Both the position numbers and the translations under genes were made by a program. The notes beneath the pieces are model-generated. The model made no database searches and was not told the origin of the DNA. It saw only the letters and a list, made by a program, of their open reading frames with translations. From Paraniabella defluvii (GTDB taxonomy: Bacteria; Bacteroidota; Bacteroidia; Chitinophagales; Chitinophagaceae): a stretch of DNA of 64,000 nt. Location: contig CP079215.1 of NCBI GenBank assembly GCA_019316985.1, positions 1,798,001-1,862,000 on the forward strand, written 5' to 3'. Positions 1 to 64,000 of the stretch are shown in pieces; the first letter of the stretch is position 1, and each line of letters begins with the position of its first letter.

Positions 1-76
1 CGGCCGGAAACATTTCCTGGTTCGTTCTCTCATTACCTGGATGGCCTGCTCCTGGTATCAAACATACCGTTTATGT

Positions 77-1044
77 TTACGAGGTTGTCGGCGTTTTGTG
101 GTATTGCTTGGTCATCAGGTAAATAAACACGTGCAGGTAATGAATGCCATCAAAAACAATCGCTTTCCGCTGGGCAAATTCATCTTTACGTTTCCAGAAC
201 TCACCCGGCATTTCGGTATAATGCATACCCGGGCGTAAATGGTGGATGATATGATACCCATCGTTCCAACACACATGATTGTATTTTGTGTTGATGCAAT
301 TGATTGAATTGGTATAAATATTATCGGGGTTAGACCGGTCGATAAACGAATGTTGTGTCCAGTTACCCAGCATCATCACAAAGCGGGCAAATACCAAAGG
401 AACTACAAATACCACAAGGGTAGCTTTGAGGTTTACAAAGCACATTGCTATACAGAAAAGAATATATAACCATTCACCCAGGGTAAAATTGGTGTACAGC
501 TTCTTTCTTTTTCTTTGATACAGATATTCAAAAGTTTCTTTGAAGCCCAGGAAAATAAAGTTAAAAAAATAGGCCAGGAAGCTCCTGAAGCTATCCCTCT
601 GGTAATACATAGTACTACTGGAGTCCTCTTCCGTATTATTTTCCACGTGGTGCATACCCAGGTGGTGACTAAAATATCCTTCGGGAGCATGACCGAACAA
701 CGGGCAGATAAGCCAGGTAATATAAGAATGGAATTTACTTTGATAGGCCGATTTAAAAGTTTTTCTGTGACAAAGGCAATGGAACATGAGCCCAAAGCGT
801 CCTTTAAAATAAAACTGCGCAATATAGAAATACACAATTGCCACTAACCACCAGACCCAGCCGGTAAAAACATTAGTGAAGAGTAAAATAGCCAGCGGAA
901 CAACAGTTAAATGAATAAGACTCAGTAAATGGATAAAAGGAAGGTCCGTTTATCGTTCATGAATCTTAACCAGAGCCGATCGTAAGCATTGGGTTGATAA
1001 CTGGTATTATACACCGGATCCGTAAGATTTTCTAAAGACTTCAT
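77..1044 (-). CDS. Fatty acid desaturase family protein (one frameshift)
   Basis: Integral-membrane di-iron desaturase that would introduce a double bond into membrane acyl chains. The sequence shows the histidine clusters of the family: GHAPEGYFSHHLGMHH in the first half, WTQHSF in the middle and HIIHHLRPGMH near the C terminus, separated by hydrophobic spans. The start is the ATG at 1044 (MKSLENLTDP...), preceded by TTATAAT. Frame breaks near 925 (the first frame hits TGA after SIY and the other resumes as HLLSLIHLT), so the intact part alone starts at 844. About 320 residues when joined, normal for the family. The substrate and the position of the double bond cannot be read from the sequence. 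It lies alone, divergent from the stress cluster that follows. Confidence 0.82.
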
Positions 1045-1197
1045 TATAATAATTTAACGAGGAAAATGCAATGCCGAAAGTTGTTGGCTACAGTGTAATG
1101 TACAGCTAAATATCGGTACTTAAAAAGTATATATGTTAAAAAAACTTTTATTAATTTTCATCAATAAAATAAACAACGCTATCTGGTTTTATATGCG

Positions 1198-1205
1198 TAC
1201 CTTTG
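1198..1205 (+). promoter_or_regulatory. Candidate -7 box TACCTTTG for the RRM gene
   Basis: TACCTTTG matches the Bacteroidota -7 consensus TAnnTTTG. The -33 region is weak (no clean TTTG about 20 nt upstream). It would give a leader of about 100 nt before the ATG at 1315. The same octamer precedes mqnC at 62716. Confidence 0.5.
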
Positions 1206-1230
1206 TAGGGTTAATTTGAGTTACTGCTCG

Positions 1231-1267
1231 TTGTAAACACCTAGTGTTCCTACCTTCTGTTTTACAA
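1231..1267 (+). promoter_or_regulatory. Alternative hairpins in the RRM gene leader
   Basis: TTGTAAA (1231-1237) can pair with TTTACAA (1261-1267), enclosing AACAC (1236-1240) and GTGTT (1244-1248), which form a competing small hairpin sharing two bases with the first. Both lie in the presumed untranslated leader of the RNA-binding protein gene. A temperature- or protein-responsive leader is an inference. Confidence 0.3.
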
Positions 1268-1314
1268 GTTTGCCATTTCCTCGAATCTTTTTTACATTAA
1301 TTAAAATTTTACAA

Positions 1315-1590
1315 ATGAACATTTACGTGTCCAATCTTGGGTACAGCTTTAGCACCGAAGACCTTACCGAATTATTTTCATCTTATGGCGCAGTTGATTC
1401 AGCAAGAATTATTACTGATAAATTTACCAGGCAAAGCCGTGGCTTTGGTTTTGTTGAAATTGCCGACGAAGATGCTGCTTTAAAGGCAATTAAAGACCTG
1501 AATGGTACCATGCAGGACGGCCGTTCTATTAAGGTAACAGAAGCACGCCCGAAAGAAGAAAAAACAGGTTATTCAAACAACCGCTGGTAA
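1315..1590 (+). CDS. RNA-binding protein with one RRM domain
   Basis: Single-domain RNA-recognition-motif protein of 91 residues, cytoplasmic, likely an RNA chaperone. RNP2 is seen as IYVSNL at residues 2-7 and RNP1 as SRGFGFVEI around residues 40-48, with the usual beta-alpha-beta-beta-alpha-beta spacing; a short charged tail (RPKEEKTGYSNNRW) follows. The ATG at 1315 is chosen because the motif begins directly after it; the in-frame upstream extension to 1270 is not conserved-looking. Intact. Small RRM proteins of this type are often cold-induced in Bacteroidota and cyanobacteria. Here the gene has a long leader and is followed by a small conserved gene and a cold-shock-domain gene on the same strand. 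Confidence 0.92.
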   Translation: MNIYVSNLGYSFSTEDLTELFSSYGAVDSARIITDKFTRQSRGFGFVEIADEDAALKAIKDLNGTMQDGRSIKVTEARPKEEKTGYSNNRW

Positions 1591-1627
1591 AAATTGCCGG
1601 TTATGGCAAAACTAAAATAAATTACAT

Positions 1628-1884
1628 ATGGATAATATTTCTATAGAGAAGTTCCTGGAAACAAAAACCAACTCCAGGGTTGCCAACGTACATTTTAAGG
1701 ACAGGTCTACCGTAACCGGCCTTTTGTTAATCTTCGTGATTATGATGAACTAAAAGCCAAAAACTTTTGGCGGGTTGTAAATGTTAAACATATAAAGCAG
1801 TGGGAACAAACAGGGGATGTAGAGTTATCCCGCCTGTTTAACGGAGCTTCTTTTACAAAGCTCACCCCATCGGGCAAATATTAA
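1628..1884 (+). CDS. Small conserved hypothetical protein (one frameshift)
   Basis: About 85 residues when joined across a one-base deletion near 1720: MDNISIEKFLETKTNSR in the first frame, then RDYDELKAKNFWRVVNVK and a C terminus LFNGASFTKLTPSGKY. No signal peptide or membrane segment; soluble and basic. It starts 37 nt after the RRM gene and lies 49 nt before the cold-shock-domain gene, so it is probably co-transcribed with them. I do not recognise a named domain. The cold-stress role is by position only. Confidence 0.6.
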
Positions 1885-1933
1885 GTAACTATATTTTTAA
1901 TCATTTTTTATTTAAACAATCTAAAACATTTTA

Positions 1934-2371
1934 ATGGGAGAAACCTGGAATAAAAGGGAAAGAGAACAAAAAGAAAAATGCTAAAAAGCAGAAAGACGAA
2001 AGGAAGCAGGAACGAAAAGAGAATGCTTCAAAGGGAAAAAGCCTTGATGAAATGATGGCTTATGTAGATGAATTCGGGAATTTATCGGACCGCCTCCACC
2101 AAAAGATAAACGCCCATCGTCACAACCTATACCGCCTACAGTTGCCAACAGCAGGGAGCTGAACGAAGAGGTTAGCGCACAGCGAAATGGTATCGTTACA
2201 TTTTTTGATAGCAGTAAAGGGTATGGTTTTATAAAAGACAACCGTACACAGGAAAGCATCTTTGTGCATATTAACGCTTCACTTGTAGAATTACAGCAAA
2301 ACCTGAAAGTAGTTTTTGAAGTACAACAAGGCCCTAAAGGTTTGGTGGCTGTTAATGTAGCGGCTGCCTAG
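1934..2371 (+). CDS. Cold-shock-domain protein with basic N-terminal extension (two frameshifts)
   Basis: Nucleic-acid-binding cold-shock protein, cytoplasmic, about 146 residues. The C-terminal 65 residues are a CSD with RNP1-like KGYGFIKD and RNP2-like SIFVHINAS. The N-terminal half is a Lys/Glu/Arg-rich helix followed by GKSLDEMMAYVDEFGNL and a proline-rich linker, an architecture usual for Bacteroidota CSD proteins. Two indels that cancel each other break it: an extra A in the run at 1974-1978 and a missing C near 2090. ATG at 1934. A strong hairpin terminator follows at 2403. Third gene of the presumed cold-shock transcription unit. Confidence 0.85.
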
Positions 2372-2402
2372 CAATATTGCATTATAAAAGGCTTATAAAT
2401 AA

Positions 2403-2432
2403 AAAGGCTGCAACTCTACCGTTGCAACCTTT
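2403..2432. terminator. Bidirectional hairpin terminator
   Basis: AAAGGcTGCAAC (2403-2414) pairs with GTTGCAaCCTTT (2421-2432) around a 6-nt loop, 11 of 12 positions paired. It lies between the convergent cold-shock-domain and DUF892 genes, so it can serve both. Confidence 0.75.
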
Positions 2433-2455
2433 GCTTTGTTATGGAATAACTCAAA

Positions 2456-3073
2456 TTATTCCATAGCATCCATATTAATTCCACCCTTAGCTAACTCTGT
2501 CAATAAAGTATCGCAATTCTTCTCCTGCTCCAATATAGTGAGTAAATGATCCAAAGCTGTGTTTTCACCTAATGCCTTGGCATAAGTAGCTAATGTGCCA
2601 TAAGTTGCAATTTCATAATGCTCTACCTTTTGAGCAGCTCAATAATACCCGCATCACGTACGGGCCCGGGCGAGGTTTCTTTTATGATACTGTCTGCCTC
2701 TTCTACCAATCCCTGCATGGCATCACATTTTTCAGTCTGCGGCCGTTTTCCAATTGATTCAAAAACCGCTTCCACCATGGTTACATGGCCGCGCGTTTCT
2801 TCCAGGTGAGTAGCAATAGCATTTTGTAAATCCGGAGATGTTGCATTTTTTTGCATTTTCGGAAGCGCCTTTGTCAACGCTTTTTCGGCCCAGTATATAT
2901 CTTTCAGGCCATGCTCAAACAACTCTTTTAATTCCGTAGCTGCATCTTTTTTAGGTGCCGTTTTTTTGCCGGTGCCCCGCCTGCCGGACGGGCGGGTTTC
3001 TTAGCTGCCGTTTTTTTGCGGGAGATTTTTTGGCAGCTGCTTTTTTAGGTGCTGCCTGTTTTGCTTTTGCCAT
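2456..3073 (-). CDS. Ferritin-like DUF892 (YciE/YciF-type) protein (two frameshifts)
   Basis: Ferritin-like helical bundle protein of about 205 residues, soluble. The DUF892 core is plain: LKELFEHGLKDIYWAEKAL, then HLEETRGHV, and after a frameshift near 2640 QKVEHYEIATYGTL and LEQEKNCDTLL; the Glu/His pairs EETRGH and EHYE are the expected metal ligands. The N terminus is an Ala/Lys/Pro-rich tail resembling histone H1 (MAKAKQAAPKKAAAKK), broken in an A run near 3013 and carrying a GC-rich palindrome at 2976-2996. The family is induced by osmotic or general stress. ATG at 3073. Same strand as the 73-residue protein and the DUF2383 protein upstream. Confidence 0.85.
2976..2996. repeat. REP-like GC palindrome inside the DUF892 coding tail
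   Basis: CCCGCCTG and TGGGCGGG-like arms (2976-2983 and 2989-2996, one G:T pair) around CCGGA. It encodes part of the PARPAGGA linker. A related palindrome is at 32883-32902 between genes. Confidence 0.45.
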
Positions 3074-3166
3074 AATAATAATATTTAAAGATTAATGGGT
3101 TAGAAAATTTTTAGTAGTTATGAAGTGTATCATTGGTATGGAAAACATTTTTACTGAATTGCCTTT

Positions 3167-3388
3167 TTAAAAAGCACCTACGGGATATACTTCCAGCTCA
3201 TCGTGTAATTTGTCTGTAACAATACGCGTACGTCTTCCATCAATAACTTCTTCATGCCACTGCCATTCGGCAAGATTAATAGATGTATTGATATTGGTAA
3301 GATAAGCTATGGAACTTCCTGTAAATAAAACCGGGATAATGGGACCGTTATCCTGGTCGCTATTAGTATTATTATGAAAAATGCGCAT
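3167..3388 (-). CDS. Small hypothetical protein, 73 residues
   Basis: Intact small soluble protein without signal peptide. It has a Gly-Pro-Ile-Ile-Pro-Val-Leu-Phe stretch, then INLAEWQWHEEVIDGRRTR and an acidic C terminus ending VGAF. I do not recognise the family. It sits between the DUF892 and DUF2383 ferritin-like genes on the same strand, with about 80-90 nt either side, so a shared stress regulon is likely but unproven. Confidence 0.6.
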   Translation of the reverse strand: MRIFHNNTNSDQDNGPIIPVLFTGSSIAYLTNINTSINLAEWQWHEEVIDGRRTRIVTDKLHDELEVYPVGAF

Positions 3389-3469
3389 GGTAAAAGGTTG
3401 AGTTGTTAAAGGGGTGAGAGAAAAGGCGACAGATTTTCTTTCCGCCGCCCTTATTTATATGGAGTTTGC

Positions 3470-3927
3470 CTAATGTACGACTGCATCGCGCAGGCTCCTG
3501 ATTTGGTCATGAGACGCCTTAAGCGCTGATTTTTGGCGGCGGATCAACTCTTTGGTACGCGGCATTACCTCTTCATCATCTAAAGCCATCTGATATGCCT
3601 TTTGTGCAGCATCTTCACCTGCTTCGCAGTTATTTAAAACTGTTTCCCTGTCGCCACCCGTAAATACCGCTTTCACATCCATCCATGCACGGTACAACTT
3701 TCCCATATTGGTAGTACCATCTGCGGGCGATCCCCATACTCAATTACCAGGTCCTCGAGTTCTTTTTTATAGGCAGTACTTTCGCTGATCATATTATTAA
3801 ACAATGACTTCAGATCTGCATCCTGCCCATCCTTCAATTCATCAATTCCTTTTTGATACCCAACGATGCGATCATTATTAATTTGAATAAGATCATTTAA
3901 CGCATCAATGCAAGCTTTGTGTTCCAT
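3470..3927 (-). CDS. PA2169-type four-helix-bundle protein, DUF2383 (one frameshift)
   Basis: About 152 residues, soluble, predicted four-helix bundle of the ferritin-like superfamily; function unknown. Recognisable parts are ALNDLIQINNDRIVGYQKG near the N terminus, KSLFNNMISESTAYKKEL and, after the break, LYRAWMDVKAVFTGGDR and LNNCEAGEDAAQKAY, which follow the DUF2383 pattern. The frame breaks near 3733 where a run of G is one base short (EYG-GSPADGTTNMGK). ATG at 3927. First gene of the minus-strand stress group with the 73-residue protein and DUF892. Confidence 0.82.
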
Positions 3928-4272
3928 TTTTATTCGCTTTAGAGGTTAATTAATTTTAATAGGTTACTACACAGTCGATAATTCAATTAGTGTACCAAAA
4001 TATCAGGGAACCGAAAAGCTGTAATACAGTACAGGCAAGCGTTTTAACAAAAAAGATGTAGAATAATTTCTACGTTTTAAGAAAGGCAAATAGGCTTGTT
4101 AGTTATATTTACTAATAATGCTGCATTTCAACCATTTTATAAAAATTGTTGTCTTTTAAAACCGTGTAAATAATACCACACCCATATTTCATAAAAAAGA
4201 AATCTGGTATAAATTTTTCTTAACATTTTTTTAATCTGCAACGCCGCGCATTCTTTTTACTAACAATTAGCA
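3928..4272. other. 345-nt divergent intergenic region, no gene seen
   Basis: AT-rich spacer between divergent genes (DUF2383 minus, HD protein plus). It must hold promoters for both, but I found no clean TAnnTTTG on either strand and no open frame of interest. Confidence 0.5.
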
Positions 4273-4839
4273 GTGGAGGACTTATTAAACGATATTATTG
4301 CTTTTACAGATAAAGCTCATGGTAAACAAACCAGAAAATATACACCTGAGCGGTATATTGTACATCCTGTAAGAGTATTGAACCTATGCCGTGATTATAG
4401 TAGTGACCTGCCTGTTTTGGCTGCAGCCATACTACACGATGTACTGGAAGATACTACTACAACAGAGGCAGACATTCATAATTTCCTGCTAACACTAATG
4501 CCATTGCACGCTGTAAACAAAACCCTGCAACTGGTAGAAGAACTTACAGATATATACACCCGCGAACATTACCCGCAATGGAACCGTAGTAAGCGTAGAA
4601 GTATGGAAGCTGAACGGCTGGCCAGGATTAGCGGTGAGGCGCAAACTATTAAGTATGCCGATATACTGGATAATAGCCGGGAAATTATTCCACATGATCC
4701 TGATTTTGCCTTCCGCTTTTTGAAAGAATGCAGGAATATATTATTACTAATGCAGAAGGGAGATCCGACGCTAAGAAAAAAAGCATTTGAGGTAGTGAAC
4801 AACGGACTGCAGGAGCTCGATACACGAAAGAGGAAATGA
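4273..4839 (+). CDS. HD-domain phosphohydrolase (SpoT/MESH1-like HD family)
   Basis: Intact protein of 188 residues with a metal-dependent HD domain: HPVRVLNL near residue 31, ILHDVLEDT around residues 54-62 and the downstream KYADILDN aspartate. The HDxxED arrangement is that of the hydrolase half of RelA/SpoT proteins and of small alarmone hydrolases. No synthetase, TGS or ACT domain is present. The start is the GTG at 4273; there is no ATG near. Substrate could be (p)ppGpp or another nucleotide; the sequence alone does not settle this. It is convergent with the propeller gene, 8 nt away. Confidence 0.8.
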   Translation: MEDLLNDIIAFTDKAHGKQTRKYTPERYIVHPVRVLNLCRDYSSDLPVLAAAILHDVLEDTTTTEADIHNFLLTLMPLHAVNKTLQLVEELTDIYTREHYPQWNRSKRRSMEAERLARISGEAQTIKYADILDNSREIIPHDPDFAFRFLKECRNILLLMQKGDPTLRKKAFEVVNNGLQELDTRKRK

Positions 4840-4847
4840 CAATATTA

Positions 4848-5663
4848 TTAAAGGCCGTTTAGTTTATATATTTCCAGCCCCTCTTTTCCCAATGCGTATA
4901 GTTTGCCCTCTTTAAATAAAACCTGGCGATACTCGCCCAAATTTTCAGGCAACGCCCATTCATCGTACTTAAACGTAGCTGTATGGTACCGGTAAAACTT
5001 CCCGTTAGCTACCCCGGTAATATATTGATCGGCGATACGCAGGTTACTCCAGCGGGTAATATCTATCCTGTTTTTATAGGCACCATAATAATCAAACACA
5101 AAAATGCCCTGTAGTGAATCGTAGAGATAAACCAACCGGTTTTGGTCAAAAACCTTTACCGGTGCGAGAGCCTTATCAAATACCTGCCTGAAATCAGCCG
5201 TTTTGAAGATTACTTTCCCCTCATCGTCGAGTTTCTTCAACACATTGTCCATATCATCGTACATCCAGATCTTTCCATCGTAAGAAAGTCCGACTGCAGT
5301 GGCATTAAAAATATTCTGCCGGCGCAGGTCAATGGTATTTTTAAGGTTCAACATGCCGTCTAGTATGGCTATGGTTGAAAAGCCTTTATAATACAACAAA
5401 ATCTTAACCGGGTTGGAAACATCAACCAGGCTGGCTTCTCCGAATTTTTTTATATCGTTAAATACAGAAACCGAATCTCCGTTGGAATTAAGTTTCTTGA
5501 GCTGGTTGGTGGTGCTGAGCAGGTATATATTATCTAAATTGTCTACAGAAAATGAAACATAGCTGCCTGGTATCGCTCTCAGTTTTTGCCCCGGCAATGC
5601 GGGCTGGCCCGTAGCCGACAGGCTAACCGCCCAAAAAAAAATTATGGTTATTAAACGCTTCAA
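4848..5663 (-). CDS. Secreted protein with beta-propeller-like repeats
   Basis: Intact, 271 residues. A signal peptide (MKRLITIIFFWAVSLSATGQ) is followed by repeated blades of the type LDNIYLLSTTNQLKKLNSNG, DGKIWMYDDMDNVLKKLDDEG and LVYLYDSLQGIFVFDYYG, i.e. hydrophobic strand, Asp/Gly turn, strand. Periplasmic or surface location. No catalytic motif was recognised. Its ATG overlaps the stop of the LpxH-type gene by 4 nt (ATGA type), so the two are translationally coupled; propeller proteins of this kind often neighbour lpxH in Bacteroidota, but the role is unknown. Confidence 0.7.
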   Translation of the reverse strand: MKRLITIIFFWAVSLSATGQPALPGQKLRAIPGSYVSFSVDNLDNIYLLSTTNQLKKLNSNGDSVSVFNDIKKFGEASLVDVSNPVKILLYYKGFSTIAILDGMLNLKNTIDLRRQNIFNATAVGLSYDGKIWMYDDMDNVLKKLDDEGKVIFKTADFRQVFDKALAPVKVFDQNRLVYLYDSLQGIFVFDYYGAYKNRIDITRWSNLRIADQYITGVANGKFYRYHTATFKYDEWALPENLGEYRQVLFKEGKLYALGKEGLEIYKLNGL

Positions 5664-6438
5664 TAATTGCGAACGATTTTATGATCATTATGCTGATAAG
5701 ATAATAGCTGTATATCATTCCCGTCGAATACTGCATAGGTATAAAAGCTGATCCAATCGCCCAGGTTGATATAACGGCTGTTTGAAGTAAGACGAAAATC
5801 AATCGGTAAATGTCTATGCCCGAAAACAAAAAAATCGAAATGCTTTTCGCGCAATTTTTCTTTGCAGTACTGTACGAGCCACTCTTTGTCTTCTCCCAAA
5901 AATATTTCTTCAGAACTACCGGTTTTAGCCCGGCTTCTACGGCTCATATAGTTTGCCACGCCCATGCCCAGCTGCGGCGGTAAAATACCAAAAGCCCATT
6001 GGCAAACGGGATTCCTGAATACTTTTTTAATCTTTTGTATCCTTTGTCGCCAGGTCCCAGCCCGTCGCCATGACCAACCAGAAACTGTCTGCCATCCCGG
6101 TTAAATTCTTTAGGCTCAAAATATACGGGCATGTTCAGCTCCTGCTGCAGGTAGCTGGTCATCCACATATCATGATTTCCTACAAAAAAATGCAGTTGTA
6201 TGCCTTTGTCTGAAAGTTGCGCCAGCTTGCCCAGCAGTCTTACATAACCCTTGGGCACTACGTATTTATATTCGTACCAAAAGTCGAACATATCGCCTAC
6301 AATAAAGATCTCTGCCGCCTTATCTTCAATTTCATTTAAAAACTGAACAATCAATTTTTCGCGTACCAGGCTCTCTGCATGCGACGGGGTTCCTAAATGA
6401 AAATCCGACAAAAAGTATATATTTTTCTTCTGTTCCAA
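5660..6438 (-). CDS. lpxH: UDP-2,3-diacylglucosamine diphosphatase, LpxH-type (one frameshift)
   Basis: Calcineurin-fold metallophosphoesterase of about 259 residues that cleaves UDP-2,3-diacylglucosamine to lipid X in lipid A synthesis, at the inner face of the cytoplasmic membrane. Metal-binding motifs are complete: DFHLG (residues 12-16), GDMFDFW, GNHDMW, GHGDG and, after the frameshift, GHRHLP. The frame breaks at about 5945-5970 where FANGLLVFYRR and MGVANYMSRRSR overlap. ATG at 6438. It lies 41 nt after the EamA transporter gene and overlaps the propeller gene, so all three probably form one operon. A homologue with another UDP-sugar substrate cannot be excluded. Confidence 0.82.
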
Positions 6439-6479
6439 TGTAGCCGATATAGTTGGTAAAATTAGGGAGATGTTTTCAT

Positions 6480-7395
6480 TTAAGCCGAACCCGCTATTCC
6501 ATTGGTGTGCCCAGCTTTTTTATCATAGTGGCTGATACCCAGCCCGGCCAGCACCATGGCTAAACCACCTATAGTAAACAAACTGATCTTATCGCCCATT
6601 AAAACCGCAGCGATAATGATACCGAATATGGGGCATAAGAATAGCCAGAGCCCCGCTTTTACGGCATCCTGCTTAATTAGTTTTAGCCATAACAGAACAG
6701 CAACTATAGAAACCGGTAGTGCCAGCCAAAGGGTGCCGGCCCAAAAACCCCGGAAAAGTAGTTGGCGTTTGACTTATAGGTAAACAGCATAAAAGGAAGC
6801 AGGAAAATGCCCCTAAAAGCGTTTGCCAGCCATTAATGGTAAGCAGGTGTAACCCCTCCCACCTGCGGGACGTAAAATAGATGGTACCCAACGCGTAAGA
6901 AAACATACTTGCCATTAATAGCACCAGGCCCCTTGCGGTAACAGATGCATCGGCAAACAAAGGCCATGCTACCACAACAAACCCGCTTATGCAAACGAAT
7001 AAGGCCAGCAAAATGCGCGGGCTGATCGGCTTCTTTAAAACAATCAGCGATAAAAACTGATAAATACAGGGCTGGCCGCTACAGTAAGTGCACCCACACT
7101 GGCGGTAACCTCCTTCATGGCTACCACATACATGCCCAGGTATACAGATATATTAAGTAAACCATAAATGGCCAGTTGCCGCCACTCCCTGCGTTGTGGT
7201 AACTTTTTTTAAAACCGCATGGGAAACAAACAGCATGACGGCTGCTGCAATACCAAACCTGAATACGGCTACTACCAGCGGCTGTGCTTCTTTCAAAGCC
7301 ACTTTAGTAGCTGTTGCTGCCGAAGGCCAGAGAATGGCGAAAATAAACCCGGTGATCAGCCATGACTGCCGGCTCTGTATGTTTTGATTAGTCAT
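6480..7395 (-). CDS. EamA/DMT-family transporter (about three frameshifts)
   Basis: Drug/metabolite-transporter-type permease of about 305 residues with around ten hydrophobic spans, inner membrane. Visible parts: WLITGFIFAILWPSAATATK at the N terminus (first helix, with the usual small-residue pattern), FRFGIAAAVMLFV, LLMASMFSYALGTIYFTSRR, and the C-terminal FGIIIAAVLMGDKISLFTIG typical of the second EamA repeat, ending IAGSA at 6480. Breaks fall near 7160, 7015-7060 and 6680-6750. The ATG at 7395 (MTNQNIQSRQ) is chosen; an in-frame ATG at 7446 is also possible. Substrate unknown. Confidence 0.78.
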
Positions 7396-7529
7396 ACCTA
7401 TTTGCACATTGCCCCGTTGCTTTTTTACCCGGCGGGCTGGTTGCATCTTTACAGGCTGCCGGTAAAACAGCGTTTATTAAAGGAAAAGTGAGCCCCGGGC
7501 AATTAAACAACCTTATTATAAAATTGGCG

Positions 7530-7537
7530 CAAAGGTA
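7530..7537 (-). promoter_or_regulatory. Candidate -7 box for the EamA-lpxH operon
   Basis: Read on the minus strand this is TACCTTTG, a perfect TAnnTTTG. A TTG at 7551-7553 is closer than the usual spacing, so the -33 element is doubtful. Leader about 130 nt to the ATG at 7395, or about 75 nt if the ATG at 7446 is used. Confidence 0.4.
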
Positions 7538-7565
7538 CTGTTTATGCCAGCAAGTTGGGAGGCAC

Positions 7566-9610
7566 TTATTGATCCGCCATGCTTGCATCTCTGACTACTC
7601 CCTCAATCTTGAGGTTATCTATACTAAAAGTACCGCCGGTACTCTCTGCATTAAACCCGTAAAACCTGATGGTAAGCGCCGCAGCAATGTTTGCAAAACC
7701 GGCTCCGGGTTTTACTATACACCCTCCTGCGCGGTAGTGGCGGCATCTGCTATCTGGAAGACATTGGTAGCCGTAACCAACAAATTACTGTTAGCCGGTT
7801 CAATAACCACAGGCAGGTTAGTAGCATATGCATTCAAACCCGAGCGCACCGCTACCTGCCTTATACCGGTTCCCGAACGTTGCAGGGTAAAGGAAATTCT
7901 GGTAAGATCAAACTGTTTACTTCCATCGGGGTAATTGTAAGCTCATAATACTTATTTAAATTTATTACTCCTGTAAAAACATCAGAACCATCTGTGGCGC
8001 CGATGGGCCAGTTATTAAATGAAAACCTGCCGCCAGCAGAAGAATTAGCCCCTACTCCTACCGCAGAAAATGGACTAAAGCTCAAGCCCTCAACAGTTGG
8101 GGGCTGCCAGGGTCTGTTGTACCAGAAGAATTGGTCACACCGTCAAAGTTGTATACCGCGGCAAAATAGCCACCCTTTCCGCCGGTTATATCACTTTGAG
8201 CGCGAAGGGTAATTTGTGTTTCGGGCGAAGCCCCGTTTGCAGGCTGGAATACCGAGACGTAGCCTGTAATGCTGGTTGCGAATGCAGGCATGGTTATAGC
8301 CGAAGTATTGCGAATAAAGGTATTGATCTGCCCTGTGGCGTCAGCCAAAACATAATTGGTACCAATATTACTGGAAGCACCGATCGTAATGGTAACATTG
8401 CTGATGGTTACAAGCATAGATTCCCAGGCTCTGTTGTTAGCTATCATCTCTGCAATGGTTGCAGGCTGGGGGTAATAATACCGGTCCCTGATTTGGTAAC
8501 AGCCGTTATATTGCTTACCTGCAGCCCACCATTAAATATGCTTAATGCAAGTCCTCCTACAGTAACGGTCAATGAATCACCTGTAGCCGCATCCGGGTTG
8601 GCCGTTGTAGTAAAACGTAACTGTATGCCACCTGTAGCATCCTGTAAGCGATAGTTCCCAGCAGCTTCATTCTTCGTATTGGATACAACAACGCCTTTTA
8701 CAAAAACGCCTGCAGGAATAGATGAGTCGCCGGTGGCGTAGGCTTTCAATTCTGCAATCGTTTTTGAACAGGTACAGCTGTTTGACCGTTGCAACGCGTG
8801 CCGGTAAACTGTACATCGGCAGTATCACGTACAAATAGCTGCATCGTGCCATTAAAAATGCTGGGTATACCCGTTAATACCCCGTTACCGTCTGGTACGT
8901 TCAATCCTGCAAAACGGGCATAACTACTGTTTCGCAGTACGATACTTTGCTTGTCGCAGGTGTTGACCGTAAAGTTTACTGCACTAACATTGGTGGAAGG
9001 ATCGGCATAGGTTTTATTGATGTCCGCGTCTCTGAATTCTGCATTATTAATCTTTACCAATGTGCTTAGTAACGGATCATTTATTGTTTTAGTGAAATCT
9101 GCCGGCTTCACCATTTTGGGTGCGACCACGTTATTAAATGATCCCTTAACAATATACTGGTCGAATAATGCCTGAGGTATTCCCTCAAGATTCAGAAAAC
9201 GGCCATCATTCGATCGGGAGGAATCTATTCCAATTTGAATGGTTCCTCCATAATCGCCCAGCATCATTCCTTTAAGTAAAATAAATACCCGGCGTCCAAC
9301 AGGAAATTGCGTATAGACATTATTAGCATCCAGCAAAACCGGTATTCCCCGTCTCGTCCTGAATGATAATTTGCTTGTAAAAGTTGCCCGACCGGTCATC
9401 AGCGATCACTACTCCCGAAATGATCTGTTGATCTTCAATGCGCTGGAAATCGCCAATAGCGGAGTATCGGGCTTTTAGCTGCATAATAGACAATGTTGCA
9501 TCAATCTCCGGATCGGCGTTGGCAGGCGGCACATCAAACTTTCTGTTACAGGCGTTTATTAAAACTATAACCATCAGCGCGATGACCCATTTGTTCTAAA
9601 TTTTTTTCAT
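7566..9610 (-). CDS. DUF5689 surface lipoprotein (about six frameshifts)
   Basis: Large lipoprotein of about 680 residues. A hydrophobic N terminus ends in the lipobox LINAC (Cys about residue 20). Then a DUF5689 OB-like domain (ISGVVIADDRSGNFYKQIII, VFILLKGMMLGDYGG), a second similar unit (VFVKGVVVSNTKNEAAGNYR, RLQDATGGIQLRF, AWESMLVTISNV, YVLADATGQINTFI) and a C-terminal jelly-roll-like domain (FSFNNWPIGATDG, QRSGTGIRQVAVRS, IRFYGFNAESTGGTFSIDNL). Frame changes lie near 9340-9395, 8750-8790, 8445, 8083, 7865 and 7730. The ATG at 9610 reads into an in-frame TAG; the next start is at 9574. Second gene after the TonB receptor, 15 nt away, so probably its surface partner. Confidence 0.8.
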
Positions 9611-9625
9611 AGCAAAGCTTTTATA

Positions 9626-12202
9626 TTAAAATCTCAGGCCCACACTGGCAAAAAGTTCAGACCTATTGCATAATAGTATTTGGGAGGAAACTTACCTGCG
9701 TTTTTCCTTCAAAATCAAATCGTAACTGTTCAAAACCTCCCGAACGTATATTTTTATTATTAAGCAGGTTGTTAACTCCGAGATTAAATAACAGATAAGT
9801 TCGCCTGTTATGGATATAGTAATTCCGGGGCAGCAGCTTACTCCATCCGCCAAAAAAGTCGAGCGTAAACCGGCCGTCGAATTTTTCTTGCTGAAGAATT
9901 GCCTGTTTAACCCCATCTGCCGAAGGAAGCTCGGGATCAGCATCTGCAATAGCATCCACAGTTCTCCTAAGGGGATTGGGACTCAGCCACATATTGCTGA
10001 AATAATTCCCGGTAAAGCTTGCATACCAGAATTTAGGTGAACGATAGAAAAACCCGGCACTGTACGCATTTTGCGGAGTAGAAGGGATCCTGTAATTTTT
10101 CAGATATATGGTTTGCTTTGCCAGCGTTTTGGCGCTGTTATCCACCGTAACGATCGCATGTTGACGGCTATCGAAATAATATCGCCCGACAGAAGCGGCC
10201 CCGTTGAAACTCAAAGCTGGGTCGAGCTTCACTTTAACCCCTATTTCTCCACCCATAAAAACTTTGTCGATGCCGCTTAATGCATAGTTAACAAAATTCT
10301 GGTACTGGTCGTGGTAAAAGGTTAACACATCAACTCCGTTCCTAAACTTTGTGTAATAGCCGGTGATACCCAGCCTTAATGCTGGCGCATTCAATTTATA
10401 GCCCAATTCACCCGAAATAATGGTTTCATTTTTTAGATGGTCTTGTACGGTATTGCGTGTACGTTGAGAGATATAAGCGTTTTCAAAGAAGGGAGAGATC
10501 GTTCGATAGGTTGCGTTCAGAAAAAGTAGTTTCTTCCATTCATTTTATAAGTAATACCCGTCTTAACAGCCGGATTCGTAAAGCGCTGCCCGGGAGACTT
10601 ACCGTAAGAAAGATCTGAAAATAATCCGTTACGGTTTAGGCCTGTGCGATAAAAAGAAGTGGCCGACATTTCAGCGGCAGCAAAAGATCAAAAAACCGGA
10701 GCTTCAATACCAGTTGTCCCCATGCGGCCAGTTGCAACATGGTTATTTTATAGTTATACCCGTATTGTTCTCCTGCCGTAATGATCCGGTTGGGCTGGTT
10801 TAAGTCGTGTTGCACTGCATTGGGATCGTCCGGAAAATCCCGCTCTGCAAACTGGTTGATATTAACCCAAAAGTCGCCGCCTAAAAGGTCGGCTACTTCC
10901 TGGTAATAATGATTTACCTGTCGCTGGTAATTCGCTCCTGCGGTTATATTAAGCGCGTTGGTGAGCTTACCACTGTAAGTAATATTACCCATTAGTCTGT
11001 TTACATCATTTACACGGTTAGACAAAATATACACAGATCGCTTGCCGGTGATCTGATTTCAATTGTTCCATCGGCGTCGTTTATTGTTCGTATGTTGGCG
11101 CTATTAGCCTCATACAGTTTTTCCCATTGTATCTGCAAATCTTCAGGGTGCTGGCGGTAGTGTGTTAGTAAAGACTCGTATATAGCAGGATTTGTGGTTT
11201 CATAATAGCCGGGTAAATACCGGTAATAGTCGGGTCGCGGATCAGGAGCATTATACCAGTCAAGCCCCGAGTTTTTTCTTTTTCCCGAGGTATAGGCTAT
11301 AGTAGTAGCGAGGCGATTTCTTTCACCAGCCCTGTAATCATGAGTCACCATAAATACGGGCTGAAAAGTTTGCAGTACGTTGGCATTACGTTTCATACCA
11401 TTCTGATATCCCCAGGATGGATTATAATAGTGGGTGCCCGCCAGGTTCATCGCCTCCTGCACTGACGGTCCCTGCCTTCCACTTTCGGTAGGTGCGCCAA
11501 AAGTGATGAAAGAAAAGTATTGCGGTCACCCGTTTTTTTATCAATAGCCGCATAGTAACTGGCCCCTTCATAATAAGTACCCGGTATATAGCCTCGCTGG
11601 CATACCGTCCGGTAAGGGCAATGCTGTAGGCCCATCCTTTTTATTAAAACCTGAACTGTGCTGAAGGGTTAGGCGGTGGTTATAATTCCTGTTAGAGAAA
11701 GCATACCCCATTTGCGTTTGGGCTCTTTGCGCTCCGGCCCGCATATCTACATAAGTGTTTAAAGCAATGGTTCCGATGGAAAAGTCGTTCGCCTGCAGAC
11801 CATAAATATTTTGTTGCGCCCGCATGGTATTATTTAAACCGCTCCAAAGCCCGAAGGGCGTAAACCCATTGTCTAACCCATTAAAGTTAATTCCATTAAT
11901 GTAAACAGCGCTGCCGTAGGTTTCGTATCCTCTCAAACGGAAACGTACCGGGCTAAAATTAAATTCGGCAGCAGATAGAAAGGGGTCGCGACCGGCAGTT
12001 AAGATAGATGACACTACATTTCCTCCCCGTCATCGACATCTTCCTCGTTAACGGTAATGGTAGGAAGGTTGTCGCGGGTATCATTTCTTATATCCACAAC
12101 GGCAGAATCGCTTCCAGGTAAAGTGTTGTTTGCAGGCAATGCTTGTGCATAGGTATCACAGGCTGCCAGCAAAGCAGATGCGGTGATAATGTGCTTTATC
12201 AT
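9626..12202 (-). CDS. TonB-dependent outer-membrane receptor (seven or more frameshifts)
   Basis: About 860 residues. A signal peptide (MIKHIITASALLAACDTYAQ) leads to a short acidic linker (NEEDVDDGEEM), then a plug (FRLRGYETYGSAVYINGINF) and a long beta barrel with aromatic strands (GYKLNAPALRLGITGYYTKF, LLFNLGVNNLLNNKNIRSGG) ending in the outer-membrane C-terminal phenylalanine (FASVGLRF). No CarboxypepD_reg domain precedes the plug. Breaks near 12014, 11600, 11455, 11020, 10640, 10410-10540 and 9665. Co-directional with the DUF5689 lipoprotein and divergent from the secreted EEP-family enzyme. The imported ligand is unknown; organophosphate or nucleic acid breakdown products are an inference from neighbours. 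Confidence 0.82.
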
Positions 12203-12312
12203 ATGGTTGTTATGCGTTATAAAATTAAGTAATTTATTTGATTAAAAGCGCGGCGATGCCCATTAAATACTAATTTTATTTACAGTTTTTTATCTAACCT
12301 ACAACCATATGA
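12199..12312. promoter_or_regulatory. Divergent promoter region with start codons inside an inverted repeat
   Basis: The 106-nt gap between the TonB receptor (minus) and the EEP gene (plus) is bounded by ACAACCATATGA on each strand (12210-12199 and 12301-12312), each containing the ATG of its gene. No clear TAnnTTTG was seen inside. Confidence 0.4.
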
Positions 12313-13341
12313 AACGCATTTATTTACTATTGCTCCTGTTGATTGTAACAATACTCACGAATGGCCAGGCTGCTACCTACCGTTCAGCTATTATTGGTTT
12401 CTATAACCTTGAAAATTTATATGATACTATCTTTCATGGGAGTAACGATGATGTGTCTTTTACACCCCATGGAACTAAAGCTTATACCAGCAAAGTTTTT
12501 AATGATAAGCTGGCGAAGCTTGCCAGGGTAATAGCGGAGATAGGCACGGATATTAATCCTGATGGAGCTGCTCTTTTAGGAGTTGCTGAAATTAAAATAA
12601 ATTTGTGCTGGATACTTTATTACGACATCCGCTTATTGCCGCCCGCGGCTATCAATATGTACATTACGATTCGAGAGATTACCGGGGTGTAGATGTGGCA
12701 TTGATCTACAATCCCAAATATTTTAAAATGGAGCGTAGCCGGCCTGTTTTTGTAAAGATACCTGCCGGAACGAAAGATGCTGTTTACTCGAGAGATATAC
12801 TATGGGTAAAAGGGTGGTTAGATGGAGAACGGGTACAGCTGTTCGTGAATCACTGGCCCAGCCGCTCTGGCGGGCAAAAACGCTCAGAGCCTGCAAGGAT
12901 GGCTGCCGCCTTAACCGTAAGACACTGTATCGACTCTTTAGATATCATTACTCCCGGTGTAAAGACCATCGTTATGGGCGACCTGAATGATGAGCCTGTC
13001 AACAACAGTGTTACCAGGGGTTTGAAAGCGTTGGGCGATGTAAAAAACCTGAAACCGGATGAGCTTTATAATCCCTGGGTAAGCATGTAAAAAACGGCAC
13101 GGGCACCCTGGCCTACCAGGACGCCTGGAGCCTATTCGACCAGATACTTTTATCGGCCGCTTTTCTGGATAAAAAACAAGCCGGCTTTTTTTATTACAGG
13201 CACCATATTTTTAAAGCTGATTATATGGTAGAACATACTGGCCGATATAAAGGATACCCCATGCGCAGCTATAACGGCGATGTGTACCGCGGAGGCTACA
13301 GCGATCATTTCCCGGTTTATGTGGTATTGCTGAAGCCATGA
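12309..13341 (+). CDS. Secreted endonuclease/exonuclease/phosphatase-family protein (two frameshifts)
   Basis: EEP-fold phosphoesterase (DNase I superfamily) of about 344 residues, exported by a signal peptide (MKRIYLLLLLLIVTILTNGQ). Active-site motifs: GFYNLENLYD at the N terminus, LLGVAEIE (metal-binding Glu, restored by one base near 12585), GVDVALIYNP, VNHWPSRSGG, MGDLNDEP and the C-terminal YSDHFPV catalytic His. Breaks near 12590 and 13080. It is 2 nt from the stop of the convergent GH16 gene. Substrate could be extracellular DNA/RNA or another phosphodiester. The divergent TonB receptor/DUF5689 pair suggests uptake of its products. Confidence 0.85.
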
Positions 13342-13343
13342 GC

Positions 13344-14120
13344 CTATTGGTATACCCTTACATAATCCACCTCCATCTTTAACGGGAATATGGCATCATC
13401 AACACCTTTTTGTCCGCCCCAGTTCCCGCCCACCGCAATGTTCAGTATCAGCGACATTTTATTATCGAAGGGCCAGTATTCATATCCTTTTTGCTCATTG
13501 GTACAACTAAAAAACGGCTTACCATCAATCGATACTGTTAATAGTTTGGGATCCCATTCTACTGCATATATGTGAAATGCTTTTGAAAAATCGGGCACGA
13601 AGGTTTTGGCGGTTTTTTGTGTGCCTATAACGTGGTTGTATTTTTTACTGTGTATAGAGCCATGCACCCATCCAGGGTCATAACCCACGTGCTCCATAAT
13701 ATCTATTTCGCCATCATCGGGCCATTGCTTCATATTTTCTGCAAGCATCCATATAGCAGGCCAGGAGCCGCGACCGGCGGGCAGTTTGGCCCTTACTTCT
13801 ATTTTACCATATTGCCAGGAAGCTTTTCCTTTGGTGACCAGCCGCGCTGAAGTATAATTAAATTTATCGAGCTTTTCTTTACGGGCCTCAATAATTAAAC
13901 GCCCGTTTTCAACGCGTGCATTCTTTTTATCCTTTGTATAGTATTGCAGCTCATTATTACCCCAACCATTTTTACTGCCCAGGTCATAATCCCATTTGGT
14001 GCTGTCGGGCAAGCCTTTATAGTTGAACTCATCGCTCCAGATAAGTTTTCGCTGGTGTTGTTGGGCGACCAAGATAGTAGTGTATAATAGAATAATACTT
14101 AGTAGGAACAATCGTTTCAT
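13344..14120 (-). CDS. GH16 beta-glucanase (laminarinase-type)
   Basis: Intact glycoside hydrolase family 16 enzyme, 258 residues, secreted through a signal peptide (MKRLFLLSIILLYTTILVAQ). The jelly-roll core holds the catalytic signature GEIDIMEH with nucleophile Glu138, Asp140 and acid/base Glu143, and the flanking RGSWPAIWML and WDPKLLTVSIDG substrate-cleft segments. The family cuts beta-1,3 or beta-1,3-1,4 glucans; the EIDIME form with the extra Met fits the laminarinase/lichenase branches. The mature enzyme is a single domain without a carbohydrate-binding module. It lies just after the SusCD operon on the same strand, but a strong terminator at 14215 separates them. Confidence 0.93.
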   Translation of the reverse strand: MKRLFLLSIILLYTTILVAQQHQRKLIWSDEFNYKGLPDSTKWDYDLGSKNGWGNNELQYYTKDKKNARVENGRLIIEARKEKLDKFNYTSARLVTKGKASWQYGKIEVRAKLPAGRGSWPAIWMLAENMKQWPDDGEIDIMEHVGYDPGWVHGSIHSKKYNHVIGTQKTAKTFVPDFSKAFHIYAVEWDPKLLTVSIDGKPFFSCTNEQKGYEYWPFDNKMSLILNIAVGGNWGGQKGVDDAIFPLKMEVDYVRVYQ

Positions 14121-14214
14121 AATAGCTAATTTACTAAATGGGGAGGAGATGTAAATAGTATGCTTCTATAACGGGGGCATCGGCGTATCGCTTTGACAAG
14201 CATTACCCAAAAAA

Positions 14215-14238
14215 GAGACTGCCTAAAAAAGCAGTCTC
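14215..14238 (-). terminator. Rho-independent terminator of the SusCD operon
   Basis: Perfect 8-bp stem GAGACTGC/GCAGTCTC (14215-14222 with 14231-14238) around an 8-nt loop. On the minus strand it is followed by TTTTTTGGG. It lies 32 nt after the DUF4302 stop. Confidence 0.8.
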
Positions 14239-14269
14239 CTATTTATTTACTAAAGATTTACCGAAATGT

Positions 14270-15615
14270 TTACGATTTTCTCACCACTCCATAAACAAAT
14301 GCAGTAGGCTGGTCTACCCTGTATAAGCCGCCCAGATTTAAGCCAGGCACGCTGCTCGATACCCAGTCCGGTTTAAAAGATTTACCCTGGAAAAAAGTTC
14401 CAAAATCACCTATCTGTGTGGCCCTGGTGTTCCAGTTGCCATTAATAGATAAGCTACCCGAAAGCCGGATGATACCATCCTGAATGGTATAAGCACTCAA
14501 GGCTTCTGCCAGGAAAACACTTGCTGGTGCACTGGTAGCATAATAATTCATTCTTATTGCCAAGGTATTGCTGTTATTTAGTTTTACCTCAAAGTCTCTT
14601 ATAACTCTCCCGGAAGCATTAAACCTCGCCACCAGAGCGCTATAAACAGCATTGAAATCGGATACAACCCCGGGTGGTAAAGAACCCGTTGAGGCGAAGA
14701 TGGAATTATAAAATAGATTATAAGCAAATACATCGGAAAAATTAATAAACGGCTGGGCACTTTGCTGCACCACATATTCGGCACCAGCGGCGTCATATAC
14801 CGCTAACGTGTTAGCATTTTTCCATCCGGTGTGTGTAAAGCGTTTGTTTAAAAAGCCGGTATCGTTGTCTGCAAAAATGAAGTTATCGATTGCAAAGCCC
14901 AACTTTCTGGTTGAAGTCTTTGTTGAGTTGCCACTTACGCCTATAAAAGTCAGCCTTTTACCGGTAGCCAGGGTACTATCAAATGCAGGAAGTACAGCAA
15001 CCTTAATATCTCCAACATTAATATAATTATTAAAGTTAGTTATAAAATAGTTTTTAAATCCTTCTATAGCAGGTCGAAAAGCACCCGATCCATACCTGGC
15101 TTTCTGATCAGCGGTAGCTTTACGAGCTTAAATAGCTGCCTGTAGCGCTTTCCGACAAAAATGATGCTATCTGCTGTAGCATGATCGTAAATAAAATCTA
15201 TATCGCTTCTGAATCCGTCCCTGACAGTTCCACCAAATATAGTTGGGTCGGGAGAATTAAGCATAGAAATATAGTTATAGGTATCAAAAGTTAAGGCTAC
15301 GCCGGCATCCTGCCTTACCCGGTATCTCGAGGTTTTCATTTCGGTAGCAGATGTATTGGTAAGATCGGCTACCATTTTCACATTTTCCTGGTTATCAAAT
15401 TCCATGTAAAATCCAAAGCCCCCGCCGGTTCCGGTAGCTAAGATACCTACCCATCCATTAGCAGCGCCGGTTAAAATAGTACGTACCGAGTCAATTTGTT
15501 TGGCCACACGCTCCTGCGGCAGCTCGTCAAAAGCGGCTACATACGACTTCTTTTCACAGCTGGCCAGCAGTACTGCAGCAGCAAATACTGCTATTATATT
15601 TTTAATACTTCTCAT
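14270..15615 (-). CDS. DUF4302 lipoprotein (one frameshift)
   Basis: About 448 residues, lipoprotein (lipobox LLASC, Cys about residue 20). N-terminal half: LPQERVAKQIDSVRTILTG, GWVGILATGTGGGFGFYMEF and FTFDTYNYISML, which follow the DUF4302 pattern. After a break near 15090 it continues QKARYGSGAF, then two beta-rich stretches ending FKPDWVSSSVPGL and TAFVYGVVRKS. Last gene of a four-gene operon with SusC, SusD and the metallohydrolase lipoprotein; its ATG lies 3 nt after that gene's stop. Surface-exposed accessory of a TonB-linked import system. Its C-terminal part resembles the C-terminal part of the upstream metallohydrolase. Confidence 0.82.
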
Positions 15616-15618
15616 TGC

Positions 15619-17004
15619 TTATAAAGTTTGTCCTAAGGTTCCGTAAAAATAATTAGTAGGCTCTCCCGTTTTGGTAAAGCCGCCTGTTTTGGTGTACATT
15701 GAAGGCGGTGTTTGTACCGGGATCCAATCAGCTACAAAAGTACCAGAGGTTAGATATGCCTGTATCGTTGCAGCAAAGCCGTTTGTAAAATTTGCTGCAT
15801 TGTTGTAAGAGGTACCGGTGCCCTGTGTTGTTTTAGTAAAAGTGGTAACTCCTGTTGCCGAACTTACAGCCATAGTAAAATCATAATCGGCCTGTAGCCC
15901 TGTTGACGTAGGCGAATTATACACTACCCGTACTGTTAGTGTTGTAGGAGTTGTAAACCTGAACTGAACTGAAGTTAGCGTTCTTGCTCCAATTGCGGCA
16001 GTGGCAAAAGAATCTTTCAAAGCATTATAAGCCCGTACAAATGCAGCAGAGCTACCATAAGTGGCAAACATAGGATCAGCAAGACGATAGTCAATGTTTT
16101 ATACAGCCCTCTGTTGAGCCAGTAAGGGAAAGTTACCTGCGGATCTTTTAAAGAGTCTTTTACATACATCTGCACTTTTTTGTATGGCTCTGAAGTCCAT
16201 ATTTAAGGAAGAGCTAAAATAGTTTATCACACTTTGCTCTTTGGCCCGTGTGGCAGCACCTTCTGCATTGGCTTTGTTTCTTACCACATCATCAAACCAG
16301 GAAGGCCCCAAACCACTGGGTATTTTACCATATCTGCAAAATCCTCCATTGGGTTTTGCATGGAGTATCCTCATAAACCCAACCCTTTGAGCTGAATCTG
16401 TAGAAATGGTCTCCCATGTACCCGTGTATCTTGCCTTACTGATTTGTGCAAATTCGACAGGCATAATGGCTCTCTGATTCAGAATATGGGTAAACTCGTG
16501 GTGTATAGTTCCCAAACGATCTTTAACCAAATCTATATTGCTGGTTGAATAGCTGTTCAGATCAAATATATTAACACGTACGCCACCAACGGCAGATCCC
16601 CAGTAAACAGTGGTTGAACTATAGTTGGAAGATCCGTATAATACCCATTGTTTAGGCATATTTACTTTCATAAAAGTCAGTCCTGCCACCGCTACATAGG
16701 GGTCTGCAAACCCACTTAAAACCGACTGCATAAAGGGTCTTACTCTTGCCTCATCAATGGGAGTAATATTTCTGTCATATTCATGATCATACCGGCTATA
16801 TCGATAAATAACCTCAGAATTATACATATCCAGCAGGTTGGTTTTAAGCCACTGATCGAGTGCCGAGTTTGTGTTGAGCGGAACATCTGGGTTCAACTCG
16901 TTCATATTTACCGGTTTGAAATCCTCTTCTTTGCTACAGGAACAAAAGGACACCAAAACAATCAGGAAATATGTAATTGGTTTTGAAAAGATTTTTAAAA
17001 ACAT
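15619..17004 (-). CDS. Substrate-import-associated zinc metallohydrolase lipoprotein (three or more frameshifts)
   Basis: About 460 residues. Lipoprotein signal (VLVSFCSC). A zinc-peptidase-like domain carries HHEFTHIL (HExxH) at about residues 168-175, and a frame-restored segment SMQNPMEDFADMV holds the likely downstream Glu/Asp ligand. The first domain matches the HExxH lipoproteins encoded beside SusCD pairs. After further breaks near 16370, 16330 and 16150-16090 the chain continues DYRLADPMFATYGSSAAF into a beta-rich tail that ends FVADWIPVQTPPS and YFYGTLG, similar to the tail of DUF4302. I treat it as one gene; the tail could instead be a separate small ORF from 16071. Surface protease or peptidase activity is inferred. 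Confidence 0.75.
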
Positions 17005-17038
17005 GATCTCTATAATTTAATCAGTTCGTTAAATAATA

Positions 17039-18504
17039 TTATCTGGGGTTTAATTCAAGACCCGCAAGTTTAGCTTCTTCCGGTAGCTGAAACAGGCGTC
17101 TTGGCGCTCCGGCTTTTAGTTCAATTGTGGTTTCTTCCTCGCCAATGTAAAGCTTTTTGGTTACTGTGATATCTCTGCGTACGATATCTAACCAACGCAA
17201 TCCTTCCTGTAAGAATTCTACTTTTTTTTCGCGGCCAGGATAGCGGTTATAATACCTTCTTTCGCATCAGAAATTCCAAAAAAGTTGTTTATTTTCTCTA
17301 ATGTTACCGCATCAGTAGAGGCAGAATAGTTTACTACTCTTGTACTATAAAATGTATTGAGATCTCTTAGCGCCAGATCAAACTGGCCTAACTCTGCATA
17401 CGCCTCTGCCCGATTAAGGAGCGTCTCATCCCCACTTAATAATATCTGCTGCATATATGGGAATCCGGTATCCGGAGTAGTATTAAAAAAGAATTCTATC
17501 CATTTCCAGGTGGAGGAGCTAACTCCGTCTGTATAAGTTACCAGTGTATTAGCCAGGTTCTTTCCTACTACGTTAGAGGTTGACGTATAGGCTGTTCTTC
17601 CATTTAATCCCATCCCATAATGATACGTATTGATCATACGCTGATAGGTGGAGTTAGCCGATGTCAACAGCAACGTGGAAGGATTTTCAGGTTTTGAAAA
17701 GTCTATCCGGTACTGATCCCTTCCAACCTGTGTATAGGTAGTATTCCACGGTCTGAGCTTCGGGGTGAAGTCTCCTCCAGGTACCACAGCTGTTGCATGT
17801 TCAACCACCTTCTGCCAGTCTTTTTAAAAGATAAAACCTGGCGGCAAAAGCATGGGCCGCAGCCCTGGTAAAACGGTATTTAGGAACAGGATACTTGGCA
17901 TCATCGATAAGCTTTATCCCCTCTGTCAGGTCCTTTTCTATATTATCATAAACATTTTTCACAGTACCCTGGTATATTTACCAATAAAAGTTTTTTCCGG
18001 AGTAAGCACATAGGGTATTCCGGGAACTGTACCCGCTGTTTCAGCTTTATAGGGCTGTGCAAAAATATGGAAAGCATGTGATGTGCATCTCTCGCCACCA
18101 ACGCTTCACCCTTGTATGGGATTGCCTCAACACCCATATTCTCCGTCTCAATCGACTGCAATCCCTGGTTGGCCGCAGCAATAGCGCTATAACAAGCATT
18201 CCAATAAGCTGTTGATGAATTCCTTTCATTTCCAGGCCAATCCTGCCAGTTATAATAGGCTGTTAACAGTGCGTCATTAGTTCCTATTCCGGGACCTTTA
18301 TCTTCTGCATTATCAGATGCGGTTTCGGCAAATGTGATATATTCATTTCGGGGATACGCAGTAGATAATAACTGACCCAGCTTTTCAGGCGTATTAATAT
18401 ATGTTCTCATATCGGGATCTACATCCAAAAACCTTTTTACAGGAAGTAAATACCAGCGAAGACAGCAATACTGCAGTAAAGAATTTATTTATTGTAAGTT
18501 TCAT
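17039..18504 (-). CDS. SusD/RagB-family nutrient-binding lipoprotein (several frameshifts)
   Basis: About 487 residues. Lipobox SLVFTSC near residue 22 follows MKLTINKFFTAVL. TPR-like helical parts are visible: AYYNWQDWPGNERNSSTAYW, AIAAANQGLQSIE and YKGEALVARDAHHMLS (the SusD GEA..RA.. motif). Toward the C terminus come LLNRAEAYAELGQFDLALRD and the closing RWLDIVRRD...LFQLPEEA pattern ending ELNPR. Breaks near 18430, 17945, 17810 and 17215. It sits 11 nt after the SusC stop, forming the lid of the transporter. The associated metallohydrolase suggests a peptide-like ligand more than a glycan, but this is inference. Confidence 0.88.
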
Positions 18505-18515
18505 AATTACGAATT

Positions 18516-21500
18516 TTAAAGTCCTAATTTAAGCGATACAGTTACCTGCCTTGATACGGGTAAAGCAACCCCTCCTGAACTGATAAATTCCGGATCTTGC
18601 CCGTTCAAATTTTTATCTGCGTATAAAATCGCAATGTTATTGGTAACAACCGCCAGGGAGGCGTTACCTACTCCCAACCTCTGGCAAATGTTTTTAGGTA
18701 AATTGTATCCCAGAGTAATATTAGACAGCTTAATATAATCGCCTTTAGCCACTCTTACATCTGAATAGTTGTAAGCGTTATATGGATAACGTGCATCAAC
18801 CGCGGTACCGGTATTAGTTACTACCTGCCTTAACGATAGAACATCCAATATGGCTGGAACATTGGTATAAGCCTCGTCTCCAGGTAAAACCCACCTGTTA
18901 ATAATATCGTTCGACATAGCAGCCATATCATTATAGGTAGCTGAAATGGTAGGACTTTTTCTTACCACACTTCCAAAAGCAACTTTAAATAGCCCCGAGA
19001 TTGTAAAGTCTTTATAACGGAACTGGTTATACCAGCCACCTGCGGTTGTAGGATCAATTGGGCCGTTATAAACCAGGTTAGTTAAGTCGGTACCCTGGAA
19101 AGAGATCTGGGTAGTAGTAATGCTGGCATCAGCTGGATGAATAAATGTTGGATACCCATAGTTAGGATTTAATCCGGCAAATTTTATAGAAAATAAGCCC
19201 CTTTGCGGATAACCTTCCACAGCACCGCCAGTCGCATTTATAGCTGTCCACACCTGGGGCCTGTTATCAAGCCGGGTAATTTTACTTTTATTAAACGCTA
19301 CGTTAAGTCTCGATGTCCAGCTAAAGTTCTCAGATTGAATAACCCGTGCATTTAAAGTTAGCTCTAAACCATTGGCTTCCATTGTACCGTAGTTCCCAAC
19401 TTTTGTAAACTGGCCACCAACACCAGAGGTATTTGTCGAACCAATTAGGTCCCGGATCTTACGTTTATAATAATCTGCAACAAATAAAATCCGATTGCCT
19501 TTCAAAAATCCCAGCTCAAGGCCTATATTCAGATCGTTTGACTTCTCCCAGGTTAGTACATCATTCTCCAAACTTGAAATATATATTTGTGTTTCCTGGT
19601 CTTTTACAAACGGCCTTCTTGATATCTGGTTATAAAAAGTTGCCGCCGAATTGGTTGCAGATCCAATATTCGCCACCAAACCGTACGAACCTCTCAGAAC
19701 AGCAGAATTTAAAATTTCATTCTGTATCCAGAAGTCCTCATTTTGTATATTCCAGTTTGCAGAAACACTCCAGGTAGGCAGCCATCTTGCAGTTTTACTT
19801 CTACCCATTTTGTTTGAGCCGTCATACCTTACAGTGGGCATTAGGGTGTACCTGTCTTTGTAGGAATATTGTCCTTGTATAAAATAAGCCAGGTAACGAT
19901 CAACACCGGTATTCATTCCAAAATATGGTTTGATGTTTTCACCTGCCTGCTTAAAATACATATAATAGGGGTTCACTAAACCACCGTTTTCATATTGGTA
20001 GCCCACACCATCAAAAAACTGATACTGTCTTTTTGCATTTCGGGCTTCCATGGCTCCAAATATGTTTATATGATGATCGACACCAAAATCCGGGTATAAT
20101 TGAGCTCCTGGCGAAAATAAGTGTTGGTTAATGTATTGGTTGTTACATTATAAAAACCTCCATTAGGCAACACTACCATTGGGTAAGCATACGGAGCGTC
20201 GGGATTGGTGTATAAAAATGGGTTATTATCAACCACTGTCGGATCAGATGCCGCTTTATAAGCTTTTACCAGGTTGGAGCTTTCAAGTATGTGCACCTGT
20301 CCCTCTGATTTTGTAAACCGGTACGAGCCAATGGCCGAATAGGTTAATTGAGGTAAAATTTTATACTCTACTTTACCCTGTACCTTATACTCGATCAAAT
20401 TCAATTTTAAATAATTGCTATTTAGCTCATTAATAATATTGAAAGGTGCATAATTCAACCGAAAATATTCCAGGTTTCCGCTTTCATCATATGGTGTCAG
20501 AATTCTGCTGGTCTTTAATGCATAATTATATGGGTTGATGTCAAAATTTCTAAAATTCGATCCGTATACCACATCGGCCTCCGTATTCCGGGTTCCTGGT
20601 GCTCTCTGATTTCTGATTGATCCATTGCTAAGCAACTCAACAGAAATTTTCTTACCCATTTTAAAGTTTAACCTGTAGTTTCCTGTAATACGTTCTACAT
20701 TATTCCCTATCGTAACACCGTCATCTTTTAAATAAGAAACGGAAGCGTAGCTTTGCGTGCGGTCTGTACCCGAAGTTACACTCACTGAATGCTCCTGTAT
20801 GAACGAGTTCTTAAATAGCGCGTCAAACCAATCAGTATTTGCGTTCGCATATTTTTGCAAAAACGCATTTCTTTCTTCAGGGTATTTTTTAATGCATAGG
20901 TATTGGTTACAGAGTCATAATTGTATAGCTGGCTATACATTTTTGCTATCGGCCCTCCCGACGAACCATTAATCATACCCGGCATTTCATAGTAGCCCTT
21001 ATTCATCATTTCAACCAAAACAGCCATCTGGTCTGCCGAGTTCATAACATCAAACTGCGAATAGTTTGGTTTAATATACATTGAGTAATTACCTGAATAA
21101 GATATTTTGGCTTGCCCGCGGTAGGACGCCCTTTCTTCGTTGATACAACCACTACTCCATTCATGGCGCGCGCACCATATAAAGCAGTGGCAGCGGCATC
21201 CCTGAGAATCGTTATGTCTTGTATATCGTCCGGGTTAAGACCTGCTACGGACGAACCTAACAAAGTACTCATATCACCTGTAGACAGAGCTTCATTCGAA
21301 ATATTCACCACATCTTCGAGGATGATCCCATCCACCACCCAGAGGGGTTTGTTATCTCCCGACAGCGATGTTGCGCCTCTTATCCTGAGTTTGGGCGCAG
21401 CACCGAAAGTTCCTGAAACATTTTGCAGCGAAACCCCTGCAAACTGACCCTCCAGCATTCTTGAAATGTCGGGAACACCCGCTCTTTCCAGTTCTTTTGC

Positions 21501-21923
21501 ACTTAAAGTGGTAGCTGCGCCGGTAAAATTCTTCTTCTTAATAGTATTGTAGCCGGTAGAGACCAACACCTCTTCCAACTGCCCTTTATTATATCTCCTG
21601 CAAGCGTAAATTTTAAACTGGCCTGACCAGAGAACGTAATAGTTTGTGAACTTAAACCTATATAGGTAGCCTCCAGCTTATCTCCTTCTTCTGCATTGAT
21701 GGAGAAAGCGCCGTCAGTGTCTGTATTGGTTCCACCTCTGGTTCGCAAATTGGTAACTGTAGCTCCGGGTAAAGGTTTGTTGTCTTCACCAACAACAATA
21801 CCTGTTACTTTTTAGGCGCTACCTGCCCAAACGATAGCTGTGGCAGGCAAATTAGAATGGAAAGAAAAAACTGAGCAAAGCGTAAATAGTATACGCCCTT
21901 CTCCGTGGGGTAAACTTCATCAT
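18516..21923 (-). CDS. SusC/RagA-family TonB-linked outer-membrane transporter (about five frameshifts)
   Basis: About 1,135 residues. A signal region after MMKFTPRRRAY is followed by the CarboxypepD_reg domain (VTGIVVGEDNKPLPGATV), a TonB-box-like stretch, the plug with the SusC signature (LWVVDGIILEDV, LRDAAATALYGARAMNGVVV) and a 22-strand barrel ending QVTVSLKLGL. Frame changes near 21845, 21545, 21075, 20860 and 20060. Start ATG at 21923. First gene of the operon SusC-SusD-metallohydrolase-DUF4302. It imports an oligomer bound by SusD using TonB energy. Confidence 0.92.
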
Positions 21924-22388
21924 AAGCAAAATGTTTGTCTTTGTGATATTAAAAAGAATGTAATAGAAATCCCAAATAGGTTCAGGGTTTTTAACCCTCT
22001 GATTTTTGTTATAGAATGAAAAAATTTGTTTTTAAAACTTACTTATAATAAAGGAACCTTTTTGACAATTTTCCCTTTTGCTATTATTATAGAGCAGTTT
22101 TTATTTCATCGTTGGTTGCATGAATAAACAGTAGTTTTAAGCAAACCTTTTGATCTCGCTAAGATAATTATTTTGTTAACAAAAGTATAACACTAAGAAA
22201 CTTTAGGAATCATTCATGTTATTGAAAAAAATTGTAAAAATGTTTAATATTGTACTTCCATACGTTAAAGATCGGTATGTATAAGGCTATATTTTTGAAA
22301 ATTTTCAAATACGAGGTTTTTATAATTAGATAAGAATCTGGCCCAAAATTGCGCACGTCCGATATTTTTCCTTTTACCTTCGCTCTTT
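21924..22388. other. 465-nt divergent regulatory region, no gene seen
   Basis: AT-rich gap between SusC (minus) and the HAD gene (plus). On the minus strand TACTTTTG (22187-22180) fits TAnnTTTG and would give a leader of about 250 nt for SusC, containing a hairpin AGGGTT/AACCCT (21984-21998). No anti-sigma/sigma regulator gene is present next to this SusCD locus. Confidence 0.45.
22349..22382 (+). promoter_or_regulatory. Candidate promoter for the HAD-TerC pair
   Basis: TTG (22349-22351) and TACCTTCG (22375-22382), one mismatch to TAnnTTTG, 23 nt apart. The ATG at 22389 follows within 7 nt, so the transcript would be nearly leaderless. Confidence 0.4.
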
Positions 22389-23008
22389 ATGATAAAAATA
22401 TACTCTTCGATTTCGGCGGCGTTTTTTACGACCTGGATTTCAGCAAAACGTCAGATGCATTTAAACAACTGGGATTTAGCGATTTTGATGATGTGTTTAC
22501 GCAATACCAGGCCGACGCTTTATTTCAGCAGCTGGAAACAGGATCCATCAGCCCTGAAGCTTTTTTTTATCAAGATCCAGTCTTTGCTACCTGCTCCGGC
22601 GACCCACGAACAAATACGCGATGCCTGGAATGCGCTGTTGCTCGGCTTTAGATCAACCAGCCTGGCGTATCTTGCCGAACTAAAAAAGACTACCAGCTCT
22701 TTTTGCTGAGCAATACCAATCAAATACATTATGACTATTTTACAGCCCAGTTTTTAGCACAAACGCCCTATCTCTCTTTGGAGAGTTTCTTCACCAAAGC
22801 TTATTATTCACAAAATATAGGCCTCAGAAAACCGGATATCGAAGTATTTGAATATATTTTAAAAGATGCCGGTATAAAAGCGGAAGAAACGCTGTTTATT
22901 GACGATTCTTATACTAATTTTCCAAATGCCGAAAAATTGGGCATGAAAATTTATTTGTTGAAACCAGGAATGCTGATCGAAGACATTGACTATAAAAGCT
23001 TCCACTAA
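22389..23008 (+). CDS. HAD-family phosphatase (three frameshifts)
   Basis: Haloacid-dehalogenase-fold hydrolase of about 206 residues, cytoplasmic, subfamily IA. Motif I is NILFDFGGVFYDLD with the nucleophile Asp; motif II LLSNTN; motif III Lys in LRKPDIEVF; motif IV LFIDDS. The cap is a short helical insert (DFDDVFTQYQADALFQQLE). Breaks: an A is missing directly after the start (MIK-NILF), then near 22575 and 22690. The overall form resembles YihX-type glucose-1-phosphate phosphatases, but the substrate is not determinable. It is followed by the TerC gene after 29 nt on the same strand. Confidence 0.85.
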
Positions 23009-23037
23009 AAAAATATCACCCCTAAAAACCTTTGTTC

Positions 23038-23744
23038 ATGGCAGATGTGCTGATCCCGCTACTCACGCTTATTGCGCTGGAAGTTATTCTGGGTATAGAC
23101 AATATTATCTTCATCTCCATCCTTGCCGATAAGCTACCCGAAAACCAACGTGCCAAATTGAGGTTATGGGGTATTGGCCTGGCAATGGTAATGCGCCTCA
23201 TACTTTTGGCAGTAATCTCCTGGATACTGAAGCTGGATCAAAACCTGTTCACGCTTTTTGGCATGTCTTTCACAGGCAAAGAATTGATACTCATCGCCGG
23301 AGGTTTATTTCTTTTATATAAAAGCACCAAGGAAATCTATCATAAAACAGAAGAACCCAATCCTAATGATCCTGTTAACGTAAAAACAGGCAGTTTTCGT
23401 AAACTGCTTTCCGAGATCATTGTGTTGGACCTTGTCTTTTCTATTGACTCCATTATTACAGCCGTAGGTATGGTGCAGGAGCTGTGGATCATGTACACCG
23501 CAGTGGTGGTTACCGTAATCATAATGCTCATTGCATCCAAACCCATCAGCAGTTTTATCAGCCGACACCCTTCTTTCAAAGTATTGGCTCTTTGCTTCCT
23601 GATGCTAATTGGTGTAGCTTTACTGGCAGAGGGTTTTGAAGTAAAAATTCTAAGGGGTATATCTATTTCGCCATGGGCTTTTCCTTCCTGGTTGACCTGA
23701 TACAGATGAAAACGATTGGAAAGACTAAGCCGCCGCATCCTTAA
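23038..23744 (+). CDS. TerC-family membrane protein (one frameshift near the end)
   Basis: About 236 residues, inner membrane, seven or so hydrophobic spans. The TerC signature is clear: ALEVILGIDNIIFISILADK with the intramembrane acidic residues, and VLDLVFSIDSIITAVGM in the second half. The family is linked to metal-ion export (manganese) and tellurite resistance. The frame breaks near 23660: GVALLAEGFEVKI is followed in the other frame by PKGYIYFAMGFSFLVDLIQM and ends at 23744. The ATG at 23038 is used. Its 3' end overlaps the convergent small membrane-protein gene by 20 nt. Confidence 0.9.
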
Positions 23745-24030
23745 AGACCCCTGTAACGAACCCACCAAGCATAAGGGCCGAACATACCATTGCTAGTACC
23801 AGTAATACCCGTAACCTCTTTGTTGCTATTATATAGGCTATACAGTAGCCAAAAATAAGCAGCGGCATAATTAATGCGGGTATAGTAACCAATTCTATAA
23901 TGGCCCTGCCCAGGTGCCCGATATCTATTTTATATTTTTCAACCAGCTGCATGGCAATAAAATAAACAGGCGAGAAAACAGCAGCAGCCAATATCGGCCC
24001 TTCTTTGATATGAGGTTTCGATTGCTTCAT
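23725..24030 (-). CDS. Small membrane protein, 101 residues
   Basis: Intact. Three hydrophobic spans: ILAAAVFSPVYFIAMQLV, IIELVTIPALIMPLLIFGYC and LRVLLVLAMVCSALMLGGFV, with charged loops between. No recognised domain. It lies downstream of the respiratory operon but beyond that operon's terminator at 24146, and overlaps the TerC 3' end by 20 nt in convergent orientation. Function unknown. Confidence 0.6.
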   Translation of the reverse strand: MKQSKPHIKEGPILAAAVFSPVYFIAMQLVEKYKIDIGHLGRAIIELVTIPALIMPLLIFGYCIAYIIATKRLRVLLVLAMVCSALMLGGFVTGVFKDAAA

Positions 24031-24145
24031 CTTTCCGAATTTATAGGTACTAAATTATAGCACCTGCCTCCAGAGAGTTTTGATAATTATCAAAAACACC
24101 AGACCTGAAGTGTTAGCCGTTAATATATTTGGTTTTAAAAACAAA

Positions 24146-24171
24146 AATCCCGAAGCCTTCGCTCCGGGATT
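24146..24171 (-). terminator. Terminator of the respiratory operon
   Basis: AATCCCG (24146-24152) pairs with CGGGATT (24165-24171) over a 12-nt loop that can itself fold (GAAG/CTTC). On the minus strand it is followed by TTTTTGTTTTTAAAACC. It lies about 25 nt after the last oxidase gene. Confidence 0.75.
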
Positions 24172-24195
24172 CCAAAATATATTCTTGACGGTAAA

Positions 24196-24680
24196 CTAGT
24201 GACCTTCGCCTTTGGCAGGCTCCGCTGCCGGGGCGCTCGAGTGAGCTTTAGGCATTGTAGTTTCTTCAAAATGTTTATCATATTTGTTACGCAAATTCTT
24301 ATAAGATTGTCCATCTGCCAGGAAAGCGATGATGAACCAGATAAATAAAGCCAGGGCACCACTATCGTCATAATAAAATTACGGATCTCATCACCCAGGT
24401 GCATAAATACGGATACAATATAATAGGCCTTGGCCAGGGTAAGAATACAAACGATTCCCTTTAACAATAAAATGAAGAAATAAGGAGGCTCTCCTTTGTG
24501 CAAAAAGTAAATAAAAAACCCGATAGCCAACTCAATAATCGTAATAACGGATAGAATCAGCGTCGTTTTCCATACCTTCTTTTTAAAGGTGGCATCGTCA
24601 GAATGATGATGGGAAACACTTACCTCCGGGTACGCTGCTGAAGGGGAAATATCTTTTGTAGGATCGTAATGATTACTCAT
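24196..24680 (-). CDS. Cytochrome c oxidase subunit IV-type protein (one frameshift)
   Basis: About 161 residues, inner membrane. After a soluble N terminus rich in His (VSHHHSDD) three hydrophobic spans follow: LILSVITIIELAIGFFIYFL, YFFILLLKGIVCILTLAKAY and, across the break near 24360, TIVVPLALFIWFIIAFLADG. The closing KGEGH is preceded by an Ala/Pro/Lys-rich tail. This is the small fourth subunit found at the end of Bacteroidota oxidase operons. Last gene of the operon; a terminator follows. Confidence 0.82.
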
Positions 24681-24739
24681 AACTTATTTAATTCTATAAC
24701 TCTAAATATTCTTAATACTAAAATCTAATGCCTGAAGCC

Positions 24740-25624
24740 TTATATCAGATAGAAACACAGGAACACAAATACCCAAACCAGGTCTACAAAGTGCCAGTAC
24801 AAACCGGCTTTTTCAATCATTAAATAATGACCCTTATTTTCGAAAACATTATTCCTTGTCATTAACAACATTACGATATTGATGATTACACCGCTAAATA
24901 CGTGAAACCCGTGGAAACCTGTAATGCCATAAAAGAAGCCGCCAAAAGCTACCGGGCCTTTTTCGCGGATATGAACCGCGTCGCTATTGCTGATCAATTG
25001 TACCAGCTGATCTTTAGGTGTGGCCATTAACTCAGCATGAGATGCTGCAGATAGATGATGTTCGCTTACCAGCGTAGCCAAAGTATGAACTGATGAATTT
25101 TGTAATGCTGCTGTTACCTCAGGGCCATGCACCAACTGTCCCCAGGGATTATGCCTGGTAGTTTGGCTGATTAACTCAATTTTCCCGTCAATTAATGTAG
25201 CATGCTCGGCGGTTAAAAGGTGGTGCCACTCCAAAGCCTGGCATCCCAAAAACGCTAAACCACCTACAATTGTCCATAATAACCATTTCTGCACATCGGC
25301 CTTGTTACGGTTGTGCCCTGCATGTACTGCCAATACCATGGTAACGGAACTGATGATAAGTATAAATGTCATGATACTTACAAACACCAGTGGGAGGTTA
25401 GCATGGCCTGCACCCGGCAATGCATTAAATACCACGTTGGGGTCGGGCCAGAAGTTCTGGCTAAACCTTGTAGTACCATAAGAAATAAGGAACGCGCCGA
25501 ACGTAAAGGCATCGCTCATTAAAAATACCACATCATCACTTTTCCGTACTCGATATTAAAAGGGCTTTTCCTCCGCTCCACCATTTGGTACGATGTGTGT
25601 GTTTACTGTTGCTTCGTGTGCCAT
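24740..25624 (-). CDS. ctaE: Cytochrome c oxidase subunit III, long copy (one or two frameshifts)
   Basis: Heme-copper oxidase subunit III of about 294 residues with seven hydrophobic spans: MMWYFLMSDAFTFGAFLISY at the N terminus, LVFVSIMTFILIISSVTMVL, WTIVGGLAFLGCQALEWHHL, GFFYGITGFHGFHVFSGVII and the C-terminal YWHFVDLVWVFVFLCFYLI. It carries a soluble loop of roughly 70 residues (ATLIDGKIELI to DAVHIREKGP) absent from the other copy. Breaks near 25535-25555. ATG at 25624 (MAHEATVNTH). Subunit III stabilises subunit I and the proton entry path. Directly downstream of the shorter subunit III gene. Confidence 0.87.
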
Positions 25625-25651
25625 TCCTTAGAAAAAAATTTTATCCAACAA

Positions 25652-26200
25652 TTATAAAAATATTAATAAATACAACCACAAAAGGTCTACAAAATGCCAG
25701 TACATGCCCATTACCTCGGCCGGCACGGCACTATATAATTTACTCTTTCCTGCTAAAGACCTTACTACCATCACAATCAACGCTACTACGCCACCCAATA
25801 CGTGCAAGCCATGCAGCCCTGCAATGGCATAAAAGAACTGGCCCGCGCCCGATGATCCCTTAAACCTGATATTCTGATCCCACAATTCGCCAAATCCCAT
25901 AATCTGGCAAACTACAAAAGCAAGGCCTAATACTACCGTAACAGTCATCAAAGACCTGTAACGCTGCATTTCCCTGGCCTTAAATGCTTTGATAGCCATT
26001 TGCATAGTTACGCTGCTGGTTAATATTACGATTGTAGAAACCCAAAATATCTTAGGTAATACAATCGTTCTCCAGCCGGTAAGATTGCTTTTTACAATAA
26101 AAGCGCTGGTAAGGCCAGCAAACATCATTATGATACTTGCTATCGCCACCCACAAAGTAAATTTATGGGGATGTACTCTTTTATGTTGTTCATTGCTCAC
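25652..26200 (-). CDS. Cytochrome c oxidase subunit III, short copy
   Basis: Intact heme-copper oxidase subunit III family protein of about 182 residues with five hydrophobic spans: LWVAIASIIMMFAGLTSAFI, IFWVSTIVILTSSVTMQMAI, LMTVTVVLGLAFVVCQIMGF, FYAIAGLHGLHVLGGVVALI and MYWHFVDLLWLYLLIFL. No ATG fits: the frame is open into the cyoE gene, and GTG codons at 26200, 26209 and 26242 are the possible starts; I use 26200 (SNEQHKRVHPHK follows). Two subunit III genes in series are usual in operons of this type. Confidence 0.82.
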   Translation of the reverse strand: MSNEQHKRVHPHKFTLWVAIASIIMMFAGLTSAFIVKSNLTGWRTIVLPKIFWVSTIVILTSSVTMQMAIKAFKAREMQRYRSLMTVTVVLGLAFVVCQIMGFGELWDQNIRFKGSSGAGQFFYAIAGLHGLHVLGGVVALIVMVVRSLAGKSKLYSAVPAEVMGMYWHFVDLLWLYLLIFL

Positions 26201-26249
26201 TATGTCCACTTCAAAAATTTTTTTATTATTAAAATGTTCCACGGCATCC

Positions 26250-27155
26250 CTAAGCCTTTGCCAGTAATAATGCCAGTAATACAACAGGCAGATACATATA
26301 GCTTCCAAACATCACGTTTCTGGCGCTCTTAACATCCATTTTGCTGTATAAGGTTACGCACCTCATAATCATAAACAGATTGGCTATTATTACCAGCACT
26401 AGTGCTACCATTCCTTTAACTCCCGCAGTGCTGCTAATACCGGTGAAAAACGGAGCTACCGTAATGGGCACCAGCAGCAAAGAATAAACCAGCGTTTGCA
26501 ATGCTGTAAACTTGGTTGGTCCTTTATCGCTGGGCAACAATTTAAAACCCGCTTCGCTGTAATCTTTGTGTGCTACCCAGGCTATCGCCCAGAAATGAGG
26601 GAACTGCCACAAAAACTGGATACCAAACATTACCGCACCACCCAGCCAATCTATCTCCTGCCCGGGTACAAAACCCGCTACCCAGCCAATTAAACAAGGA
26701 AGCGCTCCCGGAAATGCTCCCACCAATACTGCGATAGAGTTTACCTTTTTTAACGGTGTATACACAAAGGCGTATAGGAAAAGACTGAATGCCGCCAAGG
26801 CTGCCGCCGTCCAGTTAAAATAATAGCCTAAGATAAATACCCCCAATGCACCTGTAAGCACTGCAAAGCCCCAACCCTGCTCCGGCGTAATACGCCCGCT
26901 GGCAATGGGTCTTTTGGCTGTGCGCTTCATGAGTGCATCTGTATCCTTTTCAACCACCATATTGATGGTATTGGCACTACCCGTAACCAACATTCCACCT
27001 GCAAAGAGCAAAACAATCCGCCACCAGTCAATCAGCACATCGGGTACAAGCAGGTAACTGATTACACTGCTAAATACCACCATTATACTTAAAGAGGGCT
27101 TTATAAGCTGTATATAATCTTTAAAGCCGGCCCTTTCCTGTTTCAAATTGTTCAT
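26250..27155 (-). CDS. cyoE: Protoheme IX farnesyltransferase (haem O synthase)
   Basis: Intact, 301 residues, UbiA-fold prenyltransferase in the inner membrane that adds a farnesyl group to haem B to give haem O for the oxidase. The first substrate motif is NMVVEKDTDALMKRTAKRP (Asn65, Asp71, Asp73), the second lies around WAIAWVAHKDYSEAGFKLLP, with nine hydrophobic spans in between and after. ATG at 27155 with no Shine-Dalgarno. Placed between the subunit I and subunit III genes, as expected for an oxidase assembly factor. No haem A synthase (CtaA) is in this operon, so conversion of haem O to A, if any, is encoded elsewhere. Confidence 0.95.
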   Translation of the reverse strand: MNNLKQERAGFKDYIQLIKPSLSIMVVFSSVISYLLVPDVLIDWWRIVLLFAGGMLVTGSANTINMVVEKDTDALMKRTAKRPIASGRITPEQGWGFAVLTGALGVFILGYYFNWTAAALAAFSLFLYAFVYTPLKKVNSIAVLVGAFPGALPCLIGWVAGFVPGQEIDWLGGAVMFGIQFLWQFPHFWAIAWVAHKDYSEAGFKLLPSDKGPTKFTALQTLVYSLLLVPITVAPFFTGISSTAGVKGMVALVLVIIANLFMIMRCVTLYSKMDVKSARNVMFGSYMYLPVVLLALLLAKA

Positions 27156-27183
27156 GGTTCATTGTTAATGGCCACTAGGCTAG

Positions 27184-27225
27184 AGTCCATCGACCATCGA
27201 CTATTGACCATTGACTACTCGCTAT
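27184..27225. repeat. Degenerate heptamer tandem repeat after the subunit I gene
   Basis: Six consecutive 7-mers: AGTCCAT, CGACCAT, CGACTAT, TGACCAT, TGACTAC, TCGCTAT. They fill the spacer directly 3' of the oxidase subunit I stop (27227). GTTCATTGTTAAT (27157-27169) and CTAGGCT (27175-27181) just beyond recur at 34403 and 34433. Confidence 0.6.
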
Positions 27226-27226
27226 T

Positions 27227-29043
27227 CTAATGCGAACTTTCTTTTTCTCCTATCGGCTCAGTCTGAGGAATGAAATCTCTTCCATCTTTACCGTAGTCAT
27301 AAGCCCAGCGGTGTACTTCAGGAATTTCACCATCCCAGTTGCCATGGCCGGGACGAATAGGCGTGGTCCATTCTAATGTAGTAGCTCCCCATGGATTCAG
27401 ACTTCTTACTCTTCTTCCTTTATACATCGAATAGAAATAGTTAAATACAAACATCAGCTGAACCGCGAATACCAATACCGTTACAACAGTGATCATTGCA
27501 TCCAAACCATGGAACTGGCTAAAGCTTACCCAGCTGCTTTTATCCAGGTATCTTCTTGGCATACCTGCAAAACCCTGGTAGTGCATGGGCCAGAAGATGA
27601 GGTAAGCGCCGATCAGGGTAACCCAGAAATGGATATAACCTAAAGTGTTGTTCATATACCTGCCATACATTTTAGGGAACCAGTGGTAAATGCCGCAGAA
27701 CATACCAAAGAAGGCAGATACACCCATTACTATGTGGAAGTGAGCGATCACAAACATCGTATCATGCAGGTGAATATCAATGGTAGAGTTACCCAGGAAG
27801 ATACCTGTTAAACCACCGGAGATAAATAAGCTCACAAAGCCGATTGCAAAGAGCATGGCAGGAGTAAACCTGATATTACCACGCCATAAAGTAGTTAACC
27901 AGTTAAATACTTTAATAGCCGAAGGAACCGCAATTAAAAGGGTAAGGAGTACGAATACCGATCCGAGGAAAGGATTCAGACCCGTGACGAACATGTGGTG
28001 CGCCCACACCAGGAAGGCAAGTACGCAGATCGCAAACATAGAGAACACCATGGCCATATAGCCAAAGATGGGTTTGCGCGCGTTTACCGACATTACTTCC
28101 GATACGATACCCATGGTTGGAAGAATAATGATATATACTTCGGGGTGACCTAAGAACCAGAACAAATGTTGGAACAGGATGGCGCTACCGCCTTCGTTTG
28201 CCAAAGCCTGTCCGGCAATATAAATATCGCTCAGGTAGAAGCTCGTACCCAGGTGACGATCGAACATTAACAGTACCACACCTGATAACAATACGGGGAA
28301 AGAAAGTACGCCCAGTATAGCAGTAAACAGAAGCGCCCAGATGGTTAACGGCACACGCGTCATGCTCATACCTTTGGTACGCATATTCAATACAGTTGCG
28401 ATATAGTTCAAACCGCCCAGAAGCTGGGAGATAATAAACAGCGCCATACCAATGATCCAGTAATCCATACCGGCCTTAGAGCCTTCTGAAGCCTGGCCGA
28501 GGGCGCTTAACGGAGGATAGATCGTCCAGCCACCAGAAGCAGGTCCTGTTTGAATAAACAAAGAAGCAAGCATTACCACACTACCACCAAGAAAAACCAG
28601 TAAGACAACATGTTCATCATTGGAGATGCCATGTCTCTCGCGCCTACCTGCAATGGAATCAACAGGTTGGCAAATGTTCCACTTAATCCGGCAGTTAATA
28701 CAAAGAATACCAGTACCGTACCGTGCATAGTGGTTAATGCGTAGTAAAATTCCGGTCTCAACCTTCCACCTTCAGCCCATTTTCCAAAAAAAAAGGTTTC
28801 CAGGATAGGAAAGCTTTCGTCCGGGAAACCCAGTTGCAACCTGAACAATACCGAAAACAAACCGCCAATGATCGCCCAAACAATACCGGTAATAAGGAAC
28901 TGTTTAGCAATCATTTTGTGATCCATGCTAAAAATATACTTCGAAATAAAAGTCTCCTTGTGATGCGCATGCACATGATGATGATCATCTGCATGGTGAC
29001 CGTGGCTTGCTGTTTCCTGGTGGGTATGTAAAATATCGCTCAT
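27227..29043 (-). CDS. ctaD: Cytochrome c oxidase subunit I (one frameshift)
   Basis: Catalytic heme-copper oxidase subunit, about 605 residues, twelve hydrophobic spans. The His/Asp-rich N terminus (ASHGHHADDHHHVHAHH) is followed by MHGTVLVFFV with a haem-ligand His, the CuB-site FWFLGHPEVYI with the cross-linked Tyr, WAHHMFVTG carrying two CuB His, and FVIAHFHIVMG with the two haem-ligand His. The GHPEV form is that of A1-type oxidases. The break lies near 28575-28600 (WFFLVVVVMLASLF). Start ATG at 29043. It follows subunit II and precedes cyoE. Confidence 0.95.
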
Positions 29044-29084
29044 AAAAAATTTCGTCTTTAATATCGATCTAAAGGTATATCAAA

Positions 29085-30178
29085 TTATTTTGTAGTTGCT
29101 GAATCGGGTTTAGCGGCAACTGCAGCGCTATCTGCGGGTTTCTTTGCCGAAGAATCTTTTGCCGCACCAGCCGCAGGAGCTGCCGGAGCTTGTTTTTCAA
29201 CCACAGCAGTCTGGTATTGCGCTTTTTGTGTTGCCATCCACTGGTCATACTCTTCCTGGGTTTCTACAATAATTTCTCCACGCATACCGGTATGTCCTGC
29301 ACCGCACATTTGATCACAGGCAATTTCAAATACAAAATTCTCCCGGCCTGTTTCTTTGATCATCTCTTTAGTTGTTTTGATTGGGGTAAACCATAAAGTA
29401 GTAGGAGTTCCGGGTACGGCATCCATTTTCAAACGGAAATGTGGTAACCCTACGCTATGAATCACATCTTTTGCCCCTATTACCAGCTTTACCGGCTTGT
29501 TTACAACCAGGTGCAGGGGGCCACCAGATACAATATCGTCATGGGTAGCGGCATCATCCCAGATCAAACCAAGCGAGTTATCGTTGCTTTCGTCAATAAA
29601 CTTGTAATTCTTTTTACCTAAAACACCATCTTTACCCGGATAGCGGAACTCCCATTTAAACTGGCTCCTGTAATTTCAACAGTAGCAGCATTTTCAGGAG
29701 CAGCGCCGGTAATCTGGAACCAATACACCAAACCAAATGAGATCAGCACCGTTAAAACGATGGCCGGAACAACCGTCCATATCATTTCCAGTTTGTTATT
29801 GTGCGGAAAATAATATGCTTTCCTGTCTTCTCTCTCCTGGTATTTAAAAGAATACCAGAATAATAACACCTGCGTAAGCACGAATACAATACCGGTGGCC
29901 ACAAGCGTGTACTTAAGCATCCTGTCTACCTTGATACCATGATCAGATGCAGCGCCGCTCAGTCCCAGCGTTTTATCTGCCAGCGTATGATGCGCCCAAT
30001 ACACACCAAAAAGACCAACGATCAGAAACAATAACAGCAAAAATGCATTGATCCTGTTAGACTGCTTTCTGGTTCTTTCCTCACCTTGTACTATTGATAC
30101 AAATTCAGTAGCCCTTGCAATCTGAAAGGTGATAATGAATCCCAATAATAAAATCGCTATTAATAAAAAAGTATGCAT
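29085..30178 (-). CDS. ctaC: Cytochrome c oxidase subunit II with CuA site (one frameshift)
   Basis: About 364 residues. Three hydrophobic spans: an N-terminal one (FLLIAILLLGFIITFQIA) and two in the middle (INAFLLLLFLIVGLFGVYWA, YTLVATGIVFVLTQVLLFWY), then IWTVVPAIVLTVLISFGLVY and the periplasmic cupredoxin domain. The CuA ligands are present: HSVGLPHF and CDQMCGAGHTGM. After this comes an Ala/Lys/Pro-rich tail without a CxxCH motif, so no haem c domain is fused here. The break is near 29650 (EITGAQFKWEFRYPG restored). Electrons probably arrive from the complex III haems encoded upstream. Confidence 0.93.
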
Positions 30179-30272
30179 ACGATGTATTGTTCTGTTATTG
30201 TTTTCTTCTAATTTTTCTTAATAGGGCATTTAGAGCCGGTTTGTTCCAAATACCGCCGCGTAACTGTAATTT

Positions 30273-31529
30273 TTAAGTATGGTGAATAACACTCTCTTTT
30301 GCAAAAGGGTGATTTTTCACTGTTAAAGGATATTTACTTAAAGTACGGGCCACCAGCAACATGATCAGTCCAACAAAGAACAAGGCGATACCCATATCGA
30401 AAATTATGGATGGAACTTTATCCGGTGAAACTGCAGGAAATACCATTTGGTAAAAATCTAACCAGTGACCGAAAAGGATCAATATTGCTACAAACGTTAC
30501 AATGGTATAGTTACGTTTAGAATCGCGGCTCATGAAAATAAGGATCGGCGCCACAAAGTTGATGATCAGCATGAACCAGAAGATTCCTGAATAAGGGCTT
30601 GCCTGGCGCTGTTACCAATCCTGTTTACAAAATAAATGGTTTCTTCAGGCTGGTTACTATACCAGATCAGCATAAACTGGGAGAACCATAAATAGGTCCA
30701 GAAAATGGAAAAGGCAAACATAAACTTACCCAGATCATGTAAATGCTCCTGGTTTACAGCAGGCAGTAAGCCATTGTTTTTAAGAAACACTACATAAAGA
30801 GCAATCAGGGCAATACCTGCCACAAACGTACTTGCAAAAGTGTACCAGCTATACATGGTGCTGAACCAGTGTGCATCGATACTCATTAACCACAGCCATG
30901 GTAATGATGACATGATGGTTAACGCAAATACCACAATGTATAAAGCGGCCATTACCGTATTATCCCAAACAAATTTCTTTCTGGCTTCGATGGTCGCCGG
31001 CGGGTTCGTATCAAGCTGCGGGAGCGCTGCCTCATTTTCCAACCCAGGAAAGACCAGAATACTACTGTTAAAACCGTTACAGTTACATAAAACCCTTTAT
31101 TAAGGAAGCCTTTTTTAAAGTTTAAAATTTTGTCGTGCTTTACATGCTCTGTATCTGTCCAGTGATAAATGGTATGGTTGTCGCCAAAAACAATGGACAA
31201 AAGGATTACTGCGGTAATAACACCAATTACAGGTACAGCAGAAGAAACGGCCTCGGTTACCCTTGAAAAGCCGATCTGCCAGCCACCCCATGCCAGTGTT
31301 GTAGCACACATGAAGAACATAGCCGCGTTTACTACCAACAGAAAGTAAACACTATTTTGTAACAGGCTTGCCCAAAAGCGTGCATGGCTTCTGTGTACCT
31401 CTTCCTCACTGCCGGTTGCGCCGTGCGTTGAAATATACAGCGCAATAGTCGCTACCAACCCTACGGCCATTAACACATAAGATATTGTGTTATACTTTTT
31501 GTAGGTAAAAAATTTTCTACTGTTGACAT
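30273..31529 (-). CDS. actF: Alternative complex III subunit ActF (three frameshifts)
   Basis: About 419 residues, integral-membrane subunit with about ten spans. After MSTVEKFF and a break near 31505 come LMAVGLVATIALYISTHG, LLQNSVYFLLVVNAAMFFMC and VIGVITAVILLSIVFGD, then across a break near 31040 FVWDNTVMAALYIVVFALTI, FSIFWTYLWFSQFMLIWYSN and, past a break near 30590, MLIINFVAPILIFMSRDSKR. ActF is the NrfD-like partner of ActC lacking a quinol site in known structures. ATG at 31529. Between the haem subunit ActE and oxidase subunit II. Confidence 0.87.
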
Positions 31530-31560
31530 TCCTGATCTTTATTAAATAAGTTCAAATAAA

Positions 31561-32194
31561 TTATTTCTTTGCTGTTGCGGCGCTATCTACCGGTGTGCTG
31601 CGGGAGCCACTGCCGGTGCTGCCTTCTTTTGCTTCGATTTAATATAAGCCACCACTTCCCAACGTTGCTTAGGTGTAAGCTGGGAAGCATAGCTACCCAT
31701 TTGCCCTTTACCATAAGTGATAGAGTAGAACATGGTTCCCGGAGCCATTGCTTCATAAGCAGGGTCTCCTACCAGTGTAGCAGGTTTTGCAGAGTAGGGT
31801 CCTTCACCACCTTTAAAAAGAGGCCCATTACCATCCAATGCCGCACCATGGCAAATACCGCAGTTTACCAAATACAGCCTTTCCGCCTCCTTAAGGTTCA
31901 CTGTTGCACCGCTATCCAGGGGTTTCTCAGGCCGGCTGATTGCGCGTACCCTGCAGAATCATGTTTCAAATCAAAATGAAAAGCAAGATCTTCATCTGTA
32001 GAAACGGTCCCTGCAACAGGAAGCCTGTTGTAGAATATACCAGAATCTTTCAGTTCTTTAGTATTGGCATACGTTTCGTAGGCTTTACTGTAATACATGT
32101 CAGGCATATAAGCAATACCAGGATCTTTCCCTGCACCACAACCGGCGGCCATTACGCTAAGCACCACAACTGCTATATAAAAATATTTGTTCAT
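31561..32194 (-). CDS. actE: Alternative complex III subunit ActE, monohaem cytochrome c lipoprotein (two frameshifts)
   Basis: About 211 residues. A lipoprotein signal MAAGC (Cys about residue 19) anchors it to the outer face of the inner membrane. One haem c site is seen, NCGICHGAALDGNG, in a class I cytochrome fold with an axial Met downstream in the LTPKQRWEVVAYI region (GKGQMGSYA). Breaks near 31920 and 31605, the second restoring the tail TPVDSAATAKK to the stop at 31561. Positioned between ActD and ActF as in other operons. It relays electrons within the complex. Confidence 0.9.
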
Positions 32195-32222
32195 CTGTTT
32201 CTTTTCCTTGAGTTGATATTAA

Positions 32223-32809
32223 TTAAACCTGGGGTACTTTTTTTCCAAACCTTACAGTTTCCCTGTCGTACCGGCCAATCCACCAATCTGCTTCACGATG
32301 CTGGATCTCCACACCCTGGGCGCCTACGCTTTCCAGGAAGGCTATCGCTTCTGCCTCGTTGGTTTTATCGGTGCATTCTATAGCCATAGTAAAAGTATCA
32401 TCGGTGCTGCGCAGGTTGAAGTGGTCTTTTTTACAAATGGCGCCAATTGGCATAACCAGCAAAAAGTAAGCACCATACCCACTGCCGCAAATAATACCGT
32501 AAGCTCAAACATAATAGGTATCCATGCGGGTAAAGAGAAGAATGGCTTTCCTCCAAAATTGATCTTCCAGTCGAATGCCAGCATGAATGTGATAAACCCA
32601 ATGGCAGTAGATGTACCGGTAATACCGTAAATGAAACCGGCAATATGAAGATCAGTGTCCTTTAAACCCATTACCTTATCCAGGCCATGGATAGGGAATG
32701 GCGTGTACACATCATGGATTTTGTATCCTGCGCGGCGCACCTTGGTTACCGCCGGAAACAAAACCGCTTCTTCGTAAAAATTACCTACAACAAATTTTTT
32801 AACGTTCAT
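32223..32809 (-). CDS. actD: Alternative complex III subunit ActD, DUF3341 (one frameshift)
   Basis: About 196 residues. N-terminal soluble segment with VGNFYEEAVLFPAVTKVRRA and YTPFPIHGLDKVMGL, the DUF3341 signature, then two hydrophobic spans (IYGITGTSTAIGFITFMLAF and PIMFELTVLFAAVGMVLTF) and a soluble tail with HREADWWIGRYD. The break is near 32455. In known structures ActD is an accessory membrane subunit that contacts ActC and ActB. ATG at 32809. Confidence 0.9.
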
Positions 32810-32882
32810 ATATTTTTGTTACTGGATTCTGGTAAACGGATTCTGGTAATACCGGCCCCAAAAACCTTGTCCACTTATAAAC

Positions 32883-32902
32883 CCTGTCTGCCGACAGGCA
32901 GG
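32883..32902. repeat. REP-like palindrome between actC and actD
   Basis: CCTGTCTGCCGACAGGCAGG is a 20-nt near-palindrome in the 113-nt actC-actD spacer. A related GC-rich palindrome occurs at 2976-2996. Confidence 0.5.
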
Positions 32903-32922
32903 TTTTCAACTTAGTCTATCTG

Positions 32923-34370
32923 TTAATGATGATGGCTTTGTTCGTGTTCAAAAGCATCATAGCTCTCCATCTCTTCTTTATCATATCCTGCTTTATAGCT
33001 GTCACCGTTCTTCTTCAGGATGTGTTTGATCTCGGCGATCGCAATTACGGGGAAGAACTTAGAGAACAGGAAGTAGCAGGTAAAGAACAAACCAAACGTG
33101 CCCATATAGAAACCAATCTCCCAGATAGTTGGAGTATAGTAAGTACTCCATGAGCTTGGTAAATAATCACGATAGATAGAGGTAACGATGATCACAAAAC
33201 GCTCAAACCACATACCGATATTTACCAGGATACTCATAAAGAAGGTAACCAGGATATTGCGCCTCATTTTACGGAACCAGAAGATCTGCGGAGATAATAC
33301 GTTACAGCCCATCATCAGCCAGTAGCTCCATCCATAAGGACTGTTCAGGTTCAAACGGTTTTCTTTAAAGGCAAACCACTCATAAGGTGAAGCACTGTAC
33401 CACGACATGAATAACTCGGTCAGGTAAGCGATACCCACGATAGAACCGGTAAGAACAATAACCTTGTTCATTACATCAATATGCTCCATGGTGATATACT
33501 GCTCTAAGCCCAGTACTTTACGTGTAATCAATAAAAGGGTTTGTACCATCGCGAAACCACTGAACACCGCACCTGCTACGAAGTAGGGAGGGAAGATGGT
33601 AGTGTGCCAGCCTGGAATAACCGAAGTGGCAAAGTCGAATGATACGATTGTGTGTACCGAAAGTACCAGCGGAGTAGAAAGACCAGCCAATACCAGCGAT
33701 AATGCCTCGTGTCTTTGCCAGTGCTTGGTGCTGCCCGTCCAGCCAAATGCAGCTAAACCATAAAAGAATTTGCTCCATTTTAATTTAGCCCTGTCTCTCA
33801 GCGTTGCCAGGTCGGGCAATAAACCTGAGTACCAGAACAAAAGAGATACAGTAAAATAGGTAGAGATCGCGAATACGTCCCAAAGAAGCGGAGAGTTAAA
33901 ATTCACCCACAGCGGACCACGGGTATTGGGATAAGGCATTACGAAGAAACCGTTCCACACACGACCCATGTGCCAGATAGGGAACTGTCCCGCGCACATT
34001 ACCGCAAAATCGTCATCGCCTCCGCGGCGCGGTTTACACCGGTACGCCAGCCCTGGCGGAAAAGTAATAAGATAGCGGAAATCAGGGTACCTGCGTGACC
34101 GATACCTACCCACCATACGAAGTTGGTAATATCCCATCCCCAACCCACGGTCTTATTCAGGTTCCACTGGCCAGTACCATACACCACATCCATATAAATG
34201 GATACCACACCAAAGCCTAACAAGCCAAGCGAAATGATAAAACCAACCCACCATAATTTGCTGGGTTTAGCCTCCACCGGACGACAAATGTCTTCCGTTA
34301 CATCGTGGTAGGTTTTATTTCCTTCTACCAATGGCGCCCTGGCCTGCGATTCGTATCTGATTAATGACAT
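32923..34370 (-). CDS. actC: Alternative complex III subunit ActC, NrfD-like quinol-binding protein (one frameshift)
   Basis: About 482 residues, inner membrane, ten hydrophobic spans, NrfD/PsrC family. Segments: [40 protein letters not shown] (menaquinol pocket region, with the His) and, after the break near 34010, [59 protein letters not shown] and [20 protein letters not shown]. The C terminus is acidic and His-rich. The site oxidises menaquinol and passes electrons to the Fe-S centres of ActB. ATG at 34370. Confidence 0.93.
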
Positions 34371-34402
34371 AATTATCTATAAAAATTCTAATAATCTAAA
34401 TT

Positions 34403-34473
34403 GTTCATTGTTAATAGTTGATCGTTCATAGCCTAGGCTCCTTGTCAACTTATCAACCTGTTAACTTTTTAAC
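34403..34473. repeat. Degenerate octamer tandem repeat after actB
   Basis: Four consecutive 8-mers TTGTCAAC, TTATCAAC, CTGTTAAC, TTTTTAAC (34442-34473) lie 6 nt from the actB stop. GTTCATTGTTAAT (34403-34415) and CTAGGCT (34433-34439) in the same spacer are shared with the spacer at 27157-27181. Confidence 0.6.
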
Positions 34474-34479
34474 TACGCT

Positions 34480-37400
34480 CTAATGATGCGCTCCTTCTAC
34501 AGCTGGTTTTGCTCCGTGCTCTGCCTCTGCGCCATGCCCTGCGGCCTCGTGGCCTTCTTCATGATGCTCATCTCCTGCAAGCACTTCGTCGGTATTTCTA
34601 ACCTTAGCCAGGTAGCTAACATTAGGCAATACGTGCAACTGCTCCAGGGAGTAGAATAAACGCTGAGGATTGTTCTGCCTGTCCTGGCTTACGCGGCTGG
34701 CTTTATCATTAACATTGCCAAACACGATCGCATCGGCATTACAAGCCTGCATACATGCAGTTTTTGCTTCTCCGTCGCGCAAAGGCCTGTTTTCTTTTTG
34801 GCTTCCAGCTTAGCATGTTGCGTACGCTGGATACAGAAAGAACATTTTTCCATTACACCACGCGAACGCACCGTAACATCAGGATTCAACACCATGCGCG
34901 TTAAAGGATCGTTCATCTGGAATACAACCGGGTCTAATTTACCAACAACCGTCTGATCCTGGTTATGCGGGAAGCTATCTGCTCCTGTATAATCCAGCCA
35001 GTTAAAGCGACGAACTTTAAACGGACAGTTATTAGCGCAATATCTGGTACCGATGCAACGGTTATAAGCCATTTGGTTGATACCTTCTTCACTGTGGTTT
35101 AGCTGCTACCGGGCAAACGTTCTCACAAGGAGCATTGTCGCAATGCTGGCACATCATGGGCTGGAATACCACGCCCTTCAGCTCGTCGGCATTGTTCTCG
35201 TCGCTGATAAAATAGCGGTCGATACGAAGCCAGTGCATATCGTGGTAGCGAAGCACCTCGCTCTTGCCCACAATAGGTACGTTGTTTTCAATATGACAGG
35301 CTACTACGCAGGCACCACAACCAAAGCAGGCGTTCATGTCTACGTTCATACCCCATTTTAATCCCGGGGTTTCGTGCACGCCGTACAAAGTAGCTTCTTT
35401 TCTGAAATCTCCGCTGGTGGCTGCAAAAGTTTCTACCAGGTGGTCTCTCCACTCTTTAATCTCATTGGGTCTTTTCTTAAAGGTACCTAATGTGGTTTCT
35501 CTCAACACTTCCACGCGGCCCTCGTAAGAGTTATGTATCTGTGTTTGCGCCACTTTTTCTTTTCTTCCTGCATCAGTTACTGTAACGTTCGGATTTACGA
35601 AGCTTACAGTTGTGCCGTTGAAAGACGTAAAAGGATAAGCATTAACACCTACACCGGCCGCAGTACGGCCTGTGAAGTCTGCACGACCGTATCCCATGGG
35701 AACAGCGATCGTATTGGCGTTCATGCCAGGCATTACCAAAACAGGTAACTCAATGCTGGCTTTACCGCTCTGTATTTTAATTACCGGTTTTTCGGGGTAA
35801 TATTCATAATCATTGTCTAATTCAATACCCAGCTCTTTGGCTTTTGCAACCGAAATAAGCGCGTAGTTGCCCCATGTGGCGCGGGTAACCGGATCCGGCA
35901 GCTCCTGTAGCCAAGGGTTGGTAGCTCCTACACCCGTACCAACACCTATATTTCTATATACAACCAATTCATCTTTCCCGCCGGCAGGTGTTGCAGATAC
36001 CGCAGCCGCAGCGGTAGCAGTAGCCCGCCAGAGTAAGAGCCGCCTGTAGCTGCTGCATTTTCAATAACACCTGTTTTTAAGGCATCAAGAAACGCGATTT
36101 CACCACCCAGTTTGGCAGTCCAGAATTCTTTGTGGTAATCATGGTATTCTGTAGCATTGCCACTCCATTTTAATAAAGAATCCTGATAAGCCCTTGTTTT
36201 AAATAGCGGATTAATGGTAGGCTGAATAAAGCTTACGATACCGCCTTTTGGCTCTGCATCTCCCCAGCTTTCCAGGTAATGGTGCGTAGGTAATATATAT
36301 TTAACCAGCTGCGTTGTTTCGTCCATTCTTTCGCTGAACGATACAGAGGTATTTACTTTTTTAAGTGCGTTGGCAAAACGGGCGCCATCAAAATAATCGT
36401 AAACCGGGTTAGCTCCGTGGATCAGGATCGCGCCAACCTGGCCTCCTTCCATCTGAACCAACAGGTCAGCGAAGTCTTTATCAACTGCTTTTGATGTATT
36501 GGAAGGCCTGGAGAAATCGATGGTAGAACCGTAGGCTCCGATGGCTCCGTTGATCGCATTTACGAGTGTTTGTATGTTTACATCATTGCTGCCTGAAACT
36601 ACCAAACCACGTGCACCCGCTGCTTTCAGGTCTGCGGCAGCTTTTGCGATACCAGCGCTTAATTTGGCGTCCAGGGCAGGAGCAGTAACACCGCCGCCTA
36701 CAGCTGCCAATAAAGCTAAAGCCACAGCTCCGGTTTGCGAAGGTCGATGAGCAAAGCGCTCATCGGCATTAGAGCCGGTCATACTTAAGAAACCCTCAAA
36801 ATGATAATGCTTGCTCATTTTAGGATTCTTCTCATCTATCTTACGTCCCTTGGCGTATCCCGAAGCCTGCTCAATAGGGTTTAACCAGGTTCCCAAGAAA
36901 TCTGCGCCAAGGCTCACAATCACATCTGCATTCTCAAACCTGTAAGTAGGCAGGTTTCTTCCGAATCCGGAAGCTTCATTAGCCAGCAACATACCGCTGT
37001 AGCTTACAGCATCGTATTGAACCAGGCGAATTTTAGGATTTTTGCAATGATATCTAAAGTAGAGGGAGACGTAATGGTATTGGAAAGCAAAACAATCTGG
37101 CCTGCGCCGGCTAGCTCGGCAGCAATTGTTTTATCTAAATGTTCGTAAGTGCTTTCTTCAAATTTATCGCCTACTTTTCTTTGCGGAAAACGGAGACGAT
37201 GCGTATCATACAGGTCTAAAACCGACGCCTGAACTGCTGCAGATGTACCCCCGTTGGTAAAAGTAGCTTTATCATTTCCTTCAATCTTGATCGGACGGCC
37301 ATCTCTTACTTTTGCCAGTACCGGAACCACTTCTCCACCTTGTACATACGTAGTAGCATAAAATTTTGCTTCACCCGGAACAATATTTTCTGGCTTAAAA

Positions 37401-37631
37401 GCGTAGGGAATGGCTTCGCGAACCTTTGTTTTACAGCTGGCAGCCAACGTTGCAGCTGCAGTGCTAAAACCAAGGTATTTTAAAAGTCCCTGCGCGGGGC
37501 TTTTGCGTCCAATAAGCCCTTGCTGTCAAAATCTTCAAAGGCAGCTCTTCGCGAAACTCATCGCTCACTTTCTTCTGAAAATTTTCAGGATCATTTATTT
37601 CTCCGAAACCTTGCCAGTACTTTTTACTCAT
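34480..37631 (-). CDS. actB: Alternative complex III subunit ActB, Tat-exported iron-sulfur protein (five or more frameshifts)
   Basis: About 1,050 residues, fused molybdopterin-enzyme-like half without cofactor plus ferredoxin-like half. The N terminus is [19 protein letters not shown], then a Tat motif RRDFLKYLGFS and lipobox-like LAASC. The first half includes [13 protein letters not shown] and [11 protein letters not shown]. The second half holds four Fe-S cysteine clusters: [39 protein letters not shown] and CSFCIQRTQ with CMQACNADA. The usual count is three [4Fe-4S] and one [3Fe-4S]. The tail is His/Glu/Ala-rich. Breaks near 37480, 37000-37040, 35955, 35080 and 34750. It takes electrons from ActC and passes them to ActA/ActE. 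Confidence 0.93.
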
Positions 37632-37640
37632 ATCTTTATC

Positions 37641-37672
37641 TAATGTGATAATTTGCTAATGTGATAATTTGC
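37641..37672. repeat. Perfect 16-bp tandem duplication before actB
   Basis: TAATGTGATAATTTGC occurs twice in direct succession (37641-37656, 37657-37672), ending 10 nt upstream of the actB ATG in the actA-actB spacer. Confidence 0.8.
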
Positions 37673-37728
37673 TGTTCGCTTCAACACTGGTACCGATGTC
37701 CTTTGGGTTACATCAGCACGCTGGCTGA

Positions 37729-39035
37729 TTAACTATTAATAGTGACATTTTTGACACTCCAGGCCCCGATATCTTTCACTGTCACACTATCCATTTTGCC
37801 CGATTTTATGTCGTTATGAAACTTTTCGTAAATGCTGTAAAACTGATTTCCACCTGTAGAATCTACATTGAAATTCACTTTGGTCTGTCTGTGACAGTTC
37901 ACGCACCATCCCATGCTCAATTCAGAGAACTGATATACTTCGTCCATGCCGGTAATATCGCCATGACAGGTTTGACACTGAACATTACCTACTCTTACGT
38001 GCTGGCTGTGGTTAAAGTAAACGTGATCAGGAAGATTATGAATTTTAACCCACTCAATCGGCTTGGCTTTTGAAGGATCCCATGCATCAGGCTGAGCAGG
38101 ATTGAAGCCTGCATATTCATATAATTTCTGTATCTCGCGGGTTCCGTCAACCACGTTGCCGTTTCTGTCTTTCAACTCAGGGCCACCATATTTCTGTATG
38201 GTTTTGTGGCAGTTCATACATACGTTAACCGACGGAATAGCCGCAGTTTTGCTCTCCCATGCGTTACCATGACAGTATAAACAGTTGATCTGGTTGACAC
38301 CGGCGTGTACTTTGTGAGAGTAGAAGATAGGCTGTGTAGGCTCATAGTTAATCTGCCTGTTTACGTTAACCAATCCTTTGGTAGTGAAATAACCGCCTAT
38401 AATAAAAAACACGATGGCGAAAATGGCTATATATGTTTTATTACGGTAAATAGGTAAGGAGGAGCCGATTTTACATTTTCTGCATCGCGTGCTGCTTTTT
38501 GTAAATTAAAGTTTACATAAATCAGCACCAGGGCAACCAGGGCAAGGATCAATGAAACCACTCCATACATCAGGTTGTTCTGGTTCGATGCGCCGCCACC
38601 TGCAGCCCGCACCACCGCCTGCAGCTTCCTTAGGTGTATCTAATTTGCCTGAAGCTTTTGCATCGATATACGCAAGAATTGCATCTATTTGAGGATCAGT
38701 AAGATCAGGAAAGGTAGTCATTGCAGAAGCAGAGATTTTTGATACTTCTACAGCCTTTGGATATCCTGAAGCGATCAGCTTTTGGTTATTGCGAATCCAC
38801 TCGTGCAGCTTTCCGGCGTCTTCCCAACGTCCCTGAACACCGCCTAATGCAGGCCCTGTGCTGTTCGACTTCATGTCGCCGGCATGACAGGATGCACATT
38901 TGCCCATAAATAAAGTCTTTCCCTCCTGAACGGCGGCACCATCCTGCGCAAAAACGGGGCAACGGAAACAAGCAGCGCTATTATAAGTAAGGTTAGTTGG
39001 TTAAATAAATACTTATGATTGTTCATAAAACGCAT
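37729..39035 (-). CDS. actA: Alternative complex III subunit ActA, pentahaem cytochrome c (about three frameshifts)
   Basis: About 435 residues. After an N-terminal signal (MNNHKYLFNQLTLLIIALL) comes a monohaem domain with CASCH near residue 46 and LTDPQIDAILAYI, then a Gly/Ala-rich linker and two membrane spans (GVVSLILALVALVLIYVNF and the FFIIGGYF region). The C-terminal domain has four further haem sites: CLYCH (about 252), CMNCH (273), CQTCH (354) and CVNCH (378), with extra His ligands. Breaks near 38960, 38600 and 38420. The start at 39035 is used; the ATG at 39026 is an alternative. First gene of the operon. Confidence 0.93.
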
Positions 39036-39072
39036 AAAATCTAAAATGTGGATAAAAACCTCTGAACGACTG

Positions 39073-39105
39073 CAAAAATAAGGTGCGGCGTTAACATAAC
39101 AGCAA
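39073..39105 (-). promoter_or_regulatory. Promoter of the respiratory operon
   Basis: On the minus strand TATTTTTG (39080-39073) fits TAnnTTTG, with TTG at 39105-39103 as the -33 element, 22 nt apart. The leader to the actA ATG would be about 30 nt. Confidence 0.55.
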
Positions 39106-39303
39106 CAATTTGCAAATTTTTAAACCCACGCCCAGCTTGAGTTTCAGCGGTTTTTTTGCCCTTTTTTTTTTGAAGTCAAAATTTGTTTGTCATTAAAAAG
39201 TCATCCCGGCTTACCCCGATTTGATGTGAATATCTGGGGTTGAAGGGGCATTATCCTCATTTTAGCTTATTTGGAAATTGTGGGTTATTTTGCAGGATCA
39301 GTC

Positions 39304-39549
39304 ATGCTCAACAGGCTTAAACAAAAATGGAAGGTTGGCCCCCTGCAGTTGTTTTTAATCCTCTGCACCTTTGCCATAGGCGGCAGCCTGAGCGGGTATT
39401 TGGGCAGGTGGCTGATGTCGGTACTTCGTGTTGATAATACCCTGCTCTATACTATTATATATATAGTACTGGTAACGTTAATCTGGCCACTAATGGTTTT
39501 AGGGGTAAGCATTATTTTTGGCCAGTATGCCTTTTTAAAAAATATTTAA
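39304..39549 (+). CDS. DUF6787-type small membrane protein
   Basis: Intact, 81 residues from the ATG at 39304 (a TTG at 39271 would add 11). Begins MLNRLKQKWKVGPLQLFLIL, followed by hydrophobic spans FAIGGSLSGYLGRWLMSVL and YIVLVTLIWPLMVLGVSIIF and the ending GQYAFLKNI; this matches small Bacteroidota membrane proteins grouped as DUF6787. Function unknown. Divergent from the respiratory operon and 76 nt before purN. Confidence 0.72.
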   Translation: MLNRLKQKWKVGPLQLFLILCTFAIGGSLSGYLGRWLMSVLRVDNTLLYTIIYIVLVTLIWPLMVLGVSIIFGQYAFLKNI

Positions 39550-39625
39550 GAGAATTATTCAGAAAACTAACAAAGAAACGGGCCAATAATCAATAAAAAG
39601 GTCGGTTGCGGATTAATAATAAAAA

Positions 39626-40195
39626 ATGAAACAAAAAATAGCTGTTTTTGCCAGCGGTGCCGGTAGTAATGCCCAGAAAATTATCGATCATTTTAAGACA
39701 AGCGATATTGCGGAAGTAAGCCTGATTGCTTGTAACAAGGCCGGGGCGGGGGTATTGACAATTGCCAAACGTGAGCAAATTGAACAGGTGCTGATTGAGA
39801 AAGAACAGTATAAAAAAGACGGATATGCGGCTTTTTTGCAGGAAAAAGGAATTGATTTTGTTGTTTTAGCCGGTTTTTTATGGAAAATCCCCAACCGCTG
39901 ATTGATGCTTATCCCCGTAAAATCGTGAATATTCATCCTGCGCTGTTACCCGGTTATGGTGGAAAAGGCATGTATGGCGCTTTTGTGCATCAGGCAGTTA
40001 TTGCCAACCGGGAAAAACAAAGCGGTATTACCATTCATTATGTAGATGAGCATTACGATCATGGCGATATTATCTTCCAGGCTACCTGCGCTATTGAACC
40101 CGGAGATACACCTGAACGCCTTGCACAAAAAAATACACGAGCTGGAACACGCACACTTCCCGGCTATTGTAGAGCAGGTGATCCGGCAGCATTGA
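39626..40195 (+). CDS. purN: Phosphoribosylglycinamide formyltransferase (two frameshifts)
   Basis: Purine synthesis enzyme, third step: transfers formyl from 10-formyltetrahydrofolate to glycinamide ribonucleotide. About 190 residues, cytoplasmic. The phosphate-binding ASGAGSNAQ is at residues 9-17, the catalytic Asn/His in NIHPALLPGYGGKGMYG and the catalytic Asp in HYDHGDIIFQ. Breaks near 39890 (AGFLWKIP-NPQPLIDAY) and 40130, the second restoring KIHELEHAHFPAIVEQVI to the stop at 40195. ATG at 39626. The gene stands alone from other pur genes. Confidence 0.93.
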
Positions 40196-40236
40196 TTTAT
40201 TTCCTACGGCAACCGGCAGGATACTATTGAAAGTAG

Positions 40237-40267
40237 TTGTGGTTCTCTGTGTAAATAAATATATTTG
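40237..40267 (+). promoter_or_regulatory. Promoter of the GH51 gene
   Basis: TTG (40237-40239), a 20-nt spacer and TATATTTG (40260-40267) match the Bacteroidota -33/-7 pair. The ATG at 40298 follows after about 24 nt of leader. Confidence 0.6.
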
Positions 40268-40297
40268 TCATTTATACTATTATAAATTGCCACTGCT

Positions 40298-42873
40298 ATG
40301 AAACAATTGATTGTTCTGCCCCTGCTTTTCCTTTTTGCAGCAAAAGGCAACACCCAGCAAACTGCCAATCGACCCGATTCGGCTTATATTTTTGCTTACA
40401 CACCCGAACGCGGTAATGCGCGTACCGGTTTGGCCTTTGCCTGGAGCAATGACGGTTACAACTGGAGCGCGATAGGTCCTGAACATTTCTTTATATATAG
40501 CGATTATGGCGCCTGGGGCGCCCAAAAAAAAATGTTGAAACCGTTTTTGTTTTATACCCCCGGGGAACATGGCATTTGGTATGGAGCCTTAATGCGACAG
40601 AAAATGTATTTGCCCATGCAGCTTCTACCGACCTGGTATATTGGGGACGCCAGAGTTATCCGCAAACCCCTGCGGGCAGTAATGTATCAGAGCCGGTTAT
40701 TACCTCAGCTCCGGATGGTAAATATGCAGTGCGCTGGCAAAGCAATATCAATCATACCAGCCAGGTATTTTCCTGGCAACCGACTTTAAAACCTTTCCCG
40801 CAGCCCAAAAGCTTAGCGCCGGAGAATATGTAAATAACCGTGTTGAGGCAACGATTTTAGGGAAAAAGCAAACCGGAACGGTGCATAAAGTTGCTTTTAG
40901 CCTGGTAGAAGGGCTTTTGAATGCTCAAAAAAACGCCCAGCATCAGTCTGCACTTTTAGCAGAGTCTTCCGCCACCGATCCCCAGCGTTTTGCTGGTTTA
41001 AAGCCCGTAGATGTAGTACTTACGCCCATTCCCGAAAGAAGCAAAAGATCAGCGACCTGCTGGTTGGCGCTTTTTCGAAGATATTAATTATGCGGCCGAC
41101 GGGGCTTGTATGCCGAATTGGTACAAAACCGCGATTTTGAATATCACCCTTCTGATAAAAAATACCAGGATAAAAACTGGAATCATCAAACAGCATGGAG
41201 GCCCGGTGTAGGAACTTTGTCGATAGACTCGGTGTCGCCGATCCACCTAACAACCCGCACTATGCCGTTTTAAGTGACGACCTGGGGCACCCGGTGCTGA
41301 TCAATGATGGCTTTAACGGTATCGCCGTTAAGGCGGGCGAGAAATATGATTGCAGCGCTTTTGTAAGAATTCCTTCCGGAAAAGCAGGGCGGCTCTCCTG
41401 GAGACTATCAGATAAAAACGGAAATGTACTGGGCACTACTATTATGAAAGTTCCGGCCGGAACCGGGTGGAAAAAGCTTTCGGCAATAATAACCGCCAAC
41501 GCAACAGCCCCGGGGCTTCGCTTGAGTTAATTTCCGAGCAAAAGGGCCGCATTCATTTAGATATGGTATCCCTTTTCCCGCAAAAAACATTTAAAAATCG
41601 CAAAAACGGCCTCCGGGCCGATCTGGCACAGGCATTGGCTGATATGAAACCCAAATTTTGCGGTTCCCCGGCGGATGCGTAGCCCATGGCGATGGAATTG
41701 CCAATATTTACCGCTGGAAAACGACTATTGGCCCGCTCGAAGCCCGTAAACCCATGCGCAATCTGTGGAACTATCATCAAACCACCGGGTTAGGCTACTA
41801 TGAATATTTCCAGTTTTGTGAAGACATGGGCGCGGAACCGTTGCCCGTATTGGCAGCCGGGGTGCCTTGCCAGAACTCCTCTGACGGGGGTGCAGGACAA
41901 CAATGTGGTATCCCCATGACCGATATGGATGAATATGTACAAGACATACTTGACCTGATCGAATGGGCGAACGGCGACGCTAAAACCACCCACTGGGGCA
42001 GGCTTCGCGCCGCATCAGGACACCCCAAGCCTTTTAACTTAAAATACATAGGCATTGGTAATGAAGACCTGATCACGGATATTTTTGAAGAACGGTTTAC
42101 CATGATCTTTAATGCCATTAAAAAGAAATACCCGGAAATAAAGGTAATAGGTACTTCCGGGCCGTTTTACGAGGGCACCGATTACGTGGAAGGCTGGGGC
42201 ATTGCCCGTAAACTGGGTGTAGACCTGATAGACGAACATTATTATGTGTCTCCGGGCTGGTTTATTCACAACCAGGATTATTATGATAAATACGACCGGA
42301 ATGGCAGTAAGGTTTACCTGGGCGAATACGCCAGCCACCTGCCCGGCAGGCCCAATAACCTGGAAACCGCTCTTTCCGAGGCACTGCATTTAAACAACCT
42401 AGAAAGGAACGGCGATGTAGTTGCCATGTCTTCTTACGCGCCCCTTTTTGCAAAGGAAGGGTTTACACAATGGAACCCCGACCTCATTTATTTTACCAAT
42501 ACAGAAGTAAAATTAACTCCCGGTTATTATGTGCAGCATCTGTACGGTAATACACCGGGTGATGAATACATACCCGCCGACCTGCAATATTCCAGCAACG
42601 ACCCCGGCGTGATCAAACGTGTTTCCACTTCAATCGTAAAAATACGAAAACCAACGAGTTGATAGTACGTGCCGTTAACCTGTTGCCGGTTACTACCCAT
42701 ATCAGGTTCAATTTAGGGTCGTTTTCCGGTAAAAAAATATCCTGAAAACGGTATTAACCGGCAATCCGGCAGATCGCAAGGCTGCTCCTGTAACAGGTGA
42801 AGTACAATTACAGGAAAATGCGCCGGAAACTTTGCCTCCTTATTCACTTACCGTATGGCGCATTAAGCTTTGA
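40298..42873 (+). CDS. Alpha-L-arabinofuranosidase, GH51, with N-terminal propeller-like domain (seven or more frameshifts)
   Basis: About 860 residues, exported (MKQLIVLPLLFLFAAKGNTQ). The first 200 residues resemble a GH43-type propeller fragment (GLAFAWSNDGYNWSAIG, DLVYWGRQ, YAVRWQSN). The catalytic part starts at SDLLVGAFFEDINYAADGG, has a carbohydrate-binding-like insert (GEKYDCSAFVRIPSGKAGR), then VRFPGGCVAHGDG, the acid/base Glu in GIGNED and the nucleophile Glu in YLGEYASH, closing with a beta-sandwich (LTVWRIKL). Breaks near 40580, 40830, 41035, 41270, 41515, 41665 and 42645. It removes arabinose side chains from arabinan or arabinoxylan. No SusCD pair adjoins it. Confidence 0.9.
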
Positions 42874-42945
42874 TTACCAGCTATATAATATTTTTATCAA
42901 AGCATTTGCAAATAGTTTGCTTGTTTTGCCGTCCTATTAACTGAT

Positions 42946-43738
42946 TTGAAGTATTTTTTCTCATACTACTTATTTTAGCTGGTGCGGGATTGCAGGGAGC
43001 CGGGGCACAGATAACGGTAAAGGGTACCGTATTCGATAGCTCGGGTATTTATCCGGTTCAGGCGGTTTCCGTGTTGTCAACCAATGGAGCCGGTGGTGTT
43101 ACTGATGCGAATGGCGATTATAGCATCCGCGTTAATGAAACCGATTCTATCTGGTTTAGCTATCTTAATAAACCTACCCGAAAATTCCTGGTAAGTAGCA
43201 TTAAAACGCCCTATGCATTTAACATCTCCTGCAAACATTTGTTACTTTATTACCCGGCGTAAAGGCGCGCGTAAAAGATTACAAGAGGGACTCTATTCAA
43301 AACCGGCAGGATTACGCCAAATATTTCAACTACGAAAAGCCCGGCTTAAAAGTCAGCTCTCTGAGTGACGGATCTGTGGGTTTTGATTTAAACGAAATCA
43401 TTAACTCCTTCCGTTTCAAGCGCAATAAACAGATGTCGATGTTCCAAAACAGGCTGATTACGCAGGAACAGGAAGCCTTTATTAACCATCGCTTCAGCAA
43501 GGCGCTTATAAGGCGTATTACCGGCGCTGATAACGACAGCACTATCAGCCAGTTCATCATTTACTACCAACCTTCGTTTCTTTTCACGTCTACCGCAAGC
43601 GACTATAATTTTCATAAATATATCAAGGATTCTTATGAGCGGTTTACAGCAGGCCTGATGCCCACGCCGCTCTGGCTGGAAGGGGCTACGGAAGATGACG
43701 ATGCTGTTATTTACAGGAGGTTTAACAGCAGGCCTTAA
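42946..43738 (+). CDS. Secreted CarboxypepD_reg-like domain protein (two frameshifts)
   Basis: About 264 residues. A hydrophobic signal (VFFLILLILAGAGLQGAGAQ) leads to a carboxypeptidase-regulatory-like beta sandwich (ITVKGTVFDSSGIYPVQAVS, GGVTDANGDYSIRV), then an alpha-helical C-terminal half (KDYKRDSIQNRQDYAKYFNY, FDLNEIINSFRFKRNKQM, RRITGADND). Such hybrid proteins are common in Bacteroidota, with unknown function. No ATG is visible; a TTG at 42946 with one base missing afterwards fits best. A second break is near 43245. It lies between the GH51 and D-aminoacylase genes. Confidence 0.68.
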
Positions 43739-43764
43739 AAGCAGGATTATGCTTAAATTGCAGT

Positions 43765-45337
43765 ATGCGCCGTTTACAACTACTCCTGCTCATACCGCTT
43801 TTGTTCACGTTCTTTTGCCAGGGGCAATCTAATTGTGATATACTTATTAAAAACGGTAAAATTATCGATGGTACCGGTAATAGCTGGTATTATGGCGATA
43901 TCGCTGTAAAGGAGGGGAAAATTGAGCGTATAGGTAAGTCGCTGCCTTTTACCGCAAACCAAACTATTGACGCAAAGGGACTGATCGTAGCTCCCGGATT
44001 TATAGACGTGCATACTCATATAGAAGGAGATGAAGCTAAAAATCCAACCGCTGACAATTTTATCTACGATGGTGTAACAACGGTGGTGGCAGGCAACTGT
44101 GGCGCATCTAATGTAGATATTGGCAAATACCTGCACTGGATCGACTCCTGAAGCTTTCGGTAAATGTAGCTTCGCTGGTAGGGCATAATGATGTACGCAA
44201 GGCTGTAATGGGACGAGCCAACCGCGATGCCACAGCCAATGAATTAGCTCAAATGCAGACATTGGTGGAAAAAGCCATGAAAGACGGCGCTGTAGGGCTT
44301 TCCACCGGCCTTATTTACATTCCCGGCACTTATTCTAAAACACCCGAGATTGTGGAACTGGCCAAAATCGCCTCAAAATATAATGGGGTTTACGCCTCGC
44401 ATATGAGAGATGAGGGAGATAAGGTTACTGATGCAATTCACGAAGCCATTACCATTGGCCGGGAGGCCAATATACCGGTAGAAATATCTCATTTTAAATT
44501 GAGCGGACAGCAGAACTGGGGCCGAAGTAAAGAAACAATTGCCATGGTAGCTAACGCCCGGGAACAGGGACTGGACGTAACGATTGATCAATATCCCTAC
44601 ACGGCCAGCAGCACTTCTATCAGTACCTTATTACCCGACGATATATTGGCTGACGGGCAGGACAGTATTGTAGCCAGATTGAAAAATCCCGCCATCAAAA
44701 AGAGCGTGATTGATAAAATGCTGTCGAGATTAAAGAAAAGAAAATTGAAACACTTTAGTTACGCCGTAGTAGCCAGCTACCGGCCAGACAGCAGTTACAA
44801 TGGTAAAAGCATTGAAGAAATTAACTGATGATGAAAGGCCGCAGGCATAAGGCTAAAGAAGAAGCGGAAACGATTATAGAGATTATGACGAACGGAGGCG
44901 CCAGCGCCGTATTTCACGGCATGGGAGAGGAGGATGTAAGACGCATTATGCAGTATCCTTTTAATATGTTTGCCAGCGATGCCTCTATCCGCGTTTTTAA
45001 CCAGGGTGTGCCCCATCCCCGGGGCTATGGTACCAACGCCAGGGTTTTAGGAAAATATGTAAGAGAAGAAAAAGTGATTTCGCTGGAGGAGGCCATCCGG
45101 AAAATGACTTCCCTGCCGGCGCAAAAATTCCAGCTGAGAGATAGGGGACTTCTAAAAGAGGGAATGGCTGCAGATATCGTCATCTTCGATGAAAAGCAGG
45201 TAGCCGACCAGGCCACGTATAAGAGTCCGCATGCTTACTCGAAAGGCTTTCATTATGTATTGGTAAACGGGCGCTTAACGGTTGAGCGGGAAAAGCATAT
45301 CGGAACCAGGGCGGGAAGGGCTTTGTATAATCACTAA
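43765..45337 (+). CDS. N-acyl-D-amino-acid deacylase / D-aminoacylase (two frameshifts)
   Basis: Amidohydrolase-superfamily zinc enzyme of about 525 residues, exported (MRRLQLLLLIPLLFTFFCQG). Motifs: VAPGFIDVHTHIEGDE (HxH), TTVVAGNCGAS with the metal-site Cys of D-aminoacylases, GVYASHMRDEG, EISHFKLSG and the active-site Asp in MFASDASIRVF. The C-terminal GMAADIVIFDEKQVAD is typical of the subfamily. Breaks at 44150 (HWIDS-LKLSVNVAS) and near 44826. It would hydrolyse N-acyl-D-amino acids, perhaps from peptidoglycan or peptides; the exact substrate is unknown. Confidence 0.9.
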
Positions 45338-45413
45338 AAGTGTTCCCGTTTCGTAACTGAGTCTTTAGCAGATCTTCTGTGTACCTCCCGTTACCTCCGC
45401 AATCGCCTGCATT

Positions 45414-46081
45414 CTATTCAATCGACACCAACTCCTGTGTTCCCCATTTTGAGCTGCTTTTTACAATGCCAAAATCGGGAACAAACCACTCGGTCATTTG
45501 CATTTTCATAGGAATAGCGAAACCCATATTCATCACCATTTTCGAATCGTATGTAATTTTATAGGCATCCCAGCTACCCGCTGGTGTGGTGATCTTTTCC
45601 TTTGCTTCTACCTTGCGGTTGGTAATGTCGATGCTGACATTTGCCATAAGACCCGACTCGGCTTTCATATCCATATTGAAACTGGCATCGCTCAAGGCCT
45701 GGCCCACGCTTAAAGAAGAAGGATACTCCATAAACGCGCCTTTTCCATCTACTTCTGCATTTTTAAACTGTTGCGTTTGTTGGGGTTCATCATCATTTTC
45801 ATATCTATCAGCAGCTGTCCGCTTTTACATTGCATGGTGCCTGCTCCGCCTCCCAACGATTTCCCCTTTTTATCAAATACTTCAGATTTTACGTTAGCGC
45901 TGGTAATGCCTCCTGCTTTTGTTACACCCGACACTTTATAAACATATTTTCCATCCAGGTTACCCTTCCTGTCATACATAGCCATGGTAACCGTTTTATT
46001 ACTTTGTAAATAATAATAGTTACACTGTGCATACACAGCGGAATTGATTACAAACAGTAGCATAAACAGGGCGCCTCGCAT
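45414..46081 (-). CDS. Secreted TapB/DUF3108-like protein (one frameshift)
   Basis: About 222 residues with a signal peptide (MRGALFMLLFVINSAVYAQ). Beta-rich: TVTMAMYDRKGNLDGKYVYK, DKKGKSLGGGAGTMQCKSG, then after a break near 45765 the motif VEAKEKITTPAGSWDAYKIT and TEWFVPDFGIVKS, the pattern shared by TapB and DUF3108-type proteins. Probably periplasmic or outer-membrane lumenal. Function unknown. Start ATG at 46081. Confidence 0.72.
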
Positions 46082-46185
46082 AATGAATAGTTTTATGCTG
46101 CAAATTACTTTGCCTGGCGCCTCCCGGCAATCGCCTAAATAGGCGAGCAACCCATACCATTGTTTGGAGGATCGTTAACAAACAA

Positions 46186-46211
46186 TAACGGTCACCCTAA
46201 GGCGACCGTTA
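46186..46211. terminator. Bidirectional hairpin after the pirin gene
   Basis: TAACGGTC (46186-46193) pairs perfectly with GACCGTTA (46204-46211) around a 10-nt loop. It lies 31 nt after the pirin stop; the following T content on the minus strand is moderate. Confidence 0.6.
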
Positions 46212-46241
46212 CCCTTAACAATAAACCCAAAACAAAAACCA

Positions 46242-47107
46242 CTAATTCAACACACCATACTTACCATTTTGAAACTCTTCTATGGCCTCGTAAATCTCAG
46301 CCTGGGTATTCATTACAAAAGGACCATAGCTGGCAATGGGTTCCTGGATAGGCTCCCGCTTAATACCAATATCACGCTATTTTTTGTTGCAGACATTTCT
46401 ATCTCTTCACCGTCATTTTTAAACAGCACAAAGCTATGCTCCTCCACTTCTTTGCCGTTTACAATAATACTTCCTTCCACCACCAGTAACGCGGTATTAT
46501 GACTCACAGGGATACCGGTTTTTAAACTGGCGCCGCTATTTAATTTTACATTAAACAGATTTACCTCTGTATACGTTTCGGCGGCACCCGCATGGCCATT
46601 AAAATTACCGGCAATAAACATTTACCTCTCCACCATTATCGGGCAATACAATTTTACCGATCTTTTCTTTTGTAAGAGACTGGTAATGTGGCTGAACAGA
46701 TTTATCCTTTTAGGTAAATTCACCCACAATTGTACCATTTCAAAAACGCCACCTTTTGCTGCAAAGGTTTCTTCATGATATTCTTTGTGTAAAATGCCGG
46801 CCCCGGCTGTCATCCATTGCACCTCTCCAGGATGAATTACGCCACTGTTTCCAGCACTGTCATGATGAGCCACACTTCCTTTATAAGCAACAGTAACTGT
46901 TTCAAACCCTTTATGTGGGTGTACATCAACACCGCGAGGCTTGTCGGTGGGCGAAAAATTAAAAGCGGCGGCAAAATCCAGCATTAAAAAAGGACTCAAC
47001 CTTTGCTGTGTAACGCCACGGGGTATAAAATTAAACACCCTGAATCCATCGCCCACCATGCCGGCCTGGGCGGGGCGGGTAAACACTCTTTCTATTGACT
47101 TTTTCAT
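46242..47107 (-). CDS. Pirin-family bicupin protein (two frameshifts)
   Basis: About 288 residues, cytoplasmic, two cupin domains. The N-terminal cupin has the metal motif VHPHKGFETVTVAYKG (His63, His65), then GVIHPGEVQWMTAGAGILH with further ligands. The C-terminal cupin (LNSGASLKTGIPVSHNTALL) lacks obvious metal ligands. Breaks near 46640 and 46360, the second restoring GEPIQEPIASYGPFVMN. The family includes quercetin dioxygenases and redox-sensing regulators; which applies here is not visible. ATG at 47107 directly below a good promoter. Confidence 0.9.
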
Positions 47108-47436
47108 TTTGTGATCTCTTTAAAAGCAAAGCTAGCTCAAAGCAGAGGTGAGCACAATAACACGCATTAAGTAAAAGAGTTAATCCAGGTTAAGTGAGAA
47201 AGGCTGGAAATAATGTAATTTAAGGTAGGTATTATTCTCGCAGAATATGCAGAGAAGCGGAGACGCAAAGGTTGCTGTAAATTTGAGTATTGAATCTTTT
47301 CGCTGCCCAATCCCACTCCCCACTTGTCATTCTACCAACTAATATGGTTTCACGCAGAGCCCGCAAGGTATATTATTGAACATTTACCATCAGGCAACTA
47401 AACTCCTGCTAGCCATTTCCCAATAGCTTCTCTCTA
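47108..47436. other. 329-nt spacer with CGCAGAG-type degenerate repeats
   Basis: No gene. Contains the pirin promoter at its left end and repeat-like text: TCGCAGAATATGCAGAGAAG followed by CGGAGACGCAAAGG (47234-47267), and CACGCAGAGCCCGCAAGG near 47350. Confidence 0.5.
47127..47157 (-). promoter_or_regulatory. Promoter of the pirin gene
   Basis: On the minus strand TAGCTTTG (47134-47127) fits TAnnTTTG and TTG (47157-47155) is the -33 element with 20-nt spacing. Leader about 14 nt to the ATG at 47107. Confidence 0.6.
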
Positions 47437-48019
47437 CTACCCCTTCTTCATTGGCTGGCTCAGCATCTTGCTCATAAACTCCGGTGTAATACCAATATAG
47501 GAAGCCACATATTTCTGCGGGATGCTTTGTATAAGGGAAGGGTATCTTTTACAAAAGTTATTGTAACGCTCTACAGCCGTGAGGCTTAACGCATCTATTA
47601 ATCTTTGCTGGGAGGTAGCCAGGAGCGTTCGGCGAGTATCCTGAAATAGCGCTCCAGCTGAGGCAGAGCCTGGTACATGTCTTCTATCTCCGATTGCTTT
47701 ATTAAAAATACTTCGCTGTCTTCTATGGCATCAATACTCAGGTTGGAGGGTGCGTTGTTCAACAGGCTTTGCATATCTGCAATCCACCAGCCCGCGGGTG
47801 CAAACTGCAGGATATGTTCCGTGCCGTTTTTGTCAATCGAATAACTTCGTAAACAACCGGAATTAATAAAAGCAATATGCTGCTGCACATCTCCCTCCTG
47901 GTATAAAAAGGCTTTCTTCTTCAGTTTCCTGGGTCTGAAGAAAGAAGTAAATATTTTTGCTCTTCTTCACTCAGTGTCACCCGTTTTGAAATACTCTGTA
48001 ATAATAGTTCGAAAGACAT
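47437..48019 (-). CDS. Crp/Fnr-family transcriptional regulator (two frameshifts)
   Basis: About 194 residues. N-terminal cyclic-nucleotide-binding-like domain: EEEQKYLLLSS, AFINSGCLRSYSIDKNGTEH, LQFAPAGWWIADMQSLLN and IEDSEVFLIKQSEIEDMY; after a break near 47605 the C-terminal helix-turn-helix appears as SIPQKYVASYIGITPEFMSK, ending QPMKKG. A first break is near 47935. The effector-binding residues of true CRP are not conserved, as in most Bacteroidota members. Same strand as, and downstream of, the E1 dehydrogenase start region only by position; target genes unknown. ATG at 48019. Confidence 0.87.
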
Positions 48020-48061
48020 TGTTTAGCTGATGGTTTATCGTTGAGCCGGCAAATGCCGTAC

Positions 48062-50043
48062 TTAAAAATTCAGTAAATTATGAATACACTCTTCTAACCT
48101 GGCATGGGCCAGAAAATTAGCTTCCAGTTCCTTATTAAAAGGTATCGGCGTATCTAAAGAGGCACATCGCATTACAGGGGCATCCAGCCGGTTAAAGCAA
48201 TGCTCCCCACCCAGGCGGCTACTTCTGCACCAATACCGCCAGTTAAGGTATCTTCATGCAATACCAATACTTTGCCGGTACTTTCAGCCGCTTCTTTAAT
48301 TGCTTCATAGTCCAGTGGCAAAAGGGTTCGCAGGTCCAGGATGGCCAATGAAACTTCCGGGTGTGCCGCCCCATATTCTTCGGCCCATATAACACCCATT
48401 CCATAGGTAATGATCACCAAGTCATCGCCTTTCTGCACCCACCTGGCTTTGCCAATAGGCACTTCAAAGGGCTCATCCGGTACAGGAGCAGCTATGCTGC
48501 GGTATAAAGCTTTATGCTCGAAAAAAAGTACCGGGTTGGGATCATTGACTGCTGCTATCAACAGGCCTTTTGCGTCAGCGGGAGTGGAGGGATACACCAC
48601 TTTCAAACCAGGCACATGCGTAAACCAGGCCTCATTGCTCTGGCTATGAAAAGGCCCTGCCCCCACACCGCCGCCGGTGGGCATCCGTATTACTACATTG
48701 GCGCACTGCCCCAGCGGTAATATAGTTTAGCCAGGTTGTTAACAATCTGGTTAAACGCCATGGTTGCGAAATCTGCAAACTGCATTTCTATTACCGATTT
48801 ATATCCTTCCAGGCTCAGGCCTAAGGCCGCACCTGCTACCACGCTTTCACAAATCGGGGTATTGCGAACCCGTGGTTTTCGAATAAATCTACCAGCCCTT
48901 CCGTCACTTTAAAGGCGCCCCCGTATTCCGCAATATCCTGCCCCATGATCACCAGGTTTTCCTGCACAGCCATGCTTTGCTGAATGCCTTCTTTAATTGC
49001 CTCTATAAAACGCTTTTCCGAAGCATGGCTGTCTGCTTTATTGAGCAGGTCTTCTTCCTGCTTATGAGGAGCATATACATCCTTTATTTCAACAGCGGTA
49101 TCAACTGTAAGAGAGAATGCTTTTATTGCCGCTTCGTTCAGTTCTTCTTCGATCTTGCTTTTTAGGCTCTCCTGACAGAGATCGCCTCCTCTTCCGTTAA
49201 CAGGCCTTCACCAATAAGGTATTGTTCATAATTGGTAACAGGATCCTTTTTTTCCCAAAGCTCAAAAAGTTCACCGGGAACATACCGCGTACCGCTGGCT
49301 TCCTCATGGCCGCGCATCCGGAAGGTGGAGCATTCGATCAAATAGGGCTTTTGATTCCTGATACAATAATCCCGTACCCCTTTAACAGTATCGTAAACCG
49401 CTAAAATATTATTGCCATCGATGGTGATGCCATCTATACCATACCCTTTGGCCTTGTCTGCCAGATTGATACAACGATATTGCTCACTGGTAGGGGTGCT
49501 GAGCGCGTACCCGTTATTCTCTATTAAAAAAATAACGGGCAAATCCCAAACAGCAGCCAGATTCAGCGCTTCATGAAAATCGCCTTCGCTGGTACCCCGT
49601 CGCCGGTAAAAGCCAATGCAACTTTCTTTTTTGTTCCAGCTTATGGGCCAGTGCCACACCATCTGCAACCGCCAACTGTGGCCCCAGGTGTGATATCATG
49701 CCGCATATATGATGCGCTTTGCTTCCAAAGTGAAAACTTCTTTCCCGCCCTTTGCTATAGCCGTTTTGGTTGCCCTGCCATTGGTTGAATAGCTGGTGCA
49801 GGGGCATTTGCCCTTGGTAAATACACCCAGGTTCCGATGCAGGGGCATAATCCATTCATCCTGCTGCAGCGCCATCGTAGCGCCCACACTAATAGCCTCC
49901 TGACCTATACCGCTGAACCATTTGCTTATTTTTCCCTGCCTTAATAACACCAGCATTTTTTCTTCTATAAGCCTTGGATACACCAGGCTCCGGTACATCT
50001 GAATCAGCTGTGCATTAGAAAGATTTTTCCTGTCGAAAAGCAT
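48062..50043 (-). CDS. 2-Oxoacid dehydrogenase E1, alpha and beta fused (five or more frameshifts)
   Basis: About 660 residues, cytoplasmic. The alpha half holds the thiamine-diphosphate motif GDGGTSEGDFHEALNLAAVW...ENN and the His-rich STFRMRGHEEASGTRY loop; the beta half holds MGQDIAEYGGAFKVT, IRMPTGGGVGAGPFHSQSNE and VLVLHEDTLTGGIGAEVAAW. Such fusions are typical of Bacteroidota branched-chain or pyruvate-type E1. It decarboxylates a 2-oxoacid and loads the acyl group onto the lipoyl E2, encoded elsewhere. Breaks near 49820-49700, 49600, 49165, 48880 and 48720, 48180. The ATG at 50043 (MLFDRKNLSNAQ) is preferred to the upstream one at 50112. Confidence 0.88.
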
Positions 50044-50047
50044 ATTA

Positions 50048-50055
50048 CAAACGTA
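50048..50055 (-). promoter_or_regulatory. Candidate -7 box four bases upstream of the E1 start
   Basis: On the minus strand TACGTTTG (50055-50048) fits TAnnTTTG. Transcription would begin at or within a few bases of the ATG at 50043. No -33 TTG at the usual distance. Confidence 0.35.
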
Positions 50056-50213
50056 GGCTTTTTTGGTGTATGATGTGTGCGTGTACGGTGGATATACTTT
50101 ACCCGATAGCAATCAGCTTTCCCGGGTGCACACCCTGCAAATGGTTTATAGCGACGCCTTTAAAATATTTGGCATATAGCTTGATTAATTATCGTATTTT
50201 GTAATAACATCTT

Positions 50214-51274
50214 ATGCAGAAAGCCATACTGTTTAGTCTTTTTATTGTAACTATGCTGAACGCACATGCCCAGTACAGATCTGAACGGTATGACACCAGT
50301 TACTACATTTCCTATCGCCATAAATTAACATTGGGCGCTATTGCTGCCAAAAAAATACGGTTTTTAAAACCGATGCTTCAGGTGCCGAAAGCTCGCTAAA
50401 ATATTTGTCCAATAGCCCCGGCCGGCTCGGCATTTCGGGCTCCTATGATTTTGTAGGGCTGGCCGCTACCTTCGGTGTAGGGAGTCTCGATCCGCTTTAT
50501 TCTAAAAAAAAAAGGGTAAAACAAAGCAAACCAACCTCCAGCTTAGCGTTACCGGCCGTAAAATACTGGCCGATATTTATTTTCAAAATTATAAAGGTCT
50601 TTATGTAAACAGTGGCTACAATATTGCACCGGCAGGTATGCCTTATTATACCCGGCCGGATATTGAAACCAGGCTTTACGGAACTACGGTAAACCTGATT
50701 CAAAACAGCAGGAAATTCAGTGCACAGGCAGCATTTTTACTGGATGCCTGGCAAAGGAAATCAGCGGGGTCTTTATTGTACGGAGGCGAGTTTTTTTACG
50801 GTTCGGCAAAGGGAGACAGTGCTTTTATTCCTTCGCAGTTAAAAATGAGTTTCCACACCCCAACGTTGCTAAGCTGGATTTTATTACGTTTGGACCCGGG
50901 ATCGGATATGGTTATACACTTGTAGTTAAAAAGCATTTTTTTGCTACGGCAATAGCTTCGTTCAATGCAGATGTTAGTTATATTAAAGAACAAAATGATA
51001 ATAATACGCATCATTCGTTCTGGAAATTTAACCCTAACCTGAAAGCAAAGGGTGCGATGGGCTATAATAGCGAAAACTGGGGCATTGCTTTTTCCTACGT
51101 CTCTAACCGTTTATTTTTAAGGGGTTGGAGGGCGACTCGCGCTATTTGAATTATAACGACAATTACAAATTAATGTACGCCAGGCGTATCAATGCAGGCA
51201 AAACCATTCCTAAACTCACCAGGTTTGCAGGGAAAATTATCAATAAGATCGGGCTGGGTTTCCTGATTAATTAA
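50214..51274 (+). CDS. DUF4421 outer-membrane-type protein (four or more frameshifts)
   Basis: About 353 residues with a signal peptide (MQKAILFSLFIVTMLNAHAQ). Beta-barrel-like alternation and DUF4421 features: RYDTSYYISYRHKLTLGAIA, GRLGISGSYDFVGLAATFG, GRKILADIYFQNYKGLYVNS, FITFGPGIGYGYTLVVKKHF and KFNPNLKAKGAMGYNSENWG, ending KIGLGFLIN. Breaks near 50350, 50515, 50875 and 51120. Likely an outer-membrane barrel of unknown function. Divergent from the E1 gene. Confidence 0.8.
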
Positions 51275-51283
51275 AACGCATTT

Positions 51284-51472
51284 TTAACAGGCCTGAATTA
51301 ATACCCCGGCAGGTACTTTTAGTTTTTCTCTGATCTTACGGATCATAGCGAGGTTTAGCTTTCTTTTTCCTGAAAGAACTTCCGACTTTCTGGATCTGTA
51401 ACCCAGTATATCAAACAGTTCAGCTTCAGACATATTGAACTGCTCGATTCTAAATTTAATAACAAAGAAAGA
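51284..51472 (-). pseudogene. Truncated HigA-type antitoxin (XRE helix-turn-helix) remnant
   Basis: The open frame reads FRIEQFNMSEAELFDILGYR then SRKSEVLSGKRKLNLAMIRK and ends VPAGVLIQAC, the C-terminal half of HigA-family antitoxins including its helix-turn-helix. The N-terminal half and the HigB toxin are missing: upstream the frame closes at once in the 3' end of the M16 gene. An internal ATG at 51433 could give a 49-residue product. I take it for a decayed toxin-antitoxin remnant. Confidence 0.55.
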
Positions 51473-51476
51473 TTAT

Positions 51477-52747
51477 CTACACCACCACCAGTTCATAAAA
51501 ATCTTCGGGCAATAAATATTTATTGGCAGTTTCCTGTAATTCGGCGGCGGTAATATTTTTAATATTAGAAATATAGCGGTTGAAAAAATCATTATCCAGG
51601 TCGTTGAGAATAATGTTTTCCAGCGGGCAATCATTTGGAACGGCCCATCAAGATCTCCCAAAATAGAACCCATCATAAAGTTCTTTACCAGCATCAGCTC
51701 TTCTTCATCTACAGCCTCGTTGCGAAGGATTTCCATTTCTTTATACACCTCGCTAATGGTAGCTTCACTCACATCACGCCCTGCTTCGGTGGTGATCATC
51801 CATCCGTTTTCTCGTTTGTTACCCATCAGGTAGCTATGTATACCATACGTATATCCTTTTTCCTCCCGGATATTCGCCATCAGGCGACTACCAAAAATCC
51901 GCCCAGCACCACGTTCAATACCTGCGCTTTTAAAAAATCGGGATGATGCCTGTTTTCAAACGGTCTTGCCAACCGGATAGAGCCCTGTACCCCATTCTCA
52001 TCATTGATCACGCGATGCTTTTTTGCAGGGCCGGTGCGGCCACGTGTTGTTTTTCGGCTATTGCATTGTTATCAAAGTCTCCAAAATAAGTATCTAATAA
52101 AGATGCTATATTGCTGGGTAGCTTACCTGCTATAAAGATCTTAAACCGGCCTTTCTTATAATACTGCTGATAAAAATTAACCAGGTCTTCCCTGGTTAAG
52201 GCATCAAAATCTTCATGCCGGCTGAATTGTCCGTAAGGATGCTGTTCTCCAAAAAGATAGGTATCAATCAGCCGCCCGGCTACAAAGCTGCTTTTCTTAA
52301 GATTTACATCCAGTTTTTGCTTCATATTCTGGATGGCAATATCCATTTCACTTTGCAGCAAAGTAGACTCTGAAAAAATATCCTCACTACCGGCAATAAT
52401 TTCTCAATATGCTTCGACAGGCAATGAAGCGTAACATAGGCGTACTCCGATCCGCTGTTGCGGTTCAAATAAGCGCCATAATATTCAAAATGATCATTGA
52501 TCTCAAACGCTGTTTTAGAAGTGGTACCGTTCTTCAGCAAAAAATTGGTAACACCCGCCTCCAGGTTCTTGTTTTCAAACCAGTTACCGGCGTTAAAAAC
52601 CCACTCTACCTGCAATACCTCTTCGGCCCCTGCATCTATGGCATATACTTCTACACCGTTCCGTAAAACATATTTTTTATATGGCTGTAGCTGCAGGTTG
52701 AAGTTTACCGCGTCAACAATAGCCGGCGCTATAGTTCTGTTAAGCAT
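51477..52747 (-). CDS. M16-family peptidase, non-catalytic partner (three or more frameshifts)
   Basis: About 424 residues, pitrilysin/processing-peptidase fold, soluble. N-terminal MLNRTIAPAIVDAVNFNLQL and LRNGVEVYAIDAGAEEVLQV align with the M16 start, but the place of the HxxEH zinc motif reads NFLLKNGTTSKT, so it cannot bind zinc. Later parts: LIDTYLFGEQHPYGQF, ALTREDLVNFYQQYYKKGRF and NIREEKGYTYGIHSYLMG with the Arg-Tyr pair typical of the second lobe. Breaks near 52365, 52020-51900 and 51640. It should pair with the catalytic M16 protein at 57320-58557, from which it is separated by five plus-strand genes. The ATG at 52747 is chosen over 52819. Confidence 0.85.
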
Positions 52748-53027
52748 GAAATTAAATTGAGTGGGCAAACGTACATTAAATTTTCCATCCGCAGCAGTAC
52801 CGGAAACACCCTTTTTCATCTGCAGCTCCGGCGTACTGCTGCTTTACAACACATTCGTCACATTTTTCCACCTTTTCATCACATGTGGCATATATTTCAG
52901 GCTGCAGCAATGTAATCTTGCATTATAAATAGCAAAATGAATCGGGGCCTGGTAACCCCTCACACGCGAGAATGCCGCCTGCCAACAGGAAGGCATCCGG
53001 CCAAATCAAAAAAAAAAAAATATACGG
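52748..53027. other. 280-nt divergent region with A13 tract
   Basis: Between the M16 gene (minus) and the sensor kinase (plus). Holds imperfect hairpins (GGGG..CCCC at 52944-52959; GCCTGCC..GGAAGGC near 52978) and a run of 13 A at 53008-53020, 7 nt before the kinase ATG. No clear TAnnTTTG. Confidence 0.45.
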
Positions 53028-54497
53028 ATGAAAGCAAAAGAAATATATAATAAAATTGAATTCTGGCTGGTAAGCATTCTGGCCGCTGTATTCGTATTTT
53101 CCTGCTCGTACTGAGCAAAGATGCGAATGATGGTAGTCATAGCTATTGGAGGTTTCATGAATATAATATCCGCTTTAATTTCTACAAGCATTTTTTTGTA
53201 CCCTACCTGGCACAAATTATTATCTATTATTCAGCATTTGTTTTTCTGACAAAGTATGCCAGCGAAATAAAGGACGAGTGGACCAAAACCGGCTCTGTGT
53301 TCGGTTCGTTTTTAATTGTTGCCACCCTGATTTCCATCTCCAATACTTATATAGACGGATGGAAGTTTGCACAATTTGATACCAGGGATGAAGTATACAA
53401 TGATGTATTCACCGACAGCTTTACAACCGTTGCTATTATTTATATTTTATTTATCGCCTATTATACACTTAAAGAAGTGTTGTTTGCCTTTTTAAAGACC
53501 GGAGGTTGAGCGCACAGGGCAAAAAGGCCTTTTATTTACGTTTTTGGCACTGGTTTGCTGGCTTTCAATTTTTGCAATACTAATGGCTAACGGAGCGCAT
53601 GAGGTAGCGGCTTTCTGGATGGTAGGCGTTCCTATACAGTGCTGCTTGTGTTTTTACATTTCCGTTTTTAATTCCCTGGCCGGTGAAAGAAAATATAAAA
53701 GCCGTTCTTACTGGCTGCGTATTATTCCTGGTATCTTCCTGTTAAACCTGCTGGCTGCCGGAATCGCTTATGGCATTGCCGGTAATGGTGAATATGGCGC
53801 CTACTTTGCGGTTTTCCTGGTACTGGGTTTTTTCTTTGTCATTCCGCTCAGCTGGTATATCAGCCGCAACCGCGTTGAGAAAGAGGTGTTACAAACAGCC
53901 CTTGGCTCATCGCAGGCAAACCTGAGCTTTTTACGTTCGCAGATCAACCCTCATTTTTTGTTTAATGCATTAAATACATTGTATGGTACGGCTTTACAGG
54001 AAAATGCCGACCGCACAGGAGAAGGCATTCAAAAGCTGGGCGATATGATGCGCTTTATGCTGCACGAAAATATGCAGGAAAAAATATCGCTGGCGCGCGA
54101 GGTAGAGTACCTGAATAACTATATCGATCTTCAAAAACTCCGTACAGCCACGAGCTCTAATATTATTATTCAAACCAATATTGAAGAACAGCTCAACCGC
54201 CTGGATATTTCTCCCATGTTACTTATTCCCTTTGTGGAAAACGCCTTTAAACATGGCATTAGTTTGCAGCAGCCTTCGTTCATTAATATCTCGTTACACA
54301 CCAAAGATCATGTGCTGTATTTTGATGTAAACAATAGTGTGCATTTAAAAAATGAATATGATCCTGAAAAAATGAAAAGCGGTATCGGATTGCAAAATGT
54401 AAAGCAAAGACTGGCATTGCTTTATCCTAAAAAACATGAACTGATCATCAGGGAAAGCGCAAAAGAGTTTTTCATACACCTAACTGTTCAATTATAA
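53028..54497 (+). CDS. LytS-type sensor histidine kinase (two frameshifts)
   Basis: About 489 residues, inner membrane. The N-terminal region has about six to eight hydrophobic spans in two groups (FWLVSILAAVFVF, GSFLIVATLISIS, FLALVCWLSIFAILMANG, IPGIFLLNLLAAGIAYGIAG, AVFLVLGFFFVIPLSWYISR). A short coiled segment leads to the His_kinase H-box QINPHFLFNALNTLYG and the HATPase N-box LLIPFVENAFKHGI, then GIGLQNVKQRLALLYP. No periplasmic sensor domain. Breaks near 53110 and 53505-53545. ATG at 53028. The matching LytTR regulator is at 56560, with two genes in between. Confidence 0.9.
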
Positions 54498-54506
54498 CAG
54501 CATACC

Positions 54507-56149
54507 ATGCATAAACTTGCCACCGTCGTATTTACGCTTTTGATCCGTTTACTTTTGCAAGGGCAAAGTGCAGGTAGTCAAGATCAATTAAATGACTTGA
54601 CGGTAAAACAAAAGCTCGACGATCTATTGTCTGCTTTTGCTGCCGTAAACTTATTCAATGGATCGGCATTTGTTGCACAAAATGGTCAAATCCTGCTTTC
54701 TAAGGGATACGGATTTGCAGACTACGTAACGGGAAAACGCAACACGGATAAAAGCATGTTTCGTATCTACTCAATAACAAAACCCATTACAGCAACGGTT
54801 ATTCTGAAACTCATCCAGGAAAAGAAACTATCGTTGGATGATAAATTATCTAAGTTTTATCCCGGCCTTCCCTCTGCTGACAGCATCTCTGTTAAAAATC
54901 TACTTACTCATACTTCCGGTATCTACGGCTTTAATAATGATGGTTCCATGCCTTATGACAGCGAAGAAAATATGATTGCTTTCCTTGAAAAAACGCCTTT
55001 GCAGTTCCCGGCAGGAACAGCATGGAGGTATAGCAACACAGGCTATTTTCTGCTCGGTTTTATTATACAAAAGATTACGGATATGAAATACGAAGCGGTT
55101 GTAGACAAATATATTTTTAAACCATTGCAAATGAGTTCCTCCGGGTTCAATTATGCGGCATTATCCAGTGAAAACAAAACTACGGGCTACACATTTCTCT
55201 ATAAAGACTCTGTGAGGGTTTCCGGTATTCATGACGAAAAAGAGTTATTCTCTTCCGGCGCCATGTATGCTACCACGGCCGATTTGTATAAATATCACCT
55301 GGCCATGCAAAACCATATCATTATTAATAAAGAGCTGACAGAACAGGCCTATACACCCTTTAAAAAGAACTATGGTTATGGCTGGATCGTAGATAGCTTG
55401 CCGGGAAAACGGCTAATCCATCACTCAGGAGGTGCCATGGGCTTTAGGAGTGAACTCATGCGAGTTGACAATGACAACATTTGTATTGTATTGCTCTCTA
55501 ATTGTGAAAATTCAGACCTGGAGTTTTTAAAGAAAAATATATTGGCTGTACTCTATGGCGAACCGGTTAAAGTACCGTTCACTGTGGCATTATCGGCATC
55601 AAATTTAAACAAGCTAGCAGGCGCATATAATTTTAAACCTGACTTTACAATCTATATCACTCGTGAAAATAACCGGCTAATGGCGCAACCTTCCCGTCAA
55701 AGCAAGCAGCAGATTCTTCCGGAAACAACAAATTGTTGCTATGTGCCTTCTATACAAGGGTATTTAGAATTTAAGAGCAACGCCAACAATGTTTTCGACA
55801 GTCTTGTGTTGTTTCAAAAAGGAGAGCGATTTATTGGTAAAAGAGTGAATGCAAGTTGGGGTATTACAGGAACCGTAAAAGAAAGCGGCTGGAACGGACC
55901 GGATATTGAACTTGTAGAAAACAGCAATGCGCCGGGCTTATGGTTGGCGCATAACATTCTTCTGAAAAAGGAGCTTTAAAGTTTAGGTTCAATAACGACT
56001 GGACTTTTAGCTATGGCGATAATAACGGTGATGGCTTAGCAGAAAGCGCCGGGGAAAATATAAAAGTTGAACATGGCAGGTATAATATTACACTGGATTT
56101 AAGAGATGTTGAAAATGTTCGCTATATAATTTATTTATTGGATAAATAA
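54507..56149 (+). CDS. Serine hydrolase (class C beta-lactamase fold) with C-terminal SusE-like domain (one frameshift)
   Basis: About 547 residues, exported (MHKLATVVFTLLIRLLLQGQ). The penicillin-binding-protein/class C core is complete: SITK (Ser89-Lys92), YSN (Tyr175), HHSGG (His305-Gly309). Next a DUF3471-like segment (LNKLAGAYNFKPDFTIYITR, LEFKSNANNVFDSLVLFQKG). The last 95 residues (SWGITGTVKESGWNGPDIEL, LWLAHNI, then across a break near 55965 GALKFRFNNDWTFSYGDNNG) match the beta-sandwich of SusE/SusF lipoproteins. Starts 9 nt after the kinase stop. Peptidase or esterase activity with glycan or polymer binding is inferred. Confidence 0.85.
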
Positions 56150-56257
56150 CCTCCTGCATAAGACAGAAGCGATGAACTCTCAAATAATATTACTGGTAAG
56201 CGCTGATTTTTTTACGTACAGCTATTAAATTATGATCCTTCTTAAAAAAATCTATTT

Positions 56258-56558
56258 ATGAAATATCTTTCTTTTGCCCTGTTATTGATTGCATTTAGCT
56301 GCTCTATCAATAGCGAATACACGACACAAACAGAAACAAAAACGGTAAACAATAACGGCGTTCGGTCGAGCGTAAGGGTTACCAAAAAATTACGGAAGAC
56401 AGATAGGTTACCGGTTTCCATACTGGTAGAATCAAAAAGTAGCGACGCCTCGTTTGAGGGGCTGGACAGCATTTATTATGATGCCCGGGGTAATACTACG
56501 CTTACCCGGTCATTTGAAAAAAAAAGAGGGCCGCTGGGTTTTAGTTAAAAGCCATTGA
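56258..56558 (+). CDS. Small lipoprotein (one frameshift)
   Basis: About 100 residues. Lipobox LLIAFSC near residue 15. The mature part is Thr/Asn-rich then SSVRVTKKLRKTDRLPVSIL, DGLDSIYYDARGNTTLTRSF. An extra A near 56520 shifts the last residues; restored, the C terminus is EKKEGRWVLVKSH and the stop is at 56558. No recognised domain. It sits between the serine hydrolase and the response regulator, whose ATG follows one base after this stop, so the two are tightly linked. Confidence 0.65.
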
Positions 56559-56559
56559 C

Positions 56560-57279
56560 ATGATGCGCAGGCGCCCGCTAAAACACTTAACTTTAATATT
56601 AAAAGCTTTGATCGCCATAGCCATAGACGATGAACCGATAGCCCTGGAAGTAATTAAAAGCCATGCTACCAAGGTTCCTTTTGTAGAATTAAAAGCAACC
56701 TTTACGAATGCCTTTGATGCCATTGGCTTCCTGCAAAAAAACAAAACCGACCTGCTATTCCTGGATATTAAAATGCCGGATATAAGCGGTATCGAGTTTT
56801 TCAAATCATTAACCAACCCGCCGATGGTTATTTTTACAACCGCTTACAGCGAGCACGCTGTAGAGGGCTTTGAAGTAAGCGCTGTAGACTATCTATTAAA
56901 ACCATTTTCACTATCCAGGTTCTTAAAAGCCTGTACAAAAGCCAATGATTTATTGGCGCTAAAATCGGGTACATCCCGGCAAACGGATCATATTTTTTTA
57001 AAAGATGGTTATGAACAGGTGAAAATTATGTTTGATGATATTTTATACATCGAAGCATCCGGTAACTACCTGAATATTTTTTTGAAAGACCAGCCGAAGA
57101 TCATGACGCGATCTACTATTAATGATCTTGCCATGCAACTACCGGAAAAAGATTTTACCAGGATCCATAGAAGCTATATAGTAAACAACAGGCATATAGA
57201 AAAGTATAATAAGCAGGCGGTGTTTATTGGTTTTACAGAGATCCCTATCGGTAACACCTACCAGTTTCCTGCAAAATAA
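56560..57279 (+). CDS. LytTR-family response regulator
   Basis: Intact, 239 residues. Receiver domain: IAIDDEPIALEV, phospho-acceptor Asp69 in LLFLDIKMPD, Thr in IFTTAYSEHA and Lys114 in LLKPF. C-terminal LytTR DNA-binding domain: DHIFLKDGYEQVKIMFDDIL, IEASGNYLNIFL, FTRIHRSYIVN and IPIGNTYQ. The ATG at 56560 is used; the first 15 residues look atypical and the true start may be a few codons later. Partner of the LytS-type kinase at 53028, presumed to act on the same cassette or a distant target. Confidence 0.92.
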   Translation: MMRRRPLKHLTLILKALIAIAIDDEPIALEVIKSHATKVPFVELKATFTNAFDAIGFLQKNKTDLLFLDIKMPDISGIEFFKSLTNPPMVIFTTAYSEHAVEGFEVSAVDYLLKPFSLSRFLKACTKANDLLALKSGTSRQTDHIFLKDGYEQVKIMFDDILYIEASGNYLNIFLKDQPKIMTRSTINDLAMQLPEKDFTRIHRSYIVNNRHIEKYNKQAVFIGFTEIPIGNTYQFPAK

Positions 57280-57319
57280 AAACCCGACAATTTAAAAGCC
57301 GCCCGGTTTTACAGCCTGT

Positions 57320-58557
57320 TTATTTCGCTCGGGATAAATAATATAGCGTACTGCTGTTTTCCTCTGTCAGAATTTCTTTTGCGGCTTTGTTAATGTCGGC
57401 TACACTAACTTCCTCATATTTCTGTAATTCTGTATTCATCATATTCGCATCTCCCAGTAATTCGTAAAAAGCCAGGCTGGTGGCGCGATTGAGCACACTC
57501 ATATCTTCAAAGGCCATCATGCTCTCTGTTTTGTTCTTTACCTTCTCCAGCTCTTCGTTGGTGATAAAATTTTCCCTGATATCCTGTAAAATAGCTTCTA
57601 CTGCTGCCTCCGCAGCTTTGATATCAACGCCTTTTACCAATTTACCCTCGATAGTTAACAGGCCCGGGTCAATACTGCCAAAATGGTAACACTGTATGCT
57701 TACAAACAATTGCAGTTCCTTTACCAGTTTCTGGTACAGCCTCGAAGACTCTCCCCGCCCAGAATATCTGTAAGAAGGTCCATGGCATGATATTGTTTGC
57801 TTAAACGCCCTTCTACATGCCAGGCTTTGTAAAATCCATCCAGCGGAACGTCTGCCACTACTTCCTCCTTTCTCGCCGATGTTTGCGGCTCTTCTACCGG
57901 CAGGTTGTGGCTGGTTTTTTCTCCGGCCTCTATACTGCCAAACCATTTTTCGGCCAACGCTTTTACCTGGGTGGTATCTACGTTTCCGGCAACAACCATT
58001 ACCGCATTGTTAGGACGGTAGTGTTTAAAGAAAAACTTTTTACATCCTCCAATTGTGCCTCTTCTATATGGGAGAGTTGCTTGCCAATGGTCATCCATTT
58101 ATAAGGATGGCTTTTATACGCCAACTCGCATTTTAAACCAGGCATCGCCATAAGGTTTGTCTATATAGTGCTCTTTGAATTCCTCGCAAACCACTTTTCG
58201 CTGTACTTCGAGGCTTTTTTCACTAAATGCCAGCGAAAGCATCCGGTCGCTTTCCAGCCAAAAAGCCGTCTCCAGGTTTTCAGAAGGTAACTGGATGTAA
58301 TAGTTAGTAAGATCATTTGTTGTATAAGCATTATTTTCCCCGCCGGCCATTTGCAATGGCTCATCGTATTCGGGGATATTTACCGATCCGCCAAACATCA
58401 GGTGCTCAAACAAATGGGCAAAACCCGTTTGCGCAGGGTCTTCGTCACGGGCTCCTACATCGTATAAAATGTTCATTACCGCCAGCGGTGTCGATTTATC
58501 CTGGTGTACAATCACCCTTAAGCCATTCTCTAATACAAACTTTTCAAACTGAACCAT
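57320..58557 (-). CDS. M16-family zinc peptidase, catalytic subunit (two frameshifts)
   Basis: About 413 residues, pitrilysin family. The zinc motif HLFEH lies in GFAHLFEHLMFGGSVNIPEY, and the third ligand Glu about 75 residues later in RKVVCEEFKEH (EExxEH-like). The rest shows the M16 four-lobe architecture: VKSFFFKHYRPNNAVMVVAG, then ILGGESSRLYQKLVKE (conserved Ser-Arg-Leu-Tyr), and the closing EVSVADINKAAKEILTEENS. Breaks near 58115 and 57760. ATG at 58557. It degrades peptides inside a chamber formed with the non-catalytic partner at 51477-52747. Usually such pairs are adjacent. Confidence 0.9.
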
Positions 58558-58667
58558 GCAGCGAAAGTAAGGGGATTTACAATTTTACCATACCGGTTGA
58601 TAGCGAAATGCCGGCAGTAAGCAAAAAGTATCTCACCACCGGCACCTGTTTACCAGAATATAGTGTA

Positions 58668-61154
58668 TTAGAATTTAAACGTCATACTCGCTGCAAACCG
58701 GCGTGGCATCTGTTTTTCGATAGTAGTCCAGCCGCCGAAATATTCCTTATTGGTCAAATTGTCGGCCTTTATTGCCAACCGGTATTTTTTAGCATCGTAA
58801 AAAACGCTTGCATTAAAAACGGTGTATTCGGGCAGGTAAAAATTCCCGGTTGGAAGAGAGCTTGTAATAAGGTTTTTGCCGGCATAATTGCCTCCCAAAC
58901 CGGCGCCCAGCCCCTTAGCTCCCCGGTAGTTGCCGTATAGCTGATCCATAAATTAGCCAGGTTGGCAGGTCCGGCGCTGTTGGGCCGCCTGCCATCTGTG
59001 GCTGGGGCCGCTTTTTCTATCCGGCTGTCATTATAGCTGTACCCTGCAATAATATTAAGGCCTTGCGCGGGGTTGGCTACAAGGTCAAATTCAACCCCTT
59101 TAGCTCTTTGTTGCCCATCCTGGATCGTTACATTTACATTTGTTCCATTTCCGTTATCTACGCTAATAACACGGGTAATATTTTTTACCAGGATATCATA
59201 ATAGCTGGCAGTGAATAATAATTTATGATTGAAAAGATCCAGCTTAAACCCTCCCTCTTTCTGATCAGCCTGCTGCGGCTCCAGGTTTACCGGGTAACCG
59301 GCCTGCTCATTAGAAGGAATGGGCGCTACATTGCGGAAACCGTTCATATAATTGGCGAAAAGACTCACTTTATCTTCAACTACCTGGTAAACCAGCCCCA
59401 GCTTAGGCGATAAAGCATTCTGATGGTACTTTCCCGATTTTGCCCCTGTGTTAAAATTAATGGTTGGTTTATTATCAAAATGATCGAAGCGAAGGCTCAG
59501 CATTGCCATTAACCGGGGGTAATATTAAATACATCAGACACATACGCACTATAGGTATAATTGTCTGCCCTGTTGCGAACCGGCGCGCCACCGGCGGCTG
59601 CTTTTGCATCTACAGCAGCGCGGTTGAGCTGGCCATACCGGGGATCATTCATAGTTACGTTTACAAGATCGAATAAAGTAGTGGCGGGGCTTTGATTCAC
59701 TGCCTGTATATGCATCACATCAATTCCTGCAACCACTCTGTTCCTGAATTTGCCGATACTAAAATCACCAACGAAGTTTTGTTGCAAATCTGTTGTATAA
59801 TTTGTTGTATTCTGGTAGTAAACATACCTTGAAATTAAAGTATCGTTAGGTATCATGGCTTTGGTGATACGTCCATCCGCCCTCACGCTATCATCCAAAA
59901 ACATAATATAAGAATAGTAACCATCGCTCTTACGAACACTTCGGGCTATATTGGTTTGCGAAGTCCATTTATCAGACAGCTTATAACTCACCTGTCCCGA
60001 TACATTAAAAGTGGGCGTTTTATAGGTAATATCATTGCTGGTATAGGACTTATTAAAGTCCATATTCAACTGCTGTACTGTTTTTGCTATTAACGGACGC
60101 GACCTGTTTAAAAAAATCATAGTAGCATTGGTGGCTTCTGCATTCAATATCTCGGCATTGATAAGAAAAGACAAACGGTCATTAACCTTATAAGAAAAAG
60201 ACGGAGCGATAAATAAAGACTTTTTAAAACCGGCATCCTGAAAACTCCCTTCATTGTGATAAGCGGCATTTAACCTGAACAGGGCAGATTTATCATCATT
60301 CAGGGGTGTATTTACATCGGCCGAAATACGGCTTAGGCCAAATCCGCCAAAAGTATAGTTAAGCTCACCGCCAAAACTCTGGTACGGCTTTTTGGTAACA
60401 ATGTTCAGCAAGCCTCCGAAAGAAATAAGGCTGCTTCCAAATAAGGTGCCTGAAGGACCTTTAATAGCTTCTATTCTTTCAATATTGGCAGGGTCTATAC
60501 CTCCGTTGGTGAGTCCGGGCACCCCGTTGATCATGGTAGGTTGCACGCTGAAGCCGCGCATTGAAAAATAACCAGCGCCATCGCCCGGACGCCCCGTAGA
60601 GCTCCAAAGCCTGTTAACGCCCGGCGCATTTTTTAACGCGTCGTCAAATGTAACCACTACCTGCTCTTTCATCAGGTCTTTCGATATTACATTGTATACC
60701 TGTGGATTTTCCAGGTTTAATAAAGGCATTTTAGATACATGCGCGCTGGTACGGTTGGCAAAGCGGTTTTTGGCGCTGGTTACCACAATTTCTGTAAGCT
60801 CTTCGTACGACAGCTGCAGCCGGATCTGAACCCGGGCTGTTTTCCCGTTCTCCACTACTACCAACTCCTGCCTGGTTTCATAGCCCACAAGGGTTATTTC
60901 TAACTGATACTCACCGGCAGCGAGACCATTGAGCAGGAAATTTCCTTCTTCATCGGTAAATGTGCTTCTTTTAGTATTCTTTAAAGTAACATTTACACCT
61001 ACAGCCGGCTGGCCATCGTTAGTTGTTATTTTTCCTTTATAGCCCCGCCCGCCTCTTCGTTAAGGCCGGCAGCGAAAGCTGCGGATGTCGCTAATATTAA
61101 TATGATCGTTGCCAGCCAGCTAAGAATTATTCTTGTTTTGTTTTGATACATCAT
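58668..61154 (-). CDS. TonB-dependent siderophore-type receptor (three or more frameshifts)
   Basis: About 829 residues, outer membrane. Signal peptide (MMYQNKTRIILSWLATIILI) then a CarboxypepD_reg domain (GYKGKITTNDGQPAVGVNVT, FTDEEGNFLLNGLAAGEY), TonB-box-like region, the plug motif YFSMRGFSVQPTMINGVPGL and FGSSLISFGGLLNIVTKKPY typical of siderophore receptors, and a 22-strand barrel (NNLTNKEYFGGW; C-terminal FAASMTFKF). Breaks near 61045, 59510 and 58900-58780. Ligand is probably a ferric siderophore or similar metal chelate. Followed downstream only by the M16 gene 110 nt away. Confidence 0.9.
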
Positions 61155-61187
61155 TATGCGCTACTCTTTTAAGATGCGCAAAATTGT

Positions 61188-61198
61188 TGCTGGCAGCA
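61188..61198. promoter_or_regulatory. Palindromic operator candidate upstream of the siderophore receptor
   Basis: TGCTGGCAGCA is an 11-bp perfect dyad 34 nt upstream of the receptor ATG, between it and the protease stop. No classical Fur box was recognised. Confidence 0.25.
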
Positions 61199-61258
61199 CC
61201 AAATTGGTTTACGAATTGCGGAAAATAATAAATAAATGACAGTATAATTACAAATGCT

Positions 61259-62549
61259 CTATTGAGACTGCATCCTGAAATTATAATCGGCCGAATTGCC
61301 TACACGTATCTTAAAACCGTCTCTGAATTCATTGGATATTGTTTGATTGGGAATGGCTTTACCGCTGAGGATATTGATGACATTCATTTTTTTACCAGCA
61401 AAGAGTCATTTCTTTTAATGATCACTTCCACGCGCCCGTAAACAGCCTGAAGCGCATGCTTGAGCTCGTTTAACGACATCCCAAACTTTTTATTAACAGC
61501 CAGCACTTCATCTCCGGGTATCAAACCAGCAATATCAGCCGGCGATCCTTTGGGTATGTCTCCTACAACTGCATTGCCCTCTACCAGGTAGAGCTCCAAT
61601 CCCGAGTAAGCATAATCAAACGGGTCTCTGTAAAATTTATTCGGTACGATATGAATTTGCCTGCTTCTGTAATTCAGTATGCAATTAAAACGCCTGAAAA
61701 CATCATTGCCAATAAGACCGCCGTATGTAGGATAGGAGGTGATGTTATGCTCATCATCAAAAATATTAATTGGTACATTCCTGAACTTATAGGGACCAAT
61801 TTTAAGCTCTTTCATCACACTCAGGTCAAAGGACACTTTACCCCCAATCCTTCTCCCTGCTTTAAGTATCGTTTCCGCTTGCTTTTAAGGAAGTTTTTTT
61901 CCTCCATATAATCTTCCGAAAACAGAACGGTAAGCCCCGCCCCAATATCAAACAGATAATTAAACTCCTGTTTAGAGGCGTCTTTTACTTCTGATAAAAG
62001 GTAAGGTATAGTAGTAATACGGGGGCGCATGGTGTACCCGCCTTTGGGGTATTTAATAGTGCCGTTACTCCAAAACGACAGCAGCTGGTTTTCATAGTCA
62101 ATTTTCAGTATGTACCTGCTTAACAATGAATACCCTACAATGCCGTCGATCTTTTCTCCATATAATGCGGATAATACCTCGTAGTCTATAATATGAAAAT
62201 CGAGGCTGTCTACCACCAGGTTATTGATCTTTAGTTGCCGGTCTTTCAAAAAACCCACCTTACGGGTTCCCCAATACCTCTTATCATACGTTCCGGCTCT
62301 GATGGGTGCAGGCCCAAACCGGCCACGGTGGCCGAATCAAGGGAAATACCTCCGCTGCCCGTGTCGAGCACAAACGTGAGCGAGTCTTTAAAATCGTCGA
62401 GCAGCGCCTTAAAAACGATAACACCGCCGGTAAACTGTGTAAAACTGATTTTTGTCAGCTCCCGGCTTGGGGGTCTACAAACTCTTCCTGTGCACATATC
62501 GTATGTGTTATGAAAAAGCGTTGAGCAGCAGAAACAGTTTCTTTTTCAT
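61259..62549 (-). CDS. Secreted aspartyl protease (retropepsin-like) with C-terminal PDZ domain (four or more frameshifts)
   Basis: About 430 residues with a signal peptide (MKKKLFLLLNAF, ITHTICAQEEF after a break). Two retropepsin-type lobes are seen: FVLDTGSGGISLDS with the first catalytic Asp-Thr-Gly, and YLFDIGAGLTVLFS with Asp-Ile-Gly in the second, plus GYSLLSRYILKID and GGLIGNDVFRRFNCILNY flap-like repeats. A PDZ domain follows (VEGNAVVGDIPKGSPADIAG, IPGDEVLAVNKK). Breaks near 62500, 62255, 61830 and 61385. Periplasmic or surface-located. Upstream of, and on the same strand as, the siderophore receptor. Confidence 0.85.
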
Positions 62550-62715
62550 TGTACAAGCGGGCCTCCTAAAATTAAGTATATTTAAAGATGTTTTCCTGTT
62601 TTTAGGATGAGCGGTGTGGCGCTATTCACTTAATCTTTTCCATAGGTAACGGCTTCCAGCCAATGCTTGGTTTTTAGTAACCCGCCAGCCTGTGAATTCA
62701 TAATCCAGCTTTTCG

Positions 62716-62723
62716 TACCTTTG
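62716..62723 (+). promoter_or_regulatory. Candidate -7 box TACCTTTG for mqnC
   Basis: TACCTTTG, perfect TAnnTTTG and identical to the RRM-gene box at 1198. The ATG at 62744 follows by 20 nt. No clear -33 element. Confidence 0.5.
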
Positions 62724-62743
62724 TATATAATTTCGTTCCAACT

Positions 62744-63866
62744 ATGGATTTAAGTGATCTCTATAAAAAAGCAGCCGCTTTTGAATTTTTAAGTGTAGAA
62801 GAAGGCGTTTTCCTGTATCATCATGCTCCGCTCAGCGATTTAATGTTTATTGCAGACGAGCTGCGCAAGCAGCAGGTACCACATGGAAAAGTTACCTGGC
62901 AGATCGATCGCAATGTAAATACCACCAATGTATGTATTGCTAATTGCAAGTTCTGTAATTTCTTTCGCATACCCGGGCATGCGGAGGCTTATATTACCGA
63001 TATGCCCACTTACCGTAAAAAAATTGAAGAAACCATTAAGTATGGAGGCGATCAGCTTTTGTTGCAAGGAGGGCATCATCCCGAGCTAGGCCTGCAGTTT
63101 TACGTAGATACTTTCAAAGCCATTAAAGCAGAGTTTCCTGATATCAGGCTTCATGCGCTGGGGCCACCGGAAGTAGCGCATATTACCAAGCTTGAGAAGA
63201 GTACACACCATGAGGTACTGAAGGCCTTAAAAGAAGCGGGATTAGACTCTTTACCCGGAGCGGGCGCCGAAATACTCATCGACCGTGTTCGCCGTTTAAT
63301 CAGTAAAGGAAAATGCGGTGCCCAGGAATGGCTGGATATCATGCATGAAGCCCATAAGCTGGATATCACAACATCGGCTACAATGATGTTCGGGCATGTG
63401 GAAACCATAGAAGAACGATTCGAGCACCTGGTTAAGATCAGGAAGTTCAAAGCCGTAAACCGGAAGGAACTAACGGATTTCTGGCATTTATTGCCTGGAC
63501 TTTCCAGGATGTAGATACTTTATTAACCCGTATCCGTGGTGTACATAATCTTACCACCGCCGACGAATATGTACGCATGGTGGCTTTAAGCCGCATCATG
63601 TTGCCTAACGTGATCAATATACAGGCCAGCTGGCTTACGGTGGGGCGGCCTACCGCGCAGCTCTGTTTGCACGCGGGGCCAACGACTTTGGAAGCATTAT
63701 GATAGAGGAAAACGTGGTAAGTGCAGCAGGAGCACCGCACCGCTTTACATATCGCTCCATTCAGGATGCTATCAGGGAGGCGGGTTTTGAACCCCAGTTA
63801 CGCAACCAGTTGTATCAGTGGCGCCAAATACCTGAGACCATTTTAGAGCAGGTAGTAGATTATTAA
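62744..63866 (+). CDS. mqnC: Cyclic dehypoxanthinyl futalosine synthase (two frameshifts)
   Basis: Radical SAM enzyme of the futalosine route to menaquinone, about 374 residues, cytoplasmic. The [4Fe-4S] motif CIANCKFC (Cys64, Cys68, Cys71) is followed by LLLQGGHHPELGLQFYVDTF, RLHALGPPEVAHI, GAGAEILIDRVRRLISKGKC and SATMMFGHVETIEERFEHLV, the signature of MqnC; MqnE differs at the HALGPPE stretch. After a break near 63460 come FLAFIAWTFQDVDT and INIQASWLTVG, with a second break near 63650. The product feeds menaquinone synthesis, matching the menaquinol-using complex III in this window. ATG at 62744, 20 nt after the -7 box. Confidence 0.92.
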
Positions 63867-63875
63867 ACAGATGTG

Positions 63876-64000
63876 ATGATTTTTAGCCGGAACCGTCTTT
63901 ACCAGCTATTTCAGGTACCTCTATGCATCATGGTGGTTTTCATTTCATGCAAATCATCTCCTGAAACCGGGAACGACAAGGAACCGGGAAACTGGAACAA
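63876..64000 (+). CDS. Lipoprotein, truncated by the window end
   Basis: First 41 residues only. Starts MIFSRNRLYQLFQVPLCIMV, with lipobox VFISC and an Asn/Glu/Lys-rich mature start. The ATG lies 9 nt after the mqnC stop, so it is probably co-transcribed. The family cannot be judged from this fragment. Confidence 0.5.
   Translation, partial: MIFSRNRLYQLFQVPLCIMVVFISCKSSPETGNDKEPGNWN

Follow-up and report, generated by a model that had tools for sequence, protein, structure and literature searches.

The set of four genes encoding a sensor kinase (K), a serine hydrolase (H), a small lipoprotein-like protein (LP), and a response regulator (R) in Paraniabella defluvii is, judged from the gene orders compared here, a local arrangement and one instance of a wider pattern, in which a conserved LytS/LytTR pair, probably autoregulated, carries exchangeable, mostly envelope-directed cargo. 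The four genes lie in a 64,000-nucleotide stretch of the genome (the window; CP079215.1, positions 1,798,001 to 1,862,000). Profile searches and open reading frame (ORF) translation bore out the domains named in a preliminary description (a PF06580 kinase, a PF00144 hydrolase, a small lipoprotein-like protein, and a receiver-LytTR regulator), all on the plus strand and closely spaced within positions 53028 to 57279 (Table 1). To our knowledge, the targets of Bacteroidota LytS/LytTR systems are mostly unassigned, and the open-access literature, searched with limited terms, apparently holds no description of a K-R cargo slot. The pattern would be a case of a signaling operon gaining accessory parts, and an operator sequence, a small candidate regulon, and the same sensor and regulator with different passengers should make the signal, the output, and the passenger role testable.

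Table 1. Features of the K-H-LP-R locus in the window
Feature	Position	Strand	Description
K	53028..54497	+	LytS/BtsS-type sensor histidine kinase, membrane N terminus; PF06580 1.6e-24
H	54507..55979	+	S12-type serine hydrolase, S89xxK, Y175SN, HSG; PF00144 4.2e-61
H tail, probable, other frame	55980..56149	+	translation KFRFNNDWTFSYGDNNGDG...; like tails of relatives
LP	56258..56548	+	small lipoprotein-like; L088 ortholog 85% identical over 91 residues
R	56608..57279	+	receiver PF00072 2e-18, LytTR DNA-binding PF04397 1e-16; start from orthologs
Predicted LytTR operator	52854..52886	+	direct repeats TTCGTCACATTT / TTCATCACATGT, period 21 bp
-7-like promoter box TAATCTTG	52913..52920	+	26 nt past operator

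Three of the four cassette genes (K, H in its tail, and LP) show frame breaks. The K frame shifts twice before position 53544, and a single ORF covers only 53544 to 54497; the K ortholog in L088, the closest relative, is unbroken at 498 amino acids (aa) and is 91% identical to the window K. H stops in frame at 55979, relatives with an intact ORF carry a comparable tail, and tails resembling 55980 to 56149 end the hydrolases of L035, L186 to L189, L215, and L216. LP parts from its 108-aa ortholog near the C terminus, at a run of A, and would end near 56558. The most likely start of R is a TTG at 56608, since its orthologs begin there. Gaps of 9, 108, and 1 nt had been given between successive genes: the 9 nt between K and H stand, the 108 nt between H and LP hold only when the 56-residue tail (to 56149) is counted (otherwise 278 nt), and the 1 nt before R gives way to ~49 nt once R begins at 56608. 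The assembly is a single 6.13-Mb contig with an estimated completeness of 72%. The flanking M16 peptidase genes (51473 to 52819 and 57320 to 58557) are each split over several frames, with intact copies in L088.

Within the genus, we compared 17 Niabella-genus genomes with 16 K-R loci, orthology of K and R being judged by similarity plus the common operator. K was found in 16 of the 17 genomes, with R beside it in 16 of 16, and the full K-H-LP-R tetrad occurred in the window genome only, the other 15 loci having no H in the slot. Five of the 16 slots were empty. The remainder held LP (L088 and L091), LP plus a TlpA-like gene (L089), a TlpA-like gene (L092, L093, L094, and L099), TlpA-like genes plus a PIN pair (L095), DUF4932 (L098), a nucleotidyltransferase pair (L090), or, in the window, H plus LP. 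In L088, the order is K, 21 nt, LP, and R, without H; in the window, ~1.76 kb with H replaces the 21-nt K-LP gap, and the LP leader is conserved. Base composition gave no sign of a recent transfer of H, as H and K are alike in GC content (0.396 versus 0.399). A mobile insertion of H was likewise rejected: the gap in the window has no mobility gene, and a look by eye revealed no duplicated target.

The K-R pair recurs throughout Bacteroidota. We collected named loci (the 80 with the most similar K among 582) and further loci from a family search, which covered the 69 family genomes, among 394, with K at an E value of ≤1e-85 and fetched loci irrespective of cargo except for order. Removing 9 duplicates and 3 loci without R (L139, L221, and L240) from 156 left 144 distinct K-R loci, of which 76 had an empty gap and 68 an occupied one; the empty count includes 11 gaps of 151 to 330 nt, one with a 65-aa ORF. 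Occupancy was 28 of 53 among usable family-search loci and 29 of 74 among usable named loci. Cargo, named by BLAST against references with one or a few members per family checked in Pfam, fell largely into five recurring families: TlpA-like thioredoxins (25 slots), DUF4407 (23), serine hydrolases (12), PF00756-like esterases (4), and LP (4). At least one of these was present in 63 of the 68 occupied slots; the other five held a nucleotidyltransferase, DUF4932, GIY-YIG (two slots), and an unassigned 95-aa lipoprotein-like gene. Every slot longer than 400 nt (65 of 65) had an assigned plus-strand ORF, and the median spacings (4 nt from K to the first cargo gene and 18 nt from the last to R) are operon-like. 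Six slots of 1.2 to 1.4 kb that had seemed free of ORFs (L181, L223, L224, L230, L231, and L250) proved to contain ORFs for DUF4407 or esterase proteins, the first start codon in each case falling within K. Two slots (L226 and L234) contain DUF4407 plus an FtsX/MacB-like permease gene, and at L181 (5323 to 5809) the peptide FQFHLVRLK is repeated in minus-strand ORFs, which may mark a CRISPR array.

This distribution bears on the proposal, made in the preliminary description, of a four-gene signaling unit in which the hydrolase or lipoprotein acts on or reports the signal. The order K-H-LP-R is not conserved, and K and R are adjacent in relatives (5 of 16 loci in the genus and 76 of 144 overall); passenger families nevertheless recur in the K-R slot, and random variation of the middle genes as the sole account was rejected on the basis of these families and a control with paralogs. 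For that control, eight Bacteroidota genomes, picked with the state of their K-R slots known beforehand, were found to encode 7 to 62 PF06580 kinases each. A co-directional LytTR regulator lay within 8 kb of 62 kinases in five Niabella genomes and 99 in the three others; 15 kinases without one were set aside. After removal of the eight K orthologs and the six outer kinases of tandem pairs, 145 of the remaining 147 co-directional pairs were adjacent, in agreement with the earlier statement that such kinases and regulators normally adjoin. The two exceptions share a single regulator in one genome (G178), with opposite-strand genes intervening.

H retains the SxxK, YxN, and HSG motifs, and its PF00144 domain, SxxK, and YxN liken it to AmpH, class C beta-lactamases, and S12 DD-peptidases. 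However, its best NCBIfam match, AmpH, reached 83.8 bits against a cut-off of 266, and class C beta-lactamase reached 80.3 against 415; because these scores fall far below every curated beta-lactamase and AmpH cut-off, we do not classify H as a resistance enzyme. Among the solved proteins closest to H in sequence are a Pbp-related beta-lactamase and D-Ala-D-Ala carboxypeptidases. The H tail had no match in Pfam, where the tails of relatives likewise showed no extra domain; by eye, the H tail is reminiscent of starch-binding SusE/SusF modules. An H-related hydrolase adjoins the K-R system in 14 other genomes, within the slot in ten genomes of five genera (L203 to L212) and following R in four genomes of three genera (L213 to L216). 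More distant serine hydrolases occupy the slot of Pontibacter indicus (L173), lie past R in three Niabella genomes (L092, L093, and L099), and sit between the operator and K in Rufibacter latericius (L150). Serine hydrolases in total were found in the slot at 12 loci, following R at 7, and ahead of K behind the operator at 1.

In a hydrolase tree, which omitted the truncated hydrolase of L214 and sampled the unlinked matches, the ten K-H-R hydrolases of other genera formed one clade (SH-aLRT, 96). The window H grouped, with support, with three K-R-H hydrolases and five unlinked ones (nine in all). These five (L035 and L186 to L189), the closest to H, are not beside K or R, and the operator was absent from the 1.5-kb flanks scanned around them. 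Elsewhere, two serine hydrolase genes are divergent to another kinase-LytTR locus (G009, L267, 2081 to 7936), and a hydrolase lies directly ahead of a different kinase-regulator pair in L105. LP was matched in 4 of the 99 genomes searched, every time inside the K-R slot, and kinship to a named family was not detected in Pfam or NCBIfam. A weak lipobox, read by eye, suggests that LP is lipidated.

Upstream of K, a word search in 129 loci with a long K ORF, the window excluded, returned TTCRTCACATTT twice with a period of 21 bp. The seed was matched (at least 16 of 24 positions) in 107 of the 129 upstream regions, versus 82 of 2,580 shuffles. On a matrix built from these 107 other loci, the window site at 52854 to 52886 scores 38.3 bits and is the sole match above 8 bits on either strand of the 64 kb; 640 kb of shuffled window peaked at 9.96 bits. 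Its second repeat departs from the strict half-site at one position. A pattern search gave one match in the window versus 0.00 expected (100 shuffles), one position of the pattern having been loosened in knowledge of this copy. Sites above 15 bits occurred in 138 of the 144 loci (66 of 68 occupied and 72 of 76 empty), most of which had served to train the matrix. In 60 stretches of 20 kb (1.2 Mb) from the same genome, none exceeded 25 bits (the best reached 20.9 and 20.7), a sample compatible with up to ~15 more strong sites in the genome. The TAATCTTG box, which we take to be the Bacteroidota -7 element, lies 25 or 26 nt past the operator in 35 of the 107 site-bearing loci; the others have no exact box. 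Between this box and the K start, the window carries ~75 additional bases (52935 to 53027), missing in L088 and L089, with a hairpin-like stretch and a 13-A run. In eight loci, a strong site lies further upstream of K, several with intervening genes, which include a TlpA-like gene (L095) and the serine hydrolase of L150. In Daejeonella (L152, 3615 to 6044), the gene for an 809-aa exported protein separates K from a strong operator (35.9 bits).

We consider it fairly probable that the locus is a LytS/LytTR operon under its own control, in which genes for envelope accessory or output functions can be exchanged. An envelope signal would activate K, and phosphorylated R would bind the 21-bp-period repeat that immediately precedes the K promoter and raise expression of its own operon. 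The K-R gap would serve as the cargo site, as would, less often, positions before K and after R; cargo would be transcribed with the pair and supply envelope proteins as output or as accessory sensor parts. The window passengers, which have the one predicted operator upstream of K in common, would be a periplasmic or secreted S12 hydrolase, of a subfamily that travels with the K-R system in other genera, and LP. H may trim or clear an envelope substrate (a DD-peptide, a D-amino-acid peptide, or an ester); an output role is more likely for H than ligand production, because K and R are retained where H is missing. LP could contact and tune K, as QseG does for QseE; the analogy is made plausible by two reports (PMC6075780 and PMC12691602), in which QseG is a kinase-activating lipoprotein whose gene lies between qseE and qseF. 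Passengers acting as output proteins would fit the data equally well as passengers that act on or report the signal. Somewhat more tentatively, the system may be a Bacteroidota-wide, self-contained sensor cassette that chiefly targets the operon encoding it, with sensor, regulator, and operator kept and the middle-slot envelope enzyme repeatedly swapped. If so, it would be a modular stress-response chassis, in which a change of passenger changes the response.

Passengers could instead have been kept for their expression level, unrelated to the signal, the K-R gap being a place in a well-expressed operon where insertions are tolerated. Cargo does turn over quickly, with 15 changes for TlpA and 22 for occupancy on a FastTree phylogeny of K plus R in which 37 of 141 branches are weak. 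Half of the loci are empty, which suggests that cargo is dispensable for the pair (76 of 144), and toxin-antitoxin-like and nuclease genes of mobile, stand-alone type sit in the slot at four loci (the nucleotidyltransferase pair of L090, the PIN pair of L095, and GIY-YIG in L111 and L117). However, only 2 of 147 other kinase-LytTR operons in the same genomes are split, five families fill nearly all occupied slots, the same hydrolase subfamily recurs, and LP appears nowhere outside the slot in 99 genomes, all of which make a merely permissive site rather unlikely. A dedicated unit of all four genes, with H producing or destroying a ligand that LP presents and K senses, would accord with the short K-H gap, the confinement of LP to the slot, and the QseE-QseG-QseF precedent of a kinase-activating lipoprotein encoded between kinase and regulator; since the tetrad occurs in one genome and most loci keep K and R without H or LP, we regard it as improbable. 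Decay of the cassette in the window strain, with K, H, and LP as pseudogenes, would account for the frame breaks (two in K, others in the H tail and LP) but is highly improbable: intact orthologs exist, both M16 neighbors are broken too, and completeness is 72% on one 6.1-Mb contig, from which we infer indel errors in the assembly.

The favored autoregulated operon resembles several described systems in part. Like QseE-QseG-QseF of Pseudomonadota, as presented in PMC6075780 and PMC12691602, it has an exported partner encoded within the operon and, at the four LP loci, a lipoprotein gene between the kinase and regulator genes. In contrast, QseF acts on sigma-54 promoters, whereas R is a receiver-LytTR protein and not a regulator of the sigma-54-dependent type, and qseG is constant between qseE and qseF, whereas the passenger here varies by lineage. 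A section heading in PMC6075780 also reads "absence of transcriptional autoregulation", while the operator before K predicts autoregulation. The pairing of a PF06580 kinase with a receiver-LytTR regulator is that of BtsS-BtsR and LytS-LytR, and the predicted direct-repeat operator of ~21-bp period is consistent with membership in the LytS/BtsS-LytTR group. The best NCBIfam model for R was BtsR, yet the score of 107 bits is below the equivalog cut-off of 246, and cargo lies between the genes here. For LytTR operons, PMC6193735 reports 9-bp repeats separated by a 12-bp spacer ahead of the operon's own promoter; the two lengths together equal the 21-bp period of our operator. The LRS systems of Streptococcus and others treated there share direct repeats of ~21-bp period before their own promoter, and positive feedback has been proposed for them (PMC6193735). 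They differ in that the regulator is paired with an inhibiting membrane protein, whereas K has PF06580 and R a receiver.

Additional operator-like sequences were observed outside the main site. In the same genome as the window, a triple operator-like repeat (L275, 4722 to 4743, minus strand; 20.7 bits) lies near an ORF resembling another PF06580 kinase and is perhaps a related operator. Minus-strand operator copies also occur directly upstream of K in L133, L228, L241, L245, L246, L251, L255, L258, L259, and other loci, possibly for divergent control.
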